NCBI RefSeq assembly: GCF_011742875.1
Contig: NZ_JAAQTL010000001.1
Location: 3,230,867 to 3,294,866 of the forward strand
DNA from: Luteibacter yeojuensis
GTDB lineage: Bacteria > Pseudomonadota > Gammaproteobacteria > Xanthomonadales > Rhodanobacteraceae
Reading direction: 5' to 3'
DNA: 64,000 bases
Shown here: in pieces, positions 1-64,000 of the stretch
Layout: each line of letters opens with the position of its first letter
How positions within the stretch are numbered: position 1 is the first letter of the stretch
Position numbers and translations under genes: made by a program
Notes under the pieces: model-generated
The model's input: only the letters and a program-made list of their open reading frames with translations
Told to the model about the DNA's origin: nothing
The model's database searches: none

Positions 1-479
1 CTGAAGGCCGACCAGGTACCGATCGCGGCGCCGCGGCGCTCCTTCGGATACGCGCTGCTGATCAAGGCCAGGCTGCCAGGCACGAGCAGGGCGGCACCGA
101 AACCCTGTACCGCGCGTGCGCCGATGAGCGCGCCGACGGTGGGCGCGGCGGCGCATGCGATCGAGGCGAGCGTGAATACGACCGTGCCGATGACGAACAC
201 GCGCCGGCGCCCGAAGCGGTCGCCGAGCACGCCACCCACGAGGATCAGCGCGGAGAGCAGCAGCGCGTACGCTTCCATGACCCACTGGGTGTCGGCCGTC
301 GTGGCGTCCAGCGCCTGCTGGATGGCCGGCAGCGCCACATTGACGATGGTGCCGTCGACGAAGGCCATGCCCGAACCCACGATGGCGGCGACGAGCGTCC
401 AGCGGCGGGCGGATTCGCTACACTCGACCGTCTCGTCCTCGGCGATGGCGTCGGGGGGCAGGGAAGGGGTCGAGGTCAT
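1..479 (-). CDS. DHA2-family MFS multidrug exporter (partial, N-terminal part)
   Basis: This is the first 159 residues of an inner-membrane proton-driven drug exporter of the EmrB/QacA type; the rest lies beyond the left edge of the window. After a hydrophilic N-terminus of about 27 residues the first helix contains the family signature FVDGTIVNVALP. It is followed by QWVMEAYALLLSALILVGG and the MFS motif A loop GDRFGRRRVF between helices 2 and 3. Later helices read through GFGAALLVPGSLALIS. The start chosen is the ATG at 479; I see no strong Shine-Dalgarno sequence. The family assignment is firm, but the substrate cannot be told from this fragment. Confidence 0.9.
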   Translation of the reverse strand, partial: MTSTPSLPPDAIAEDETVECSESARRWTLVAAIVGSGMAFVDGTIVNVALPAIQQALDATTADTQWVMEAYALLLSALILVGGVLGDRFGRRRVFVIGTVVFTLASIACAAAPTVGALIGARAVQGFGAALLVPGSLALISSAYPKERRGAAIGTWSAF

Positions 480-593
480 GGTCGACGAGCGTACCGCGTC
501 GCGCTCCCGCGTGCCCATACGCGACGGACGCGGTGCGACGCCACCTGAATGCTTGCCGCGGCAGACTTTGCCGCTCCGACGGAGGTCATGCCC

Positions 594-728
594 ATGAAAG
601 AGCGCGACACGTACGACGATCCCACCACCGGCAGCGGCGATCCCACCCACGGCGAAGGGCCGAAGCCCGAGGAGCCCGTCACGACGGGCTCGGGCGATCC
701 GCAGCACAAGCGTTCACAGGAAGACTGA
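594..728 (+). CDS. Small hydrophilic protein with a duplicated TTGSGDP motif
   Basis: This is a 44-residue acidic, glycine/proline-rich and probably disordered protein of unknown function. The motif TTGSGDP occurs twice, followed by TH in the first copy and QH in the second. The two copies use different codons, so the protein sequence rather than the DNA appears to be kept. An ATG at 588 sits only 2 nt after the ribosome site GGAGG (581-585). The ATG at 594 has normal spacing of 8 nt and is preferred. It lies 11 nt upstream of another tiny ORF and the fucosidase gene. No domain is recognised. Confidence 0.55.
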   Translation: MKERDTYDDPTTGSGDPTHGEGPKPEEPVTTGSGDPQHKRSQED

Positions 729-739
729 AGGAGAGCACC

Positions 740-808
740 ATGTCCCGCTCCAAGCGCATCGATCCGTCCCTCCGGCTCATCGCCGCGGTCAAGGCCGTGG
801 CGAAGTGA
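740..808 (+). CDS. 22-residue basic peptide, possible translational leader of the fucosidase gene
   Basis: A short ORF encodes a 22-residue cationic peptide (MSRSKRIDPSLRLIAAVKAV then AK). It has a good ribosome-binding site, AAGGAG, about 7 nt before its ATG. Its stop codon overlaps the GTG start of the next gene as GTGA. That start has no convincing Shine-Dalgarno of its own, so this peptide may exist mainly to deliver ribosomes to the fucosidase start by termination-reinitiation. A role as an independent peptide is possible but unsupported. Confidence 0.4.
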   Translation: MSRSKRIDPSLRLIAAVKAVAK

Positions 809-2262
809 ACCGGCGCGACTTCGCGAAGGCACTGGCGGCGACGGCCGCGATCGGCGGCGGCCTGTGGCCCGTCGCGAGAACGGTGGCGACGACGGTCGCC
901 GCGTCGCCGAAGCGGCACGTGGCGGTGGACCCGGAACGCCTGCGTACCCTCCAGCAGGCGTTCCTCGACCTGCGCTTCGGCATGTTCATCCACTTGAACA
1001 TGGCCACGTTCGAGGAACGCGAATGGGGCGACCCGACACTGTCGCCGACGTTGTTCGATCCGAAGCACCTCGATACGGACCAGTGGGCGCGCGCGGCGAA
1101 GTCCGCGAACATGGGCTACGCCTGCCTCACTACCAAGCACCACGACGGCTTCTGCCTCTGGCCCACGAAAACCGGCAGCGCAAACGTGATGCAGTCCTCG
1201 TACCCGCACGACGTGGTGCGTCGGTACGTGGATTCGTTCCGCAAGGCGGGACTCGGGGTCTGTCTCTATTTCTCCATCCTCGATCTGCGCCAGGACATCC
1301 GCGCACGCACGGTCACCCCGGAGAAGATCGCGCTCATCAAGGCGCAGATCGCCGAGCTGCTGACCGGCTACGGTCCGCTCACGGCATTGATCCTCGACGG
1401 GTGGAACGCGTCGTGGTCGCGCATCTCCTATGCCGAGTTGCCATACCGCGAGATCTACGACCTGGTGAAGTCGCTGCAGCCGGACTGCCTGCTCACCGAT
1501 CACAACGCGGGCAGCTACCCCGGCACGGCGCTTTACTACACGGACATCAAGCAATACGAGCAGCATGCCGGGCAGAAGATTCCGCCCGACAGCCCGGTGC
1601 CGTCGCAATCCGGCACCACGCTGCAAAGCGATTGGTTCTGGAAGAAGGCCTATCCCACCTCGGAGCTGGCCTCGGCGCGGACGATCGTCGAGGACTGGCT
1701 GAAGCCGTTCAACGAGAACCACTGCAACCTGATCCTCAACGTGGCGCCGAACCGCGACGGGCGTTTCGACGACAACGCGGTGGCGCGCCTGGCGGAAATC
1801 GGCCGGCTCTGGAAGAACACGGGGCCCGCGCCGAAGATCGGCCGTTCCGTCACGATCACCACCCCCGATCTCGCCGCCGGCAGGCCGGCCTGGGCCAGCG
1901 CGAGCGACGAGGCCGTCGGACCCGACCAGGCCTTCGACGACAACTTCCGCAGTTACTGGCTGGCGGATCGCGGCAAGGAAGACGCCTGGATCGAGGTGCG
2001 CTTCGACGAACCCGTTTCGTTCAACACGCTCTCGATCGTCGAACCTCTGCATGCCGAAGGCTATGGCGACACGAGCCGCATCGCGTCCTACAAGGTGGAG
2101 GTGGAGCGTGATGGCGGGTGGGTGGAACTCGTCGCCGGAACGAAGCCCGCGCCTTATCAGTTCCACGAGTTCCAGCGGACTGCCACAAGACGCGTCAGGC
2201 TGAGCGTGCGCGGGAAACAACCGGGTATCACCGAACTTGGCCTTTACGACGAGCCACGCTGA
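805..2262 (+). CDS. Alpha-L-fucosidase, GH29, Tat-exported, with C-terminal F5/8C-like domain
   Basis: This predicted secreted retaining glycosidase releases terminal alpha-L-fucose from glycans. The N-terminus NRRDFAKAL fits the twin-arginine export consensus and is followed by a hydrophobic stretch (about residues 10-25). The GH29 barrel covers roughly residues 45-330. It contains the family hallmark KHHDGFCLWP (111-120), and the probable nucleophile is Asp198 in LILDGWN. Residues about 345-485 look like a discoidin/F5-8C (CBM32-like) carbohydrate-binding module (AFDDNFRSYWLA, WIEVRFDEPV). The start is a GTG overlapping the stop of the preceding 22-residue ORF. At 485 residues it is a normal length for GH29 plus one module. 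The exact linkage preference is unknown. Confidence 0.9.
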   Translation: MNRRDFAKALAATAAIGGGLWPVARTVATTVAASPKRHVAVDPERLRTLQQAFLDLRFGMFIHLNMATFEEREWGDPTLSPTLFDPKHLDTDQWARAAKSANMGYACLTTKHHDGFCLWPTKTGSANVMQSSYPHDVVRRYVDSFRKAGLGVCLYFSILDLRQDIRARTVTPEKIALIKAQIAELLTGYGPLTALILDGWNASWSRISYAELPYREIYDLVKSLQPDCLLTDHNAGSYPGTALYYTDIKQYEQHAGQKIPPDSPVPSQSGTTLQSDWFWKKAYPTSELASARTIVEDWLKPFNENHCNLILNVAPNRDGRFDDNAVARLAEIGRLWKNTGPAPKIGRSVTITTPDLAAGRPAWASASDEAVGPDQAFDDNFRSYWLADRGKEDAWIEVRFDEPVSFNTLSIVEPLHAEGYGDTSRIASYKVEVERDGGWVELVAGTKPAPYQFHEFQRTATRRVRLSVRGKQPGITELGLYDEPR

Positions 2263-2359
2263 GGGCAGGTGCCGTGCAGGGGGTATTCCATGGCTGCCCG
2301 CAACGGGTTCCCCCTCGTCACACCTTTAAAACCAATGGTTTGCCACTATCTTTCCCATT

Positions 2360-2626
2360 ATGGCTACCGGATGGGCGGGCGATACCGCCGTACAAGACCA
2401 GATCGACGCCACCGTGGAAGACGCGGTGAAGCGCGCGCGCAGCCGCATGGCCAAGGGACCGAGCCTCGAACGCTGCGAGGAGTGCGACAAGCCGATCCCC
2501 GAGGCACGGCGCCAGGCCGTGCCGGGCGTGCGCCTGTGCGTCGCCTGCCAGGAAGCGGCCGACCGGGAGGAGGCCCGCTTCAGCGGTTACAACCGCCGCG
2601 GCAGCAAGGACAGTCAGCTGCGCTGA
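2360..2626 (+). CDS. DksA/TraR C4-type zinc finger protein (YbiI-like)
   Basis: This 88-residue protein has a four-cysteine zinc finger, Cys39-x2-Cys42-x17-Cys60-x2-Cys63 (ERCEECDKPIPEARR and LCVACQ), typical of the short DksA/TraR relatives. DksA-type proteins act on RNA polymerase through its secondary channel. The N-terminal part here (DQIDATVEDAVKRARSRM) is helical but too short to form the full DksA coiled coil with its acidic tip, so polymerase regulation is uncertain. It is transcribed alone, between the fucosidase gene and an inverted-repeat element. Confidence 0.85.
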   Translation: MATGWAGDTAVQDQIDATVEDAVKRARSRMAKGPSLERCEECDKPIPEARRQAVPGVRLCVACQEAADREEARFSGYNRRGSKDSQLR

Positions 2627-2641
2627 GAGCCGCGGCGGCCT

Positions 2642-2719
2642 TGTAGGAGCCGCTATAGCGGCGAGAGCCGGCTTGCGAGGCCGTCGCGAGGTTTCCTCGC
2701 CGCTATAGCGGCTCCTACA
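2642..2719. repeat. Inverted-repeat element, GTAGGAGCCGCTATAGCGG type
   Basis: TGTAGGAGCCGCTATAGCGG (2642-2661) and its exact reverse complement (2700-2719) flank a 38-nt centre ending in GAGGTTTCCTCG. The element can fold into a long hairpin between the convergent zinc-finger and DUF899 genes. It is one of eight related loci in this window and shares its centre with the copy at 32248-32325. Confidence 0.9.
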
Positions 2720-2761
2720 GGATGACGGCGGCTCCCACACAAAGCCGATATCCGGAAGGAT

Positions 2762-3472
2762 TTACGGCGCCGGATAGTCGAGGCTCGGATACCACGTCGG
2801 CGAACGTCCCTGCGGAAGGCAATCGATCACCGTCCACAACGGCATCAGGTCGGGCGCGCCGCGCGGATCCTGTCCCGGGTCCATCGTGTTGCCGTCCATC
2901 TCGCCGGACCAGAAGTGCCGGATCGTGCCGTCGCGGCGGGTGAAGACGTTGAAGGCGGGCTCGTCACCGCCTTCCTTGCCGATGGCGAAGTAGTCGCGGC
3001 TGAAGTTGCCGTTGGCATCCGAGTACAACTTCAGGTGTCTCCAGCCACGCTCCTTCGCGAAAGCGACCATCCGTTCGATGGGCGAGCGTGAAATGACCGC
3101 CAGTGACGTGTTTTGCTCGATGTCGCGCGCCTGTCCATCCCATGCGCTCAGCAACGAGGTGCACATGGGGCAGGGGCGGTCGCGCTGCGGGCCGAACATC
3201 CAGCTGTACGTGGCGAGGGTTGGCTTGTCGCCGAACAGGCCGGCGAGATCCACCGGTCCATCCACGCCGACGAAACGATAGTCGCCGCGGACTTCGCCAC
3301 CGGGAGGCAGTGCACGGCGCATCTCGGCCACCCGCTCGATATGCCGGCGCAATTCGATCTCCTCGGCCAGCAGGGCCGTGCGCGCCTTCCGGTAATCGAC
3401 GCTCTCGTTGGGAATGCGAAGTGTGCTGCGCGCCGCCAGCTCGGCGGCGGGGACAAGGGGTTGGCTGCTCAT
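2762..3472 (-). CDS. DUF899 family thioredoxin-like protein
   Basis: This 236-residue protein belongs to the DUF899 family, which has a thioredoxin-like fold. It shows the family features SWMFGPQRDRPCPMCTSLL (two cysteines as CPMC), a central LYSDANGNFSRDYF, and a C-terminal NVFTRRDGTIRHFWSGE. The CPMC motif could be redox active, but no reaction is established for the family. It starts 18 bp downstream of the GST gene on the same strand, so the two are probably co-transcribed. This suggests a thiol or stress-related job, which is an inference from context only. Confidence 0.85.
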   Translation of the reverse strand: MSSQPLVPAAELAARSTLRIPNESVDYRKARTALLAEEIELRRHIERVAEMRRALPPGGEVRGDYRFVGVDGPVDLAGLFGDKPTLATYSWMFGPQRDRPCPMCTSLLSAWDGQARDIEQNTSLAVISRSPIERMVAFAKERGWRHLKLYSDANGNFSRDYFAIGKEGGDEPAFNVFTRRDGTIRHFWSGEMDGNTMDPGQDPRGAPDLMPLWTVIDCLPQGRSPTWYPSLDYPAP

Positions 3473-3490
3473 TCGGTTGTCTCCTTGGTA

Positions 3491-4150
3491 TCAGTCGCGG
3501 TCGGGCGCGCCGAGGGGGAAGAACGCACGAAAGGGGCGGGCCTCGTCCACGGCGCGTGCGAACGAGGGGCGTGCGAGGAGGCGCCGGCGATAGGCATGCA
3601 CGTGTTCGAAGCGCGGATCGATCGCGTGCGTCCAGTCGGCGTAGAAGAGGAAAGGCGCCGCACCGCAGTCGGCGAGGGTGAAGCGGTCCAGGGCGGCCCA
3701 TTCGCGCCCGGCCATGTACGTGTCCAGCCAGGCATAGGCCAGCTCCAGCATCTCCCGCGCATCCTCCACACCCTGTCTGTCGCGCCGGCCTTCCGGCCGC
3801 AGCGCGTCGAAGACGACTTTCTGCTGGGGCGTGGAGATGTAGTTGTCGAAGAAGCGATCCATGCGCCGTACCTCGAGGGCCTCCCTGGGGTCCGCGGGGA
3901 GCATCGGGGCCGGCCCCGGATGGTAGAGGTCGAGGTATTCGACGATGCAGGTGGCCTCGGTGATGGTGCGCTTGCCGTCGACCAGCACCGGGAACCGCTT
4001 CAGCGGCCAGAGTTCGGCGAACTCCGCGTAAATTTCCGGATGCTCCGGCGAAAGCATCTTCCACTCGAACGGCGTGCCGTTCTCGTAGAAGGCGATGAGG
4101 GCCTTCTGGCAGTAGGACGAGAACGGATGGGCGTAAAGCTTCAGGGTCAT
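3491..4150 (-). CDS. Glutathione S-transferase family protein
   Basis: This cytosolic GST-like protein has 219 residues. The N-terminal thioredoxin-fold domain (about 1-80) starts LYAHPFSSYCQKALIA. It contains the conserved cis-proline region KRFPVLVDG and the glutathione-contacting ITEATCIVEYLD. A helical C-terminal domain follows with DRFTLADCGAAPFL. The start chosen is the ATG at 4150, preceded by GGTGAT; an in-frame ATG at 4156 is equally possible. A much longer upstream open frame is unlikely to be coding. It is the probable first gene of an operon with the DUF899 gene. The substrate is unknown. Confidence 0.88.
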   Translation of the reverse strand: MTLKLYAHPFSSYCQKALIAFYENGTPFEWKMLSPEHPEIYAEFAELWPLKRFPVLVDGKRTITEATCIVEYLDLYHPGPAPMLPADPREALEVRRMDRFFDNYISTPQQKVVFDALRPEGRRDRQGVEDAREMLELAYAWLDTYMAGREWAALDRFTLADCGAAPFLFYADWTHAIDPRFEHVHAYRRRLLARPSFARAVDEARPFRAFFPLGAPDRD

Positions 4151-4382
4151 TGGCATCACCACTTGGGGGTACTGACTATGCGTCGAACGGTCGACCCGAA
4201 AATCGACACGGTTCCCGCCAAACCGGGGACGGTCCGTACTCGCGAGCCTGGCCGGCCGGGCGCTAACGGGTGCGTAACCCTCTGTCGTGCATGTGAAAAC
4301 CTCGTGAAAACGTGACACGCATCACATTATTGGTGCTAGCGTAGCCCGCGCAGGAAACCCGCGTGCTTGGGGAGTACCTCGC

Positions 4383-6578
4383 GTGACGGCCCAGATTCCA
4401 GCGGTACCGGCATTCCGGTATCGCGCCTTCCTCAGCTACAGCCACCGGGACGAACCCTGGGCACGGTGGCTGCACAAGGCGCTGGAAGGTTACGTGGTGC
4501 CGCGACGCCTGGTGGGGCGGTGCACGCCCTTCGGGCCCGTGCCGCGACGGCTCGCCCCCATCTTCCGCGACAGCGACGAACTCGCGACGGCGGGCGATCT
4601 CGGCGGCAAGGTCAACGAGGCGTTGGCGGAATCCGCGAGCCTGCTCGTCGTCTGCTCGCCCAGCGCCGCGACGTCGCACTGGGTGAACGAGGAAGTGGCT
4701 GCTTTCAGGAAGCTGGGCCGTGGCGAGCGCATCTGTTGCCTGATCGTTTCCGGCGAGCCTAACGCAAGCCTCGTGCCCGGAAAGGAAGCGGAGGAATGCT
4801 TCGCTCCCGCGTTGCGCACGCGCTGGCGGAAGGACGGCGCTCTCGAAGAAGAGACCGTCGAACCCGTCGCCGCCGACGTGAGGCCGGGCAAGGACACACG
4901 GGCCGAAGCGAAGTGCCGGATCGTCGCCGGCATGCTCGGCCTCGATCTCGACGTGCTGAAACGACGCGATTACCAGCGCCGCGCACGCCGCGCCATGATC
5001 TTTTCCGCCGTCGCCCTTTTCGTCACGGCCATCACCGGCGCGCTGGCGGTCGCGGCGCTCGTGGCGCGCGACGCCGCGCAACGCAGGCAGAAGGAGGCCG
5101 AAGACCTGGTCGCCTTCATGCTCGGCGATCTCAACGACAAGCTCGCCCAGGTTTCCCGTCTCGACATCATGGCGGCGGTGGACGACAAGGCGATGGCTTA
5201 TTTCCAGGCACGATCCGACGAGGATCTCGGCGACCGGGCCCTCGCGCAGCGCGTGAAGGCACTGGAGAAGATCGGCAGCGTCCGTCTGGACCAGGGGCAA
5301 CTGGCCGCGGCGATGACGTCCTACCAGGCCGCCCTCGCCATCGCGGCGAAGCTGGCAGCGACCACGCCCGATGCCGCGCACCATCTCGCGCATGCCGAGG
5401 TCGAGACCCTGGTCGGCCTGGTGTACTGGCGGCAAGGAAAGCTCATCGAGGCACAGGCCACCTTCGCTTCGGCGAAGTCGATCCTGGAGCGCGCCGCGGG
5501 ATACGCGCCGGCCGACCTCGAGATCGCGTTCCAGCTGGCGCTGATCGACAACAACATCGGCTACGTGCTGGAGGCGCAGGGACGACTGGACGAAGCGGAC
5601 GCCCAGTACCGGCGCATGCTCAGGTCGATGCAACGCCTCGTGGCGGCACAACCCGGCAATGCGGAATGGAGCGAATCGCTCGGCTCCGCCTACAGCAACC
5701 TCGGCAAGCTGGCCCTGCTGCGCGGCGACCTGGCGGAAGCCATGCGGAAGTACGCCGAGGACGAACGCATCCAGGTACGGCTCGCCGCGGAGGCGCCGAA
5801 AGACGCCAACCGCCTCGGCCGGCTGCTGACCGCGCATGCGATCCTCGGTCGCACACAGGCGCTGGTGGGGGATCCGGCCTCCGGCATGGAGCGGCTGCAG
5901 CGTGCCGTGGATATCGCGACGTCGCTGACGGCGATGGACGCCAGCAATGCCGAGGCGCAGGAGCAGGTCGCGCTGTATGGCACGCAGCTCGCGCGTCTGC
6001 GCCGGCTCGACGGCGACCTGCTGGCGGCCAGCCGCCTGACGACGAAGGCGGAAGCGATCTTCGCGCGCCTCACCGGCATGGATGCGGAGAACGCGACATG
6101 GCGGCGCGAGTACGCCGAAACGTTGACGGAACATGCGGCGCAACTTCGCGCCGTCGACGACAGGGCGGGGGCCCGTCGCCAGGCCGCCGCCGCCTCGCGC
6201 ATGCTGGCTCCCTTGTTCGCGAAGGCGCCCGACGATCGTTCCCTCCTCCTTGCCACGGCGGCCGGATGGCTTGCGCAGGCCGACGCCGAGGTCGACGGCA
6301 GCGTCGCGCGCGCGTTGCGCGAAAAGGCGCTTGCCGCGATGGCGACGACAAGAAGCGGCGAGACCGATCCGCGCCTGCTGGCGCTTCGGACGCAGGCGCT
6401 GCTGGCCCTCGGGCGCGACGCCGAAGCGGCATCGTCGATCGGGCGTCTCTGGGACGACGGTTACCGCGACGCGGCGCTGCTGGCCAGCCTGCGCGACCAC
6501 GGTATCGACTATCCCCCCAACGAGGGTTTCCGGCACCAGTTGATGGCCGCCGAGGGAGAGGTGGCGACAGACCGGTAA
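4383..6578 (+). CDS. TIR domain - transmembrane - TPR repeat protein
   Basis: This 731-residue protein has three parts. Residues about 12-165 are a TIR domain beginning RAFLSYSHRDEPWARWL, with ASLLVVCSPSAATSHWVNEE in the middle; Glu104 falls four residues after Trp100, where NAD-cleaving TIR domains carry the catalytic glutamate. A single hydrophobic helix spans about 205-228. The remainder is helical repeats of TPR type (for example IGSVRLDQGQLAAAMTSYQA and NNIGYVLEAQGRLDEADAQY). The GTG start is preceded by GGGGAG at 8 nt spacing. It is followed by a 42-residue ORF (29 bp away) and a SLOG-like membrane protein. I infer a membrane-tethered TIR enzyme or signalling protein in a defence-like operon. 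Confidence 0.88.
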   Translation: MTAQIPAVPAFRYRAFLSYSHRDEPWARWLHKALEGYVVPRRLVGRCTPFGPVPRRLAPIFRDSDELATAGDLGGKVNEALAESASLLVVCSPSAATSHWVNEEVAAFRKLGRGERICCLIVSGEPNASLVPGKEAEECFAPALRTRWRKDGALEEETVEPVAADVRPGKDTRAEAKCRIVAGMLGLDLDVLKRRDYQRRARRAMIFSAVALFVTAITGALAVAALVARDAAQRRQKEAEDLVAFMLGDLNDKLAQVSRLDIMAAVDDKAMAYFQARSDEDLGDRALAQRVKALEKIGSVRLDQGQLAAAMTSYQAALAIAAKLAATTPDAAHHLAHAEVETLVGLVYWRQGKLIEAQATFASAKSILERAAGYAPADLEIAFQLALIDNNIGYVLEAQGRLDEADAQYRRMLRSMQRLVAAQPGNAEWSESLGSAYSNLGKLALLRGDLAEAMRKYAEDERIQVRLAAEAPKDANRLGRLLTAHAILGRTQALVGDPASGMERLQRAVDIATSLTAMDASNAEAQEQVALYGTQLARLRRLDGDLLAASRLTTKAEAIFARLTGMDAENATWRREYAETLTEHAAQLRAVDDRAGARRQAAAASRMLAPLFAKAPDDRSLLLATAAGWLAQADAEVDGSVARALREKALAAMATTRSGETDPRLLALRTQALLALGRDAEAASSIGRLWDDGYRDAALLASLRDHGIDYPPNEGFRHQLMAAEGEVATDR

Positions 6579-6607
6579 GGACCGTTCCACATCCACGGGA
6601 GAACACC

Positions 6608-6736
6608 ATGGCCAATACACCCACCGACAAGACACCCGACAAGCAGACGGCTCCTGCCGAGAGCAAGCCGTCGGAGCCAACCAAGACGGTCCCCGGCGCG
6701 GACCTCACGAAGAAGGGAGGAATCAAGCCGAGCTGA
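6608..6736 (+). CDS. 42-residue Lys/Pro/Thr-rich peptide between the TIR and SLOG genes
   Basis: A short ORF begins at ATG 6608 after a good ribosome site (GGGAG, about 6 nt before the start). The product begins MANTPTDKTPDKQ and ends GADLTKKGGIKPS; it is hydrophilic, lacks hydrophobic segments and is probably unstructured. It lies 29 bp after the TIR gene and just before the SLOG-like gene, so it is almost certainly on the same transcript. No homologous domain is recognised. It could be a regulatory partner or cleavage substrate of its neighbours, but that is speculation. Confidence 0.6.
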   Translation: MANTPTDKTPDKQTAPAESKPSEPTKTVPGADLTKKGGIKPS

Positions 6737-6753
6737 CCGCCGTGAAGGCTCCC

Positions 6754-8439
6754 ATGATTCCCCTGGTCGTCGGTGTCACGAGCCATCGCGATATCGCACC
6801 CGGCCAGCTCGAGGGCATCCGCCAGCGCGTCCGTGGCTTCTTCACCGGCTTGCAGGCGCGGTTTTCCGGCGTACCCATCGTGCTCTTGTCGTCGCTTGCC
6901 GAGGGTGGCGACCAGCTCGTCGCACGGGAGGCGCTCGCGTGCGGCGTGCGCCTCATGGCGCCGCTGCCGCTGCCCCCGGATCTGTACATGGACGACTTCG
7001 ACGATGCCGACGTGCGCCGCACCTTCGAGGCGTTGCGCGACCAGGCGGAGGTGGTCCTGCTGCCGCGCCTCATGGACAAGCCGCGCCACGTCATCGCCAC
7101 GCCGGGCATCGAGCGCGACCGTCAGTACGCCACCGCCGGCGTCTACATCGCCAGCCACTGCCACGTCCTGCTCGCGTTATGGGACGGCAACGATGCCGGC
7201 GGTTTCGGGGGAACGGCACAGATCGTCTCGTACCACCTCACCGGCATGTTGCCGGGACTGGTCGTGCGTCATCCGCACAAGCGCCATGTGCTCGGTGGCG
7301 GCACGGAAAGCCTGCTTTACCATATCGTGTGCTCGCGCAGCGACGGCGCCCTGGCCAGCGGTTTGCTGCCTCTGGACGCCGGATGGCGCACCGGCGACGA
7401 CCCGGCGATGCACGCGCGCATGCCGGAGGATTTCGAGCTCATGTTCGCGCGCATGGCCGAGTTCAACCTCGAATGCCGTCGCCACGCCGCGCGCATCGAG
7501 GCGGCGCCGGCGACCCTCCACGGCACGCCCTGCGCCGCCACGGCGACGATCGAGCAGGTTTTCCATGCGGCCGACTGGCTGGCGGTGCACTTTCGACAGC
7601 GCGTGCTTCTGGCGCTGCGCATCACCTATACCGTGGCGGCACTGATGGGCATCGCCTTCACGTTCTACGCCCACGTGCCCACGCATGACTCGCTGATTTA
7701 TCTCTTCCTCCTGCTCTTCGCCACGGGCGGTGCGGTGGCCCTGCTGGCACGCCGTCGCGGCTGGCACCGCAAATACCTCGATTACCGCGCGCTGGCCGAG
7801 GGCCTGCGCATCCAGTCGTGCTGGCGCCGCGCCGGCATCGCGCCCGATGCGGACCACGAATTCGCCCACGACAACTTCCTGCAGAAGCAGAACATCGAGC
7901 TGGGCTGGATCCGCAACGTGATGCGCGCCGCCAGCCTGTATCCGTCGACGCATCCGGAAGAACCGGGCGACGCGGCGCTGAAGGAAGTCATCGAGGAATG
8001 GGTGGGCCGGTCGGGTACGTCGGGGCAGCTCGAGTACTACGAGCGGAAGACGGCCGAGCGCACCGCGCTTCACCGCATCACGGCGGCGGTTGGACACGTC
8101 AGCCTCTGGGGCGGCATAGGGATCAGCGTTTTCCTCGCCGTGTTCGCGACCCGGCTCGGCCTGGAAGCCAAGGTGACGCTGGTGACCGCCATGGCCGTGC
8201 TCTCCATCGTGGCCGCCGTGCGCGAGGCCTACGCCTACCGCAAGGCCGATCGCGAGCTTATCCGCCAGTACCGCTTCATGCAGCGAATCTTCGCCAGCGC
8301 GCGCGCCGCGCTGGATCGCACCGACGATCCCGGCAGGCAACGCGCGATCCTGCACGCGCTGGGCGACGCGGCCTTGACCGAACACGCGGAATGGACCCTG
8401 ATGCAGCGCGAGCGCCAGGTGGAGCACAGCAAGCTGTGA
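6754..8439 (+). CDS. SLOG-like (LSDAT/DprA-fold) protein with four C-terminal transmembrane helices (SLATT-like)
   Basis: The N-terminal part (about the first 200 residues) has the look of a SLOG nucleotide-binding domain. It opens PLVVGVTSHRDIAPGQL, then has LLSSLAEGGDQLVAREA and LPLPPDLYMDDF, followed by SHCHVLLALWDG. The C-terminal half carries two hydrophobic helix pairs, with the polar motif YRALAEGLRIQSCW between them and a helical tail. This resembles the membrane effector half of SLATT-type proteins. The ATG at 6754 has AAGG 5 nt upstream; a GTG at 6742 would add four residues. In TIR/SLOG systems the SLOG part senses a nucleotide made by TIR; that role here is inferred. Confidence 0.8.
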   Translation: MIPLVVGVTSHRDIAPGQLEGIRQRVRGFFTGLQARFSGVPIVLLSSLAEGGDQLVAREALACGVRLMAPLPLPPDLYMDDFDDADVRRTFEALRDQAEVVLLPRLMDKPRHVIATPGIERDRQYATAGVYIASHCHVLLALWDGNDAGGFGGTAQIVSYHLTGMLPGLVVRHPHKRHVLGGGTESLLYHIVCSRSDGALASGLLPLDAGWRTGDDPAMHARMPEDFELMFARMAEFNLECRRHAARIEAAPATLHGTPCAATATIEQVFHAADWLAVHFRQRVLLALRITYTVAALMGIAFTFYAHVPTHDSLIYLFLLLFATGGAVALLARRRGWHRKYLDYRALAEGLRIQSCWRRAGIAPDADHEFAHDNFLQKQNIELGWIRNVMRAASLYPSTHPEEPGDAALKEVIEEWVGRSGTSGQLEYYERKTAERTALHRITAAVGHVSLWGGIGISVFLAVFATRLGLEAKVTLVTAMAVLSIVAAVREAYAYRKADRELIRQYRFMQRIFASARAALDRTDDPGRQRAILHALGDAALTEHAEWTLMQRERQVEHSKL

Positions 8440-8448
8440 GGGAGGACG

Positions 8449-9213
8449 TTACCAGCGCGCGCGCGCGAACTCGGAGCGCTCGAGCCACTGCTGGAAGCCG
8501 GTCTGCGCCTGCCGGGCACCCGCACCGGGCACGAGGCTGCGCTCGTCGAGTATCGCGCCGAAATAGGGCGCGGCCTTGTCCGCCCGCACCTCGCAGGGTG
8601 CCTCCATGTCGATGACGAAACGCTGGATCAGTTCGGACATGCGTTCCCGCTCGGGCCCGGCGATCTCGATGGAACCGTTCAACGGCTCGCCCACCGCCAG
8701 CGACGCCATCAGTGCGGCGACGTCGTCGGATGCCACCGGTTGGATGTATGCCGGCGAGAGGCGGACCGTCTGGTCGCGTACGGCATCGACGATGATCGCG
8801 ACGAGGAATTCATAGAACTGCGTGGCGTGGACGATCGTGAACGGAATGCCGGAGGCCCTGATGAGGCGGTCCTGCAGCGCCTTGCCGCGAAGGTAGTGGC
8901 TGTCTTCCAGGCGCTCGGTACCGACGATCGAGAGCGTGAGGTGATGCCTCACGCCCGCGGCGATCTCCGCCGTCAGCAGGTTGTCGATGGCCGTGCGGAA
9001 GAAATCGTAGGCCGCCTCGTCGTCGAAGGTCGGGGAATTGGTGACGTCGACCACGACCTCGGCGCCGGCCATGCACTCGGCCAGGCCCTGGCCGGTGATG
9101 ACATCCACGCCGGTCGCGCGGGAGACGGCCGATACCTCGTGACCTTCCGCGCGAAGTCGCTCGACGATGTTCCGCCCTACGAGTCCTCTTCCGCCCACCA
9201 CTACGATGTTCAT
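8449..9213 (-). CDS. NmrA-like NAD(P)-binding oxidoreductase (atypical SDR)
   Basis: This 254-residue protein has a Rossmann start NIVVVGGRGLVGRNIVERL with the GGxGxxG dinucleotide motif. The body resembles SDR_a5/NmrA-type proteins (DVTNSPTFDDEAAYDFF, LSIVGTERLEDSHYLRGK, THE region FTIVHATQFYEF, and PVASDDVAALMA). The classical catalytic tetrad is not obvious, so it may be a redox sensor or an NAD(P)H-dependent reductase. The chosen ATG at 9213 starts the Rossmann strand at once and is preceded by GAGGG. The frame is open for 264 nt upstream, but that stretch is unlikely to be coding. It is 17 bp downstream of the ThuA-like gene on the same strand. Confidence 0.85.
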   Translation of the reverse strand: MNIVVVGGRGLVGRNIVERLRAEGHEVSAVSRATGVDVITGQGLAECMAGAEVVVDVTNSPTFDDEAAYDFFRTAIDNLLTAEIAAGVRHHLTLSIVGTERLEDSHYLRGKALQDRLIRASGIPFTIVHATQFYEFLVAIIVDAVRDQTVRLSPAYIQPVASDDVAALMASLAVGEPLNGSIEIAGPERERMSELIQRFVIDMEAPCEVRADKAAPYFGAILDERSLVPGAGARQAQTGFQQWLERSEFARARW

Positions 9214-9230
9214 GCCTCGTCCCTCGTGAT

Positions 9231-10100
9231 TTACGCCCGGCCGGCCAGCCAGAAGGCGATGTTCTGTACGTAACGCTTGGTGGACCTCAGCGCCTCGGGA
9301 AAGCGCAGCAGCCCGTCGCCCGGCGCCTCCGAGACGAACGGCGGGCAACCGGCCGACGTATCCCAGTTGTAATCGGCGAAATGATGGAAGGTGGATTCGG
9401 CGATGGCGCGACCGCCCGCCTCGGACTGCTCGAAGGCCACCGCGATGTTGAAATCCCTGCCGCTGCACTGGCTGCATCCCTTGAGGATCACGCGGCTGCT
9501 CGGGTCGTCGGGCGGCGCACCGACAGCGCCTTCGTGCGGATGCGAAGGAAGGAATTCGATCACTCCCGTGGCCGATCCGGGATCACGCAGCACCGGATGC
9601 ACCTCGCCGACCGCCTCCACGCGCTGGTAGTCACCGTTTGCGCCGGAGTGGTAGTTAGGCCAGGAAATGTCGGTGGTGACATTGTCGTCGATGCAGTGCC
9701 GGCTCGTATCCGGCTCCTGATTGTGCGAATGGAAGTGGTGGGCGGCGCCGATGCCGGCGAGATTGCAGATGGAACTGCCGAGGTCCATGTGGTCCCGCGT
9801 GACGAGCAGGCCGCCGCCTTCGCGGCGGAACCGGCCGATGCCTGCGCAGTCGTCGCCGGTGAGGCCGTTGCCGACGTCCACGGCGAAGAGCCAGAGTTGC
9901 TGGTAGCCGGACTCGCCGAGACGCGAGAGCACCGAATCGTTCCGGCCCACGGGGTCGCGATTGCGCGCGGTGACACGGAACGCCTGTTCGCCGTTCTCGT
10001 CGCGGATTCCTTCCAGGAACGCTTTCAGGTGACCAAAGCGCCCGACATGCCAGTCGTCGCTGTCGCCTTCAATGGTGGTCTGCAAGAGGATGTGCTGCAT
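9231..10100 (-). CDS. Uncharacterised protein, ThuA/GATase1-like
   Basis: This 289-residue cytosolic protein lacks a signal peptide. Conserved-looking blocks include FAVDVGNGLTGDDCAGI, FRREGGGLLVTRDHMDLGSS, ISWPNYHSGANGDYQRV and STFHHFADYNWD. The alternation of strands with histidine-rich loops suggests a ThuA or class-I glutamine-amidotransferase-like fold. I cannot point to a complete catalytic triad, so the reaction is unknown. Its 5' end overlaps the 3' end of the upstream histidine kinase frame by 76 nt, and it is followed 17 bp later by the NmrA-like gene, so the three probably form one transcript. Confidence 0.6.
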   Translation of the reverse strand: MQHILLQTTIEGDSDDWHVGRFGHLKAFLEGIRDENGEQAFRVTARNRDPVGRNDSVLSRLGESGYQQLWLFAVDVGNGLTGDDCAGIGRFRREGGGLLVTRDHMDLGSSICNLAGIGAAHHFHSHNQEPDTSRHCIDDNVTTDISWPNYHSGANGDYQRVEAVGEVHPVLRDPGSATGVIEFLPSHPHEGAVGAPPDDPSSRVILKGCSQCSGRDFNIAVAFEQSEAGGRAIAESTFHHFADYNWDTSAGCPPFVSEAPGDGLLRFPEALRSTKRYVQNIAFWLAGRA

Positions 10101-10936
10101 GATCGTCTGCCCTGGGAATGGGGTGCCGGCCTATCTAAACAGGTCGTTGTTTCATAGGCTTGTACGTACCGTGCGGGGGCCAGCGGCAGCCATACGCTGA
10201 AGGCCGCTCCCTTGCCCACGCCTTCCGAGTATGCGCGTACGCGCCCGCCATGGGCGCTTGCCAGCTCGCTCACCAGGGCAAGGCCGATGCCCAGTCCCGC
10301 ACAGGCGCTGCCGGGCACTTCCGGGCGGTCTTCCTCCTGGCCGAAGAGTTCGAAGAGCCCTTCGACCGCTTCCGGCGCGATGCCGCGACCGTTGTCCGCC
10401 ACGGTGATCCGTGCGAATCCCGCGTCCGCGGCGACGCTTACCTCGACGACGCCATGGACGCCCGCGAACTTCAGGGCGTTCTCCATGAGGTTGCTGACGA
10501 TCTGCTCGATCCGGACGCTGTCGGCGCAGAAGGGCAACGCGCCCGCCGGGGCGATGTCGAGCCGCAGGCGTACGGAGGGCACGGTTTTCGCCATGGCGCG
10601 CGCGACGCGCGTCACCAGCGCACCCAGGTCGAGCGGTTGCACCTCGAGACGAAGCTTCCCGACGCGCGCACGGGAAACGTCGAGCAGGTCGCCGACCAGT
10701 CGCGCCTGCCGGCGTACCATGGCGCGGATCTCGTCGCCCAGTTCGCGCAACGTCTCGTCGTCGCGCTGCGTGCCCAGCCGCCGGATGAGGTCGGCCTGCA
10801 TCATCATGGCCGCCAGGGGTTGCCTGAGTTCGTGCGCGGCGACCACGACGAACCGGTCCTTCGCCGCGGCGACTTCGAGGGCCTGGTCGCGTGCCGCCCG
10901 CAGAGTTCGACGAGTACTGGACTGTTCCTGCCTCAC
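10025..10936 (-). CDS. Soluble sensor histidine kinase
   Basis: This 303-residue HisKA/HATPase protein has no membrane helix and no recognisable sensor domain. A short N-terminal helix leads to the phospho-acceptor box VVAAHELRQPLAAMM (His35). The N box NLMENALKFA, the G1 box VADNGRGIAPE and the G2 box GLGIGLALVSELASAHGG are all present. The GTG start follows AGGTGGG at about 5 nt. The kinase fold should end near VWLPLAPARY. The last 45 or so residues are a tail that runs into the next gene by 76 nt and may be a by-product of a lost stop codon. No response regulator lies beside it. Confidence 0.82.
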   Translation of the reverse strand: MRQEQSSTRRTLRAARDQALEVAAAKDRFVVVAAHELRQPLAAMMMQADLIRRLGTQRDDETLRELGDEIRAMVRRQARLVGDLLDVSRARVGKLRLEVQPLDLGALVTRVARAMAKTVPSVRLRLDIAPAGALPFCADSVRIEQIVSNLMENALKFAGVHGVVEVSVAADAGFARITVADNGRGIAPEAVEGLFELFGQEEDRPEVPGSACAGLGIGLALVSELASAHGGRVRAYSEGVGKGAAFSVWLPLAPARYVQAYETTTCLDRPAPHSQGRRSCSTSSCRPPLKATATTGMSGALVT

Positions 10937-11138
10937 GGTCCCACCTCATACGACGCATGCCATGCGTGAAGAGTAGGCACGCCCCGGTCACCCCGCTAGC
11001 CAGCGGTTGCGGACCATGGTGTTGCCCGGCCGGCAACAATCCTTCGTTCGGGATGCGCATCGCTTATTTCGTCGGCCCGTGTGCACCGGTGCCATGACGG
11101 CGCTAATCTCCCGTCATCCCCCCTACGGAGCATGCGTC

Positions 11139-11639
11139 ATGGCGTCGAACCCGGTGGTTGTCGAGGAAACAGGGCAGGGCACGTTCCAGGTGAGGGCGCA
11201 CGGCCAGGGGCCGTCGTTCTTCATCGACGAGCCGCTTGACCTGGGTGGGCTGGCCTCCGGGCCGACACCTTATGATCTTCTCAGTGCGGCGCTCGGTGCA
11301 TGCACGGTGATGACGATACGCATGTACGCCCGCCGCAAGGGCCTCCCGCTTGCCCACGCGCAGGCGTCGGTCACGCATCGCCGCGACGAAGTCACCTCGC
11401 GCGACATCTTCGAGCGCCACGTCTTCATGGACGGCGACCTCACCCAGGCGCAGAGGGATCGCCTGCTGGCGGTCGCCGAGGCCTGCCCGGTGAGCAAGAC
11501 GTTGCATGCCGGCGCGGAGATCGTGACGCGCCTCGCGCCGCAGGCGATGCCCGTGGTCGACGACCGGCCATGCGACCGCACCCATCCCAAGGCGATGGAC
11601 GAGTCCTGCCGGCAGGTGGACCCCACGGCCGTCGCCTGA
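11139..11639 (+). CDS. OsmC family peroxiredoxin-like protein
   Basis: This 166-residue OsmC/Ohr-family protein is expected to reduce organic hydroperoxides or bind related ligands in the cytosol. It has both conserved cysteines: Cys55 in SAALGACTVMTIRM and Cys116 in VAEACPVSKTLH. The fold marker GPTPYDLLSAALG precedes the first one. The ATG at 11139 has GGAG 8 nt upstream; the open frame extends further 5' but without features. It is a single gene divergent from the histidine kinase. The C-terminal tail after the second cysteine domain is hydrophilic. Confidence 0.9.
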   Translation: MASNPVVVEETGQGTFQVRAHGQGPSFFIDEPLDLGGLASGPTPYDLLSAALGACTVMTIRMYARRKGLPLAHAQASVTHRRDEVTSRDIFERHVFMDGDLTQAQRDRLLAVAEACPVSKTLHAGAEIVTRLAPQAMPVVDDRPCDRTHPKAMDESCRQVDPTAVA

Positions 11640-11653
11640 CGGCCGCCACGCAC

Positions 11654-11681
11654 TGTAGGAGCCGCTATAGCGGCTCCTACA
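11654..11681. repeat. 28-bp perfect palindrome, minimal GTAGGAGCCGCTATAGCGG element
   Basis: TGTAGGAGCCGCTATAGCGG runs directly into its mirror half, giving a 28-bp perfect palindrome with no central loop sequence. It is the shortest of the repeat loci here. It lies between convergent genes, and its right edge supplies the TAG stop codon of the DUF4865 gene. Confidence 0.9.
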
Positions 11682-12255
11682 ACGGCTGCGCGGGTGAGTG
11701 GGGTTTGGAGACGTGCCTCACCTCGTAGCACTGGCCGGCGGAACCTTCGTCGGGGATGCGGTCGCGCCACAGCCGGAACCGCAGCAACGTCCATGCCGTC
11801 GGATCGAACGCGACGACCGTGGCGAGGGCGCCTCCGCGTACGTCGTCCCGCGTTTCCGAAACGGTACGGGTCTTTAGCGCGGCGAGGTCCGCATGGGGTT
11901 TGATCGCTTCGATGGCACGACTCGCGAACGTCGCCGTGGCAAGATCGGCAGCCAGATCGGCGTGCCACACCATCCACGTCCGTACCGGGGGCCAGCCGAA
12001 ATCGCGCGCGAGCGTGGCGAAGCCGGGTCCGGTGAGGAAGTCGTTCAACCCTTCCGGCTCGTCCCAGAGGTAGAAGGGTGCGTAGAGATTCTCGGCACTC
12101 GAAACCGCTCCGTCTTCCTTCCGCGCAACGAGGTACGCCTTGAAACGCAGGTGCGGAAAGCCGTCGAGCATGGGGCCCTTGTCGCGAATGCGCCTGTCGA
12201 CGATCGACATGTCGTAATCCGCCGGAAGGGTGAAGCTGTACTGCATGGCGATCAT
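11677..12255 (-). CDS. DUF4865 family protein
   Basis: This 192-residue protein begins MIAMQYSFTLPADYDMSIVD and continues with HLRFKAYLVARK and LYAPFYLWDEPEGLNDFL, a pattern I associate with DUF4865. Its fold resembles small dimeric alpha-beta barrel-type proteins. The ATG at 12255 is preceded by GGAGG. It lies 17 bp downstream of the tautomerase gene on the same strand, and a LysR gene is divergent from the pair. This trio recurs in other proteobacteria in my recollection. Its stop codon lies inside the repeat palindrome. The reaction is unknown. Confidence 0.8.
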   Translation of the reverse strand: MIAMQYSFTLPADYDMSIVDRRIRDKGPMLDGFPHLRFKAYLVARKEDGAVSSAENLYAPFYLWDEPEGLNDFLTGPGFATLARDFGWPPVRTWMVWHADLAADLATATFASRAIEAIKPHADLAALKTRTVSETRDDVRGGALATVVAFDPTAWTLLRFRLWRDRIPDEGSAGQCYEVRHVSKPHSPAQPL

Positions 12256-12272
12256 GGAAACCTCCGAAGCCT

Positions 12273-12671
12273 TCAGGCGTCCGGTGGGACGGGAGCCGCG
12301 GCGGACACCCCGGACGCGAACGACCAGTCCTCGAATTCGGAGTTGGCGACGATCACCATGACGTCCTCGGGACGGATACCGGGTGTCTCGGACAGTCGCG
12401 CGACCAGCGCCTGGAAGAAGCGCTCCTTCGTGGCGGGCGAGCGCCGCTTGCCGGTGGTGATGTGGAAGAGGACGAAGTCGTCCGAGCGGGGGCCGCCGCG
12501 GTAGGTACGGTCGAACACGAATTCGCCCGGCTGGAGCTGGTCGAATGCCATGAAGCGATCCGCCTCGGGCACCCCGAACCCTTCGACGAGCGCACGATCG
12601 AGACTGTCGGAGATGGCGGCGAGGTAGGCGGGGGACTTACCCGCCAGCAGCGATACGCGAGTGAACGGCAT
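12273..12671 (-). CDS. Tautomerase family protein
   Basis: This 132-residue protein starts Met-Pro-Phe-Thr-Arg. After methionine removal, Pro1 would be the catalytic base, as in 4-oxalocrotonate tautomerase relatives. The length, and the sequence LLAGKSPAYLAAISDSLDRAL, fit the longer Tautomerase_2 group. The open frame reaches far upstream into the divergent LysR gene, but only the ATG at 12671 yields the catalytic proline. It is the first gene of a two-gene unit with DUF4865 and is divergent from the LysR gene that probably controls it. Confidence 0.85.
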   Translation of the reverse strand: MPFTRVSLLAGKSPAYLAAISDSLDRALVEGFGVPEADRFMAFDQLQPGEFVFDRTYRGGPRSDDFVLFHITTGKRRSPATKERFFQALVARLSETPGIRPEDVMVIVANSEFEDWSFASGVSAAAPVPPDA

Positions 12672-12741
12672 GACGGCTTCCAGGGCGAGTGATTTGACAC
12701 CCCCACTATCGCGCGCCACCATCATCCCGACAATCGAATTA

Positions 12742-12762
12742 TTCAGGACAAACATTCCTGAA
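12742..12762. promoter_or_regulatory. Inverted repeat, candidate LysR operator
   Basis: TTCAGGA (12742-12748) and TCCTGAA (12756-12762) form a perfect 7-bp inverted repeat with a 7-nt spacer. It lies in the 106-bp gap between the divergent tautomerase and LysR genes, 15 bp before the LysR ATG. The position and dyad form fit a LysR-type binding site that could serve autoregulation; binding itself is inferred. Confidence 0.5.
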
Positions 12763-12777
12763 AGACGGGACGATTTC

Positions 12778-13680
12778 ATGCGAACCACCCACCTCGATAT
12801 GGATGCCCTGCGCAGCTTTGTCACAGGCGTGGACGCCGGCTCCTTCGCTCGGGCGGCCGACAGGCTGGGCCGTTCGACGTCCGCGGTGAGCGCGCAACTC
12901 AAGAAGCTCGAGGAACAGACCGGCACGTCGCTGGTCCGCAAGGCCGGACGGGGGCTCACCCTCACCGACAGCGGCGAGTCGCTGCTGTCGTATGCGCGCC
13001 GCTTGCTGGAACTCAACGACGAGGCCGTGAGCGCCGTGCGCGGTGTGGAACTGGAGGGCTGGATACGGCTTGGCTTGCAGGAAGACTTCGGCGAGACGTT
13101 GCTGCCGAGGGTGCTCGGCCGTTTCGCGCGCGCGCATCCGAAGGTACGCATCGAGGGACGTATCGCGCGTAACGCGGAACTCCTCGAGAAGGTCGCTTCG
13201 GGACAGCTCGACCTCGCCCTGGCGTGGGACATGGACCCTGCGCAGACGACCGGACAGCGCATCGCTTCGCTTCCCCTTTGCTGGCTCGGTGCCGCCGATG
13301 CCGAGCCCATGTGGCGCGCCGACCAGGGCGAGCCGCTGCCGCTCGCCGCCCTCGAAGCACCTTGCCTGCTGCGCACCATCGCCTGCGAGCAACTCGACCG
13401 GCACGGGCTCTCGTGGCGCATCGCGTTCGTCAGCCCCAGCCTGGGCGGTCTCTGGGCGGCGACGGCCGCCGGACTCGGCATCGCGTTGCGAACGACCATG
13501 GGAAAGCCCGCTTCCGTGAGGCCGCTGGATGCACCGGCCTACGGCCTGCCGGCACTGCCCTCGCTTGGGCTCGCGCTCCACCGCGCGGACAAGGACATCG
13601 GGTCGTCCGGCGAGCAGTTGAACGCGATCATCGTGCAGACCCTTCGTGAAACGCTGCCGGCCGACTGGTTGCTGCCGTAG
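12778..13680 (+). CDS. LysR family transcriptional regulator
   Basis: This 300-residue regulator has a winged helix-turn-helix at about residues 7-66 (ALRSFVTGVDAGSFARAADRL and STSAVSAQLKKLEEQTG). An effector-binding periplasmic-binding-protein fold covers about residues 92-290. The start is ATG 12778. It is divergent from the tautomerase-DUF4865 pair and is likely to regulate it, given the shared 106-bp intergenic region with a dyad. The inducer is unknown. Confidence 0.92.
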   Translation: MRTTHLDMDALRSFVTGVDAGSFARAADRLGRSTSAVSAQLKKLEEQTGTSLVRKAGRGLTLTDSGESLLSYARRLLELNDEAVSAVRGVELEGWIRLGLQEDFGETLLPRVLGRFARAHPKVRIEGRIARNAELLEKVASGQLDLALAWDMDPAQTTGQRIASLPLCWLGAADAEPMWRADQGEPLPLAALEAPCLLRTIACEQLDRHGLSWRIAFVSPSLGGLWAATAAGLGIALRTTMGKPASVRPLDAPAYGLPALPSLGLALHRADKDIGSSGEQLNAIIVQTLRETLPADWLLP

Positions 13681-13686
13681 CGGTCT

Positions 13687-14652
13687 TCAGCGGAGATCCG
13701 CGCGAAGTTCCCTCACGCCGCGTCCGAGGCGTTTCCGGAGCAGTGTGCGCAATGTGGCGCCATCCTCGTAACCGACCTCCGCCGCGATGGCATCCACATC
13801 CATGTTGCTGCCATGGATGAGCGACCGCGCGCGCTCCACGCGAAGGTCCTGGAAATAACCGAGCGGCGACTTGCCGAGAATCGCTTCGCACCTTCGCTGC
13901 AGCGTGCGGGAACTCGTCGCAAGCGCGCTGGCGGCTTCCTGCAGCGAGAAGCCGCCCTTGAGGTTGTCCCTCGCCCAGCGCTCGAAACGCTGGATGAGAG
14001 GGTCGGCCATGGCCAGGTGGTTGGGGATGATGTAGGGCGCCTGTCGCGCACGGAGATCGGCCAGCAGGTAACGCGACACCATGGACGCCAGTTCCGGGCT
14101 CGCCCTGCCGATCAGCCACAGCGCCAGGTCGAGGTGGCCCATGGCCGCACCCGCCGTGATACCGATGTCGGTGGGCACCAGCATGCGCGATTCGTCGAGC
14201 GCGACCTGCGGATAGCGCTGGCGGAAGAGGGGCGCGAGCGACCATGTGGTCGTGGCCTCGCAGCGGTCGAGGAGACCCGCTTCCGCAAGGAGGAACGTGC
14301 CCATGCAGGACGCGGCGATCTTGACGCCTTGTGCATGCCATCGGAGCAGTTGCGCACGGGCGTCGAGGACATCCGGCCGCCCGAGTTGCCGGATCAACTG
14401 CTCGGGCGTCCCGGGCTTTGGCGCCGGCAGAACGATCCAGTCGGGTGTGAGGCCGGGATCGATGGCTTCGACGGGAACGGTGAAGCCTTGGCCGGATCGG
14501 ACTTTCTTGCGCACGCCGACCAGCGACACGTCGAAACGCGGCTGGCCGCCCATGGCACGCTCGGCGATGTGGTTCGCCACGTCCATCGCATCCAACGTCA
14601 CGGCAAGGCCGGTATCGAACAGGCCGTCGAGTGCGAGAACCAGGATGCGCAT
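13687..14652 (-). CDS. GlxA family transcriptional regulator (DJ-1/PfpI-like domain plus AraC HTH)
   Basis: This 321-residue regulator has an N-terminal DJ-1/PfpI-like domain, about residues 1-190 (RILVLALDGLFDTGLAVTLD, KIAASCMGTFLLAEAGLLD). A C-terminal AraC-type DNA-binding domain covers about 215-315 (FSLQEAASALATSSRTLQRR, LGYFQDLRVERARSLI, VDAIAAEVGYEDGATLRTLL). The nucleophile-elbow cysteine is present in ASCMG, but in this family it is generally not enzymatic. The ATG at 14652 is preferred over an upstream TTG. It runs convergent with the LysR gene and lies downstream of a MAPEG gene on the same strand. Confidence 0.9.
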   Translation of the reverse strand: MRILVLALDGLFDTGLAVTLDAMDVANHIAERAMGGQPRFDVSLVGVRKKVRSGQGFTVPVEAIDPGLTPDWIVLPAPKPGTPEQLIRQLGRPDVLDARAQLLRWHAQGVKIAASCMGTFLLAEAGLLDRCEATTTWSLAPLFRQRYPQVALDESRMLVPTDIGITAGAAMGHLDLALWLIGRASPELASMVSRYLLADLRARQAPYIIPNHLAMADPLIQRFERWARDNLKGGFSLQEAASALATSSRTLQRRCEAILGKSPLGYFQDLRVERARSLIHGSNMDVDAIAAEVGYEDGATLRTLLRKRLGRGVRELRADLR

Positions 14653-14709
14653 GGCGTAATCGATCCTAACGTCGTCGTTCAAGACGATACCGGCATTGCC
14701 GCCGGGCGC

Positions 14710-15114
14710 CTAGGTCGCTCCGAGGATCGCCCCCGCCATCGCCAGCGTCGCCGCGAACCCCGCCGCGAATGCCAGCGAGCGCAGCACGGGAATGCCGAGC
14801 GTGTAGACGACGAAATGGGCGATGCGCGCCCAGAGATAAATGTTCGCCGCCATGACCGTGGTCGGCGTGCTCACGCCGATCGTCGCGGCGACGATCGCCA
14901 GCGGGGCGAACACGGCGAGGTTCTCCACGGCATTGGCATGCGCCCGGCGTGCCCGCTCGGCCCATGCCGGATCCGGCTTGAACGACGGATCGGGATTGGC
15001 CATCGTCTTCACCAGGCCGCGCGTGAATATCCGCGCCAGCATGTACGGAAGCCACATCAGGGCCGTCACGATGGCGACGAGGACCAGGACATGGAGTTCG
15101 GGAGTGAGCTTCAT
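14710..15114 (-). CDS. MAPEG family membrane protein
   Basis: This integral membrane protein of 134 residues has about four hydrophobic helices. Typical MAPEG features are LVAIVTALMWLPYMLAR at the start, the loop WAERARRAHANAVENLAVF, and ANIYLWARIAHFVVYTLGIPVLRSL. Family members include glutathione-dependent eicosanoid enzymes; bacterial members are mostly uncharacterised. The ATG at 15114 has GAGGTG upstream; the longer open frame gives a non-hydrophobic extension and is rejected. Confidence 0.88.
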   Translation of the reverse strand: MKLTPELHVLVLVAIVTALMWLPYMLARIFTRGLVKTMANPDPSFKPDPAWAERARRAHANAVENLAVFAPLAIVAATIGVSTPTTVMAANIYLWARIAHFVVYTLGIPVLRSLAFAAGFAATLAMAGAILGAT

Positions 15115-15279
15115 AGGGAACGGCACCTCGTCTGCGCGCTGGGCGAAAACCCCGAGTCTGCCCGGGCGGCGCACGCGCCGATATGGCCGTACATGCCAAC
15201 TTTGGCATCATTTACGCCACGAGTCCCTCCATGCCGATGCGCCCGCAGGCAGAGCACCACGCTTATTCCTCAGGCGTGC

Positions 15280-15684
15280 CTAGGGCGTTCCCGGGGCAGG
15301 CTTGTACGGAACGAACGGCCCGAGGATCGCGAAGCCGCGCGATCCGCCGCCGTACCGGTCCACCATGTTCACCGTGTCCATGTCGCACAGCTGCGAACCG
15401 AAGGTATGCGTGACCGGAACGTTGTCGGCATCCAGCGAGTTGGCTCCGGATTTGAGCTGGTTGACGTAGTAAGTGTTGCCGACCCGGTAAACGATGGTCG
15501 TCTTCTCGATCACCTGGGAATCGTTGACGTCGGAAAGGCTGATGCATCGCTGCGGCTTGCCAGCGACGCGACCCTTGGTGATGTTGGCCAGCTGGGTGGC
15601 CGGATCGTCCTTGCGGGCCCAGGCGGGTCCGACGATGCCGGCTCCCAGAGCCAGCGCGATCAGGAAACGGGCAGGCGAAGTCAT
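15280..15684 (-). CDS. Secreted hypothetical protein
   Basis: This 134-residue protein has a clear Sec signal peptide (RFLIALALGAGIVGPAWA, cleavage near residue 23). The mature part has two cysteines (PQRCISLSD and QLCDMDTVN), which could form a disulfide, and a central block TTIVYRVGNTYYVNQLKSG. I do not recognise a family with a known function. It is expressed alone, 83 bp from the DsbG-like gene, whose product could act on its cysteines; that link is only suggestive. Confidence 0.75.
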   Translation of the reverse strand: MTSPARFLIALALGAGIVGPAWARKDDPATQLANITKGRVAGKPQRCISLSDVNDSQVIEKTTIVYRVGNTYYVNQLKSGANSLDADNVPVTHTFGSQLCDMDTVNMVDRYGGGSRGFAILGPFVPYKPAPGTP

Positions 15685-15767
15685 GGGGGAGACTCCTATC
15701 GCTTAGTGACGCCAGCGGTCGCAATTGTGCCGCGGGCGCGAAGGTCCGTTCAAGCCGGACGCCGTAC

Positions 15768-16346
15768 TCACTTGGGCCCGAAGAGACCCTCCAGGTTCCC
15801 GTCCCGCGGCAGACCGTTGAGCCGCACCAGCTTGCCGTCAGGTCCCGTCGTGATGATCCCCGGCGTGCCCTGGAAGCCGAGGGCGAGCATGAGCATCTGG
15901 TTCCGGTCGAGCTGGCCCTGGATCTTCGGCGAAATGGACGGGGCCGGTGCGATGCCTCCCTGGGAAAAGGTCGTTTCGTTCTTCGTCAGGGCGGCGGACG
16001 GATCGGCGGCGCCAAGGATGGATGCGACCTTGTTGGGACTGTCTTCGCTGATCACCCCGACGAGGAGATTGCGGATCTGTACCTTGCCCGCCTTTACCCA
16101 GGGCTGTGCCGCGACCCAGAAATCATGGCAATACGGGCAGTTCGGATCCGTGAAGGCATACACGATGCGGGGAGCGTCGGCCTTTCCATCGCGGACCCAG
16201 TCGGCGTCGGACAGCGTCTTCATGACCTGGTCCGCCACCGATGCTACCGGCGGCTTGGCCGGACGTTCGGCGGCGAAGCCGCCACCCGCCATCAGGAGGG
16301 CGGCGACGGCGAAGAGGGATCGGGCACGGAGCCGTGCTTTGGTCAT
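15768..16346 (-). CDS. DsbC/DsbG-like thiol:disulfide interchange protein
   Basis: This periplasmic thioredoxin-fold protein of 192 residues has a signal peptide (SLFAVAALLMAGGGFAA). The active site Cys70-Pro-Tyr-Cys73 lies in TDPNCPYCHDFW, and the cis-proline loop is FQGTPGIIT. It resembles the catalytic half of DsbG. At this length it lacks most of the N-terminal dimerisation domain of canonical DsbC/DsbG (about 240 residues), so it may be monomeric and not an efficient isomerase. The ATG at 16346 is preceded by AAAGG; 12 further upstream codons are open but improbable. Confidence 0.85.
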   Translation of the reverse strand: MTKARLRARSLFAVAALLMAGGGFAAERPAKPPVASVADQVMKTLSDADWVRDGKADAPRIVYAFTDPNCPYCHDFWVAAQPWVKAGKVQIRNLLVGVISEDSPNKVASILGAADPSAALTKNETTFSQGGIAPAPSISPKIQGQLDRNQMLMLALGFQGTPGIITTGPDGKLVRLNGLPRDGNLEGLFGPK

Positions 16347-16435
16347 GGCAATGCCTTTCGTTTCATCCTGGGAGGAACACAAGCAGACCGGAGCGCCCGT
16401 CCATTCCTTTCAAACTTGCCTGTAGCCCCGCGGGA

Positions 16436-17149
16436 TCAGGGCCCGACGGCCACCGACCTGGCGGCTCGTTCGATCAGGTCGGCGACGTCCTTCGGGCGCG
16501 ATCGGTAGACGGCATGGCTGGCGCCCGGAACTTCGACGGTGACGCTGCGAGCCCGCCGGGCATACATGCGCTCCAGGTCGGGACTCAGGACCTTGTCCGC
16601 GCCGGCCACCATGTACCAGCTCGGCTTGTCTTTCCAGGCCGGTCGTGTCGCGGGCGTCTCGAAGACGCTTAGCGCCGTGGGAACCTGCGCGTTGGCCTCG
16701 AACCGGGCCGTCGCAGGGTCGAGGTCGGCCGCGTAGTCTTCCATATACATCGCGGGTTCGAAATACAGGAAGCCGTCGGTCGTCTCGCGCACGTCCTTGC
16801 CGGCGTGGCTGGTGGCGTTGACGAATCGCCGATCGTTATCGAGGGGCGTCTCACCCTCGTCGAGCGCATGCGCCGCGATATAGACCAGGGCCTTGACCTT
16901 GGGATCGTTACCGGCGGCGGTGACGATCGCGCCGCCGTAGCAATGGCCAACCAGTACGACGGGGTCCGTCTGCAGGGCCACTATGCGTTCGACCGCGGCG
17001 AGGTCCGCTTCGAACGAGGTGAGCGGATGCTGTGCGACGACCACCCTGTAGCCGGCATCTATCAGTCGGTCATGGACCGGACGCCAGCCGCTTCCGTCCA
17101 CCCAAGCGCCGTGCACGAGGACGATGGTGGGTTTGCTGTCGGCCTGCAT
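16436..17149 (-). CDS. Alpha/beta hydrolase with cysteine at the nucleophile elbow
   Basis: This 237-residue alpha/beta-hydrolase resembles the esterase/salicylate-binding group. It has the oxyanion region VLVHGAWVDGSGW and the elbow LVGHCYGGAIVTAA, where Cys70 replaces the usual serine of GxSxG. The candidate acid is near DKVLSPDLE, and the histidine is in VPGASHAVYRSRP. Cysteine nucleophiles occur in dienelactone hydrolases, but this protein otherwise looks like the serine type. Start ATG 17149 has GGAGAGC upstream. The substrate is unknown, and no operon partner is evident. Confidence 0.85.
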   Translation of the reverse strand: MQADSKPTIVLVHGAWVDGSGWRPVHDRLIDAGYRVVVAQHPLTSFEADLAAVERIVALQTDPVVLVGHCYGGAIVTAAGNDPKVKALVYIAAHALDEGETPLDNDRRFVNATSHAGKDVRETTDGFLYFEPAMYMEDYAADLDPATARFEANAQVPTALSVFETPATRPAWKDKPSWYMVAGADKVLSPDLERMYARRARSVTVEVPGASHAVYRSRPKDVADLIERAARSVAVGP

Positions 17150-17317
17150 GCGTGCTCTCCGGATCGTCCACATCACGAACGATCAACCAGAAGGCGAACG
17201 CTTGCTAGCCGCATCTTGCGAACCACGACGGTGATCGCGTTGCACCAATGGCCGGATCACCGTGTTCGAAAAGGCGACGTCTTGCCATCGCAGCATGCTG
17301 TGAGCGCGGGTAACGCG

Positions 17318-17354
17318 CAGTCGTTGGCCGCGCCCTGCGCGCAGCCAACGACTG
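17318..17354 (-). terminator. Hairpin downstream of a small secreted protein gene
   Basis: CAGTCGTTGGC (17318-17328) pairs with GCCAACGACTG (17344-17354) around a 15-nt loop, beginning 6 bp after the stop of the minus-strand gene at 17361. There is no U-run on the minus strand, so it may be a Rho-dependent or RNA-stabilising hairpin rather than a classic intrinsic terminator. Confidence 0.45.
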
Positions 17355-17360
17355 CCTTAT

Positions 17361-17651
17361 TTACTTGCCCTCGGGAACGAGGTTGGCCAGCTTGCCCTTC
17401 TTGTCGAACTGGCAGGTGAAGTTCTTCTTGCCATCGATACCCGCATCGGCGGTGCCGGAAATCGAATAGCCGGAATCGCCCGCCTTGATCGGCTGCAACT
17501 GGATGTAATCGTTCTTCACGTCGAACTTGTCCGCGGCGGCGTCCAGGCAGCGGTTGGTCAGCTTGCCCGGGTCGGGCCGGTCGGAAGCAAAGGCTTGCGA
17601 GGTGAGGGCAAGGCCGAGGGAGGCGGCAAGCAACAGGGTGGAATGGCGCAT
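17361..17651 (-). CDS. Small secreted hypothetical protein
   Basis: This 96-residue protein has a Sec signal peptide (STLLLAASLGLALTSQAFA, cleavage around residue 22). The mature part is about 74 residues with two cysteines (LTNRCLDAA and NFTCQFDKK) that could pair, and alternating polar and aromatic positions suggesting a small beta fold. No family is recognised. It is a single gene, with a stable hairpin just after its stop. Confidence 0.75.
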   Translation of the reverse strand: MRHSTLLLAASLGLALTSQAFASDRPDPGKLTNRCLDAAADKFDVKNDYIQLQPIKAGDSGYSISGTADAGIDGKKNFTCQFDKKGKLANLVPEGK

Positions 17652-17743
17652 GGATCTTCTCCTAACAGACGCGTGACAGGGATCACTGCCGGATCGAGTC
17701 TGCCTTGCAATTCCTTGCGGCAGGATGAATCGGAGAGGCAGTG

Positions 17744-19975
17744 TCAGCGAACTTGAGACAACCGCGCATCGCGGTCTTTCGTGAGTTCACGCAGGATCTG
17801 CCCGGCCATCGCATGGATATCGCCGCTCGGCTCGGTGGGGTACGCCTTTTGCCCGCGCGCCCATGTCTCCCCAAACGCGTACCAGTCGATCCTCTCCGCT
17901 TTTCCACCCGTGTCCAGTGCTTTCTTCAGGGAGTCGAAATAGAGTTTCCATCGGGCGTAGTAATAGTCGCCGACAAGGCCCTGCCATTCGCGGCGGGCGT
18001 AGTCGGCGACGTCCGGCCGACCCCAGATCGTGATGAGCGAGCGTGCGTCGTAGTTGATCGCAGCCCACTCGTCGGGCGTTTTCGCATAGGTCTTGGCGCG
18101 AGCCAGCCAGGGACCGAGCATGAACTGCCGGTTAGTGCCCAGTACGGCGTCCAGCCGCTGCATCCAGTGCAGCCACTGCGCGGTGAGCCGATCGAATCCG
18201 GCCTTGTCGCGGGCTTCGAATGCCGCATTGATCTCCGGCAGGAGGACCCGGCTGCGCACCGCGAGAGCCTGGCGCGTGAGATCGGTCAGGTCGTGACGAT
18301 AGGCGCTGCTGTTGCGCAGCGCGGGAGCGACCTGGAGCAGTTCCGCCAGGGCATGTTCGATGCGATCGGGTGCATAGTCCAGCGGCAGCGTGTGCGCATA
18401 CAGGCTTGGCGCCAGTTCGAAATACCCGGTCTGGTACTTGCTGTCCCAGGTGGCCGGCAGGTCGTAGGCGGAGGTCTGCAAGATATGCCATGCCGCCACG
18501 GCATGTGGATCGGGTCTGGCACCGCCGTACCGGCGCCACGCCCACTGCCTGAACCATTCGTCGAGGTTCGCGGGTTCCTTGCGCCATGCCAGTTCGGTGA
18601 AGAAGGCCAGCGCCGCCGGATTGTTGTCGCTGGCTTCCGGCATCAGTGCCACGCCCGTCATCGCGTTGCGGGGCTTCTTCTTCCATTGCCAGAACCGCTC
18701 GTTCCACACCGAGAGGTTCGCGCCGATGTTGGTATGTCCGCCGAAGTTCCAGATCGTGCCGAAGGCATACGGCGTGTCCTTCCATTCGGTTTCCCGGTCG
18801 GTATCGGCCAGGGTGGCCTCGGATTCGCCGTCCACGATCAGTGCATGGGACTTGTCCAGGCCTTCGACGATCGGCGGGAGCGGATTGGTTTCCCATCCGA
18901 GCAGCACCCAGATGGCATCCGGATGGGCCCGGTTGAGCGCCGCCTGGATGCCCTTCGTGGCCGCGACGAGATCGATGCCGCCGTGGTCGCCGCCTTCGAT
19001 CCCTTCATGCAGCGGGTCCATCTTGTACATCCGGCTTTCGCCGAACAGCGCCGTCTGCGCGCGGTAGAACTCGGCCGCGACCCTGGCGAACCAGGGATCG
19101 TTCGGATCGAGCCAATCCGGCCGCTGGTAGCCGTCCCACTCGCCGGTGGGAACCACGTGGGCGCCCTTGTTACGTTTCGCGAAGCCCGGTGGCACCGTGC
19201 CGTAGAAGCCCGGAAACACCGGCATCATCCCCAGCTGGCGCAACCGGTCGGCCATCTTCCGGGCCAGCTCGGCCCGCCGGTCGATGACGCCCTGCGCGAT
19301 CGGCTCCGGCGAGCAGCACAGGTTTTGCAGCAGCCACCATGGCTGGTGAGCCGCCTGCGGAATCCAGCGAACCAGTTCGTCGCGGCCATAGCCGAATGTC
19401 TGGAAGGCTTCTTCGTAGACTTTCTCCTGGCCTTGATAGACGAGCACCTGGTTGATGCCGTGCAATGCCAATACGTCGATCTTGTGTTCCCAGTACTCCC
19501 AACTCGCGTAGGGTTCCGTGTAACCCTCGTCGACGTCGTTGAGGGCGAAGCGGTTCTGGCCGTTCGCCTCCTGGACGATCGGCTTCGCCGGAAGAGGCAA
19601 CGTGTCGGGAATATCCCGTTGTTCGCCGGCCAGCGTGATGTTGGCGTGCGCCACGTAGGCCAGGTACCAGCCGAAGCCGGCGATCAGGGTGGCGGGACTC
19701 GTGCCTTCGATGACCAGGCGGCGGTCCTGGCTGGAAATGCGGAAGAAGTCGCCTTGCCGGGGCCGGGCCACGGCGCGCAGGTCGACCTGGTTCGCATGGG
19801 CTTCGCCGATCAGGCGTACCAGGGCGTCGTGCGCCGGCGTCGTGTCGAAACTGGCGTATGCCGCCGCGGTCGGTACCACCGCAGGTTGCGCCTGGGCCGA
19901 CAGTGGCGATGCCAGCCACAACAGCGTGACCAGGCAAGAAACAGGTCCGAAGACCCCACGCATTCTCGAAAGCAT
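17744..19975 (-). CDS. Alpha-N-acetylglucosaminidase, GH89 (NAGLU-like)
   Basis: This exported glycosidase of 743 residues removes terminal alpha-linked N-acetylglucosamine, as human NAGLU does on heparan sulfate and bacterial GH89 enzymes do on mucin glycans. It has a signal peptide (PVSCLVTLLWLASPLSAQA), a small N-terminal domain, and the catalytic region with WEYWEHKIDVLALHGINQVL, MMPVFPGFYGTVP, YKMDPLHEG (candidate catalytic Glu) and WNFGGHTNIGANL. A helical C-terminal domain follows. The start chosen is ATG 19975; ATG 19963 would also leave the signal peptide. The open frame continues upstream through the regulator gene in another frame and is not coding there. It lies 35 bp after a MocR-type regulator on the same strand. 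Confidence 0.9.
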   Translation of the reverse strand: MLSRMRGVFGPVSCLVTLLWLASPLSAQAQPAVVPTAAAYASFDTTPAHDALVRLIGEAHANQVDLRAVARPRQGDFFRISSQDRRLVIEGTSPATLIAGFGWYLAYVAHANITLAGEQRDIPDTLPLPAKPIVQEANGQNRFALNDVDEGYTEPYASWEYWEHKIDVLALHGINQVLVYQGQEKVYEEAFQTFGYGRDELVRWIPQAAHQPWWLLQNLCCSPEPIAQGVIDRRAELARKMADRLRQLGMMPVFPGFYGTVPPGFAKRNKGAHVVPTGEWDGYQRPDWLDPNDPWFARVAAEFYRAQTALFGESRMYKMDPLHEGIEGGDHGGIDLVAATKGIQAALNRAHPDAIWVLLGWETNPLPPIVEGLDKSHALIVDGESEATLADTDRETEWKDTPYAFGTIWNFGGHTNIGANLSVWNERFWQWKKKPRNAMTGVALMPEASDNNPAALAFFTELAWRKEPANLDEWFRQWAWRRYGGARPDPHAVAAWHILQTSAYDLPATWDSKYQTGYFELAPSLYAHTLPLDYAPDRIEHALAELLQVAPALRNSSAYRHDLTDLTRQALAVRSRVLLPEINAAFEARDKAGFDRLTAQWLHWMQRLDAVLGTNRQFMLGPWLARAKTYAKTPDEWAAINYDARSLITIWGRPDVADYARREWQGLVGDYYYARWKLYFDSLKKALDTGGKAERIDWYAFGETWARGQKAYPTEPSGDIHAMAGQILRELTKDRDARLSQVR

Positions 19976-20010
19976 TGTCGCGCGCACCCTTTGCGAAGCC
20001 GACCGACACC

Positions 20011-21537
20011 TTAGCCTGACGGCGATGGAGAGGTTGTGTCCGACCTCTCGATCGCCAGATAGGCTTCCGCGAGCCGTTGTCCGGCTCTCCTGAGACTGGT
20101 CTCGGGCATCCCGGCGTAGCTGAGCACCAGCGTGACATGATCCGGCGGAATCCGGTGGAAGCGCTCGGCGGAACGAACGCGCACCCCCCGCGCCAGCGAC
20201 TCGGCCACCAATGACCCCGTGGCACTCCGCGGCAATCGTGGGAACTGCACGAAGAGCGATCCACCGGCCACCGAGCCCGTCACCGTCATGGCGTCGCCGA
20301 GGCGCACGTGCAGCGCGGCGTGCAAGGCGCGGTGGCGGGGAGCCAGGCCATGTGCGATGCGCCGCAGGTCGCGCAGGTACTGGCCGCTGGCGATGCATGC
20401 GGCGAGCACGTGCTGCTGCATCGAGATGCTGCCGCGATCGGCGAGCCATTTGATGCCGAGGAAGCGCTCGCGCAAGGACCGGGGAATGAGCATGTAGCCC
20501 AGCTGCAGCGCCGGAAACATCGAGCGTGCGAAGCTGCTCACGTGGATCACCCGGCCGTGGCGGTCCAGCGACCACAGCGACGCGCAGGTGCGCACGCCGA
20601 AACGGTGTTCGCAGTCGAAGTCGTCCTCCACCAGGCACGCGTCCTGCGCATAGGCCCATTGCAGGAGGGCCCTGCGCCGCCCCTCGCTCATCACCACGCC
20701 CGTGGGAAACTGGAAGGACGGCGACACGTTCATCAGCCGAACGCCGTCCAGGGCCGTGGCATGATCGTCGATATCCATGCCTCGAGGCCCCACCCGGCAG
20801 GGCACGACGCGCACTCCCATCGCCTCGTAGGTGTGGCGCACGCTCCAGTGGCAAGGTTCCTCGACACCCACGGCATCGCCTTCGTCGAGCAGCACGCGGG
20901 CGATGAGGTCGCGCGCCTGCTGGGCACCGCTCACGATGAGAATGTCTTCCGGATCGACGTCGATAGCGCGCTCGACGCGCAGATAACCGGCCACGGCTCT
21001 GCGCAGGTCGGCGGCACCTTGCAGTTCGGGGAAGTCGGGTGCGCTTCGACGGCGCAGCAGCGCCATCAGATTCTGCACCCACGCCTTGAGGCTGCGGGGG
21101 TCGGACTTCACGCGGGGCTGCGCAAGATCGATCACATCGCCTCCGGTCGAGGCCGTGTCCGCCTCCGGCGCGTCCGGAAGCCCGGCTCGCAGGGCGAGGC
21201 GGGACAGCCGCGGGCGCCCGGGTGGCTCGGCCCGTTCCTCCGCGAGCGTCTCGTGTGCGGACGTGCCGTGCGGGCGCGCGCTCACGTAAGTGCCGCTGCC
21301 CGAACGCGTTTCCAGGTAGCCCTCGCTTTCCAGCTGGTCGTAGGCCATCAGGACGACCGTACGCGACACCCCCAGGGCGATCGCCATCGAGCGGCTTCCG
21401 GGCAGGCACGCACCCACCTGGAAGCGCCCCGCCTCGATATCCCTCCGGATCGACTCGGCGACCTGGACGTACATCGGTTCGTCGTTTTCGCGGGATGGCT
21501 CGAAGTGGTCACATCGAAAAAGCTCGCGACCGGTCAT
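20011..21537 (-). CDS. MocR/PdxR-type GntR regulator with a degenerate aminotransferase domain
   Basis: This 508-residue regulator has an N-terminal GntR winged helix, about residues 22-90 (YVQVAESIRRDIEAGRF, LGVSRTVVLMAYDQLESEGY). The rest is a fold-type-I aminotransferase-like domain. Conserved parts include IVSGAQQARDLIARVLLDEGD, SPSFQFPTGVVMS and VEDDFDCEHRF. At the cofactor site the usual Ser-Lys is replaced by Ala337-Arg338 (VSSFARSMFPALQLGYM), so no Schiff base to pyridoxal phosphate is possible at that place. It is immediately upstream of the GH89 gene and probably co-transcribed with and regulating it. The ligand is unknown. Confidence 0.88.
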   Translation of the reverse strand: MTGRELFRCDHFEPSRENDEPMYVQVAESIRRDIEAGRFQVGACLPGSRSMAIALGVSRTVVLMAYDQLESEGYLETRSGSGTYVSARPHGTSAHETLAEERAEPPGRPRLSRLALRAGLPDAPEADTASTGGDVIDLAQPRVKSDPRSLKAWVQNLMALLRRRSAPDFPELQGAADLRRAVAGYLRVERAIDVDPEDILIVSGAQQARDLIARVLLDEGDAVGVEEPCHWSVRHTYEAMGVRVVPCRVGPRGMDIDDHATALDGVRLMNVSPSFQFPTGVVMSEGRRRALLQWAYAQDACLVEDDFDCEHRFGVRTCASLWSLDRHGRVIHVSSFARSMFPALQLGYMLIPRSLRERFLGIKWLADRGSISMQQHVLAACIASGQYLRDLRRIAHGLAPRHRALHAALHVRLGDAMTVTGSVAGGSLFVQFPRLPRSATGSLVAESLARGVRVRSAERFHRIPPDHVTLVLSYAGMPETSLRRAGQRLAEAYLAIERSDTTSPSPSG

Positions 21538-21595
21538 TTACGTTCCCCGTGACCCTGTCGACCATCTTGCCATGGCCGACCAGGGGAGCAACAAG

Positions 21596-23239
21596 ATGAA
21601 GGCAATTACGTTATCCGCACGCAAACTGTTGATGTCGATCGGTTGCATGGCCTGTCCTGTATTCGCCGGCGCCCATGGCATCGACGACCACAGCACCGAT
21701 CCCGCCTATGCGAAGTACTACCAGCAGCCGGTGAACTGGGGAGGGTGCCCGCCGTCGCTGTTCACCGACGGCACGACCATCCAATGCGCCCTGGTCACGG
21801 TGCCCGTCGACTGGGCCGACCCGGGGCAGGGCGACATCGCCATCGGCATCTCCAGGCCGCTCGATCCGCCGCCGCACAGCCGTCTCCTGCTGGTGAATGC
21901 GGGTGGCCCGGACAACTCCAGCGCTTCCATGGCGGAGATGCTGGAACAGCTGCATCCGGAAGTGCAGACCGGTCACCTCGTGGTCGGCGTCGACCTGCGC
22001 GGCATCACCGACGGCACCGGTACCCAGGTCAGTTGCGACTACGCACCGCGCAGCGGTGCCGAGAATTTCATGGACGGCGACAGCCGCAATCCCACGGTCG
22101 CCGGCGTGCGGGCGCAGCAGGACTGGTGGAACCGCTCGATGAGCGCCTGCCTGCAACAGCACGCGACCTTACTGAAGGGCATCAACACGCCCAATCATGT
22201 TCGCGACCTGAACCTGGTGCGCGCCATCCTCGGCTTCCGTCGCGCCGACCTGTTCGGCGTGTCGAGCGGCAGCAGCTTGATGGCTTATGCAACGCGCATG
22301 TTTCCCGGCATGTTCGAGCGCGTGGTGCTCGACAGCAACATGAACTGGGAACACCTCGACTGGCAGCGCCAGTCGCTCAAGCGCATGGCGATGGACCAGT
22401 TGAGCGTGCAGCAGGCCTTCATGCCGTTCATTGCGCGGCACGACGACCAGTTCCATATGGGTACGACGCCGCAACAGGTGCTGACGACGTTCCAGCGCAT
22501 CTACCGTGCCGCCTCGGAGCACCGCATGGGCAGCGTGACGCCGGACCAGGCATTGGGGGCGCTCGACGGCACCGGCATGTGGGTCTTCTGGGATCTGCTG
22601 GTGTCGCCCTCGCTGAGCGCGATGTCCCAGGCGCTGGATGGCGATCCCGCCCATATCGCCTATGCCGAGCAGATCGCCGCAATGACCTTTGCCGACCTGC
22701 GGACCCGGTCCAGCTTCAATCCCATGGCGTTCGCGCTGCAATGCAATGACTCCGGCTCGTCCGATCCGCGCGGTATCGCTCAGAAGATCGCCGACGTCCG
22801 CAGGTACTGGGCCATCGGTGCGTCCACGCTGGTGGACTACTGCCAGAACTGGCCCTGGCGCCCGGTCGTCGACCGCGCGCTGGAACGGCGTACCGTCGTA
22901 CACGGCCTGATGCTGCAGAACGAATTCGATCCGTCCACGCCCTATTCGGAAGCGTTCGAGGATCGCCTGACGAACGGCCGCGACGTCCGCATGGTGCTGG
23001 TAAACAACGGCGCGACACACGGCATCATGTTCGACGACAACACCTGCACGAACGACACGGAATTCGCTTATCTGAATTTCGGGGTCATGCCCGCCAGGGA
23101 TGTGGTCTGCCAGGCCGACCCGATGCACTCCTTCGCCATGCACGACAGCGTGACCTACGAATACGGCTTTCCCGCCACCGGGTGGTGGTTGCCGCTGCCG
23201 CCGATCGTCCAGCAGGTGAGCTGGCCGCTGGTTCCCTGA
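21596..23239 (+). CDS. Secreted alpha/beta hydrolase, S33 (tripeptidyl aminopeptidase-like) family
   Basis: This exported hydrolase of 547 residues has a signal peptide (KLLMSIGCMACPVFAGA). It resembles SCO7095/TAP-type S33 peptidases: VTVPVDWADPGQGDIAI, LLLVNAGGPDNSSASM, VVGVDLRGITDGTG, and the nucleophile elbow LFGVSSGSSLMAYATRMFP with Ser in GVSSG. The C-terminal domain contains LMLQNEFDPSTPYSEA (Asp) and NNGATHGIMFDDNTC (His). Start ATG 21596 has GGGGAG 8 nt upstream and starts the signal peptide cleanly; ATG 21572 lacks this. It is divergent from the MocR gene and is followed by a strong terminator. Confidence 0.85.
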   Translation: MKAITLSARKLLMSIGCMACPVFAGAHGIDDHSTDPAYAKYYQQPVNWGGCPPSLFTDGTTIQCALVTVPVDWADPGQGDIAIGISRPLDPPPHSRLLLVNAGGPDNSSASMAEMLEQLHPEVQTGHLVVGVDLRGITDGTGTQVSCDYAPRSGAENFMDGDSRNPTVAGVRAQQDWWNRSMSACLQQHATLLKGINTPNHVRDLNLVRAILGFRRADLFGVSSGSSLMAYATRMFPGMFERVVLDSNMNWEHLDWQRQSLKRMAMDQLSVQQAFMPFIARHDDQFHMGTTPQQVLTTFQRIYRAASEHRMGSVTPDQALGALDGTGMWVFWDLLVSPSLSAMSQALDGDPAHIAYAEQIAAMTFADLRTRSSFNPMAFALQCNDSGSSDPRGIAQKIADVRRYWAIGASTLVDYCQNWPWRPVVDRALERRTVVHGLMLQNEFDPSTPYSEAFEDRLTNGRDVRMVLVNNGATHGIMFDDNTCTNDTEFAYLNFGVMPARDVVCQADPMHSFAMHDSVTYEYGFPATGWWLPLPPIVQQVSWPLVP

Positions 23240-23304
23240 GTCTCCCAGTCTCGCGTCCAGACGGGACGGACGAAGGGGGCGGCGTTGCACCGCCCTCTCC
23301 TTTA

Positions 23305-23348
23305 GCAAGGTGTGGCCTGTTGTCGGCTCGCACCTTGCTCTTTTTTTT
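23305..23348 (+). terminator. Rho-independent terminator after the S33 peptidase gene
   Basis: GCAAGGTG (23305-23312) pairs with CACCTTGC (23331-23338), followed by TC and eight T residues. A second GC-rich hairpin lies just upstream (23274-23300) with a weaker tail. Together they separate the peptidase from nhaA. Confidence 0.75.
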
Positions 23349-23375
23349 GCGCGGGTTTGCAAGACCGAATAAGGA

Positions 23376-24608
23376 ATGGGACGATGCGGGTCCGCCTGCA
23401 CCTGGCCGATTTCCTTGCTGAAGACCCTGATCTGGCGCCCGTTCCAGCGCCTCCTCGACTTCGTATCCGGCTCCGCCACCGGTGGATTCGTTCTCATGGG
23501 CGCCGCCGTGGTGGCCCTGGTGACGGCCAATTCACCCTTCAGGGATGCGTACGAAAGCCTTCTCGCGCTGCACATCGGTCCCCTGAGTGTCCTGCACTGG
23601 GTCAACGACGGCCTGATGGCGATCTTCTTTCTCCTCGTCGGCCTCGAAATCAAGCGGGAAGTCGTCGATGGCGAACTGGCGGACCGCCGTAGCCGCCTTC
23701 TTCCCGGCGTCGCCGCCCTGGGTGGCATGCTGGTCCCGGCGCTGATTTACCTGCTCATCAACGGCACTTCGGGCGAAACTTCCACGGGCTGGGCCATCCC
23801 CTCGGCCACGGACATCGCCTTTGCGCTCGGCGTCGCGGCCCTCCTCGGGAGTCGGGTGCCGTCATCCCTCAAGGCGTTTCTCGCGGCGCTGGCCATCATC
23901 GACGACCTCGGGGCCGTGATCATCATCGCGGTCTTCTATACCCCGCACCTCGACCTGCCTTCCCTTGGCGGCGCCATCGCGGTCGTCGGTGCGATGGCCG
24001 GGCTCAACCGCTTCGGCGTGCGGACGTTGTGGCCGTACCTGGCGCTCGGCGTGGCCCTGTGGTTCCTGGTCCACGCCTCGGGTATCCATGCCACGCTGGC
24101 CGGAGTAGCCACCGCCTTCTGCATTCCGCTGAGGGACGAGCAGGGGCGGGCACCATCGGATGGCGATTGCACGTACTCCCCTTTGCTGCGGCTCGAACAC
24201 GCTCTCCATCGCCTGGTGCCGCTTACGGTCCTGCCCCTCTTCGGGCTGGCCAACGCAGGCATCGTGTTGTCCGGGATCGGCCTCGATCAGTGGCTGGCGC
24301 CCGTCACCCTCGGCGTCGGCCTCGGCCTCGCGCTCGGAAAAGTCATCGGCGTTTTCTCGACAGCCTTCGTCGCCATCCGCCTCGGATGGACAGCGATGCC
24401 GCGGAATGCCACTTATCGTCAGCTGCTCGGCACAGCGCTTCTTTGCGGCATCGGCTTCACGATGTCGTTGTTCATCGGCATGCTGGCTTTCCCGGAACAG
24501 CAGGCGCTTCAGGACGAGGCGAAGCTCGGCATTCTTGCCGGCTCGGTGCTTTCCGGCTTCGCCGGATGGATCTACCTGCGAGTCCCGGCGCGAACCGTAT
24601 CGGCCTGA
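23376..24608 (+). CDS. nhaA: Na+/H+ antiporter NhaA
   Basis: This inner-membrane electrogenic sodium/proton antiporter of 410 residues has about 12 hydrophobic helices. The ion-binding aspartates are present as Asp176-Asp177 in ALAIIDDLGAVII. The assembly region SATDIAFALGVAALLG includes the Asp matching E. coli Asp133. Typical motifs GLEIKREVVDGEL and CGIGFTMSLFIGMLAF are seen. Its ATG at 23376 directly follows AAGGA, which is unusually close; the true start may be slightly further downstream. It is a single gene after a strong terminator. Confidence 0.93.
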   Translation: MGRCGSACTWPISLLKTLIWRPFQRLLDFVSGSATGGFVLMGAAVVALVTANSPFRDAYESLLALHIGPLSVLHWVNDGLMAIFFLLVGLEIKREVVDGELADRRSRLLPGVAALGGMLVPALIYLLINGTSGETSTGWAIPSATDIAFALGVAALLGSRVPSSLKAFLAALAIIDDLGAVIIIAVFYTPHLDLPSLGGAIAVVGAMAGLNRFGVRTLWPYLALGVALWFLVHASGIHATLAGVATAFCIPLRDEQGRAPSDGDCTYSPLLRLEHALHRLVPLTVLPLFGLANAGIVLSGIGLDQWLAPVTLGVGLGLALGKVIGVFSTAFVAIRLGWTAMPRNATYRQLLGTALLCGIGFTMSLFIGMLAFPEQQALQDEAKLGILAGSVLSGFAGWIYLRVPARTVSA

Positions 24609-24639
24609 GCGCCGGCGGGATTATTAACTATAGATGTAG

Positions 24640-24668
24640 TTGACAATCGCCCGGCGGCCGCCTATATC
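24640..24668 (+). promoter_or_regulatory. Sigma-70 promoter of the blaI/blaR1-like operon
   Basis: TTGACA (24640-24645) and TATATC (24663-24668) are separated by exactly 17 nt. The -35 is a perfect consensus. A dyad ACTA-N6-TAGT overlaps the upstream side of the -35, and a stronger operator begins inside the -10. Confidence 0.75.
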
Positions 24669-24687
24669 TACTACACCGATAGTAGAT
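24666..24687. promoter_or_regulatory. BlaI/MecI-type operator
   Basis: ATCTACTA (24666-24673) and TAGTAGAT (24680-24687) form a perfect 8-bp inverted repeat with a 6-nt spacer. It overlaps the -10 box and lies 19 bp before the repressor ATG. The TACTA/TAGTA half sites resemble BlaI-family operators, so autorepression is expected. Confidence 0.7.
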
Positions 24688-24706
24688 AGCGGGGCGGGCG
24701 TTGGCC

Positions 24707-24892
24707 ATGAAGATCTCCCTCACCGACCGCGAGGCGGACATCAAGCGGGTGCTCTGGGATCACGGCCCCTCTCTCGTGACGGATGTCCGCGAACGATTGA
24801 GCGACAAGCTCGCCTATACCAACGTGCTTACGGTGCTGCGCACGCTGCAGGCCAAATGGCTGGCAGAGCGGTCCGCCAAGGAAAAATCGTGA
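24707..24892 (+). CDS. BlaI/MecI family repressor, internally shortened (DNA-binding domain only)
   Basis: This 61-residue protein matches the winged-helix half of BlaI-type repressors: KISLTDREADIKRVLWDHGP, then DVRERLSDKLAYTNVLTVLR and TLQAKW. Family members are about 120-130 residues. The dimerisation half and the protease cleavage region are missing, and the ending LAERSAKEKS looks like a normal family C-terminus joined directly after the DNA-binding part. This suggests an in-frame internal deletion. ATG 24707 is preceded by GGGCGGGCG. Its stop overlaps the next ATG as TGATG. It may bind its operator weakly, act as a decoy, or be inactive. Confidence 0.75.
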   Translation: MKISLTDREADIKRVLWDHGPSLVTDVRERLSDKLAYTNVLTVLRTLQAKWLAERSAKEKS

Positions 24893-26397
24893 TGCTCGCC
24901 TGGATGATCTATGCCGGCCTCGTCGCGATCGCGCTCAGTGGGGCGGCCCTGCTGGCCGAGCGGGCGGCCAAGCATCGTCGGATGCCCACGCGCTGGGCCT
25001 GGATTATCGCCATCGCGACGTCGCTGTTCCTGCCGATAACGATGGCGACGGTTTCCATGCCGCCGCCTCGCTCGCTCGAGCCGGCAGGTACGTCCGCGTC
25101 ATTCACCCTGCGTGATACGACCTCCCTCCCGCTGGCGTCGACGGTCATCGACTGGAGTGGGGCAAAGTCGTACACGTCGTCCGTCGAGGTCAATTCGCTT
25201 CTGCGGGACATATGGTTGGCCGGTTCGATCACCCTGGTGCTGTTTCTGGGCGTGGGCACGGCCTTGTTCCATCGCCGTAAACGCAGCTGGGCACGGGGGA
25301 CCTTGTGTGGCGTACCTGTACTCCTCTCCGACAACGTGGGGCCTGCGGTCGTCGGACTGATCCGTTCGCGCATCGTGGTGCCGGCCTGGGTGCTGCGGGA
25401 GTCGCCGGAACAGCAGTCCTACGTCATGGCCCATGAGCAATCGCATCTGAAAGCACGCGATCCGCTGCTTGTGGCCATCGCGTTGGTTCTCCTGGTGTCC
25501 ATGCCGTGGAGCCCGTTGCTTTGGTGGCAGTTCCATCGTCTTCGCTGCGCCATCGAAGTGGACTGCGATGCGCGTGTCCTGGGCGATGGCGGAGATGTCG
25601 AGACCTATTGCGAAACGTTGATCCAGGTGGGGCAGAACCAGTCCGAGTACATCGCGGCGGTCACGGCGATGTCGGAATCCAGGTCGTTTCTCGAACGGAG
25701 GATACGCATCATGTTGTCGAAACCGGGGAAATTGGCAGGCGCGATGGCGTTCGGACTGATCAGCATTTCCCTCGGCATGGCGATATTCGCTGCAAGGGTC
25801 ACGCCGCCTGTTTCCGCCGCACCGCTTGCGAACGGCGCGATAACGGTAAATCCGGGGCTTCTCGACGAATATGTTGGCTTTTACGAACTCAGCGATTACT
25901 CGCTGGTCACGGTGGCGCGCAAAGGGGACGGGTTGACCGTGGCACCCATTGGCCAGTTCGTCGCGCAGGGCGTCATCGATGTTTCTCCCCTCGGCGACAG
26001 GGAGTTCTCCATACCGAGCATCGATGTCACGCTCGAGTTCATCGGGGGTGGTGGAGGTCAGGCCAGGTCCCTGACGGTACGCGAGCATGGACGCATCGTC
26101 ATGGAGGCTCCCCGCGTGGGTCCCGCCACCGCGGATCGGATTCGCGAAGACCTGGCGGCCCGGGTCAAGGACCAGAAACCTTTTCCCGACAGCGAGAATG
26201 CGCTTAAGCAGATATTGAACGCCTCGGACGCGCACAGTGCCGCAAGGCTTGGCTCGGTCGAGTCTTACAAGTTCGAAGGTGTCACCGACTACGGCTGGGA
26301 TATCTACGATGTTCAATACGAGCATGGTGCGCAGCAGGTATTCATCCAGCTCAACAGGAACGGCGCGATCGCAAACTCCGTCATGCGTCGCCAGTAA
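24892..26397 (+). CDS. M56 family membrane metallopeptidase (BlaR1/MecR1-like)
   Basis: This 501-residue membrane protein has N-terminal helices at about 5-22 and 36-54, another near 108-126, and the gluzincin motif His181-Glu-Gln-Ser-His185 (VMAHEQSHLKARDP). A further helix follows the active site. CAIEVDCDARVLGDG supplies the third zinc ligand. In BlaR1 the protease cleaves the cognate repressor. After a last helix (about 282-300) the C-terminal 200 residues do not look like the penicillin-binding sensor of BlaR1, so the signal sensed may differ. The start ATG overlaps the truncated repressor's stop, implying coupled translation. Confidence 0.88.
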   Translation: MLAWMIYAGLVAIALSGAALLAERAAKHRRMPTRWAWIIAIATSLFLPITMATVSMPPPRSLEPAGTSASFTLRDTTSLPLASTVIDWSGAKSYTSSVEVNSLLRDIWLAGSITLVLFLGVGTALFHRRKRSWARGTLCGVPVLLSDNVGPAVVGLIRSRIVVPAWVLRESPEQQSYVMAHEQSHLKARDPLLVAIALVLLVSMPWSPLLWWQFHRLRCAIEVDCDARVLGDGGDVETYCETLIQVGQNQSEYIAAVTAMSESRSFLERRIRIMLSKPGKLAGAMAFGLISISLGMAIFAARVTPPVSAAPLANGAITVNPGLLDEYVGFYELSDYSLVTVARKGDGLTVAPIGQFVAQGVIDVSPLGDREFSIPSIDVTLEFIGGGGGQARSLTVREHGRIVMEAPRVGPATADRIREDLAARVKDQKPFPDSENALKQILNASDAHSAARLGSVESYKFEGVTDYGWDIYDVQYEHGAQQVFIQLNRNGAIANSVMRRQ

Positions 26398-26408
26398 GGA
26401 CATCCGAC

Positions 26409-27914
26409 ATGCAGTTCATTCGAAAGCGCGCTTTCCATAGCGCGGCGGTTATCGCTGCGGCATGTTCCGCCCCTGTCCTCGCTGAGCCGGCCCGGTGCCC
26501 TGCCATCGACGAGGCGGCGGGCGGTCCCAGCAACGCCCATACCCGCTATGTCGAGGCCAATTTGCAACCGCCGGTCATCAAACGCGGCGACAAGCCGTTC
26601 AGCCTGGCCGAGCGCATGCGCCGATACGAAGTACCCGGTATCAGCATCGCCGTGATTCACAACGGCAAGATCGACTGGGCGCGCGGCTGGGGTGTGCGCG
26701 ACACCGCAAGCTGTGCACCTGTGACGCCGGACACGGATTTCCAGGTCGCGTCGATCAGCAAGGTCGTGACGGCCGTGCTGGCGCTTCGGTTGGCGGGGCA
26801 AGGGTGGATCAGCCTGAACCGGGACATCGACGATGCGCTTGATTCGTGGAAGCTGCCCGAGGATCCGAAGCTGGCCCCTCATGGGGTGACCCTTCGCCAG
26901 CTGCTGAGCCATACCGCCGGGCTCGGTGTTCATGGCTTCGCCGGTTACGCGCCAGGCGCGCCGCTACCCACGCCCGCGCAGATCCTCGACGGCATGCCGC
27001 CTGCCAATACCCCCGCCGTGCGCAGCGTGCTCCCGGCGGGTGCGCAATTCGAATACTCCGGCGGCGGTTACGTGTTGACGCAACTCGCTCTCTCCGACGT
27101 GAGCGGCATGCCCTTCGAGAAACTTGCCCAACGCGAAGTGTTCGGTCCTCTCCACATGACACGAAGCGCCTTCGCCGCGGTGCCGCCGCCGGCGATCCGC
27201 GCCAACATGGCATCCGGTCACGAGAACGGCACGCCGATTCCCGGGGGCTACCTCGCACAGCCGGAACTTGCCCCCGCCGGGTTATGGACAAGCGCGGGTG
27301 ATCTCGCCCGGTTGCTGATCGACGTCCAGGCATCCGCCGAGGGCAGGCAAGGTCATCGCCTCACGCCAGCCATGACCCGGAGGATGCTGACACCGGTCAA
27401 GGACAATTGGGGACTCGGCGTCGCGTTGTATACGGGTAAACAGGAGCGGTTCGGACACGATGGCGTGAACAGGGGATACGAATCCTTCATGGTGTCGTAC
27501 GTCGGCAAGGGCGATGGCGTAGTAGTCCTGACCAATGGAGGTGACGGCCGCCGACTGATGAATGAAGTGGTGCGCGCCGTCGCCACCGACTACGGCTGGA
27601 CCGACATCGCTGCCCCGGCGACCGAGGAGAAGATACTGTCGCTCGCGGAGCTTTCGAAAGCGAACGGACGCTTCGTCGGTGGCGGACTCAACGTGGTCTT
27701 CGAAGCGCGCCCGGACGGGTTGTATGCAAACGCGGGCGCCCCCGTTCCCGAGCGCCTGATCGCGCTCTCGCCCACGCGCTTTCGATCCGAGTCCCTGGGC
27801 GTCACGGGTGAGTTCGCTCCCGACTTTTCGAGCATGACCTTTATCGAAGGCGGCCCACCGATGAAGCTCAAGCGCGTGGAGGCAGCGCCGCCACCGAAGA
27901 CGGCGGCCAACTAG
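26409..27914 (+). CDS. Serine hydrolase, beta-lactamase (class C-like) family
   Basis: This exported protein of 501 residues has a signal peptide (FHSAAVIAAACSAPVLA). The catalytic Ser115-x-x-Lys118 lies in FQVASISKVVTAVLAL. The second motif is Tyr-Ser-Gly in FEYSGGGYVLTQL, and LLSHTAGLGVHGF is typical of the group. A C-terminal domain of about 100 residues follows the catalytic part. Such proteins include esterases, D-aminopeptidases and beta-lactamases; hydrolysis of beta-lactams is not shown by sequence. It is 11 bp downstream of the BlaR1-like gene and is likely a target of that regulatory pair. Its stop overlaps the convergent DJ-1 gene at CTAG. Confidence 0.87.
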   Translation: MQFIRKRAFHSAAVIAAACSAPVLAEPARCPAIDEAAGGPSNAHTRYVEANLQPPVIKRGDKPFSLAERMRRYEVPGISIAVIHNGKIDWARGWGVRDTASCAPVTPDTDFQVASISKVVTAVLALRLAGQGWISLNRDIDDALDSWKLPEDPKLAPHGVTLRQLLSHTAGLGVHGFAGYAPGAPLPTPAQILDGMPPANTPAVRSVLPAGAQFEYSGGGYVLTQLALSDVSGMPFEKLAQREVFGPLHMTRSAFAAVPPPAIRANMASGHENGTPIPGGYLAQPELAPAGLWTSAGDLARLLIDVQASAEGRQGHRLTPAMTRRMLTPVKDNWGLGVALYTGKQERFGHDGVNRGYESFMVSYVGKGDGVVVLTNGGDGRRLMNEVVRAVATDYGWTDIAAPATEEKILSLAELSKANGRFVGGGLNVVFEARPDGLYANAGAPVPERLIALSPTRFRSESLGVTGEFAPDFSSMTFIEGGPPMKLKRVEAAPPPKTAAN

Positions 27915-28594
27915 CGCGAGCGGAGCATTGCGAGGAGCACCGTGGCTCCGGGCCCGGACGATGCGGGGTTCTGGCCGGTGACAAGGAGGCCATCGACCAG
28001 TACGTAGATCTTCCAGTCGTCCGTCTTGGAGAAGACGCCGCCATTCTTCTTCAACGCATCCTCGACGAGGAAAGGCACGACGTTCGTAAGCTGTACGGCA
28101 TCTTCTTCGGTATTCGTGAAGCCGGTGACCTTCTTACCCTTCACCAGCCATTCGCCATCCGGCCCCTTCACATGGCGCAACACGCCGGGCGCATGGCATA
28201 CAAACGCGATGTGCTTGCCGGCGGCGTAGAACGATTCGATCAGCTTGATCGAGACCGGGTCTTCGGCCAGGTCCCACATCGGGCCATGGCCGCCCGGATA
28301 GAACACGGCATCGAATCCTTCGTGTGAGACCTCGGAGAGCTTCACCGTCTTCGAAAGCCTGTCCTGGGCTACCTTATCCTTCTTGTAACGCGCGGTCAGT
28401 TCCGTCTGGAATTCGGGATCGTCGCTCTTGGGATCGAAGGGTGGCAGGCCGCCCTTCGGCGAGGAAAGCACCAGGTCCACGCCGGCTTCCTGGAACACGT
28501 AGTACGGTGCAGCGAATTCCTCTAACCAGAACCCGGTCTTCTTGCCGGTATTGCCGAGCTGGTCGTGGGACGTGATGACCATCAGGATCTTCAT
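27911..28594 (-). CDS. Type 1 glutamine amidotransferase-like protein, DJ-1/PfpI family (Hsp31-like)
   Basis: This 227-residue cytosolic DJ-1/PfpI superfamily protein has the nucleophile elbow cysteine in IAFVCHAPGVLRHV, the acidic strand FDAVFYPGGHGPMWDL, and the N-terminal LMVITSHDQLGNTGKKTGFW seen in the chaperone/glyoxalase branch. Relatives have glyoxalase III or deglycase-like activity; which applies here is unknown. The ATG at 28594 overlaps the stop of a possible 63-residue upstream ORF (ATGA). It is convergent with the beta-lactamase-family gene. Confidence 0.9.
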   Translation of the reverse strand: MKILMVITSHDQLGNTGKKTGFWLEEFAAPYYVFQEAGVDLVLSSPKGGLPPFDPKSDDPEFQTELTARYKKDKVAQDRLSKTVKLSEVSHEGFDAVFYPGGHGPMWDLAEDPVSIKLIESFYAAGKHIAFVCHAPGVLRHVKGPDGEWLVKGKKVTGFTNTEEDAVQLTNVVPFLVEDALKKNGGVFSKTDDWKIYVLVDGLLVTGQNPASSGPGATVLLAMLRSR

Positions 28595-28782
28595 GGCTGC
28601 ACCTCGCGCTTCGGAAGCGCAAGAGTGGAGCCTTCGACGTGAATTTTCTTGCTATAAGCCCGCCGGTCTTGGGGTTTCTTCCTGTGGCGCTCAGGGTGGC
28701 GGACGACACCATGATGATTCTGAAAAATGCGCTCAACGAGAGACAAGGGCAAAGCGGTTTTGGCGTCGACGGCATAGCTCAT
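28591..28782 (-). CDS. Possible small basic protein translationally coupled to the DJ-1 gene
   Basis: This 63-residue ORF starts MSYAVDAKTALPLSLVERIF and ends STLALPKREVQP; it is basic and without a recognised domain. Two facts favour translation: a strong ribosome site AGGAG 8 nt before ATG 28782, and an ATGA overlap of its stop with the DJ-1 start. Against it, the C-terminal half has a composition that could be chance reading of a leader. I treat it as possible rather than likely. Confidence 0.4.
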   Translation of the reverse strand: MSYAVDAKTALPLSLVERIFQNHHGVVRHPERHRKKPQDRRAYSKKIHVEGSTLALPKREVQP

Positions 28783-28994
28783 CAACCTTTCTCCTGACAC
28801 GCGACGTAGTTAGCCTCGATCAGCTTACGCGGCCTTGTTAGGTAGCCAAGAAATTCTTCACCCGCCGGTTCAGGAAAAAATAGGCGCTCAAAGCCTCTTG
28901 ATGCCTTCAGGCTCGAACGAGCTGGAAGGCGATCTTGATCGGACCGACCTGGCACGGCGGTTTATGCTCGGCATTTTCCGGATAAGGAGACCTC

Positions 28995-29267
28995 ATGAAG
29001 CTCACCGTCGCTGTCTTCATCCTCGCCTTCCTCGCAACAAGCGCCGCGGCTGCCGACACCTATCGCTTCGGTTCCCAGGTGATCTCCACCGGCGACAGCG
29101 AAGGTCGCCTGCGCCAGGTGGCAGGCAAGCCGGATCGCGAAACCCCTATCGAGACCCGTCGTGGCGGCCTGGAAGGCTACCGGCTGGAGTACTACCGGCG
29201 CGGCAAGTCGGTGCAGATCGAGGTGGTGAACGGCAGGGTGGCCAAGATCACGCAGATCGACAGCTGA
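28995..29267 (+). CDS. DUF2845-like small secreted protein
   Basis: This 90-residue protein has a signal peptide (VAVFILAFLATSAAA, cleavage near residue 19). The mature part RFGSQVISTGDSEGRLRQVA, KPDRETPIETRR and GKSVQIEVVNGRVAKITQI fits the DUF2845 pattern, a small periplasmic fold related to SmpA/BamE-like modules. The ribosome site AAGGAG lies a few bases before the ATG. The function is unknown. The neighbouring genes are nitrogen-regulatory ntrB/ntrC, separated by 120 bp. Confidence 0.8.
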   Translation: MKLTVAVFILAFLATSAAAADTYRFGSQVISTGDSEGRLRQVAGKPDRETPIETRRGGLEGYRLEYYRRGKSVQIEVVNGRVAKITQIDS

Positions 29268-29387
29268 CGTCGATTACCCCAAATGCGGCCACGCAAACCG
29301 GTGCCTATTTGGTACGAGCGTGCGCTCGCCGGGCTTTACGCCTTGGCGTGCATTGCAGCAGTCGCCATAAATCCCTAAATTGGTGCA

Positions 29388-30395
29388 ATGCACGCACCAG
29401 ACCAAGCCGAACTCCTGACGCTCCTGGGCACGGGCGTAGCCCTGCTCGAGCCAGACGGTCGCATGTCATGGCTCAATCCCGCCCTCGCCGAAATGCTCGG
29501 TGTAGGCCAGCGCACGGCTACCGGCCAGGATCTGACGACTCTTATGCGGAATCCGGCGCTGGCTCCCCATCTGGAACGAGCCCGCACCGAGCGGCGTGCC
29601 TTCAACCTGCGAACAGCCTGCCTTGGCGTCGGGCGTGGCCAGGAACTGGTCGCCGACGTCTCCATGCAACGGGTCGACGATGGCCGGATCCTGGTCGAGG
29701 TCCACCCACTGGCCGCCGACCTGGCCCCGGCCGACACGCCGTTGTCCGCCACGCTGCGCGGCTTCGCCCATGAGGTAAAGAATCCACTGGCAGGCCTGCG
29801 CGGCGCAGCCCAGCTGCTCGAACGCCGGGTCGGCGACGCCGACCTCCGCCGGCTTGCCGCCATGGTGATCGCCGAAGCCGATCGCCTCGCCACACTGGCC
29901 GACGGCCTGCTGCGTCACGGCGGCGCGGCGCGGATCGCGCCGGTCAACGTGCATGAACTCCTCGAGCGCCTCGGAGCACTGCTCGCCTCGGAGCCCCATG
30001 CCCCGGACATTCGGCACGACTACGATCCGAGCCTCCCCGACATCCTCGGTGACGCAGACCGTCTGCTGCAGGTGCTCCTGAACCTCGCGCGCAACGCCAT
30101 CCAGGCAGACGCGGGCACCGTCACGCTCCGCACCCGCGTCGAACACGGCGTCCGCCTCGGTGATCGCATCGCGCGCGCCGCGCTTCGTATCGACGTCGTC
30201 GACAACGGCCCCGGGGTACCGGACGATCTGCGCGACACGCTCTTCCATCCGCTCGTCTCCGGCCGGCCCGACGGCACCGGCCTGGGCCTCGCCCTCTCGC
30301 GCGAAATCGCGATCGAGCACGGCGGCGACCTGCGTTACACGAGCCATCCCGGCGAGACGACCTTCTCGCTCTACCTCCCGATGGAGCGCCCATGA
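29388..30395 (+). CDS. glnL: Nitrogen regulation sensor histidine kinase NtrB
   Basis: This soluble histidine kinase of 335 residues partners NtrC. The N-terminal PAS domain covers about 1-110 (GTGVALLEPDGRMSWLNPAL). The phospho-acceptor is His128 in GFAHEVKNPLAGLRGAAQLL. The ATP-binding domain has the N box LLNLARNAIQAD, G1 DVVDNGPGVPDDL and G2 GTGLGLALSREIAIEHGG. In enteric bacteria NtrB phosphorylates NtrC when nitrogen is scarce and is restrained by PII; this is taken from the family. Its stop overlaps the ntrC start as ATGA, giving translational coupling. Confidence 0.92.
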   Translation: MHAPDQAELLTLLGTGVALLEPDGRMSWLNPALAEMLGVGQRTATGQDLTTLMRNPALAPHLERARTERRAFNLRTACLGVGRGQELVADVSMQRVDDGRILVEVHPLAADLAPADTPLSATLRGFAHEVKNPLAGLRGAAQLLERRVGDADLRRLAAMVIAEADRLATLADGLLRHGGAARIAPVNVHELLERLGALLASEPHAPDIRHDYDPSLPDILGDADRLLQVLLNLARNAIQADAGTVTLRTRVEHGVRLGDRIARAALRIDVVDNGPGVPDDLRDTLFHPLVSGRPDGTGLGLALSREIAIEHGGDLRYTSHPGETTFSLYLPMERP

Positions 30396-31777
30396 CCGAG
30401 ACCTGGATCGCCGACGACGACCGTGGCGTGCGCTTCGTGCTCGCCGAAGCCTTGCGCGACGCCGGCCATAGCGTGCGCGAATTCAGCACGGGCGACGCGG
30501 TGCGCGCGGCGCTCGCGGAAAGCCGGCCCGACCTGCTCGTCACCGACGTGCGCATGCCCGGCGAGGACGGCTTGCACCTCCTGGAATACCTGACCCGGCG
30601 CAACATCGGACCGGTGATCGTGATGAGCGCCTATACGGATGTGGCGACGACGGCTGCCGCGTATCGCGCGGGGGCCGCGGATTACATCGCGAAACCCTTC
30701 GACCTCGATCTGGCCGTGCAGGCGGTGGAGCGTGCGCTGGCCGCGGCGCGCGAGGAAGTCGTCGTGCCGCCGACGCGGGCGGACACCCACCCCCTGCTTG
30801 GCGAAAGCGCGGCGATGCGCGAAGTGTTCCGCCTGATCGGACGCGTGGCGGCGAGCGACCTCAATGTGTTGATCACCGGGGAAACGGGCACGGGGAAGGA
30901 GCTGGTGGCGCGCGCGTTGCACGACGAGAGCGCGCGAAGGGGCAAGCCTTACGTGACGCTCAATACGGCCGCCATCCCTTCGGACCTGCTGGAGAGCGAG
31001 CTGTTCGGTCACGAGGCGGGCGCCTTCCCCGGTGCCACGCGCCGGCATGCCGGCCGCTTCGAGCAGGCCGAGGGCGGCACGCTGTTCCTCGACGAAATCG
31101 GCGACATGCCGATCGCACTCCAGGCGCGGTTGCAGCGAGCGCTGGCCGGTGGCGAGTTCTACCGGGTCGGTGGCCGCGAGTTCATGCGCGGCGACGTGCG
31201 GATCGTGGCGGCGACGCAGCAGGATCTCGATGCACGGGTGACCGCCGGCCACTTCCGCGCCGATCTCAAGCACCACCTCGACGTGGCGCGGATCCACCTG
31301 CCGTCCCTGCGCGACCGCCGTGACGACATACCCCTGCTGGCGAAGCACTTCCTCGCGCAGGCGGCGACCGAACTGAACCTGCCGCCGAAGCGCTTCTCCC
31401 GCGGCGCGATGAAGCTGCTGGAACAGCGCGAATACCCCGGCAACGTTCGCGAACTGGAAAACCTCTGCCGCCGGCTGGCCGTCATCGCGCCCGCCGTGGA
31501 GATCCAGGCGGGCGACCTGGGCAGCCTGTCGATGGGCCAGGCGCGCGGTACCGAGTGGACCGAGGCCCTGCGTCTCTGGGCGCAGGACGCGCTGGCGCAA
31601 GGCGAGCCGGATATCCACAATCGCGCCCGCGAGGCGCTGGATAAAACCCTGTTGCAGGTCGCGTTGCTCGCCAACGACGGTCACCGGCAGAACGCGGCGG
31701 CGGCCCTCGGGGTCGGCCGCAACACCCTTACCCGTAAACTCGGCGCGTCGCGCAAGCGACGCCCATCGAATGGATGA
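30392..31777 (+). CDS. glnG: Nitrogen regulation response regulator NtrC, with variant GAFPGA loop
   Basis: This 461-residue regulator has the receiver domain at about 1-120 with phospho-acceptor Asp52 (LLVTDVRMPGEDG). The AAA+ sigma-54 interaction domain covers about 133-370, with Walker A GETGTGKE and Walker B GGTLFLDEIGDMP. A Fis-type HTH lies at the end (LGVGRNTLTRKLG). The sigma-54 contact loop reads GAFPGA (210-215): the normally invariant threonine of GAFTGA is Pro213. In NtrC/PspF studies this threonine is important for open-complex formation, so activation may be altered. It is coupled to ntrB by an ATGA overlap, and a GNAT gene follows at once. Confidence 0.92.
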   Translation: MTETWIADDDRGVRFVLAEALRDAGHSVREFSTGDAVRAALAESRPDLLVTDVRMPGEDGLHLLEYLTRRNIGPVIVMSAYTDVATTAAAYRAGAADYIAKPFDLDLAVQAVERALAAAREEVVVPPTRADTHPLLGESAAMREVFRLIGRVAASDLNVLITGETGTGKELVARALHDESARRGKPYVTLNTAAIPSDLLESELFGHEAGAFPGATRRHAGRFEQAEGGTLFLDEIGDMPIALQARLQRALAGGEFYRVGGREFMRGDVRIVAATQQDLDARVTAGHFRADLKHHLDVARIHLPSLRDRRDDIPLLAKHFLAQAATELNLPPKRFSRGAMKLLEQREYPGNVRELENLCRRLAVIAPAVEIQAGDLGSLSMGQARGTEWTEALRLWAQDALAQGEPDIHNRAREALDKTLLQVALLANDGHRQNAAAALGVGRNTLTRKLGASRKRRPSNG

Positions 31778-31781
31778 CCTC

Positions 31782-32237
31782 ATGTCTCTGGAGATTCGTC
31801 GCGCGGCGGAACAGGATGCCGACGCCATCGCCCGCTGGAACATCGCCATGGCCTGGGAGACGGAGCGCAAGACGCTCGATCCCGCCACGATCGGTCGCGG
31901 CGTGAAGGCTGTTTTCGAGGAGCCGCGCCGCGGCTTCTATCTGGTGGCGGAACTCGATGGAACCGCCGTGGGCTGCCTGCTGGTCACGTATGAATGGAGC
32001 GACTGGCGGTGCGGCGACTTCTGGTGGGTGCAGAGTGTCTACGTCGCGCCGGAGGCGCGGCGGGCCGGTGTGTTCCGGGGGATGTACGCGCATGTGAAGG
32101 CGATGGCGGAAGGCGCGGGCGCCGTGGGACTGCGGCTTTATGTGGAGCTGGAGAACGAGCGGGCGCAGGCGACGTACGCCGGGCTCGGGATGGAGCGGTG
32201 TCATTACTTCATGTACGAGGCGCCGCTGGAGTCGTAG
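31782..32237 (+). CDS. GNAT family N-acetyltransferase
   Basis: This 151-residue acetyl-CoA-dependent acetyltransferase shows LEIRRAAEQDADAIARW, the strand-4 region WVQSVYVAPEARRAGVFRGM (motif A, a variant of the acetyl-CoA pyrophosphate loop), and the C-terminal YVELENERAQATYAGLGM. The start chosen, ATG 31782, has GGATGA about 6 nt upstream; ATG 31770 overlaps the end of ntrC. It is probably transcribed with ntrBC. The substrate is unknown. Confidence 0.88.
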   Translation: MSLEIRRAAEQDADAIARWNIAMAWETERKTLDPATIGRGVKAVFEEPRRGFYLVAELDGTAVGCLLVTYEWSDWRCGDFWWVQSVYVAPEARRAGVFRGMYAHVKAMAEGAGAVGLRLYVELENERAQATYAGLGMERCHYFMYEAPLES

Positions 32238-32247
32238 CCGTATCCGA

Positions 32248-32325
32248 TGTAGGAGCCGCTATAGCGGCGAGGGCGAGCTTGCTGTCGTGCCGCGAGGTTT
32301 CCTCGCGGCTATAGCGGCTCCTACA
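32248..32325. repeat. Inverted-repeat element, GTAGGAGCCGCTATAGCGG type
   Basis: TGTAGGAGCCGCTATAGCGG (32248-32267) and its mirrored copy near 32306-32325 enclose a centre that, like the copy at 2642-2719, contains GAGGTTTCCTCG. It lies between the convergent GNAT and GGDEF-EAL genes. Confidence 0.9.
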
Positions 32326-32333
32326 TGATCGTG

Positions 32334-34829
32334 TCAGTCCTGGATAACGGTCGGATCGCCCATGTCCACCACCGAGATGCGCTCCTCGAAGTCGCGGGCG
32401 GTCATGGGTTTGCCGAAGAGGAAGCCTTGCATCTGCGAGCAGCCGGCCGCCCCGAGGAACGTCGCCTGCTCCATGCTCTCCACGCCCTCGGCCAGCACCT
32501 GCTTGTTCATGCCCCTGCCCATCGCGACGATGGCGCCGACGATGGCGGCGCTGTCGTTGTCCCAGGCGACGTCGCGGATGAAGGCGCGGTCGATCTTGAG
32601 GATGTCGATAGGGAAGTGCTTCAGGTACGAGAGGCTGCAATAGCCGGTACCGAAGTCGTCGAGGCTGAGCGCGACGCCCAGCGACTTGATCTTGCGCAGC
32701 AGTTCCGCGATGTGGTCGCCGCCTTCCATCACGGTGCGCTCGGTGAGTTCCAGCTCGAGCAGCGTGGGATGCAGGCCGGTTTCGACGAGCACGGTGCGCA
32801 GCGACTCGTAGAAGCGCGTGTGCTGGAACTGCAGGGCGGAGACGTTGACCGACACGGAGAGCGGCCGGTACAGGCGCGTCCACGTCTCCGCCTGCCGGCA
32901 GGCTTCGCGCAGCGCCCATTCGCCGATGGGCACGATGAGGCCGCAATCTTCCGCGACGGGGATGAACTCCTCCGGGGAGTAGACATCTTCGCCGTCCGCC
33001 TGCCAGCGCAGCAGCGCCTCTGCGCCGACGATGGTGCCCAGTTCCACGTCCACCTTCGGCTGGTAGTGCAGGCTGAGTTCGTTGCGGGCGAGCGCCTTGC
33101 GCAACGCCACCTCGATGCGCATGCGCGCGGTGTTGCGCTCGTTCATGCTCGGGTTGAAGAAGCGGTAGCCGTTGCGGCCCTGCATCTTCGCTTCGTACAT
33201 GGCGGTATCGGCGTTGCGCAGGAGCGATTCGGCATCCTCGGCGTCGTCGGGGTACACGCTGATGCCGATGCTGAAGCTGATGGTGAGCGCCGAGGCGTCG
33301 ACGCCCAGTCCCACGGCCTGGCTGCAGGCGGCCAACACCTTGTCGGCCACCGCGCTGGCATCGCCCGGGCCATCGATGTGCGGCATCAGCACCACGAATT
33401 CGTCGCCGCCGAGACGGCTCACGGTATCGTCGGGACGCACGGCGCCGCGAATGCGCCGCGCCACTTCCTGCAACAAGGTATCGCCGGCGGCGTGGCCCAG
33501 CGAATCGTTGATCTGCTTGAAGTGGTCCACGTCGACGAAGAGCAGCGCGGCGCGCTGGTTGCGCCGTGCGGCCACGGTCACCGCGAATTCCATGCGCGAG
33601 GTGAGCAGCGCGCGGTTCGGCAGCCCGGTGAGCGTGTCGTGGTGCGCGAGGTGGGCCATCTTCAGCGCCAGGGCCCGCGTTTCGCTCACGTCGTGGAACA
33701 CCACCACGCCGCCGACGACGTTGCCGGCGTGGTCGTGGATGGGGGCGGCGGAATCCTCGATGGGGCTGTCGAAACCGTTGCGGTGCACGAGGATGGCGTC
33801 GGTGGTGAGGCCCACGATGCTGTTCTTGTTCACCGCCATGATCAACGGGTTCGGGATCGGGCGGCGGGTGAGCGGATCGCGCAACTGGAAGATGTCGTCC
33901 ATGGGCCGGCCCACGGCTTCGTGCTGCGACCAGCCGGTCATGGCCTCGGCGATGGGATTGATCGAGGTGACGACGAGCTGGGTATCGGTGGTGATGACCG
34001 CGTCGCCGATGGACTTCAGCGTGACTTCCGCCAGTTCGCGCTCACGGAACAGGGCGTCTTCGAACGCCTTGCGCTCGCTGATGTCCTGGATCTGCGAGAT
34101 GAAATACAACGGCTCGCCATGCTCGTCGCGTACCAGCGACACGCTGAGCTGCACGTGCACGACATGGCCGTCGCGATGCATGTAGCGCTTTTCCATCTGG
34201 TAGGACAGATGCTCGCCCGACAAGAGGTTCGTGACGAAGCCGAGGTCCGCCGCCAGGTCGTCGGGATGGGTGATGTCCTGGAAGGTGGTGGCCATCAAGG
34301 CGTCTTCGTCGTACCCGAGCATGGCGCAGAGTGCCTTGTTCACCTGCAGCCAGCGGCCGTCGGGCAATACCAGCGCCATGCCGATGGCGGCATAGCGGAA
34401 GGCCTGCGAGAAGCGCCGTTCGCTTTCCTTCAGCCGGGCTTCGAGCACGCGCCGTCCGGAGATGTCGGCCAGCAGGATGACGAGGCCGAGCACGTTGCCG
34501 TCGTCGTCGAGGTCGGGCGAGAACGTGGCCTGCGCGTAGTGGTCGCCCACGCTGTTGCGGAGGCTGCGCTCGACCACCATGACGGTGCCGGCGAGCGCCG
34601 CGCGCAGGTCCGGCTCGATGCGCGCATACAGGGCCGGATCGATGACATCCGCCATGCGCCTGCCGACCACGTCGGCATCGTGGATGTTCATCCAGGCGAG
34701 ATAGGCGGGGCTCGCGTAACGGTAGCGCGTCGTCGTGTCGACGTACGCGATCATCGCCGGTGCGCGCTCGAGCAGATAAGCGGACCAGTCGGAGGATGAG
34801 CCGTTCGCGGGGGGAGTGGAGTAGCGCAT
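32334..34829 (-). CDS. PAS-PAS-PAS-GGDEF-EAL cyclic-di-GMP signalling protein
   Basis: This 831-residue soluble protein has three PAS modules in the first 395 residues or so; PAS/PAC markers include SDWSAYLLERAPAMIAYVD, FRYAAIGMALVLPDG and VTLKSIGDAVITTDT. A GGDEF domain follows with intact SRLGGDEFVVLMP, and then an EAL domain with intact GAEALLRW, SVNVSALQFQHTRFYESL, LELTERTVM, DDFGTGYCSLSYLKHF, KIDRAFI and LAEGVES. Both cyclase and phosphodiesterase sites therefore look competent. It starts at ATG 34829; an upstream alternative at 34856 is possible. It has no membrane segment, so the signal is probably intracellular (redox, oxygen or small ligand). Confidence 0.93.
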   Translation of the reverse strand: MRYSTPPANGSSSDWSAYLLERAPAMIAYVDTTTRYRYASPAYLAWMNIHDADVVGRRMADVIDPALYARIEPDLRAALAGTVMVVERSLRNSVGDHYAQATFSPDLDDDGNVLGLVILLADISGRRVLEARLKESERRFSQAFRYAAIGMALVLPDGRWLQVNKALCAMLGYDEDALMATTFQDITHPDDLAADLGFVTNLLSGEHLSYQMEKRYMHRDGHVVHVQLSVSLVRDEHGEPLYFISQIQDISERKAFEDALFRERELAEVTLKSIGDAVITTDTQLVVTSINPIAEAMTGWSQHEAVGRPMDDIFQLRDPLTRRPIPNPLIMAVNKNSIVGLTTDAILVHRNGFDSPIEDSAAPIHDHAGNVVGGVVVFHDVSETRALALKMAHLAHHDTLTGLPNRALLTSRMEFAVTVAARRNQRAALLFVDVDHFKQINDSLGHAAGDTLLQEVARRIRGAVRPDDTVSRLGGDEFVVLMPHIDGPGDASAVADKVLAACSQAVGLGVDASALTISFSIGISVYPDDAEDAESLLRNADTAMYEAKMQGRNGYRFFNPSMNERNTARMRIEVALRKALARNELSLHYQPKVDVELGTIVGAEALLRWQADGEDVYSPEEFIPVAEDCGLIVPIGEWALREACRQAETWTRLYRPLSVSVNVSALQFQHTRFYESLRTVLVETGLHPTLLELELTERTVMEGGDHIAELLRKIKSLGVALSLDDFGTGYCSLSYLKHFPIDILKIDRAFIRDVAWDNDSAAIVGAIVAMGRGMNKQVLAEGVESMEQATFLGAAGCSQMQGFLFGKPMTARDFEERISVVDMGDPTVIQD

Positions 34830-34906
34830 GGAGCCGCCGGGGTGACGTCGGCCCACTCTAATTCGTCAATCCCGCCGCGTACATCGAACGATTCGTGAAA
34901 AGCGTC

Positions 34907-36034
34907 TCAATGTACGACGGGCGCGGGAGCGGACAACGCGCCCTCGGCGTCGAGGAGCATGCGGCCCAGGGCATGGATTTCCGGAGTGGCGCCATAGCGC
35001 TCCACCATCGCGTCGAGCAGCGGCGCCAGGGCATCGGGTGCCAGCGGATAACCGTGGGCGAGGACGCGGGCCTTGCCCGGCGCGGGCTGGGCCACCGTGA
35101 TCGCCGCCATGCCGAGTCCGGCGGCCTCGTGGGCGTACAGGGCGGGCGGCGGCAGGGCCGGGTCCGCCTCCGCCATCGGCTCCAGCAAGTAACCGGCCGT
35201 CCGGGCGGATTCGCCTTCGAGGTGCAGGGGCACGTGGTGAGCGGCCAGCAGGGCGGCGTACTGGCGGAGCTCGAAGAGCGTGCCGGCGAATTCGTGGGCG
35301 GCATCGCTACCCTTGCCGCCCGCGCGGGCGAACCAGGCGGCCGGGCCGGGAATGCCGACGCGGCCTTCGGCGTAATGCAGGGGCAGGCCGCGCGAACCGA
35401 GCGCGGTCTCGTCCTTGTACGGGGTGAGCAGGGCCGACTCGAGCACGGTCCACAACGGCGCCAGGTTCACGTGCTCGTACTGCACGCAGGTGAGGGCGAT
35501 GAGGTCGTTACGGCTGAGATATCTCGCATGTTCCAGCCGCATGCCGAGGGTCCGCATGAGGAAATCCGCAGTGGCCGTGCCGGCTTCGCCGCGTCCTACC
35601 AGCTCCGTTTCCATGCGGCTGCCCATGTCCTCGGCCTGATCGGGCGGGACCAGCAGCATCCAGGGCAACAGCCGCATGGGGCCGCCCACGTAGGCGGGGT
35701 CGGGCACCAGCGGCTGGGCGGGCATGTGGCCCTCGTGGGTGCCGAAGGCCACCACGCCGCTTGCGTCGGTCACGCGGGGGATGCGCCGGGCCAGTTCCTC
35801 GAGTGTGGCGAATACGGGAAATCCGGGGCGCAGGAGCTCCACACCGTCGAACAGGGCGCCGGCCACGGCCAACCTGGCGGTCTCGATGCCCGGCAGGAGG
35901 GTGCGCAGGTCGTCGGCCATGAGGGCGGCGAGCGTCCGGGCTTCGTCCCGCGTGAGTTCCAGCCGGTCGGGCGATCCGCCCCCGGCCAGTTCCAGCGCCA
36001 GGACGGCGGGGCAGGCGATCAGCGACTCGTTCAC
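34907..36034 (-). CDS. Hypothetical protein, conserved-looking, function unknown
   Basis: This 375-residue cytosolic protein has no signal peptide or membrane segment and is rich in Ala, Leu and Glu. Distinct blocks are PGFPVFATLEELARRIPR, VVAFGTHEGHMPAQPLVPD, GPMRLLPWMLLVP, CVQYEHVNLAPLWTVLE and HVPLHLEGESARTAGYLLEP. I do not recognise a family with a known activity. It stands alone between the GGDEF-EAL gene and the thiolase gene, the latter being divergent from it. The good codon structure and absence of a better alternative frame support it as real. Confidence 0.75.
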   Translation of the reverse strand: MNESLIACPAVLALELAGGGSPDRLELTRDEARTLAALMADDLRTLLPGIETARLAVAGALFDGVELLRPGFPVFATLEELARRIPRVTDASGVVAFGTHEGHMPAQPLVPDPAYVGGPMRLLPWMLLVPPDQAEDMGSRMETELVGRGEAGTATADFLMRTLGMRLEHARYLSRNDLIALTCVQYEHVNLAPLWTVLESALLTPYKDETALGSRGLPLHYAEGRVGIPGPAAWFARAGGKGSDAAHEFAGTLFELRQYAALLAAHHVPLHLEGESARTAGYLLEPMAEADPALPPPALYAHEAAGLGMAAITVAQPAPGKARVLAHGYPLAPDALAPLLDAMVERYGATPEIHALGRMLLDAEGALSAPAPVVH

Positions 36035-36217
36035 GGCAGGTTTTTCCGAACGGCAAAGGAACGCGATTCTACCATCCGGCCAGGGCGGGCTTTCGCCGGG
36101 CGGGGATGCGGGTTAGCCTTGCCGATACGCGTACGTCGGCGATCGTCGGCGTCCGCGATCCCTTCTTCGCCTTGGCTGCCTGCGGGCATCCCCTCGTTCT
36201 GGACAGTTTTCTCAAGC

Positions 36218-37504
36218 ATGGAAAAGTCGCAAAAGCGTGTGGGTGTGGTCGGCGGCGTCCGCATTCCCTTCTGCCGCAACAACACCGCCTATGCCGACGT
36301 CGGCAATTTCGGGATGTCGGTCAAGGTCCTCGGGGCATTGGTCGAGAAATTCGGATTGCATGGCGCCGAGCTGGGCGAAGTCGCCATGGGCGCCGTCATC
36401 AAGCATTCCTCGGACTGGAACCTCGCCCGCGAGGCGGTGCTGTCGTCGGGCCTGGCCCCGACCACGCCCGGCATCACCACGGCGCGGGCCTGCGGTACGT
36501 CGCTCGATAACGCCATCGTCATCGCGAACAAGATCGCCACCGGCCAGATCGACGCCGGTATCGCGGGCGGTTCGGACACCACCAGCGACGTACCCATCGT
36601 CTATGGCCTGAAGCTGCGCAAGCGCCTGCTCGCCATGAATCGCGCGAAGACGGTGAAGGAAAAGCTCCAGGTCGCCACGCGCGGTTTCTCGCTCAAGGAA
36701 CTGAAGCCGTCGTTCCCGGGCGTGGCCGAGCCGCGTACCGGCAAGTCCATGGGCGATCACTGCGAGCTGATGGCGAAGGAATGGAAGATCGACCGGCTGG
36801 CGCAGGACGAACTGGCCCTCGCCAGCCACCGGAAGCTGGCAGCGGCTTATGAAGCCGGGTTCTTCGACGACCTCGTGGTGCCGTTCCGCGGCCTGAAGCG
36901 CGACGGCTTCCTGCGCCCGGACTCCACGCTGGAAAAACTGGGCACGCTGAAGCCGGCGTTCGACAAGACCTCCGGCCAGGGCACGCTCACGGCCGGCAAT
37001 TCCACGGGCCTCTCCGACGGCGCCGCCGCGGTGCTCCTGGGCAGCGAGGAGTGGGCGGCCGCGCGCGGCCTTTCCATCCAGGCGTACATCACGCACGCGC
37101 AGGTCGCGGCGGTGGACTTCGTCCATGGCGAAGGCCTGCTCATGGCCCCGACCATCGCCGTGCCACGCATGCTGAAGCAGGCGGGGCTCACCTTGCAGGA
37201 CTTCGATTACTACGAGATCCACGAGGCCTTCGCCGCGCAGGTGCTCTGCACGCTGCGCGCGTGGGAAAGCGAGGATTACTGCCGCAACCGCCTCGGCCTC
37301 GACGCGCCGTTGGGCGCGATCGATCCGGCCAAGCTCAACGTCAACGGCTCCAGCCTCGCGGCGGGCCATCCGTTCGCGGCCACCGGCGCGCGCATCGTCG
37401 CCACGCTGGCGAAGATGCTGGAACAGAAGGGGTCGGGCCGCGGCCTGATTTCCATCTGCACGGCGGGCGGCATGGGCGTGACGGCGATCCTCGAACGTCC
37501 CTGA
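36218..37504 (+). CDS. Acetyl-CoA C-acetyltransferase (thiolase, FadI-like)
   Basis: This 428-residue thiolase catalyses the reversible thiolytic cleavage or condensation of acyl-CoA with acetyl-CoA. The nucleophile is Cys92 in TTARACGTSLDNAI. The catalytic histidines are in YYEIHEAFAAQ and SSLAAGHPFAATGAR, and the second cysteine is in LISICTAGGMGVTAIL. The arrangement and length resemble FadI-type 3-ketoacyl-CoA thiolases of anaerobic beta-oxidation, though no fadJ partner is adjacent. ATG 36218 begins the conserved EKSQKRVGVVGGVRIPF. Two bp after its stop a TonB-like gene begins. Confidence 0.92.
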   Translation: MEKSQKRVGVVGGVRIPFCRNNTAYADVGNFGMSVKVLGALVEKFGLHGAELGEVAMGAVIKHSSDWNLAREAVLSSGLAPTTPGITTARACGTSLDNAIVIANKIATGQIDAGIAGGSDTTSDVPIVYGLKLRKRLLAMNRAKTVKEKLQVATRGFSLKELKPSFPGVAEPRTGKSMGDHCELMAKEWKIDRLAQDELALASHRKLAAAYEAGFFDDLVVPFRGLKRDGFLRPDSTLEKLGTLKPAFDKTSGQGTLTAGNSTGLSDGAAAVLLGSEEWAAARGLSIQAYITHAQVAAVDFVHGEGLLMAPTIAVPRMLKQAGLTLQDFDYYEIHEAFAAQVLCTLRAWESEDYCRNRLGLDAPLGAIDPAKLNVNGSSLAAGHPFAATGARIVATLAKMLEQKGSGRGLISICTAGGMGVTAILERP

Positions 37505-37506
37505 CC

Positions 37507-38079
37507 ATGCTTGCCTTACGCACCAGTACCTCGCTCAGCGCCCTGGCACTCCTGATCGGCGTCGCCGGCACGAGCTGGCTGACCGCGCTGACCTATGAGC
37601 GCGCACCGAAGACGCGGGGCCTGGCCGAGGTGACGATGCCGACGGCCGCGCCGGCACGGGTGTCGAAGACAGTGTCCAGCGTGGCGCCGGCGCCGGTGGC
37701 CTCGCATGCCGACGGCGGCACCCGCCGTCATCGTGGCTCCGGCGAGGGGATGCCGGCGCGTACGGTATGGCGGACGCCGGTCGTCTCGGCGCCCCCCTCC
37801 CGGGCGCCCGCGGAACTGGTTCCCGTCTACATGCCCTCGCCGCGATACCCGATGTCGGCGCTGCGCGCGCGGCGCGAGGGCCGGGTGGTGCTGAGTGTGA
37901 CGGTGACGCCGGAAGGCGATGTCGCGCAGGTCGCGGTGGGGCGTTCGAGCGGCGACGAGGCCCTGGACCGGGCGGCGGAAGAAGCCGTGCGCGGCTGGCG
38001 CTTCGCGACGGCCGACGACCGGACGGAGCGCTACACGGCCGACCTCCCGGTGAATTTCCAGCTGACCCGCACGAACTGA
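37507..38079 (+). CDS. Energy transducer TonB family protein
   Basis: This 190-residue envelope protein has an N-terminal membrane anchor (SLSALALLIGVAGTSWLTAL), a proline/alanine-rich linker (about 40-105) and a C-terminal TonB domain (SPRYPMSALRARREGRVVL, SVTVTPEGDVAQVAV and EAVRGWRF). It would transmit proton-motive force to outer-membrane receptors, but no exbB/exbD lies nearby. It starts 2 bp after the thiolase gene, probably in the same transcript though the functions appear unrelated. Confidence 0.88.
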   Translation: MLALRTSTSLSALALLIGVAGTSWLTALTYERAPKTRGLAEVTMPTAAPARVSKTVSSVAPAPVASHADGGTRRHRGSGEGMPARTVWRTPVVSAPPSRAPAELVPVYMPSPRYPMSALRARREGRVVLSVTVTPEGDVAQVAVGRSSGDEALDRAAEEAVRGWRFATADDRTERYTADLPVNFQLTRTN

Positions 38080-38100
38080 TCCGCGGCTCCGACAGTTCGG

Positions 38101-40065
38101 TCAGAGAATGCCCGCGGCCGAGCTGCCGAAGGCCGTGATCATCCGGGTGTAGATGAGCTTCAGCGACACGTCGACTTCCGGGAAGTCGCCCACCGGTTCG
38201 TAGCACTCGAAGAAGCGCGGGTCGGACCAGCGCATGGGGATGCAGCCGGGCTTGAGGTCGTAGCTGGTGGCGTAGCGGAACGGCCACAGGTCGAAGAACG
38301 GCAGGCGTTCCGACACGTCGCCGATGAACTCGTTGATCGACGACAGCACCGGAATCGTCTTCCGGCGTGGCGCGATCACCCATGCGTTGCCGGGTGCGGT
38401 GTCCTGCATGATCGAATCGCGCAGGCGGTCGGCGAAGCGCTTGTCGTAGACGATCACGCCGGACTCGGTGTTGTAGTGGTCCGAGCGCGGATCGAAATTG
38501 TGCGTGCCGACCATCGCGAAGGTGTCGTCCACCACGATGGACTTCGCATGCAGGCCGAAACGGACGCCTGCTGTCAGAAGCGGCGCCGGGCGGTTGCGGG
38601 CACCGCGGCCGCCGCGGCTGCCGATGCCGAGCAAGCCGGAGTCTTCGGAAGGCGCCCCTATGTTCGCCGAACCGGCGTGCCGCCCGGCGCGACGTGCGTG
38701 CGCGCCGCTGCCGCGCGCGCCGTCCACCGGCGAACCCGCGATCGAGCCTTCCAGGGGCGGCGTGGCGACCCCTGTCGCCTGGCCCTCCAGGGCGTCCTCG
38801 TCGGCGTTGAAGGGATGCGGCTTCAGTTCGTAGATTTCGAAGCCGTAGTCGGTGAGGTAGCGCTTGCGATGCTTGTACGAAAGCGCATACACCGCGAAGG
38901 CGTCGGTGGAGGCCAGCGAATTGGTGGATACCACCACCCGGGGCGGGTCCGGCTGCCGGCCCAGCGCGCTGAAGATCTTCTGCGCCGGCTTGCTCATGAC
39001 GAGATAAGGCGTCTGCAGCACGATCTCGCTCTTCGCGTTGCGCACCAGCCCCATGATGTGGCGCGTCAGGGCGCGCACCTCGCGGCGCTTCGGTTCGTCC
39101 GTCTTGCCCGGCAGGTCCGACAGGTATTCCACGCGGTTCATGCGCAAGGTGTTGCGGACGAGGTGCTCGTCGATCCAGGCGGGATCGGTGGCGTCCGCCA
39201 CCATCCGCGCGACACGGTCCGGATGGTCGTACCGCGGCGGGTCCCAGTGGCGCGGATCGTCGGTGTCCGCCAGCAGCTCCCGGTTCACGTCGCGCAGGTG
39301 GGTGAGCGGCGCGGACCGCTTGTGCGTCCAGAACTGGTCGAAACTGGCACCCATCTCGCGTGCCGCGGGGCCGCCGACCATCACGTCGCGGTCGATGTAG
39401 TCGAAGGTGTCGTCCCAGTCGAAGTAGCGGTCTTCGTAATTGCGTCCGCCGGTGATGCCGATGAGGTCGTCCACCACCAGCAGCTTGTTGTGCATGCGCT
39501 GGTTGAATTTGTAGAAGCAGCAGAGGATGCCCGCCGCGAATTCCAGCGGTGGCGTGCGCGCACTGTGGAAGGTCGGGTTGTAGAGGCGGATCTCCATGCG
39601 GTCGCTGGCTCGGGCCAGCGCCGCCAGCAGGCCGGGGTCGCGGAAGGAGAACAGCTGGTCGGCCAGGATCCGCACGTGGACACCGCGTCTCGCGGCCTGC
39701 ACCAGCTCGTCGAGCACGAGCTTGCCGGCATCGTCCTGTTCCCAGATGTAGGTCTGGACGTCGATGCTCTTCCTGGCCGCCCGGATGAGGTTGATGCGCG
39801 CCGCCATGGCGCTCTCGCCATCTTCGAGCAGCGTGGCCACGTGCACGGGCTTCGCCTCGGTGGAGGCCGCATTCGCCTCGAGGGCGGCGTCGATGAGTGG
39901 CGAAGGGGTGGCGCAGTGGCTGGCGTCGGCAGGATCGCAGGTGTCTTGCCGGTCCACGGTGAGGGTGACCACCGCGTCGGCCTTCTGGATGCGCGCCGGG
40001 GAAAGCGAGCAGCCGCCCGTGGCAAGCGTGGCGGCGAGGAGCAGGAGCGTAAGGAAGCGGCGCAT
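38101..40065 (-). CDS. Phospholipase D family lipoprotein (cardiolipin synthase C-like)
   Basis: This 654-residue protein has two HKD active sites: MHNKLLVVDD in the first half and LHAKSIVVDD in the second. This is the arrangement of ClsC-type cardiolipin synthases. The N-terminal lipobox LATGGCSLS predicts membrane anchoring through a lipidated cysteine. A Gly/Ala/Arg-rich insert of about 70 residues lies just before the second HKD motif (around 38550-38770) and is not typical of the family. The start chosen is ATG 40065; ATG 40077 adds four residues. The gene is convergent with the tonB gene. Confidence 0.88.
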   Translation of the reverse strand: MRRFLTLLLLAATLATGGCSLSPARIQKADAVVTLTVDRQDTCDPADASHCATPSPLIDAALEANAASTEAKPVHVATLLEDGESAMAARINLIRAARKSIDVQTYIWEQDDAGKLVLDELVQAARRGVHVRILADQLFSFRDPGLLAALARASDRMEIRLYNPTFHSARTPPLEFAAGILCCFYKFNQRMHNKLLVVDDLIGITGGRNYEDRYFDWDDTFDYIDRDVMVGGPAAREMGASFDQFWTHKRSAPLTHLRDVNRELLADTDDPRHWDPPRYDHPDRVARMVADATDPAWIDEHLVRNTLRMNRVEYLSDLPGKTDEPKRREVRALTRHIMGLVRNAKSEIVLQTPYLVMSKPAQKIFSALGRQPDPPRVVVSTNSLASTDAFAVYALSYKHRKRYLTDYGFEIYELKPHPFNADEDALEGQATGVATPPLEGSIAGSPVDGARGSGAHARRAGRHAGSANIGAPSEDSGLLGIGSRGGRGARNRPAPLLTAGVRFGLHAKSIVVDDTFAMVGTHNFDPRSDHYNTESGVIVYDKRFADRLRDSIMQDTAPGNAWVIAPRRKTIPVLSSINEFIGDVSERLPFFDLWPFRYATSYDLKPGCIPMRWSDPRFFECYEPVGDFPEVDVSLKLIYTRMITAFGSSAAGIL

Positions 40066-40126
40066 GCCGCCGATCATAGGGGACGAGTCGCAACGCCACG
40101 TGAGTCCCTGGGCTTGCGCATCCCCC

Positions 40127-40681
40127 TCAGGGGGTTGTCAGGACGATCGCCATGCCCAGGTTCACCCGGTCCGACAGGGCGCCGCGGCGGCCGCGCATGT
40201 CGAAGTCGGTACGGTCGATGGTGCCCTTCAGCTGCAGGAGGCAGCCTTGGAGGGCCTGGGTGGGGCAGTGGTTCGGCAGCAGGTGGAGGGTGACCGGCTG
40301 GGTCACGCCGCGCATGGTGAGCTGGCCCTGCACGTCGCCACCCTCGCTCAGGAGGTGCAGGGAGACGGGCGCCGACTCGAAGTGGATCTGCGGATGGCGG
40401 CTGGCGTCGAAGAACTCGGGGGCGAGCACCCAGCGCCGCAGCCGGGCGGATTCCATGCGCACGCTTGCCGTATCGATGTCGGCGCTCACCACCGCGGTAT
40501 GCCGCGCCGGGTCGATCGCCAGCTGGCCGCGGATACCGTCGAAGCTGCCGGTGACCGTGCTGACCCAGAGCAGGCGCACGCTGAATTCGGCGTGCGAGCG
40601 CACTGGGTCGATGCTCAGGTCGGCGGCGGACAAGGGCGTCGTCGCGAGGAGCGCGACGATCGCCGACAGCAGGTGGCGCAT
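40127..40681 (-). CDS. YceI family periplasmic lipid-binding protein
   Basis: This 184-residue exported protein has a signal peptide (LLSAIVALLATTPLSA). The YceI lipocalin-like fold is shown by DPVRSHAEFSVRLLWVSTVT, SADIDTASVRMESARL, EFFDASRHPQIHFES and GQLTMRGVTQPVTLHLL. YceI proteins bind polyisoprenoids or other lipids. Two cysteines near NHCPTQALQGCLLQ may form a disulfide. It lies 10 bp downstream of the SixA-like gene, so the two are probably in one operon. Confidence 0.92.
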   Translation of the reverse strand: MRHLLSAIVALLATTPLSAADLSIDPVRSHAEFSVRLLWVSTVTGSFDGIRGQLAIDPARHTAVVSADIDTASVRMESARLRRWVLAPEFFDASRHPQIHFESAPVSLHLLSEGGDVQGQLTMRGVTQPVTLHLLPNHCPTQALQGCLLQLKGTIDRTDFDMRGRRGALSDRVNLGMAIVLTTP

Positions 40682-40691
40682 TCGAGCAGGC

Positions 40692-41162
40692 TCAGTTCGG
40701 GGGAGACCAGAATTCCAGGAGTTCGCCTGTGCCGGGGTTCAGTGGCCCCTCGAAGCGGATGCGCGCGATGCCGGCCGGCGGCATGCCCCGGTAGTCTTCG
40801 GAGCGGCCGTCGACGAGGAAGGCGACCAACTGTTCGATGCCGGGATTGTGACCGACGAGGACGACGCAGTCCGCGTCCGAATTCTTGTCGAGCACGTCGT
40901 AGAGGGTGCCCACGGTCGCGTCGTAGATGGCGTCGTCGTAGATGGGCTCGATCTTGCCCAGGGCGAGGGCGGCGGTTTCTTTCGTGCGGAAGGACGGCGA
41001 GCAGAGGATGCGGTCGTAGGCGACGCCCTCGATCTCGAGCCATTGGCCGGCGGCCTGGGCCTCGGCGCGGCCGTGGGGAGTCAGGGTTCGCTCGCGGTCG
41101 TCCTTGCCGTCCTTGCCGTGCGGCGTCGCCTCGGCGTGGCGTAACAGGATGAGTTCGTGCAT
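40692..41162 (-). CDS. sixA: Histidine phosphatase SixA
   Basis: This 156-residue histidine phosphatase has His9 in LILLRHAEA as the phospho-acceptor and VVLVGHNPGIEQLV with the second catalytic histidine. The short length and SPSFRTKETAALAL match SixA, which removes phosphate from HPt domains and from the nitrogen PTS phosphocarrier NPr in E. coli. The target here is unknown. It is grouped with yceI downstream and a ParA-like gene upstream. Confidence 0.88.
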   Translation of the reverse strand: MHELILLRHAEATPHGKDGKDDRERTLTPHGRAEAQAAGQWLEIEGVAYDRILCSPSFRTKETAALALGKIEPIYDDAIYDATVGTLYDVLDKNSDADCVVLVGHNPGIEQLVAFLVDGRSEDYRGMPPAGIARIRFEGPLNPGTGELLEFWSPPN

Positions 41163-41224
41163 GGGTACCGTCTCTCCGCAAGGCCACCTTCGGTGGCGTG
41201 ATCGATGACGCGTCCCATGAAGTG

Positions 41225-41857
41225 CTAGGTGCTGCGCTTGATCCAGCGCAGGAGTTTCGCCCAGTCGTCCTGGTGGCCGCGTACGTTTTCCGAGTGGTAG
41301 TCGAAGATGCCTTTACCGAGCGCCGTGAGCAAGACGTACGCTTGCGAGTCGCGAAGTTCCGCGACGACAGGAAAAGGAGCGCGTTCGCCCAATTCGGCGA
41401 GGGCGGCCTGGCTTGCGTTGGTCCAGGGCTTGAGGCGATTCCCGACCAGCCCCACCGGCAGCTTGCCGCGCTTCACGCGATTGAAGCCCTTGAGCACCTT
41501 GAGGAAGTCGAGCGTGGCGTCCAGGTCGAAATGCGATGGAAGGACCGGCACCACGATCACGTCGGCGTGTTCGAGGTAGGGCTCCAGGTCCTTTTCGTCC
41601 ACGCCGGCGGGCGTGTCCACGATCACCCGTTCCACGTCGCCGGGAAGACGGTCGAAGGCGCGGCGGCTGCCTTCGATGGCGGTGATGGCCGGCGCGTTCT
41701 CTGGGCGGCGCCCCACCCAGCGCAGGCTGGAATGCTGCCGATCCGCATCGATCACGGCCGTCTGTTTCCCCGCCTGGGCCCAATGGGTTGCGAGCTGGGT
41801 CACCAGCGTGGTCTTTCCGCAACCGCCCTTGCTGCTTGCCACGAGCGTCGTAAGCAT
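41225..41857 (-). CDS. ParA family ATPase (orphan)
   Basis: This 210-residue MinD/ParA-type ATPase has a deviant Walker A KGGCGKTTL near the N-terminus (VASSKGGCGKTTLVTQLA), AVIDADRQHSSLRW, the Walker B VERVIVDTPAG, and LPSHFDLDATLDFL. No parB gene or parS-like site is adjacent, so it is unlikely to be the main chromosome partition ATPase; relatives position other cargo. A small membrane protein gene lies 39 bp upstream on the same strand, and sixA is 62 bp downstream. Confidence 0.9.
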   Translation of the reverse strand: MLTTLVASSKGGCGKTTLVTQLATHWAQAGKQTAVIDADRQHSSLRWVGRRPENAPAITAIEGSRRAFDRLPGDVERVIVDTPAGVDEKDLEPYLEHADVIVVPVLPSHFDLDATLDFLKVLKGFNRVKRGKLPVGLVGNRLKPWTNASQAALAELGERAPFPVVAELRDSQAYVLLTALGKGIFDYHSENVRGHQDDWAKLLRWIKRST

Positions 41858-41896
41858 TCGCGCGCACCTGCCTTGGGAGGCCCCTAGCGTACACGC

Positions 41897-42094
41897 TCAG
41901 AAAAGTTTGGTGCGCACCTTGGGCATCACCACGAGGATGAGGGTGGCCAGCGGGCCGAGGAACAGCGAGAGCACCCACCAGAGCAGGCCGCTGCGGTTCT
42001 TGCCCTGGGCAAGGCCGGCGTTGATCAGGGAGAGGGTTCCCCAGCCGACGAAGAAACCGGCGGGTGCGCTGGAGAGGAAGGAAAATTGGTCCAA
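41897..42094 (-). CDS. Small membrane protein upstream of the ParA gene, TTG start
   Basis: This 65-residue protein has two hydrophobic segments (GFFVGWGTLSLINAGLA and LLWWVLSLFLGPLATLILVV) and ends in a basic tail KVRTKLF. I place the start at TTG 42094 because AGGAG lies 6 nt upstream and the protein then begins at the conserved-looking membrane part. A longer frame to 42397 would add an unlikely hydrophilic stretch. It is probably co-transcribed with the ParA-like gene 39 bp downstream; a membrane anchor role is conceivable but unproven. Confidence 0.65.
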   Translation of the reverse strand: MDQFSFLSSAPAGFFVGWGTLSLINAGLAQGKNRSGLLWWVLSLFLGPLATLILVVMPKVRTKLF

Positions 42095-42266
42095 GACGAG
42101 CTCCTGTTCTGTCGCAGGATTGATGGTGCGGTCGATCGGAATAAGGCCGGCGTTCCCCCCGCGCGGAACCCGATAGTAACAATGTGGCCGGGAAAGGGAG
42201 GTTTCGTCGCAGCTTCCGTTCATGGTCGAGCCGTATCCTTGTCGTTTTATTTCACGGAGATGGCCC

Positions 42267-43301
42267 ATGCGCGGACGTCGCATCGCAGTCCTGGTCCTCG
42301 CGAGCCTGCTGTCCTTGCCCGCCCTGGCCGGGAGCCCGTGGCCCGGTGCCGCCAAGGGCCCGGCCAAGGGGCCGGTGGTGCAGAAGGACCAGACCAAGGC
42401 CCTGCTGCAGTTCCAGAAGGACCTCGCCAGCGTCCTCGCCTTGCGTACCGAGGCCGAGCCGCTGCTCGGCGCCGCCCTGTTGGCCCGGCCCCTGGCCAGC
42501 CCGCCCGAGGTGCTCTCCTACCACTCCCTGCTCGAGCGCGCGTCGCGGAACGCCGACGCCGGTCCCCAGGTGACCTGGGCGCGGCTCGCCGACTGCGACG
42601 CGAAGGGCGGCACGTGTCCGAATGCCGAAGCGCTGGGCCAGCTCCAGAAGCAGGCGCCCGACAATGCGGCGGTATGGCTGCTGAAGCTGGGCGTGGACGA
42701 GCACGCGAACGAGGGCGACGCGGTCCGCGCCGACCTTGGCCGCGCCGCCAATGCCAAGGTCTACGACGATTACCTCGGCGCGAGCCTCAAGGCCCTGGCC
42801 AATTCGGTGAGCCAGCTTCCGCCGCCGGCCGATACCTTCAACGCGTTGCAGGGCTCGGGCGCCGCCGGCGTGCAGATGGTGATCGTGTTCGGCCTGGCCA
42901 GCGCGCAGCCCATCCCCGGTTTCCAGGCCACGGCGAAGTATTGCGAAGACAACACGTCCGACGCCGCCGTGGTCGGCGACTGCCTGAAGCTGGCAAAGGT
43001 GCTCGAATGGGGCAGCAGCCCGCTCGGCCGCTCGCTCGGACTGCACCTGCGCGAGACGCTGTCGTCCAGCGAGGCCGACCAGCAGGACGCGAAGCATGCC
43101 CGCCTCAACCTGATCTGGCAGATGCAGCGTTTCGCCCAGCTCAACATCCAGGCCCAGGGCGACAAGGCCACCGCGCAGAAGCTGCTGGCGCTGGCCCGCA
43201 GCGGCGGCACGGAGATGAGCGTGATCCTGGCGTCGCTGCGCGCGTACGGCATTCCGCCGGAAGCGCCGGCCGGCTGGGAGCCGGCCAGGGTCGAGAAATA
43301 A
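42267..43301 (+). CDS. Secreted hypothetical protein, helical
   Basis: This 344-residue protein has a signal peptide (RIAVLVLASLLSLPALA, cleavage around residue 21) followed by a short repeat AAKGPAKGPVV. The mature part is mainly helical with TPR-like spacing (DNAAVWLLKLGVDEHANEGD, and RLNLIWQMQRFAQLNIQAQG). Cysteine pairs ADCDAKGGTC and KYCEDN/GDC could be oxidised. ATG 42267 is preceded by GGAGATGG. No known family is recognised. It is divergent from the small membrane protein gene. Confidence 0.75.
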   Translation: MRGRRIAVLVLASLLSLPALAGSPWPGAAKGPAKGPVVQKDQTKALLQFQKDLASVLALRTEAEPLLGAALLARPLASPPEVLSYHSLLERASRNADAGPQVTWARLADCDAKGGTCPNAEALGQLQKQAPDNAAVWLLKLGVDEHANEGDAVRADLGRAANAKVYDDYLGASLKALANSVSQLPPPADTFNALQGSGAAGVQMVIVFGLASAQPIPGFQATAKYCEDNTSDAAVVGDCLKLAKVLEWGSSPLGRSLGLHLRETLSSSEADQQDAKHARLNLIWQMQRFAQLNIQAQGDKATAQKLLALARSGGTEMSVILASLRAYGIPPEAPAGWEPARVEK

Positions 43302-43336
43302 ACCATGGAAACCGCTCCTTACGGAGCCGATTCCTC

Positions 43337-43418
43337 TGTGGGAGCCGCTTCAGCGGCGATGGGTGCTCGCGGCAAGCCTGCCCGCTGCCGCGGGATCGCC
43401 GCTGAAGCGGCTCCCGCA
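43337..43418. repeat. Inverted-repeat element, GTGGGAGCCGCTTCAGCGGCGAT type
   Basis: TGTGGGAGCCGCTTCAGCGGCGAT (43337-43360) is mirrored by ATCGCCGCTGAAGCGGCTCCCGCA (43395-43418). The centre GGTGCTCGC...CCGCTGCCGCGGG is shared with the element at 59587-59669 and differs from the GCTATAGC type. It sits between convergent genes. Confidence 0.9.
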
Positions 43419-43446
43419 GGGCAGCAGGCTTTTAAGGAAAGGCGTC

Positions 43447-44304
43447 TCAGTCGCCCAGCTGCTCGCGCATGAACTCCGGCTGCGCCAGCGCGCCCTTGTG
43501 GACGTCGGCGTTGTAGTACCTGGTGGCGAAGTTCTTGCTGATCGCGCCGCGCTCGCGGAAGCCCGACAGGTCGCCGTCCTTGCGCGCCATGGTGCAGCTC
43601 CACCAGCCGGTGGGATAGCACGGCTGCGGGAACGGCAGGGTGCGCACGGCCTTGAAGCCCGACGTGCGCATGGCCGAACGCATGGCCTTGATCAGTTCGA
43701 TGTGCGCCAGCGGGGACTCCGACTGCTGCACGAGGATGCCGCCGTGGCGCAAGGCCTTGTAGCAGCTGGCGTAGAAGGCCGCGTTGAACAGGCCTTCCGC
43801 CGGGCCGACCGGATCGGTGGAGTCGACGATGATGAGGTCGATCGACTCCGGCTCGGCTTCCGCCATGTACTTGATGCCGTCGATGAAGAGCAGCTCGGCG
43901 CGCGGATCGTTGTTGGCGTCGCACAGCTCCGGGAAGTACTGCTCGGCGAGGCGGGTGACGCGCTCGTCGATCTCCACCTGGGTGGCCTTCTCCACTTCCT
44001 CGTGCTTCACCACCTCGCGCAGGGTGCCGCAGTCGCCGCCGCCGATGATCACGACGCGCTTGGCGCGGGCGTGGGTGAACAGCGCCGGGTGGGTCATCAT
44101 CTCGTGGTAGAGGAAGTTGTCGCGGCCGGTGAGCATCACGCAGCCGTCGATCACCATGAGGTTGCCCCAGTCGGTCGTCTGGTAGATCTCGATGGTCTGG
44201 AACGGGGTTTTCTCGGCGTGCAACAGGCGCTCGACGCGGAAACCGATGGAGGAGCCCGACGCCTGGTGGGCTTCGGTGAACCAGCTGAGCTGCTGCTGCG
44301 ACAT
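43447..44304 (-). CDS. speE: Spermidine synthase
   Basis: This 285-residue polyamine aminopropyltransferase moves the aminopropyl group of decarboxylated S-adenosylmethionine to putrescine. The markers are FQTIEIYQTTDWGNLMVIDG, NFLYHEMMTHPALFTH, VVIIGGGDCGTLREVVKH (nucleoside-binding loop), YMAEAEPESIDLIIVDSTDP with the catalytic Asp, and PFPQPCYPTGWWSCTMA. The order and spacing fit SpeE. It is divergent from speA, so both polyamine genes share one 0.3-kb control region. Confidence 0.94.
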   Translation of the reverse strand: MSQQQLSWFTEAHQASGSSIGFRVERLLHAEKTPFQTIEIYQTTDWGNLMVIDGCVMLTGRDNFLYHEMMTHPALFTHARAKRVVIIGGGDCGTLREVVKHEEVEKATQVEIDERVTRLAEQYFPELCDANNDPRAELLFIDGIKYMAEAEPESIDLIIVDSTDPVGPAEGLFNAAFYASCYKALRHGGILVQQSESPLAHIELIKAMRSAMRTSGFKAVRTLPFPQPCYPTGWWSCTMARKDGDLSGFRERGAISKNFATRYYNADVHKGALAQPEFMREQLGD

Positions 44305-44618
44305 GACGCTTTCCTGGAGACGGGTAGGGGGCTAAACGGTGGATTGTACCGCTCCAGGCCGAAAAGCGGCCAAGTCATTGACCCGATGAGATGTAAGGGG
44401 ATACCGATGCCGGTCCGGGCGATACCCCGATGTCATGGGGCACCGCTACAATAGGCGGTCTGCCGCCCGCTTCCGGGATGCGCAGATCCCGTCTGGTCGG
44501 CCCCGCGGCGTGCGAGGCTCCCGGCCGCCAGGCCCGCTTCAGGTCAAGGTTCGCCGCTGCGACTGTTCCGCGCCCCCTTCCCGGGGACCCGACACAATCA
44601 ATGGAGATCGTCACGCCC
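44305..44618. other. Intergenic region between divergent speE and speA
   Basis: This 314-bp gap should hold the promoters of both polyamine genes. A TACAAT at 44447-44452 is a plausible -10 for speA, but I see no good -35 at 17 nt. If that promoter is used, the speA leader would be about 160 nt long. No riboswitch or small RNA structure is recognised. An in-frame ATG at 44601 could shift the speA start. Confidence 0.4.
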
Positions 44619-46508
44619 ATGACGAACTGGACCACCGATCGCGCGAAGCTGACCTATGCGATCCCTCACTGGAGCAACGGCTACGTCGACGTGGCCGGCA
44701 ATGGCCACCTGCTGATGCGCCCCCGGGGCGACGGAGGCCCGGCCCTCGACCTGCCGGCGATCGTCGACAAGGCGACCGCCGAAGGCCTGCGCCTGCCCCT
44801 GCTCATCCGTTTCCCCGACATCCTGGCCGACCGCCTCGCCCAACTGCAGCGGGCGTTCGGGAAGGCTATCGAGGACGCCGACTACGCGGGTTCCTACACC
44901 GCGATCTACCCGATCAAGGTCAACCAGCAGCGCGGCGTCGTCAGCGAACTGGTGGCCGCCGGCGAGGAGGGCTTCGGCCTCGAGGCGGGCTCCAAGCCCG
45001 AGCTCATGGCGGTGCTCGCCCATGCCCGGCCCGGGAGCATGGTGGTGTGCAACGGCTACAAGGATCGCGAATACGTCCGGCTGGCCCTCATCGGGCTCAA
45101 GCTGGGCCTGCGCGTGCACATCGTCATCGAAAAGCTGTCCGAGCTCGACCATGTCTTCGCCGAGGCGAGGGCGCTGGACGTCGAGCCGTTGCTGGGGGTG
45201 CGCGTGCGCCTGGCCTCGATCGGTGCCGGCAAGTGGCAGAACACCGGCGGCGACAAGGGCAAGTTCGGCCTCAGCCCCGGCCAGGTGCTGGAACTGATCG
45301 ACCGTCTGGACGCGGCCGGCCTCAAGCACACCCTGAGGCTCCAGCACTTCCACATGGGCTCGCAGATCTCGAACGTGCGGGACATCGCGGCCGGCATGCG
45401 CGAGGCGGTGCGCTACTTCGTGGAGCTGCACCGTCTGGGCGTACCCATCGACGTGGTCGACGTGGGCGGCGGCCTGGGCGTGGACTACGAGGGCACGCGC
45501 TCGCGCAGCTACAACTCGATCAACTACAGCGTGGGCCAGTACGCCGCCAGCATCGTGCAGCCGCTCGCCGAGGCCGTGGCCGAGCACGGCATGAAGGCAC
45601 CCACGATCTTCACCGAATCCGGTCGCGCGATGACCGCGCACCATGCGGTCATGGTGGTGAACGTGAGCGAGGTGGAGCCCGTGCCGGAAGGTGCGATCGC
45701 CGCCGGGCGCGAAGGCGAGCCCGCCGTGCTGCGCCACCTGCGCGACACGCATGCGGAACTCGGCCACCGGCCGGCGCTGGAACTCTTCCACGAGGCGCAG
45801 CATCACTTCGCGGAAGGCCAGGCGCTGTATGCGCTGGGTCAGCTCGACCTGCGCGACCGGGCGACGCTGGACGACCTGTTCTACGCCATCGCGAACGCGG
45901 TGCGGCCCCGTCTCCTCCCGGCCGAGCGCGCGCATCGCCAGGCGTTGGACGACCTCGACGAGAAGCTGGTCGACAAGTATTTCGTGAACTTCTCCGTGTT
46001 CGAGTCGGTGCCGGACATCTGGGCGATCGACCAGATCTTCCCCATCGTGCCCATCTCGCGCCTCGACGAGGAGCCCACGCGCCGCGGCGTGATCGCCGAT
46101 CTCACCTGCGATTCCGACGGCCGCATCGACCATTACGTGGACGCCGAGGGCGTGGACGTGAGCCTGCCGCTGCACGCGCTGAAGGATGGCGAGTCTTACC
46201 GGCTGGGTATCTTCATGGTCGGCGCGTACCAGGAGACGCTCGGCGATATCCACAACCTGTTCGGCGACACCGACGCGGTGAACGTGCGTGCCACGAAGGA
46301 TGGCTACGAGTTCGCGCACATCCGCCGCGGCGACACCACCGACCTCATGCTCGATTACGTCGGCTACGACGTGAAGGCCTTGCGCCAGTCGTACAGCGAC
46401 CGCATCGCGGCCGCCGGCATCGCCGGCGCGGAGGCCGAGGCGCTGGCGGCCACGCTGAACCAGGGACTCACCGGCTACACCTACCTCGCGGAGACGACGG
46501 GGCGTTGA
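44619..46508 (+). CDS. speA: Biosynthetic arginine decarboxylase
   Basis: This PLP-dependent fold-type-III decarboxylase of 629 residues converts arginine to agmatine, the first step of the agmatine route to putrescine. The PLP lysine is in AIYPIKVNQQRGVV, followed by GLEAGSKPELMAVLAH. The glycine-rich phosphate loop appears in VDVGGGLGVDYEGTRS, with FTESGRAMTAHHAVMVV and, late, CDSDGRIDHYVD (substrate-binding cysteine region) and GAYQETLGDIHNLFGD. It begins at TNWTTDRAKLTYAIPHWSNG. ATG 44619 is preferred because the conserved region starts here; ATG 44601 adds six residues. It pairs functionally with divergent speE. Confidence 0.94.
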   Translation: MTNWTTDRAKLTYAIPHWSNGYVDVAGNGHLLMRPRGDGGPALDLPAIVDKATAEGLRLPLLIRFPDILADRLAQLQRAFGKAIEDADYAGSYTAIYPIKVNQQRGVVSELVAAGEEGFGLEAGSKPELMAVLAHARPGSMVVCNGYKDREYVRLALIGLKLGLRVHIVIEKLSELDHVFAEARALDVEPLLGVRVRLASIGAGKWQNTGGDKGKFGLSPGQVLELIDRLDAAGLKHTLRLQHFHMGSQISNVRDIAAGMREAVRYFVELHRLGVPIDVVDVGGGLGVDYEGTRSRSYNSINYSVGQYAASIVQPLAEAVAEHGMKAPTIFTESGRAMTAHHAVMVVNVSEVEPVPEGAIAAGREGEPAVLRHLRDTHAELGHRPALELFHEAQHHFAEGQALYALGQLDLRDRATLDDLFYAIANAVRPRLLPAERAHRQALDDLDEKLVDKYFVNFSVFESVPDIWAIDQIFPIVPISRLDEEPTRRGVIADLTCDSDGRIDHYVDAEGVDVSLPLHALKDGESYRLGIFMVGAYQETLGDIHNLFGDTDAVNVRATKDGYEFAHIRRGDTTDLMLDYVGYDVKALRQSYSDRIAAAGIAGAEAEALAATLNQGLTGYTYLAETTGR

Positions 46509-46563
46509 TCCGGGCGCGGCAAGGCTCGAGTCTTGTCGCGCTCCACACTGGCTTGGAACGAAG

Positions 46564-47424
46564 ATGACATTGAAAGCAGCTTTTATCGGACTCGGCGCGA
46601 TGGGTGCGCCCATGGCTGGTCACCTCAAGACCCACGGCCTGCTGACCGCGCTGGGCAATCGCAGCCAGGCGAAGGCCGACGCGCTGGCCGCGGAGCTGGG
46701 TGTGGAAGCCCCGGGTATCGAGGCCATCGCCGCGTCCTGCGACGTGATCGCGCTTTGCGTCAGCGCGGATGCCGACGTGATCGGCGTGATCGAGGCGCTG
46801 GCGCCTTCGCTGAAGAAGGGCGCGATCGTCGTCGACCACTCCACCGTGGCCCCGGCCACCGCGAAAAAGGCGGCACAGCGGCTGGCCGAGGTGGGCGCGG
46901 CTTTCCTCGATGCGCCGGTGTCCGGTGGCGTCGAGGGCGCGAAGAACGGCAAGCTGTCGGTCATGGTGGGCGGCGATGCCGCCGTGCTCGAGCGCGCGCG
47001 TCCCGTGCTGGAGGCTTATGCCGCGCGCGTCACGCACATGGGCGGCGTGGGTAGCGGCCAGGCCACGAAGGCCGTGAACCAGGTGCTGGTCGCCGGCATC
47101 GCGCACGCGGTGACCGAAGGGCTGGCGCTGGGCGAAGCCCTCGGCCTGGAGGCGGATCGCCTGCTTCCGACGCTGGCCGCCGGCGCGGCGGGCAACTGGT
47201 TCCTCGACAAGCGTGGCGCCACGATGCTGCGCGACGAGTTTTCGGTGGGCTTCAAGCTGGCCCTGCTGCACAAGGACCTGGGCATCGTCCGGCAGATCGC
47301 CACGGAGGCGGGCACCGACCGCACGATCATCGAGCAGTCGCTGGCGGATTTCGGCGAACTGATGTCACGTGGCTATGGCGACGACGACATCTCGGCGCTG
47401 ATCCGCCTGAAGCGCAAACCCTGA
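46564..47424 (+). CDS. Beta-hydroxyacid dehydrogenase (HIBADH/GarR-like NAD(P)-dependent oxidoreductase)
   Basis: This 286-residue 6-phosphogluconate dehydrogenase-like enzyme has an N-terminal Rossmann domain (AAFIGLGAMGAPMAGHL, GxGxxG). The substrate loop FLDAPVSGGVEGAKNGKL follows, and the catalytic lysine is in GSGQATKAVNQVLVAG. The C-terminal helical domain includes LLHKDLGIVRQIATEAG. It could act on 3-hydroxyisobutyrate, tartronate semialdehyde or a related substrate; no neighbour settles this. It is transcribed 55 bp after speA, perhaps with read-through, though no functional link is apparent. Confidence 0.9.
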   Translation: MTLKAAFIGLGAMGAPMAGHLKTHGLLTALGNRSQAKADALAAELGVEAPGIEAIAASCDVIALCVSADADVIGVIEALAPSLKKGAIVVDHSTVAPATAKKAAQRLAEVGAAFLDAPVSGGVEGAKNGKLSVMVGGDAAVLERARPVLEAYAARVTHMGGVGSGQATKAVNQVLVAGIAHAVTEGLALGEALGLEADRLLPTLAAGAAGNWFLDKRGATMLRDEFSVGFKLALLHKDLGIVRQIATEAGTDRTIIEQSLADFGELMSRGYGDDDISALIRLKRKP

Positions 47425-47443
47425 CCGCCACTATGTGATTGGC

Positions 47444-47568
47444 TGCAGGATCCGCTATGGCGGCGAGGGACGTGCCGAAACTTGTAGGAGCGGCTATAGC
47501 GGCGAGAAACCTACGGAGCGATACGGCGGCAAGGCGGATTCCCCTCGCCGCCATGAGCGGATCCTACC
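47444..47568. repeat. Three-part inverted-repeat cluster
   Basis: Three diverged arms are present: TGCAGGATCCGCTATGGCGG near 47444, TGTAGGAGCGGCTATAGCGG near 47483, and the opposite-facing CTCGCCGCCATGAGCGGATCC near 47543. The centre AACCTACGGAGCG...GATTCCCCTCGCCGCC is shared with the loci at 55413 and 59694. It sits between convergent genes and is more degenerate than the other copies. Confidence 0.8.
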
Positions 47569-47574
47569 GCTCGT

Positions 47575-48309
47575 TCAGCCGCCTTCCTTCAATGCGATGG
47601 CACTGATTCCTGCCGACTGCAAGCGCTGTTTCGTGCTCTCCAGTTCGGTGGCCGACTTGAACGGCCCGAGGCGCACGCGGTTGTAGGTCTGCGCGCCGAC
47701 CTTCACCGACTGCACGTTGGCGACGAAACCCTGCAAGGCCAGCTTGGCCTTGAGTGCTTCGGCGTCGGCGGCGCTCGGGAACGCGCCCACCTGCAAGAGG
47801 TATCCGGAACTGCCCGACGCGGCGGCCGGTGCCCGCTGCGCGGGTACGGCGGTAACGGTCTGCGTCGTGGCTTTCGGCAGGTTGGCCGCCGCGGCGGCGG
47901 CCTGGGCCTGCTGCTGCGCGGCGGCCGCCTGTTGCGCGGCCTGCTGCTGGGCCGCCTGCTGTTGCTTCTGCTGCTGGGCTTCTGCGCTCGCCTGCGCGTG
48001 GATCTCGGCGTCGGGGATACGCACTTCCTTCTCCGAAAGCACCGAGTAGAAATCGTACGATGGTTTCTTCGGCTTCTCGGCGTCCGCCTGGTCCACGACG
48101 CCGGGGTCGCTGCCCTTCTGCGCCGTGGCCTGCGGGTTCGGTTCGGGGCCTTCGTGCGGGCGCATCATCGGCATCCAGGTGCCGCGCATCGCGAAAGCCA
48201 TCAGCAGGGCGCCGGCGAGGATGCCGATCAGCGCCCAGCCCCAGCCCGGCATGCCGCTCGAGCCATTGCGGACGGCCTGACGGCCTTTGCCCTTCTTGCG
48301 TGTTGCCAT
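47575..48309 (-). CDS. SPOR domain protein (FtsN-like)
   Basis: This 244-residue bitopic inner-membrane protein has a basic cytoplasmic start ([13 protein letters not shown]), one transmembrane helix (GWGWALIGILAGALLMAFAM) and a periplasmic linker with a Gln/Ala-rich stretch of about 45 residues that is probably helical or flexible. A C-terminal SPOR domain (YLLQVGAFPSAADAEALKAK, VRLGPFKSATELESTKQRL) binds denuded peptidoglycan at division sites. This layout is that of FtsN. The start ATG overlaps the argS stop as TAATG, so the two genes form an operon as in other gammaproteobacteria. Confidence 0.9.
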   Translation of the reverse strand: MATRKKGKGRQAVRNGSSGMPGWGWALIGILAGALLMAFAMRGTWMPMMRPHEGPEPNPQATAQKGSDPGVVDQADAEKPKKPSYDFYSVLSEKEVRIPDAEIHAQASAEAQQQKQQQAAQQQAAQQAAAAQQQAQAAAAAANLPKATTQTVTAVPAQRAPAAASGSSGYLLQVGAFPSAADAEALKAKLALQGFVANVQSVKVGAQTYNRVRLGPFKSATELESTKQRLQSAGISAIALKEGG

Positions 48310-49997
48310 TACATGCTCTCCGGGGCGGAAATGCCCAGCAGATCGAGACCGTTCTTCAACACCTGCTGCGTGGCGGCCACGAGGGCGAGGCGCGCATCGC
48401 GCAGATCGGCGTCGTCGACGATCCACTTGTGCTCGTGATAGTAGCTGTGAAGCGCGCCCGCGAGTTCGCGCAGGTATTGCGCGATCAGGTGCGGTTCCAG
48501 ATTGGCGGCTGCCGATTCCACCATCTCGGGGTAGCGCGACAGCTCGACCATGAGCACCGATTCGTGTTCGGTGTCCAGGCGGTCGAGCTTTGCGAGGCCG
48601 TTGGCGCGGTCGGTGGACAGGCCGCGGTCGGCCAGTTCGCGGAACACGCGGCAGGCGCGTGCGTGCGCGTACTGGATGTAGTAGACCGGGTTGTCGTTGC
48701 TCTGCGAACGGGCCAGGTCGATGTCGAAGACCAGCTGCGAGTCGGCCTTGCGCGCGATGAGGAAGTAGCGCGTAGCGTCGCGCCCGGCCTCGTCGATGAG
48801 GTCGCGCAGGGTGACGTAGGAGCCGGCGCGCTTGGAGATCTTCACCTCTTCGCCGCCGCGCATCACCGTCACCATCTGGTGCAGCACGTATTCGGGCCAA
48901 CCCGCCGGGATGCCGGTATCGAGTGCCTGGAGGCCGGCCTTCACGCGCGCCAACGAGCCATGGTGGTCGGAGCCCAGCTCGGTGATGGCGCGTTCGTAGC
49001 CGCGCTGCCACTTCGTGCGGTGGTAGGCCACATCGGGCAGGAAGTACGTGTAGCTGCCGTCGGACTTGCGCATGACGCGGTCTTTGTCGTCACCGAAATC
49101 CGTCGACCGCAACCAAAGCGCGCCGCCTTCCTCGTAGGTGTGGCCGTGGGCGACGAGTTCGCGCACGGTCTCCTCCACCTTGCCCTCGGTATAGAGCGAA
49201 GATTCGAGGTAGTGCACGTCGAAAGCGACGCCGAAGGCCTTGAGGTCGAGGTCCTGCTCGTGGCGCAGGTAGGCCACGGCGAAGCGGCGCACGTCGTCGA
49301 GGTTGTCGGCATTGCCGCTGGCGACCACCGTCTCGCCATCGGCCTCTACCGATTCCTTCGCCAGGAAGGCTCGCGCCACCTCGGCGATGTAATCGCCCCG
49401 GTAACCCGACTCCGGCCAGCCGGCCTCGTCGGGCGCGATGCCCTTCGCGCGGGCCTGGGTGGAGAGCGCCAGGTTGGCGATCTGCACGCCGGCGTCGTTG
49501 TAGTAAAACTCGCGGGAGACCTTCCAGCCGGCGGCCTCCAGCAGGCGGCTCAGGCTGTCGCCAATGGCCGCGGCGCGGCCGTGGCCGACATGGAGGGGGC
49601 CAGTGGGGTTCGCCGAGACGAATTCCACGCCTGCCGTGCGGCCGGCGCCATCACGATTGTGGCCGTAACGGTCGCCCTCGCCCAGGGCGCGCTCGATTTC
49701 CGCGTGGAAAGCGGCCGGGGCCAGGAAGAAGTTGATGAAGCCGGGCCCGGCGATCTCCACCTTGCCGATCAGCGGGGAGGCCGGCAGGGCCTCCACCAGG
49801 TCGGCGGCGATGTCGCGCGGTTTGCGGCCGGCAGCCTTGGCCATCATCATCGCGGCATTGGTCGCGAAGTCGCCATGCTCGCGGCTGCGGGTGCGCTCGA
49901 TCACGAAGACCGGCGCCACGAAATCGGACGGCAGCCTGCCGGACTCGCGCAGGGCGCCAATAGCCTGCAATACCAGTTGTTTCAACTCTTGTTTCAC
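48309..49997 (-). CDS. argS: Arginyl-tRNA synthetase
   Basis: This 562-residue class I synthetase charges tRNA-Arg. It has an N-terminal Add-1 domain (to about 115), the HIGH signature as [20 protein letters not shown], the catalytic region with [18 protein letters not shown] and ELGSDHHGS, and the KMSKS counterpart as [17 protein letters not shown] anticodon-binding domain closes the protein ([16 protein letters not shown]). The start is ATG 49997. It is upstream of and overlapping the SPOR gene by one base. Confidence 0.96.
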
Positions 49998-50439
49998 GGG
50001 ATGCGCGACGCGGCGATGGAACCGGTAATCCTATCAGAAGGGGCTCGGAAGACGCCCTCCGCCCACCGTTACAGGCTGTGGATAACTCTGTGGGCAAGAA
50101 AAGCCTCCAGCGGGCCGAGTCATGGATATCGCGCGCTGACATCGTCGCGTAACGAGTAATGAGCCGATAGATCAACAAGTTATGAGAGCGACTTGCGCGT
50201 CAGCAGGAACTGTGACGCCCAAGTTCAAAAATTCCCCGATGTGCATAAGTCGCCGTTCCACCACGGCGCAGGGCCGGTCACAGGCATTGCGGCGGCGCGT
50301 CATTCCGCTGTCATGGCTCGTTGTCATGATTCTCCACGTGCCCGGTGTCTCCCCGGCCAACGGCACGGCGGGTTGCCTTGCCCCCTCCCTCGAAAGGTGA
50401 CCCATGACGGCGCGAGCGGCACTCGCGCCGTCTTTCTTT
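49998..50439. other. 442-bp region between argS and radC, with a plus-strand terminator but no clear gene
   Basis: Both flanking genes lie on the minus strand, yet a plus-facing intrinsic terminator ends this gap. A plus ORF of 72 codons (50182-50400) stops 6 bp before the hairpin. It contains a hydrophobic stretch VIPLSWLVVMILHV but has no ribosome site. A small RNA or short protein transcribed rightwards is possible. The argS promoter should also lie here, near the left end. Confidence 0.5.
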
Positions 50440-50440
50440 T
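50406..50440 (+). terminator. Strong intrinsic terminator on the plus strand with no annotated upstream gene
   Basis: GACGGCGCGAG (50406-50416), loop CGGCA, CTCGCGCCGTC (50422-50432), then TTTCTTTT. The 11-bp stem is perfect. The U-run is only on the plus strand, and the minus-strand radC stop begins at its end. Confidence 0.8.
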
Positions 50441-51189
50441 CAGGCCTCGCGGATCAGCCCGCGCTCGGCCAGGGACACAGGCTGGCCCTGCCCGATGATC
50501 AGGTGATCGAGCACGCGGATGTCCATCAGGGCCAGGGCGTCGATGAGGGTCCGGGTGATGTCCACGTCCGCCGCGCTGGGTTCGGCCACCCCCGAGGGAT
50601 GGTTGTGGGCGAGGATCACGGCGCTCGCATGGTGGCGCAGGCAGGCCCGGACCACCTCGCGCGGGTAGACGCTGGCGCCGTCGATGGTGCCCCGGAACAG
50701 CTCCTCGTAAGCCAGCACGCGGTGGCGGGTGTCGAGGAAGAGGCAGGCGAACACCTCGTGACGCAGGTGGACCATGCGGGCACGAAGGTACTGGGCGCTG
50801 TCGCGGGGGTTTTCGATGCGCGGCAGGTCGACCAGGCCCTCGCCCAGTGCGCGGCGGGCCAGCTCCAGCGTGACGATCAGACGGGCGCGCTTTACCGGCC
50901 CGAAGCCGCTCACGGGCGGCAGCTCCGCGGCCTCCGACAGCAGGCGGCCGAGACCGCCCGCGCGGGAAAGGAGCGCGCGGCCGGTGGCGACGGCATCCCT
51001 GCCGGCGCTTCCGCTACCCAGCAACACGGCAAGCAGTTCGGCGTCGGACAGCGCGGCAGCCCCGTGCGTGTACAGACGCTCGCGCGGTCGCTCGTGGGCG
51101 GCCCAGTCGCGAATGGGTTGTGAACGGTACGCCGAAGGCGCGAGGGGCGCATCGCGAACGGCGGACGGATCGTCGGACCCGGATGTCAT
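50440..51189 (-). CDS. radC: RadC family JAB1/MPN-domain protein
   Basis: This 249-residue RadC family protein has an N-terminal helix-hairpin-helix-like part (LSDAELLAVLLGSG, LPPVSGFGPVKRARLIV) and a JAMM metalloprotease-like domain with HASAVILAHNHPSGVAEPSAAD, the metal-binding signature. The biochemical role remains unclear despite the historical name; links to recombination repair have been doubted. It is divergent from coaBC across a 169-bp gap, the usual arrangement in gammaproteobacteria. Confidence 0.93.
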   Translation of the reverse strand: MTSGSDDPSAVRDAPLAPSAYRSQPIRDWAAHERPRERLYTHGAAALSDAELLAVLLGSGSAGRDAVATGRALLSRAGGLGRLLSEAAELPPVSGFGPVKRARLIVTLELARRALGEGLVDLPRIENPRDSAQYLRARMVHLRHEVFACLFLDTRHRVLAYEELFRGTIDGASVYPREVVRACLRHHASAVILAHNHPSGVAEPSAADVDITRTLIDALALMDIRVLDHLIIGQGQPVSLAERGLIREA

Positions 51190-51358
51190 GTTGCCTGCCT
51201 CGTGTCGATGCCGCGCGTGACTCGCGGCGCAGGCTTCAAGTTAGGGTTGTCACGGGGGCGTGGCGATAGAACGATTCTGAAAATGCGCGCGGAAATGCAG
51301 AGGCGTCCAGGCCGGAATCCGTTAAGCTAGCGGTCCTTTCGAAGAGCGCCGTTCCGCC

Positions 51359-52570
51359 ATGAGTCTTCGCCAGCGTCGCATCCTCATTGGCGTTACCGGA
51401 GGTATCGCCGCTTACAAGGTCTGCGAACTCGTGCGCCGCCTGCGCGACCTCGAGGCCGAGGTGCGTGTGGTCATGACCGAAGGGGCCACCCACTTCGTCA
51501 CGCCCACGACCTTCCAGGCCCTGTCCGGCCAGCCGGTCCGCGTGAGCCTGTGGGACGAGCAGGGCGAGGCGGCCATGGGCCACATCGAACTGGCCCGTTG
51601 GGCCGAGCGCGTGCTCATCGCGCCGGCCAGCGCCGACACCATCGCGCGACTGGCCCACGGCTTTGCCGACGACCTCCTGTCGACGGTGGTGCTCGCCACG
51701 GCCGCGCCCGTCTATGTCGCGCCGGCGATGAACCAGCAGATGTGGGCAAGCCTCGCCGTGCAGGCGAACGTCGGCACGCTGCGGGTGCGCGGCATGGGCG
51801 TGCTCGGCCCCGCCGACGGCGACCAGGCCTGCGGCGACATCGGTTCGGGACGGATGCTGGAACCGCACGAACTGCGCGACATCCTGGTTGCCTCGTTCGG
51901 CGACCAGCCCCTGCGTGGCCGCCGCGTGGTGGTGAGCGCCGGTCCCACTTACGAAGACATCGACCCCGTGCGCTTTATCGGCAACCGCAGTTCCGGGCGC
52001 ATGGGCTTCGCCGTGGCCGCCGCGGCGCGCGACGCCGGGGCGGAGGTGACGCTGGTCGCCGGTCCTGTCCTGCTGCCCACGCCGCCCGGCGTGCACCGCG
52101 TGGATGTGCGCAGCGCGCGGCAGATGCACGAGGCCGTGCTGCGCGCGGTACGCGACGCCGATATCTACATCGGCGCGGCGGCCGTCGGCGATTACCGTCC
52201 GGCCGAGGTTTCCGAGCACAAGCTGAAGAAATCGGGGGGCGCGCCCCTTCACCTCGAACTCACCGAAAATCCCGACATCATCGCCTCGCTGGCGGCCGGT
52301 GCGGATCGTCCGTACCTGGTCGGCTTCGCGGCGGAAACGCGCGACCTCGCCAGCTACGCCGGCGAGAAGCTGCGCCGGAAGGGCATCGACATGATCGCCG
52401 CGAACGAAGTGGGCAGCGGCAAGGGGTTCGAGGTGGCCGACAATGCGTTGCACCTGTACTGGCCCGGCGGCGACGAGACGCTGCCCGAGATGCCGAAGAC
52501 GGAGCTGGCACGCCGGCTCGTCGCGCGCCTCGCCGAACGATTCCTCTCCGGCACCGGAACCGCCTCTTGA
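51359..52570 (+). CDS. coaBC: Bifunctional phosphopantothenoylcysteine decarboxylase/phosphopantothenate-cysteine ligase
   Basis: This 403-residue enzyme carries out two steps of coenzyme A synthesis. The N-terminal flavoprotein CoaC domain (about 1-185) has [20 protein letters not shown], the active-site motif APAMNQQMW and CGDIGSGRM. The C-terminal CoaB domain has [45 protein letters not shown] and the lysine-rich [11 protein letters not shown]. Its stop overlaps the TTG start of dut, so the two are translationally coupled. Confidence 0.95.
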
Positions 52571-53022
52571 TCGACATCGAACTGAAGATCCTCGACCCTC
52601 GCCTGGGCGACAGCATTCCCCTGCCGGAACCCGCCACGGCGGGCAGCGCCGGCATGGACCTGCGCGCCGCGGTGGATGCTCCCGTGATCCTCGCCCCCGG
52701 CGACAGCACGCTGGTGCCGAGCGGCATGGCCATCCACATCGGTGACCCGGCCTGGTGCGCCCTGATCGTTCCGCGCTCGGGCCTGGGCCATAAACAGGGG
52801 CTGGTGATGGGCAACCTGGTGGGCGTCATCGACGCTGACTACCAGGGCCCGCTGATGATTTCCTGCTGGAATCGCGGAAACGCGAACGTGACCATCGCGC
52901 CGGGCGACCGGATTGCGCAATTATTGCTGGTACCGGTGGGTCGGGCGCGCCTGCGCGTCGTCGACGGGTTCACGCCTTCGCAGCGGGGCGAGGGGGGATT
53001 CGGTTCCACCGGTGTAGGCTGA
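52567..53022 (+). CDS. dut: dUTP diphosphatase
   Basis: This 151-residue trimeric dUTPase makes dUMP and keeps uracil out of DNA. The five conserved motifs are visible: [43 protein letters not shown] and the C-terminal [10 protein letters not shown]. The start is a TTG that overlaps the coaBC stop (TTGA). The frame remains open much further upstream, antiparallel to no feature and within coaBC, and is not coding there. coaBC-dut is a common gammaproteobacterial pair. Confidence 0.95.
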
Positions 53023-53046
53023 TTCTCCGGGGATACAAGGGGCACC

Positions 53047-55395
53047 ATGGCTCGGAATGAGGGAGGGGCACGGCGCTTGCCCACGGTCGATCTGCGAAGG
53101 TTGCTGCCCCTGGCGGGAGCGACCCTGCTGGTCGTCGCGGGAGCGTTCTGCGCGTGGCAGGCCTGGCTGATCGCCGACGAAGGCGACGCCGCCGAGCGTA
53201 CGCGCATGGCGCAACGACAAGCGGTAAGGGATATCGGCGAGCTCGTCGCGGCGAAGCGCGAGGCGCTGCATCGCGCGCTGGCCGACACCGGTCTGGCGGC
53301 GACGATCGACGACCACGAGGCGGTGGCGATCCGCTTGCGCGGGACGCTTCCCGGCGTGCGCGCCGTCGAGGTGTACAGCGGCGGGCTGGACGAGGTTGTC
53401 CGCGCGAACTACCGGGAATTCGGTTACGCGAAGGCAGCCCAGCTGATGGCCGCCCTCGGCAGCGAGGGCGTGCCTCCCGCGTCCACCTCGCTGGATCGCG
53501 GGGAACGCCGGCTCACGATGGTGATGCCCGTCACGAGCGGGGCGGGCGTGCGCGCCTGGGTCTGGCTCGAATATCCTTTCGACGAGATCGCCGCGCGTTT
53601 CGACGCCATCTCGCCGGGTGCCGGCCGCATCGAACTGCGCCAGGGCGATGGGCGCGACAGTCTTGCGCTGCTGTTCCGCGGCTCGCGCTCTGCCGACCTG
53701 GAATCCGAGGGTCAGCAGGTGGCCGGCACGTCGCTGTACGTGTTCGCCGCCATGCCGCGGGCTTTCATCGTCATTCCGCATTCGGAGGCACTGGCCATCC
53801 TGCTCACGCTGGTGGGACTCGGCGGCGGCGCGTTCCTGGTGTGGTCGATGCGCCGGCGGCCCGCGGCGCTTCCCGAGCCCGAACCCGAACCCGAAGAAGA
53901 CATGCTGGTCGCCGATGTGGTGCGCAAGCCGCGGCTTCCTCCCGCGCCTTCCACGACCGCCGCGGCCACCGCGGCAGCGGCACCGGCGACACCGGCAGGC
54001 GCCGCCGAAGCCGTCGATCCCTCCATCTTCCGCGCCTACGACATCCGTGGCGTGGCGGGTTCCGCACTGACCGCCGGCGTGGCGCACCGCATCGGCCAGG
54101 CCATCGGCGCACGCATGCTCGAACGCGACCTGCGCGAGATCGTGGTCGGCCGCGACGGACGCCTGTCGGGCCCGGAACTCGCCGGTGCGCTGTCCGACGG
54201 CCTGCGCGCCGCGGGCATCGACGTGATCGACATCGGCATGGTGCCGACGCCTTTGGTGTATTTCGCCGCTTACCACTTCGGCACGGGTTGCGGTGTCTCG
54301 GTCACAGGCAGCCATAACCCGCCGGACTACAACGGTTTCAAGATCGTGATCGGCGGGGAAACGCTTGCCGAGGACGCCATCGCCGATCTCTACCGGCGCA
54401 TCGACGAGGGCCGCCTGCCGGCGGACGGCGGCGGCACCTGGCGCGAGCAGCCCGTCGTCGACGCTTATGTGGCGCGCATCGCGGGCGATGTGGCAGCGGA
54501 ACGTCGCCTCAAGGTCGTCGTGGACGCGGGCAACGGCGTGGCCGGCGCCGTGGCCCCCCGCGTGCTCGAGGACATCGGCTGCGAAGTGATCCCGTTGTAC
54601 TGCGACGTGGACGGCCGCTTCCCGAACCACCATCCCGACCCCTCCGACCCGCACAACCTGGCGGACCTGATCGCCGCCGTGAATACGATCGGGGCCGACC
54701 TCGGTGTCGCTTTCGACGGCGACGGCGACCGCCTCGGCGTGGTCACGCAGGCGGGTGAGATCGTCTATCCCGACCGTCTCCTGATGCTGTTCGCCCAGGA
54801 CGTGCTGGCGCGCAACCCGGGCGCCACGGTGATCTACGACGTGAAGTGCACGGGCCACCTTCGCCCCGTGATCCAGGAAGCCGCGGGCGTGCCGCTGATG
54901 TGGCGCACGGGGCATTCGCTGATCAAGGCGAAGATGCGCGAGACCGGTGCGGCGCTGGCGGGCGAGATGAGCGGCCACTTCTTCTTCGCCGACAACAACC
55001 GCTGGTACGGTTTCGACGACGGCATCTACGCCGCCGCGCGCCTGCTCGAGATCGTGGCTGGCGATCTGGAAGAGCGTACCGTCGCCGAGCTTTTCGACAG
55101 CTTGCCGAAGAGCGTCTCGACGCCGGAACTGCGCCTGCCGATGGCGGAAGGCTCGCATTTCCGCTTCATGGAGGCGTTCCGCGCCTCGGCCACCTTCGAG
55201 GATGCGCGCGTCACCACCATCGACGGCATACGTGTGGACTGGAGCGACGGGTGGGGGCTCGTGCGGGCCTCGAATACCTCGCCGGCCCTGATCTTCCGCT
55301 TCGACGCCGACAGCAGCCGGTCGCTCGAACGGATCAAGCAGGCCTTCCGCCAGCGTCTGCTGGCGGTGGACAGGAACCTGCCGCTGCCGTTCTGA
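53047..55395 (+). CDS. algC: Phosphomannomutase/phosphoglucomutase AlgC with N-terminal membrane-anchored domain
   Basis: This 782-residue protein joins an N-terminal region (two transmembrane helices at about 20-42 and 245-272 flanking a predicted periplasmic domain of about 200 residues) through a Pro/Ala-rich linker to a complete cytosolic alpha-D-phosphohexomutase (about 325-782). The mutase has the phosphoserine Ser422 in VSVTGSHNPPDYNG, the metal loop DGDGDR, the sugar loop GEMSGHFFF and the phosphate-binding RASNTSPALIFRFD. It interconverts 6-phospho and 1-phospho mannose/glucose for exopolysaccharide and LPS precursors. AAGGGG precedes the ATG. It follows dut by 24 bp. Confidence 0.93.
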   Translation: MARNEGGARRLPTVDLRRLLPLAGATLLVVAGAFCAWQAWLIADEGDAAERTRMAQRQAVRDIGELVAAKREALHRALADTGLAATIDDHEAVAIRLRGTLPGVRAVEVYSGGLDEVVRANYREFGYAKAAQLMAALGSEGVPPASTSLDRGERRLTMVMPVTSGAGVRAWVWLEYPFDEIAARFDAISPGAGRIELRQGDGRDSLALLFRGSRSADLESEGQQVAGTSLYVFAAMPRAFIVIPHSEALAILLTLVGLGGGAFLVWSMRRRPAALPEPEPEPEEDMLVADVVRKPRLPPAPSTTAAATAAAAPATPAGAAEAVDPSIFRAYDIRGVAGSALTAGVAHRIGQAIGARMLERDLREIVVGRDGRLSGPELAGALSDGLRAAGIDVIDIGMVPTPLVYFAAYHFGTGCGVSVTGSHNPPDYNGFKIVIGGETLAEDAIADLYRRIDEGRLPADGGGTWREQPVVDAYVARIAGDVAAERRLKVVVDAGNGVAGAVAPRVLEDIGCEVIPLYCDVDGRFPNHHPDPSDPHNLADLIAAVNTIGADLGVAFDGDGDRLGVVTQAGEIVYPDRLLMLFAQDVLARNPGATVIYDVKCTGHLRPVIQEAAGVPLMWRTGHSLIKAKMRETGAALAGEMSGHFFFADNNRWYGFDDGIYAAARLLEIVAGDLEERTVAELFDSLPKSVSTPELRLPMAEGSHFRFMEAFRASATFEDARVTTIDGIRVDWSDGWGLVRASNTSPALIFRFDADSSRSLERIKQAFRQRLLAVDRNLPLPF

Positions 55396-55412
55396 GGTGG
55401 CGCCGGCCATCC

Positions 55413-55534
55413 TGCAGGAGCCGTTATGGCGGCGAGGGGAATCTACCTTGCCGCTTCTTCGCTCCGTGGGCTTCTCGCCGCTGTAGCGGCTCCCACAGTG
55501 ATGACCAGCTCCCTCGCCGTATGGCGGCGCCTGC
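55413..55534. repeat. Inverted-repeat cluster, diverged
   Basis: TGCAGGAGCCGTTATGGCGG (55413-55432) faces CTCGCCGCTGTAGCGGCTCCCACA (ending 55497), and a third partial arm CTCGCCGTATGGCGGCGCCTGCA follows (55512-55534). The centre is the reverse complement of the 47444 and 59694 centres (GAGAAGCCCACGGAGCG...TTCCCCTCGCC). It lies between convergent algC and the DUF4124 gene. Confidence 0.85.
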
Positions 55535-55547
55535 AACGAAAGGGCGG

Positions 55548-56204
55548 TCAGCGGCCGGGATTGGCCGCGTCGGCGGCTTTCAGCTCGCGATAGTGGCGCA
55601 ACTGCGCCTCGGTATTCACGCGCGCAGCTTCCTTCGCCTCCTGCTGGCGCTGCAGCGTGGCCCGCAGCGCGGCCACGGTGTTGCGCTGCTCGGTGATACG
55701 GTCGGTGAGGTATTTGGGCACCTGCTGCTTGGCGCGCTCGAGGTCGCCCGCGCGATTGAGCAGGTCGGCCAGGGATTTTTCCTGGCCCTGCAGGTTGAGC
55801 CGGGTGGTGCGCGCCGCCTGCTCGAAGGTATCCAGTTCGGCGTTCTTGGCCGCGGTGAAGTCGGCCTCGGTGGGATAGGCATTGAGCATCTGCGCATCCT
55901 CGCGCTGCTTCTGCTGCCGTGCCTGTTCTTCGGCCGCCTTCTGCTCGGCGACTTTCTTCGCCGCCGCGCGTTCCGCGGCGGTCAGCTGGCGGTCGACGTG
56001 ACGTACCACCAGTCCTTGCGAATTGACCACGTCATAGCCGGCCTTCATCGCCTCGGAGGTGAGGCTGTCGCTGAAGTAAGACTGCCCGGACGCGTCCTTC
56101 CAGCGGTAGCGGTAGGCGTTGTTGTTGGCCGGATTCTTCTGGGCGAGCGCGGCCGTGCCGATGCACAGGACCGCCCCCGCCAGGATGTAACGCGCTGCTC
56201 GCAT
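55548..56204 (-). CDS. DUF4124 domain-containing secreted protein
   Basis: This 218-residue exported protein has a signal peptide (YILAGAVLCIGTAALA). The DUF4124 module is YRYRWKDASGQSYFSDSLTSEA, followed by a long charged coiled-coil region (about 70-215, rich in Ala, Glu, Gln and Lys: VAEQKAAEEQARQQKQRED and others). DUF4124 proteins are common periplasmic proteins of unknown role in Xanthomonadales and pseudomonads. ATG 56204 follows GGGGAAGG; the longer frame overlapping pyrE is rejected. It lies 110 bp downstream of pyrE. Confidence 0.88.
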   Translation of the reverse strand: MRAARYILAGAVLCIGTAALAQKNPANNNAYRYRWKDASGQSYFSDSLTSEAMKAGYDVVNSQGLVVRHVDRQLTAAERAAAKKVAEQKAAEEQARQQKQREDAQMLNAYPTEADFTAAKNAELDTFEQAARTTRLNLQGQEKSLADLLNRAGDLERAKQQVPKYLTDRITEQRNTVAALRATLQRQQEAKEAARVNTEAQLRHYRELKAADAANPGR

Positions 56205-56314
56205 GCCTTCCCCCTTCACTTGAGCCGAGTATAGCCAGCACGCGTGCACGGATTGTGCCCGCCGGGCAGACCGCTTCCGGCCGGTGACGCAGTTGGCGTT
56301 TTCCGCCGGGTCCG

Positions 56315-56962
56315 TCAGGCCTTGACGCCGTATTGCTCGCGGTAGGCAAGTAGGCGGCCGTGCTCGGCGGCGAGTTCCGGCCGCTCCCCGGCGTAGGCGA
56401 GCACGTCGGCCAGGCTGGCGATGGCGATGACGGGAATGCCGAACTGCGCCGAGACCTCCTGTGCCGCCGACAACTGGCCCTGGCCGCGTTCCTGCCGGTC
56501 GAGCGCGATCAGCACGCCGGCCGGCTCGGCGCCGTGGGCGCGGATCAGCTCCAGCGACTCGCGGACGGCGGTGCCGGCGGTCATTACGTCGTCCACGATC
56601 AGCACGCGGCCGCGCAGAGGGGCGCCCACCAGCGTGCCGCCTTCCCCGTGGTCCTTCGCTTCCTTGCGGTTGTAGGCCCAGGGGACATCGCGTCCCTGGG
56701 TATCGGCGAGGGCAATGGCCGTGGCCGCGGCGAGGGCGATGCCTTTGTAGGCCGGGCCGAAGAGCATGTCGAAGGGCACGCCCGAGCGTGCCGCCGCGGC
56801 CGCGTAGGAGCGGCCCAGACGAGCCAGCGCCGCGCCGGAATCGATCCGGCCCATGTTGAAGAAGTAGGGGCTGTTGCGGCCCGATTTCAGCGTGAAGTCG
56901 CCAAAACGAAGAACGTCGCGGGCGAGGGTGAGTTCGATGAATTCGCGCTGGTAATCGTGCAC
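56315..56962 (-). CDS. pyrE: Orotate phosphoribosyltransferase
   Basis: This 215-residue enzyme joins orotate and PRPP to give OMP in pyrimidine synthesis. The PRPP-binding motif is [19 protein letters not shown]. The flexible catalytic loop is [18 protein letters not shown], and the N-terminal [16 protein letters not shown] is characteristic. It is divergent from the exonuclease III gene across a 121-bp region. Confidence 0.95.
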
Positions 56963-57083
56963 GGCAAGGCTCTCGGGGTCGGGAAGGGCGAAGGTGGTGC
57001 CGGTGGCTCGCGCGGGCCGGCATGGCCGCCATGGTACAACCCGTTATGATGGCCGGATCGCCTAACGTCCCCAGCAAGGTCCC

Positions 57084-57854
57084 ATGCGCATCATTTCCCT
57101 GAACGCCAACGGTATCCGTTCCGCCGCCACCAAGGGCGTGTTCGAATGGCTACGCAAGCAGGACGCCGACGTGGTTTGCCTGCAGGAAACCAAGTCGCAG
57201 GAAACGCAGCTGACCGATCCGATGTTCCGTCCCGACGGGCATCACTGCTTCTATCACGACGCGCGCAGCAAGAAGGGTTACAGCGGCGTGGCGATCTACT
57301 CCAAGCGCGAACCGGACGAGGTGCGCGTGTCGCTGGGCCGCGAGGATTTCGACTGCGAGGGCCGCTACATCGAGGCGCGCTACGGCAACCTCAGCGTGGT
57401 CTCGTTCTATATCCCCTCGGGTTCTTCCGGCGAAGAACGCCAGCAGTACAAGTTCCGCATCATGGAATGGCTGACGGCCATCCTGCGCGAGTGGGCGGCC
57501 AGCGGCCGCGAGTACGTGCTGTGCGGCGACTGGAACATCGTGCACACGAAGAACGACATCAAGAACTGGACATCGAACCAGAAGAACTCCGGTTGCCTGC
57601 CCGAGGAACGGGCGTGGCTGGACCTCCTCTTCAAGGAAATCGGCTGGGTGGACAGCTTCCGTGCCATCAAGCCGGACGCCGTGGAATACACCTGGTGGTC
57701 CAACCGCGGCCAGGCGCGCGCGAACAACGTGGGATGGCGGATCGACTACCAGATCGTCACGCCGGGCCTGCGCGGGCGCTTGCGCGATTGCTCGATCTAT
57801 CGCGACGAGCGGTTCTCCGACCACGCGCCCTATACCGTGGACTATGCCGAGTAA
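57084..57854 (+). CDS. Exodeoxyribonuclease III family protein (XthA/Crc-like)
   Basis: This 256-residue endonuclease/exonuclease/phosphatase fold protein has LNANGIRSAATKGVFEWLRK, CLQETKSQETQL (metal-binding Glu), YVLCGDWNIVHTKNDIKN, VEYTWWSNRGQARANNVGWR, IDYQIVTPGL and the C-terminal FSDHAPYTVDYAE with the catalytic Asp-His. The catalytic residues look intact, favouring a real AP endonuclease/exonuclease III. Pseudomonad Crc is a close relative with a regulatory role, and sequence alone does not exclude this. It is followed 3 bp later by ampG. Confidence 0.88.
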   Translation: MRIISLNANGIRSAATKGVFEWLRKQDADVVCLQETKSQETQLTDPMFRPDGHHCFYHDARSKKGYSGVAIYSKREPDEVRVSLGREDFDCEGRYIEARYGNLSVVSFYIPSGSSGEERQQYKFRIMEWLTAILREWAASGREYVLCGDWNIVHTKNDIKNWTSNQKNSGCLPEERAWLDLLFKEIGWVDSFRAIKPDAVEYTWWSNRGQARANNVGWRIDYQIVTPGLRGRLRDCSIYRDERFSDHAPYTVDYAE

Positions 57855-57857
57855 GCG

Positions 57858-59153
57858 ATGACCGAAGCTGCACGCTACAAGGGGCTGCGCGGGGTCGCCG
57901 CGGCCTTCGCCCAGCCCGGCGCCGTGACGATGCTTTTCTTCGGCCTGGCCTCCGGCCTGCCGTTCCTGCTGGTGGGCAACACGTTGTCTGCGTGGTTGAA
58001 GGAAGCCGGCGTGGACTACGGCGCGATCGGCATCGCGAGCTACGTCACCTTCGCCTACAACTTCAAGTTCGTCTGGGCGCCCCTGGTCGACAAGTGCCGT
58101 CTGCCGCTGTTCGGCCGCCTGGGCCTGCGCCGGGGCTGGCTCATGTTCTCGCTGGTGCTGCTAGGTGCGGGGCTCCTCGGCATGGCGGCGATGCCGCCGG
58201 AGGTGTCGCTCCCGCGCTTCATGGCGGTAACCTTCGTCGCCGCCTTCGCGGGGGCCACCATCGATATCGTCGTGGATGCCTATCGCGTCGAAATCGCACC
58301 GCAGGAAGCCCAGGGTGCGCTCGCGGCCACGTACACGCTCGGCTACCGCCTCGGCCTGATCGCCGGCGGCGCGGGCATCCTGATCGTGGCCGACATCTTC
58401 GGCTGGCGGGGCGGCTACGTCGCCATTTGCGCGCTCCTCGCGATTCCGGTGGTGACCGTGCTCGTGGCGCGCGAGCCGACGCACCGCGTGCGCGAGCGGC
58501 TGCCACTCGGCCGTGCCGTGCAGGAGGGCTTCGTCCGGCCGTTCCAGGATTTCCTTGCGCGCTACGGCATCGCGCTGGCGTTGGGCCTGCTGCTCTTCGT
58601 CGCACTGTTCCGCCTGCCCGACCAGATGCTCGGGGTGATGGCGTATCCCTTCTACCTCGATGCGGGCTTCACCAAGACGCAGATCGCGGAGGTGTCGAAA
58701 GTCTACGGCGTGATCGTCGGCATCCTCGGCGCACTGCTCGGCGGGTGGGCGGTGATCCGCTTCGAGATGCGCCGCCTGCTGGTGGTCTCCGCCCTCGGTG
58801 TGGCCTTGTCCAACATGCTCTACCTGATCATGGCCATGCATCCCGGGCAGACCTGGGCCTTCGTCGCCACGCTCTCCGGCGACAACTTCGCGCAGGGCTT
58901 CGCGGGGCCGGTACTGGTGGCCTTCATGTCGGGCCTGGTCAACCGCAGCTTCACCGCCACGCAGTACGCGCTGCTCAGCGCACTGGCGAACCTGCCGGGC
59001 AAGCTGCTCGGCGGTTTCTCGGGGTTCCTGGTCAAGGAAGCGGGCTATCCCTCGCTCTTCGTGCTCAGCACGGTATCCATCGTGCCCACCCTGGTCGTGC
59101 TGGCGCTGCTGTGGCGGCGCATGCCCCGGCCTGTCGACTCGCTCACGGATTGA
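57858..59153 (+). CDS. ampG: AmpG-family muropeptide permease (MFS)
   Basis: This 431-residue inner-membrane transporter has about 12 hydrophobic segments. AmpG imports GlcNAc-anhydroMurNAc peptides for cell-wall recycling and thereby influences AmpC beta-lactamase induction. The typical start is MLFFGLASGLPFLLVGNTL with SAWLKEAGVDYGAIG, then YNFKFVWAPLVDKCRLPLFG, ATIDIVVDAYRVEIAP and, in the second half, PDQMLGVMAYPFYLDAGF. It probably shares a transcript with the upstream exonuclease gene, and anmK of the same recycling pathway lies close by on the other strand. Confidence 0.92.
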   Translation: MTEAARYKGLRGVAAAFAQPGAVTMLFFGLASGLPFLLVGNTLSAWLKEAGVDYGAIGIASYVTFAYNFKFVWAPLVDKCRLPLFGRLGLRRGWLMFSLVLLGAGLLGMAAMPPEVSLPRFMAVTFVAAFAGATIDIVVDAYRVEIAPQEAQGALAATYTLGYRLGLIAGGAGILIVADIFGWRGGYVAICALLAIPVVTVLVAREPTHRVRERLPLGRAVQEGFVRPFQDFLARYGIALALGLLLFVALFRLPDQMLGVMAYPFYLDAGFTKTQIAEVSKVYGVIVGILGALLGGWAVIRFEMRRLLVVSALGVALSNMLYLIMAMHPGQTWAFVATLSGDNFAQGFAGPVLVAFMSGLVNRSFTATQYALLSALANLPGKLLGGFSGFLVKEAGYPSLFVLSTVSIVPTLVVLALLWRRMPRPVDSLTD

Positions 59154-59252
59154 ACCATGGAACGGGTCTTAGGCCGGACGGACGATCTTCGCAATGCGCC
59201 AAAAATGTGTAAGATCGCCGCCACAGGGGGCATGCGCGAGGAGGTCACGCAC

Positions 59253-59561
59253 GTGCCAGATATCGTGGTGAGACACATCGACGAGCAGATGGCCGAGCGG
59301 ATCAAGACGCTCGCTCGCGAACGACGCTGGTCGATCAATGAGGTCATCCTGCACGCGTTGCGCTATGGGCTTGGCTTGAGCCCGGGTGACGTGTTCAACG
59401 AGCTTTTGCTCGAACCCGGCGACATCGCGCACCTCACGGGCGCATGGGATGCCGAGGAGCAGGCCGCTTTCCAGGAGGCGCTCTCCGCCCTGGCCCAGGC
59501 CTCGCCGTCGACACTGGTCGACACCGCGCCGCGTCCCGCGAAGACCACCGAATCGTTCTGA
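59253..59561 (+). CDS. Ribbon-helix-helix (Arc/FitA-like) protein
   Basis: This 102-residue protein has an N-terminal ribbon-helix-helix motif (PDIVVRHIDEQMAERIKTLA then RERRWSINEVILHALRYG). The rest is acidic (GDIAHLTGAWDAEEQAAFQE). The GTG at 59253 is chosen because AGGAGGT lies 7 nt upstream. Earlier in-frame ATGs at 59157 and 59232 give poorly formed extensions. No toxin gene is adjacent, so an antitoxin role is unsupported; it is more likely a small stand-alone regulator. It is 99 bp after ampG. Confidence 0.82.
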   Translation: MPDIVVRHIDEQMAERIKTLARERRWSINEVILHALRYGLGLSPGDVFNELLLEPGDIAHLTGAWDAEEQAAFQEALSALAQASPSTLVDTAPRPAKTTESF

Positions 59562-59586
59562 CGCATATCGCAGGGGCAACCGGCCC

Positions 59587-59669
59587 TGTGGGAGCCGCTT
59601 CGACGGCGAGGGGTGCTCGCCGCACGCTGGCCCGCTGCCGCGGGATCGCCGGCACAGCCGGCTCCCACA
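59587..59669. repeat. Inverted-repeat element, GTGGGAGCCGCTTC type
   Basis: TGTGGGAGCCGCTTCGACGGCGA (59587-59609) opposes GCCGGCACAGCCGGCTCCCACA (ending 59669). The centre GGGTGCTCGCCGCA...CCCGCTGCCGCGGGATCGCC matches that of the 43337-43418 copy, while the arms have drifted. Confidence 0.88.
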
Positions 59670-59693
59670 AGCTTCCTTTCGACCCTGCCCTTC

Positions 59694-59778
59694 TGTAGGA
59701 GCCCCTATAGCGGCGAGAAGCCCACGGCGCGATGAAACGGCGACGCAAGTTTCCCTCGCCGCTATAGCGGCTCCTACG
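59694..59778. repeat. Inverted-repeat element, GCTATAGC type, overlapping the anmK stop
   Basis: TGTAGGAGCCCCTATAGCGG (59694-59713) faces CCGCTATAGCGGCTCCTACG (ending 59778). The centre is GAGAAGCCCACGG...GCAAGTTTCCCTCGCC. Its right edge provides the TAG stop of anmK. It lies 25 bp from the previous element, giving a tandem of two repeat types. Confidence 0.9.
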
Positions 59779-60913
59779 GGAAGTTGGGCCTTGCCGACGG
59801 CGACGGGTACACCGCGCCCAGCAGGCGCAAGCCACGCGCGCCGGTAACGGCCGGCAGATTGCCCGGCTCCCCGTGCAGCCGTCGATACGCGAGCCACGCG
59901 AACGCCATCGCTTCCATCATGTCCGGGTCGATCCCGAACGCCGCGCTCGCATGCAGCGGCCGTCCCTCGAGCCGCGCGGCGATCGCCTGCATCAACCCCC
60001 TGTTGTGCACGCCACCGCCACAGGCGACGACGTCGGTGGCGTCCGCGGCGTGACGCTGGATCGCCTCGGCCACGGACACGGCGCTGAGGGCGAGGAGCGT
60101 GGCTTGTACGTCCTCCGGCGCCAGTTCCGCCACGCGCGGATGCGCGTCCAGCCAGGCGAGGTGGAAATGTTCGCGGCCCGTACTCTTGGGCGGCGGCAGC
60201 ACGAAGTACGCGTCGTCGAGGAGTTCGCCGAGGAGTCCCGCGTCCACCTGGCCCATCGCGGCGAACGAGCCATCGCGATCGAAGGGCTCGCCGCGATGGC
60301 GCAGGCACCACGCGTCCATCAGGCCGTTGGCCGGACCGGTATCGAAGCCGGTGACGTCGCCGTCGGGCGTCAGCCGCGTGACATTGGCGATGCCGCCGAG
60401 GTTGAGCACCACGCGCGATCCGCGCTCGGGCCGCAGCACCGTGGCGTGGAAGGCCGGAACCAGCGGGGCTCCCTGGCCGCCCGCGGCGACGTCGGCGCGA
60501 CGGAAGTCGGCGACGGTATCGATGCCGGTGCGCTCCGCGATCACCGAGGGATCGCCGATCTGCAAGGTGAAGGGAAAATCGCCGGTGGGCCGGTGGCGGA
60601 TGGTCTGCCCGTGGGATCCGAGCGCCGTCACCTCGGCGGCCGCAACGCCGGCCCGCTCGAGCACGGCCTGCGCGGCATCGGCGAAGGCGATCGCGACGGC
60701 AACGTCCAGGCGTCCGTAGGCGTCGAGGTCGAGGCGAAGCTCGTCCTGCGCCACGGCGAGGATCCTGCGGCGCAGGGTTTCGTCCCACGGATGGGTCAGG
60801 CCGGCGACCAGGCTGGGCCGACCGTCGGCGAAGCGGACCAGCGCGGCATCGATGCCGTCCGCGCTGGTGCCGGAAATGAGGCCGAGGTAAAGGCCGTCCC
60901 TGCTGGCGGCCAC
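59774..60913 (-). CDS. anmK: Anhydro-N-acetylmuramic acid kinase
   Basis: This 379-residue kinase of the ASKHA fold phosphorylates and opens 1,6-anhydroMurNAc to MurNAc-6-phosphate in peptidoglycan recycling. It shows GLISGTSADGIDAALV (nucleotide loop), LGSHGQTIRHRP, FTLQIGDPSVIAERTGIDTV, VADFRRADVAAGGQGAPLVP, LNLGGIANVT and ACGGGVHNRGLM. It starts 3 bp after the M23 peptidase gene in the same direction. Its stop codon lies within the neighbouring repeat, so the C-terminal residues near PSARPNFP may vary between strains. Confidence 0.95.
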   Translation of the reverse strand: MAASRDGLYLGLISGTSADGIDAALVRFADGRPSLVAGLTHPWDETLRRRILAVAQDELRLDLDAYGRLDVAVAIAFADAAQAVLERAGVAAAEVTALGSHGQTIRHRPTGDFPFTLQIGDPSVIAERTGIDTVADFRRADVAAGGQGAPLVPAFHATVLRPERGSRVVLNLGGIANVTRLTPDGDVTGFDTGPANGLMDAWCLRHRGEPFDRDGSFAAMGQVDAGLLGELLDDAYFVLPPPKSTGREHFHLAWLDAHPRVAELAPEDVQATLLALSAVSVAEAIQRHAADATDVVACGGGVHNRGLMQAIAARLEGRPLHASAAFGIDPDMMEAMAFAWLAYRRLHGEPGNLPAVTGARGLRLLGAVYPSPSARPNFP

Positions 60914-60916
60914 GAC

Positions 60917-62368
60917 TCAGTCGTTGGTCGCCGGAGCGGTATCGTTCCGGGCGAGCTTGACGTTGGTGTCCACGCGGTTGAGGCGGGCAAGCTGCGGGCC
61001 GACCACTTCCTTCTTGAACTTCGCCAGCTGCGCGGCGGGCAGCGGCTCCGGCTTCGGCAGCGTGACGGTCTGCGGGTCGCGCTGCACGTTATTGACGCGG
61101 AATTCGTAATGCAGGTGCGGGCCGGTGGCGAGGCCGGTCATGCCGACGTAGCCGATAGTGGCGCCCTGGCTCACATGCTGGCCGACGCGGAGATTGGCGA
61201 ACCGCGACATGTGGCCGTAAGCCGTGCTGATCGTCTTGTTGTGCTGGATGACCACGAAGTTGCCGTAGCCGTTCATCCAACCGCGGAACTTCACCACGCC
61301 GTCGCCCGCCGCGTGGATCGGCGTGCCCGTGGGCGCCGCGTAATCCACGCCCTTGTGCGCGCGCATCCTGCCGAGGATCGGATGCATCCGGCCGGCGCTG
61401 AACTGCGAAGAGATACGCGTGAAGTCCACCGGGATGCGCAGGAACGAACCGGCGAGCGGGCGACCTTCCTCATTGAAGTAGCCGACCTTCCCGTCGCTGT
61501 TCTTGAAGCGGTACGCGGTGTAGCGCTTGCCCTGGTTGATGAATTCGGCGGCGACGATGTCGCCTTCGCGCAGGTATGCGCCGTCGCTATACATGTCGTC
61601 GTAGACGACGGTGAAGCTGTCGCCCACGCGCAGGTCCTGCACGAAGTCGATATCGAACTTGAAGACCTCGGCGAGCTTCAACACCATCGCGTTGCTCATG
61701 CCCGCCTTCGAGGCGGCACCGAACAGCGAGCTGTCGATCTCGCCATGCGCGATGTGCTCGCGGCGCTGCAGATCGCGTTTCTGCACGGTGAGCTGCGGCG
61801 CCGCGCCGTCGAGGCGCAGCGTGGCGATGCTGGCTTCGTCCTGGTCGAAGCGCACCCCCTTCAGCACGTGGTCGCCGCCGACGAGGAACTGGAATTCCTG
61901 GCCCGGATTGATCCGGTGGAACGCCTTCGAGCCGCCGGCGCCATCGATGACGTGCTGCAGGTCGGTCATCGTGAGGCCCTGCGCGAGGAAGATGTCGGCG
62001 AGGGTCTGGCCGGGCTGCACCTGCACCGTCTGCCATTCCTCGATCGGGAGGAGCGGCTTCGTGCTGGCGGGATCGATCTTCGGCACGGCCAGGGGAACCA
62101 CGGCGTGCACCGCCGGCGCGGCGACGAAGGACGGTTTTTTCATCGCACCCGCCCAGGCGGGGATGACGAGCGCGGAAAGGATGACGAGGAGGAAGGCGGT
62201 ACCGGCGAGGATCCAGCGCTCGCGGGTCCAGCTGAGGGGCTCCGACGAGGCATTGCGGCTGAACGACCAGTGGGCGCGGGCATCGTAGAAGTGCGAATGA
62301 CGGCGCTGCGCCTTGCGCCGGATGGCCTGCTTGCGGGCGCTGTGCGCGCCTCTGTTCTGGTCGATCAT
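60917..62368 (-). CDS. M23 family peptidoglycan DD-endopeptidase (MepM-like)
   Basis: This 483-residue cell-wall hydrolase is anchored by one N-terminal helix (ILAGTAFLLVILSALVIPAW). A LysM-like/OapA region follows (VQVQPGQTLADIFLAQGLTM), then a middle domain, and the LytM/M23 catalytic domain with the zinc ligands in RAHKGVDYAAPTGTPI and ATGPHLHYEFRV. The ATG at 62368 removes an unlikely 19-residue extension. It would cleave peptide crosslinks to allow sacculus growth. It is upstream of anmK in one operon and divergent from tyrS. Confidence 0.92.
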   Translation of the reverse strand: MIDQNRGAHSARKQAIRRKAQRRHSHFYDARAHWSFSRNASSEPLSWTRERWILAGTAFLLVILSALVIPAWAGAMKKPSFVAAPAVHAVVPLAVPKIDPASTKPLLPIEEWQTVQVQPGQTLADIFLAQGLTMTDLQHVIDGAGGSKAFHRINPGQEFQFLVGGDHVLKGVRFDQDEASIATLRLDGAAPQLTVQKRDLQRREHIAHGEIDSSLFGAASKAGMSNAMVLKLAEVFKFDIDFVQDLRVGDSFTVVYDDMYSDGAYLREGDIVAAEFINQGKRYTAYRFKNSDGKVGYFNEEGRPLAGSFLRIPVDFTRISSQFSAGRMHPILGRMRAHKGVDYAAPTGTPIHAAGDGVVKFRGWMNGYGNFVVIQHNKTISTAYGHMSRFANLRVGQHVSQGATIGYVGMTGLATGPHLHYEFRVNNVQRDPQTVTLPKPEPLPAAQLAKFKKEVVGPQLARLNRVDTNVKLARNDTAPATND

Positions 62369-62549
62369 CTTCTTTCTTGTACCCGCTCGCCCCGTGTTGT
62401 CGCGTACCATAACGGCCCTGTGCAAAGTACGTCAACGCCTTTCCCATCAAGGCTTTGCATCGCATCTTGCGGTTAACGCACAATTAACCGGCACGGCCTC
62501 TTCACATGCATTTGTGAAGGTCGAAAGATCCTACCTATAGAGAGAACGC

Positions 62550-63755
62550 ATGAACGAGCTGGAGCACGCCCTGGCCTCGATCGCCCGCGGGGCCGACGAG
62601 ATCATCAAGAAGGAAGACCTCGAGGCGCGCCTCAAGCTCGGTCGCCCACTGCGTATCAAGGCGGGGTTCGACCCCACCGCCCCGGACCTGCACCTGGGTC
62701 ATACGGTGTTGCTCAACAAGATGCGCCAGTTCCAGGACCTCGGCCACCAGGTCATTTTCCTGATCGGCGACTTCACCGGCATGATCGGCGACCCCACCGG
62801 CAAGAACGTGACCCGCAAGCCGCTCACGCGGGAGGACGTGCTGGCCAACGCGGAAACCTACGCCGAGCAGGTCTACAAGGTGCTCGACCGGGAGAAGACC
62901 GAGCTGCGCTTCAATTCCGAGTGGTTCGGCAAGATGGGAGCGGCCGACATGATCCGCCTCGCCGCGCAGCACACGGTGGCGCGCATGCTCGAGCGCGACG
63001 ACTTCGCCAAGCGCTACAAGGCCGAGCAGCCGATCGCGATCCACGAATTCCTCTATCCGCTCGTCCAGGGCTATGACTCCGTCGCCCTGAAGGCCGACGT
63101 GGAGCTGGGCGGCACCGACCAGAAGTTCAACCTGTTGATGGGCCGCGCCCTGCAGGAGCACCACGGCCAGGCGCCGCAGATCGTCCTGACCATGCCGCTC
63201 CTGGAAGGCCTGGACGGCGTCAACAAGATGTCCAAGTCGCTGGGCAACTACATCGGTATCAACGAGCCGGCCATCGACATCGTGACCAAGACGATGAAGA
63301 TCGGCGACGAGCTGATGTGGCGCTGGTTCGAGCTGCTGAGCTTCGAGGTTTCCCTCGACGAATTGGCCCGGATGAAGGCAGACATCGCCTCCGGCGCCCT
63401 GAATCCGCGTGACGCCAAGCTGCGGCTGGCCCGCGAACTGGCGACGCGCTTCCACGACGCGGCCGCCGCCGAGCAGGCGATCGCCGGCTGGCATGCGGTG
63501 GTGCGGGGAGAGGGCGATACCTCGCTCCTGCCGCTCACCGATATCCCGGCGCCCGCCGAGGGCTTCCGGCTGGCGGCGCTGCTGACGGCCGCCGGGGTGA
63601 CGCCGAGCAATTCCGAGGCGAACCGCAAGCTAAAGGAGCGCGCCGTTCGCATCGACGGCGAGGTGGTGGAGGATGCCTCGCGTGTCTTCATGACCGGTTT
63701 CGAGGGCGTGCTTCAGGTGGGCAAGCGAAACTTCGCGCGCATCCGGCTGATTTAA
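62550..63755 (+). CDS. tyrS: Tyrosyl-tRNA synthetase
   Basis: This 401-residue class I synthetase charges tRNA-Tyr. The HIGH-type motif is [11 protein letters not shown], then [20 protein letters not shown], tyrosine recognition in [20 protein letters not shown], and [14 protein letters not shown]-terminal S4 RNA-binding domain ([28 protein letters not shown]) is present. A good start ATG follows AGAGAGAACGC. It precedes a probable rRNA operon promoter region. Confidence 0.96.
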
Positions 63756-63786
63756 CGCAGGTTTCAAAAAAAGTTCACGAAAGCTC

Positions 63787-63814
63787 TTGCGGCATTCTTA
63801 GGAATCCGTATTAT
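63787..63814 (+). promoter_or_regulatory. Upstream promoter (P1) of probable rRNA operon
   Basis: TTGCGG (63787-63792), 16-nt spacer, TATTAT (63809-63814). It lies 30 bp after the tyrS stop, and an A-rich stretch AAAAAAA just upstream could act as an UP element. The assignment to an rRNA operon rests on the downstream promoter and leader style, since the 16S gene itself is outside the window. Confidence 0.5.
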
Positions 63815-63906
63815 TCGCGCTCCCGCTGCGGCCCACGTCGAACGATGAACGCAGCGGCAGCTGTATCGCCTCGTCGGCGACCTCGAAAAAAAGCTTCACG
63901 AGGGTG

Positions 63907-63934
63907 TTGACGGACAGGAAAAACGATATAGAAT
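63907..63934 (+). promoter_or_regulatory. Downstream promoter (P2) of probable rRNA operon
   Basis: TTGACG (63907-63912), 16-nt spacer, TAGAAT (63929-63934), followed by GGGCGGCTC, a GC-rich discriminator typical of stringently controlled stable-RNA promoters. AAAAAAAGC lies upstream at about 63886-63893. Confidence 0.65.
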
Positions 63935-64000
63935 GGGCGGCTCACCTCGGGACGAAATGTTCAGAGGGTGATCTCGAAAGAGGTCGCAAGTGATTGATCT
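63935..64000 (+). other. Probable rRNA leader start (continues beyond the window)
   Basis: The last 66 bp contain no ORF of note. They follow the P2 promoter and include the imperfect dyad GATCTCGAAAGAGGTC (63971-63986). A boxA sequence or the 16S 5' end is not reached, so the rRNA identity is inferred. Confidence 0.4.

Follow-up and report, generated by a model that had tools for sequence, protein, structure and literature searches.

The window analysed here is a 64,000-nucleotide stretch of the Luteibacter chromosome in which a TIR-TM-TPR gene, a 42-codon ORF (6608–6736) and a gene for a SLOG-SLATT membrane protein lie side by side. The three-gene arrangement described in the original prediction is real, and its features are listed below in window coordinates.

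4383–6578, + strand: TIR-TM-TPR receptor gene, 731 aa (Pfam TIR_2 and TPR_2)
4428–4751, + strand: TIR domain, predicted cytosolic NAD+-cleaving part (TIR_2 at residues 16–123)
4692–4694, + strand: codon of Glu104, predicted catalytic glutamate (W-V-x-x-E; E in 76/76 receptors)
5007–5063, + strand: single transmembrane helix, residues 209–227 (hydropathy; charge bias in homologues)
5064–6482, + strand: juxtamembrane segment (FMLGDL..L) and TPR array, predicted tag reader (conserved positions common to TIR and non-TIR receptors)
6597–6601, + strand: GGGAG, ribosome-binding-like site serving the small ORF (sequence)
6608–6736, + strand: small ORF (42 aa) that belongs to the tagged-protein class
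6716–6733, + strand: C-terminal tag GGIKPS, a variant of P-x-I-[KR]-N
6754–8439, + strand: SLOG-SLATT membrane protein, 561 aa (alternative start, in-frame GTG at 6742)
6757–7383, + strand: SLOG domain, predicted nucleotide sensor
7555–7827, + strand: SLATT_3-like two-TM unit (NCBIfam NF033610, 26.7 bits against a cut-off of 45)
8023–8394, + strand: SLATT_1-like two-TM unit (NCBIfam NF033634, 23.9 bits against a cut-off of 41; Pfam 424–547, E 0.24)

A homologue of the receptor is present at 30 of the 41 first loci, the window counted among them. Its TIR part matches ThsB_TIR at 23.5 bits (cut-off 21.2), and a sequence search of the PDB matched no solved TIR structure to it. Glu104 was placed by the W-x-x-x-E pattern, which we take to mark the TIR catalytic glutamate; this setting, together with the invariance of the equivalent residue in all 76 receptors, supports its proposed catalytic identity. 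Of 76 homologues, 71 have a higher net charge on the TIR flank of the TM helix than on the other. Because the protein has one TM helix and a TIR domain predicted to be cytosolic, the TPR part is predicted to be periplasmic. Residues 225–694 keep the same conserved positions in the 76 TIR receptors and in 14 non-TIR receptors, the juxtamembrane segment and TPR array being common to receptors with kinase and wHTH-nSTAND outputs.

The N-terminal domain of the third protein, proposed from its motifs to be SLOG-like, indeed has a SLOG fold, with Foldseek and VIA matches to YpsA, DprA and ThsA. In the predicted model the remainder of the effector is mostly helical, with paired long helices which, along with the below-cut-off NCBIfam scores, support SLATT-like C-terminal TM pairs. 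Pfam scans of the effector gave no match to a SIR2 or a Macro domain, and its profile found nothing among PDB sequences. Switched on by the receptor, this membrane protein is predicted to arrest the cell. The anticipated co-occurrence of the genes was found: among 97 family genomes, 30 contain a SLOG-SLATT gene, and a TIR receptor is present in all 30 of them. A separate count gave exceptions to the pairing: 8 genomes with SLOG-SLATT and no TIR receptor, and 4 with the reverse.

The 42-residue ORF, initially treated as a minor oddity, turned out to be the most informative part of the operon. Its product ends KKGGIKPS. New here is a set of small genes near receptors; their products differ in their bodies and share a single motif at the C-terminus, which is mostly [D/N]-P-x-I-x-N, with D preceding P in 62 of the 94 long tagged proteins. 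Motif-bearing ORFs near receptors make up 99 of 2135 on the same strand and 4 of 2091 on the opposite strand, with 20 of 9476 at distant positions; these counts are not independent, as the loci are related, and the motif itself was defined on part of them. The shared tag is apparently a signal read by the membrane receptor; a degron or a sorting signal was considered as an alternative. A signal-like N-terminus, called by a simple hydropathy cut-off that misses a few, was found in 18/101 tagged proteins at TIR/SLOG loci, 2/15 at unlinked TIR loci and 0/12 at non-TIR loci, a scarcity that speaks against a tag reader in the periplasm. A DNA pattern for the tag had matches in 36 of 97 genomes and none in the window's own genome; it matched many known loci but also system-free genomes, many with TGG instead of the stop, and was therefore set aside as evidence. 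A profile of ligand group A4 gave one weak match, containing a stop, in 231 class genomes, and a PF08985 search of 252 class genomes, which returned no match and also missed its controls, carries no weight.

In relatives, tagged domains with a beta-sandwich fold of the SO1698/DP-EP type were found. One of them has the fold of SO1698, a protein from Shewanella in which the equivalent motif is the site of cutting. Pfam DP-EP scored 20 bits, below its cut-off of 25. When matches to the ligand model were ranked by Foldseek E-value, Ig domains came top and there was no match at E ≤ 1e-3; in the PDB, the A5 and A3 profiles hit nothing beyond weak, unrelated entries. The L088 model places the tag as the last strand, at residues 128–131, and profile comparison links two of the ligand groups (probability 97). 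Both observations would fit a tag that is simply the closing beta strand in a single divergent family of neighbours, kept for folding and not for signalling, with the short ORFs of Luteibacter and Rhodanobacter as decaying remnants. We consider this explanation unlikely, since short products (≤75 aa) account for about 28 of the 122 tagged proteins whose start is usable, and such genes are the sole tagged ones at 13 of 94 loci. In addition, the window's short ORF differs from that of L055 mostly at third positions, with frame and tag kept, and group A3 could not be aligned by profile with A4/A5, although its fold resembles the same protein that A4 matches by sequence.

The resemblance to the self-cleaving beta-sandwich SO1698/DP-EP (DUF1888) has limits, as catalytic residues are not uniformly kept in the tagged relatives: the equivalent of SO1698 D37 is retained, by eye, in about 3 of 7 A4 sequences. 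The domain is absent from the window's ligand, the 42-aa product having neither the SO1698/DP-EP beta-sandwich nor an Asp-Pro. Self-cutting release is therefore not general.

The tag also occurs beside receptors that share the TM-TPR part and have a kinase or wHTH-nSTAND output (10–11 of 14 loci); it was not found at 7/20 unlinked TIR loci and 3–4/14 non-TIR loci. SLOG-SLATT is absent from the 12 genomes having only kinase- or wHTH-nSTAND-output receptors. From these two statistical pairings, tag with TM-TPR and TIR with SLOG-SLATT, the tag and TPR array would form the input and TIR-SLOG-SLATT the output. The suggestion that the TPR part could be the trigger sensor is supported as likely; the tag is found with TM-TPR in receptors with TIR, kinase and wHTH-nSTAND outputs. 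A toxin–antitoxin logic, in which the tagged protein silences the receptor through its tag and loss of that protein activates the TIR and membrane effector, would suit a small gene that adjoins the receptor gene in the same orientation (with a gap of 29 bp in the window) and the presence of several tagged genes at 22 of 95 loci. It appears improbable, given that receptor and effector can lie 1.2 Mb apart (G509) and that the tag accompanies kinase and wHTH-nSTAND receptors too.

We propose, at a probability of about 0.5, that the operon encodes a signalling relay at the membrane, in which tag sensing leads, by way of a nucleotide made by the TIR, to a membrane effector. The receptor's TPR array would bind the C-terminal tag of the small-gene product (P-x-I-x-N type), upon which the TIR domain would cleave NAD+ to yield an ADP-ribose-type nucleotide. 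Binding of this nucleotide to the SLOG domain of the third protein would open or assemble the four-helix SLATT part, and the cell's own membrane would be damaged or depolarised. In many relatives a longer body precedes the tag. One such body has the fold of SO1698, which cleaves itself, and a cut at the Asp-Pro bond, in proteins that retain it, may release the tag as a short peptide; Luteibacter retains just a short disordered carrier that lacks an Asp-Pro bond. As a speculative and rather unlikely extension, Gram-negative bacteria might possess a general peptide-sensing platform, in which a P-x-I-x-N tag, self-cut from an SO1698-type body or borne on a short carrier, would be recognised by a common periplasmic TM-TPR part with exchangeable cytosolic output (TIR with SLOG-SLATT, Ser/Thr kinase, wHTH-nSTAND or DUF4062-nSTAND). 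On this reading, because export signals are missing from most tagged proteins, the tag may be a danger signal from lysed kin, sensed in the periplasm of survivors.

The domain assignments, co-occurrence and likely TPR sensor of the original prediction are supported, but its label of a Thoeris-like defence system is not supported: the effector lacks a SIR2 or Macro match, PADLOC results are weak or empty, and the neighbours are ordinary. PADLOC gave only E 0.017 (TPR) and 0.018 (ThsB) for the first gene and no match for the third. An abortive-infection role, with the ligand body sensing a phage product, the tag relaying this to the receptor and the TIR signal killing the infected cell via SLOG-SLATT, would accord with the Thoeris signalling logic of TIR plus SLOG, as outlined in PMC12948488, with SLATT as a predicted nucleotide-responsive pore, as outlined in PMC7159879, and with a patchy distribution (79/299 genomes). 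We regard it as doubtful, because ten tested neighbours in the window are ordinary genes with no PADLOC match and no PADLOC family occurs in more than one of 108 flank proteins, so that a defence-island reading found no support. Carriage on mobile elements was likewise rejected, as searches of plasmid, phage and viral collections did not find the effector, and sister receptors with kinase and wHTH outputs point to signalling of a general kind.

The proposed relay supplies a candidate trigger, open to testing, for a TIR receptor anchored in the membrane, and suggests what the self-cleaving SO1698 fold might do in biology. It also predicts a common C-terminal tag for the kinase, STAND and TIR receptors of Xanthomonadales. 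Comparable systems include the SLOG/SLATT nucleotide-dependent conflict systems of Burroughs, Aravind and colleagues, in which SLATT is a predicted pore-forming effector with TIR partners; the descriptions in the available parts of these accounts include no tagged ligand or TM-TPR receptor (PMC7159879, PMC9503650). Type I Thoeris (ThsB TIR, ThsA SIR2-SLOG) likewise pairs a TIR with a SLOG protein, from which a nucleotide signal is the natural expectation. However, here SLATT-like TM units replace SIR2 on the effector, the TIR forms one protein with TM-TPR, there is a gene for a tagged ligand, and the genes tested showed no defence context. Type II Thoeris combines a Macro domain with a TM effector, whereas the N-terminal domain here is SLOG and not Macro. 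TRPM2 is a channel opened by ADP-ribose whose N-terminal part is SLOG-like, but the likeness is an analogy only, as its alignment with the effector has an rmsd of about 31. Receptors of the RRNPP type contain TPRs, with which they bind peptides from the C-terminal end of a propeptide. In these quorum-sensing pairs, as described in PMC10075063, the receptor adjoins a small communication-propeptide gene, much as the TPR receptor here adjoins a small coding ORF with a putative propeptide product. RRNPP pairs belong to Gram-positive Firmicutes and have an intracellular receptor, whereas the present system belongs to Gram-negative Gammaproteobacteria and combines a tag that hardly varies with a receptor that has one TM helix and an output domain of TIR, kinase or nSTAND type.

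The three genes of the window are as follows:
4383..6578, + strand: receptor gene, encoding a TIR-TM-TPR protein
6608-6736: tagged gene, a 42-residue open reading frame between receptor and effector
6754..8439, + strand: effector gene, encoding a SLOG-SLATT membrane protein

Among the first 41 loci, made up of the window and 40 fetched regions, 30 have a TIR-TM-TPR gene near the effector, on either side of it or on the opposite strand. Of the 110 distinct loci (121 minus 11 duplicates), 73 have one inside the fetched stretch. In a genome-wide comparison (cut-offs of E ≤ 1e-5 for the effector and E ≤ 1e-20 for the receptor; receptor genomes sorted by hand out of 87 matches, of which 12 were TPR-only), 71 of the 299 order genomes contain both genes, 8 the effector alone, 4 the receptor alone and 216 neither (Fisher p 3e-54, kinship uncorrected). 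Five of the eight effector-only genomes are below 90% completeness, and in two of the eight, G344 and G448, the effector match itself is weak. Within the family, 30 genomes contain both genes, none the effector alone and one the receptor alone (G376, truncated receptor); presence varies inside 13 of the 26 genera, and within-genus shuffling never reached 30 co-occurrences in 20000 trials. In genome G509 the two genes lie 1.2 Mb apart (L192, L063), each with its own tagged gene beside it.

Reading of the receptor-effector intergenic spaces by eye revealed that unlike small proteins share one C-terminal ending, hereafter the tag (mostly [D/N]-P-x-I-x-N). A first motif, defined on the first 41 loci and run on all 121 (80 new), matched 69/2169 same-strand ORFs within 1.5 kb, 1/2101 on the opposite strand and 1/9427 distant ORFs. 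A second motif, with more first residues permitted and every stop codon counted, was run on the 110 distinct loci and matched 77/2094, 1/1997 and 4/9476, respectively, placing tagged genes at 52 of 73 receptor-bearing versus 3 of 37 receptor-less loci. Manual reading added variants such as DPQVTNKPS and DPRIVNQ; a broader motif matched 99/2135, 4/2091 and 20/9476 ORFs, with tagged genes at 65/73 receptor-bearing and 6/37 receptor-less loci, the matches at two of these six (L050, L137) looking like chance.

Part of the broader motif's definition came from these 110 loci, so the fair tests are the unlinked TIR loci and the non-TIR loci. The tag is present at 13 of 20 receptor loci distant from any effector (three of the 20 receptors being weak or truncated), and within 1.5 kb at 10 of 14 loci with an other-output receptor (11 counting L207). 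As controls, three rearranged motifs matched 6, 6 and 1 same-strand ORFs at the unlinked TIR loci; at the non-TIR loci the numbers were 1, 2 and 0. Of the 12 matches of the first two controls at the unlinked TIR loci, 11 were the tagged ORFs themselves, because tags like PIIIN or PRIIN fit the controls too.

The other-output receptors are Ser/Thr kinase-TM-TPR, Trans_reg_C-nSTAND1-TM-TPR and nSTAND1-TM-TPR proteins, the last with a start that we take to be DUF4062-like. Three of the 14 were scanned with Pfam (L205, L206, L217), and the remainder sorted by eye and kinase motif; the 14 loci are most of the TPR-only places found, two full ones and one fragment being excluded. Conserved positions common to TIR and other-output receptors lie between residues 225 and 694. 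The SLOG-SLATT gene is absent from all 12 genomes having only other-output receptors; the 14th locus, L217, comes from G320, which has a TIR receptor and effector elsewhere. The tag thus follows TM-TPR and SLOG-SLATT follows TIR, and from this central argument we infer that the tag is the input and a nucleotide the output. In the stretches L204-L217 (about 8-9.6 kb each), a tagged small gene lies downstream of a kinase- or wHTH-nSTAND-TM-TPR receptor at 11 of 14 loci.

Other TIR proteins adjoin effectors at four loci: TIR_2 with TPR at L048, a SIR2_2-TIR_2 protein followed by an nSTAND1 protein at L038 (3223-7859), TIR_2 at L043 (all by Pfam), and two TIR genes at L051 (by eye). None has a tag within 1.5 kb; elsewhere in the L048 and L038 genomes, however, lies a TIR-TM-TPR gene accompanied by a tag of its own (L186 and L184, respectively). 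The SIR2-TIR and nSTAND1 pair is possibly another input module.

With the L050 and L137 matches already excluded, 128 distinct tagged proteins were gathered, and removal of four further matches judged chance (L036 7392, L049 10442, L123 6913, L148 932) left 124, which without the tag fall into 32 blastp clusters. Tag positions hold P in 120, I or V in 120 and N in 116, counts that the search motif itself partly imposes; in 65 proteins the P follows D, and in 36 it follows N. By size, 28 are short (75 aa or less) and 94 long, and two (L102, L104) fall in neither class because they run off their contigs; for L064 9276, a start set too far in had made the protein look short. D precedes P in 62/94 long versus 2/28 short proteins (kinship uncorrected). 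Five loci (L060, L064, L088, L096, L107) have three or four tagged genes each, mixing longer beta-rich bodies with short disordered peptides; L060 and L096 also have short ones with a signal-like start. At L072 (9219-9842) a hydrophobic C-terminal helix follows the tag DPVIRN, the sole such case by eye. Most tagged proteins lack an export signal, whereas the TPR is predicted outside; this mismatch would reflect either misread topology, unconventional export, or a tag from other cells.

The effector occurs in 4/274 class, 79/299 order and 30/97 family genomes (own genome included), with no match in plasmid, phage or viral contig collections; the closest named locus to that of the window is from Luteibacter (81% identity). 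Ten window neighbours (by Pfam: fucosidase, DUF899, GST, NAD(P)-binding, histidine kinase, OsmC, DUF4865, LysR and AraC regulators, and one without a match) gave no match to PADLOC defence families. Among 108 flank proteins from the other loci and the window, drawn from at least 123 (window to L065) after exclusion of six tagged, four TIR, four L061 and one L043 genes, at E ≤ 1e-10 no PADLOC family had matches in two or more; 48 families had one match each, not necessarily in 48 different proteins. Flanking genes at 8449-11639 are common to the window and its closest relatives (L054, L055), and by clustering those of same-genus loci L056, L057 and L059 are not, so the three-gene set seems to occupy several chromosomal sites.

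Among the literature matches listed, which cover papers available without subscription and so not Burroughs et al. 2015, no title or abstract describes the tag or the receptor-effector pairing, and none of the papers describes a tagged gene beside kinase or wHTH-nSTAND receptors. Two groups of tagged proteins resemble SO1698, a Shewanella beta-sandwich protein (DP-EP/DUF1888) termed a self-cleaving endopeptidase in passages of PMC11655445, which cites Osipiuk et al. 2012. Group A4 scores below the Pfam DP-EP cut-off (L205, 20 bits; cut-off 25) and matches PDB 3nji/3njh (E 5e-4), ending DPQIINRPQ. Group A3 gave no profile alignment to A4; its L088 domain is modelled as a beta-sandwich (pLDDT 83.5, pTM 0.77) for which SO1698 entries fill the top ten places of the VIA ranking, followed by MakD (8.2), 4q52 (8.1) and PixA (7.3); Foldseek E-value order puts Ig domains first instead. 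NP-type and short ligands are unlikely to cut themselves by the chemistry of SO1698. SO1698 chains of the wild type (3n55), Y26F, K98A, P115A and Q118A have 111-114 residues, aligned up to 116, and those of D37A, S114A, D116A and P117A have 119-122, aligned to 122-123; this split, in aligned ranges rather than chain ends, fits without proving a cut at D116-P117, where Osipiuk et al. 2012 are said to have placed it.
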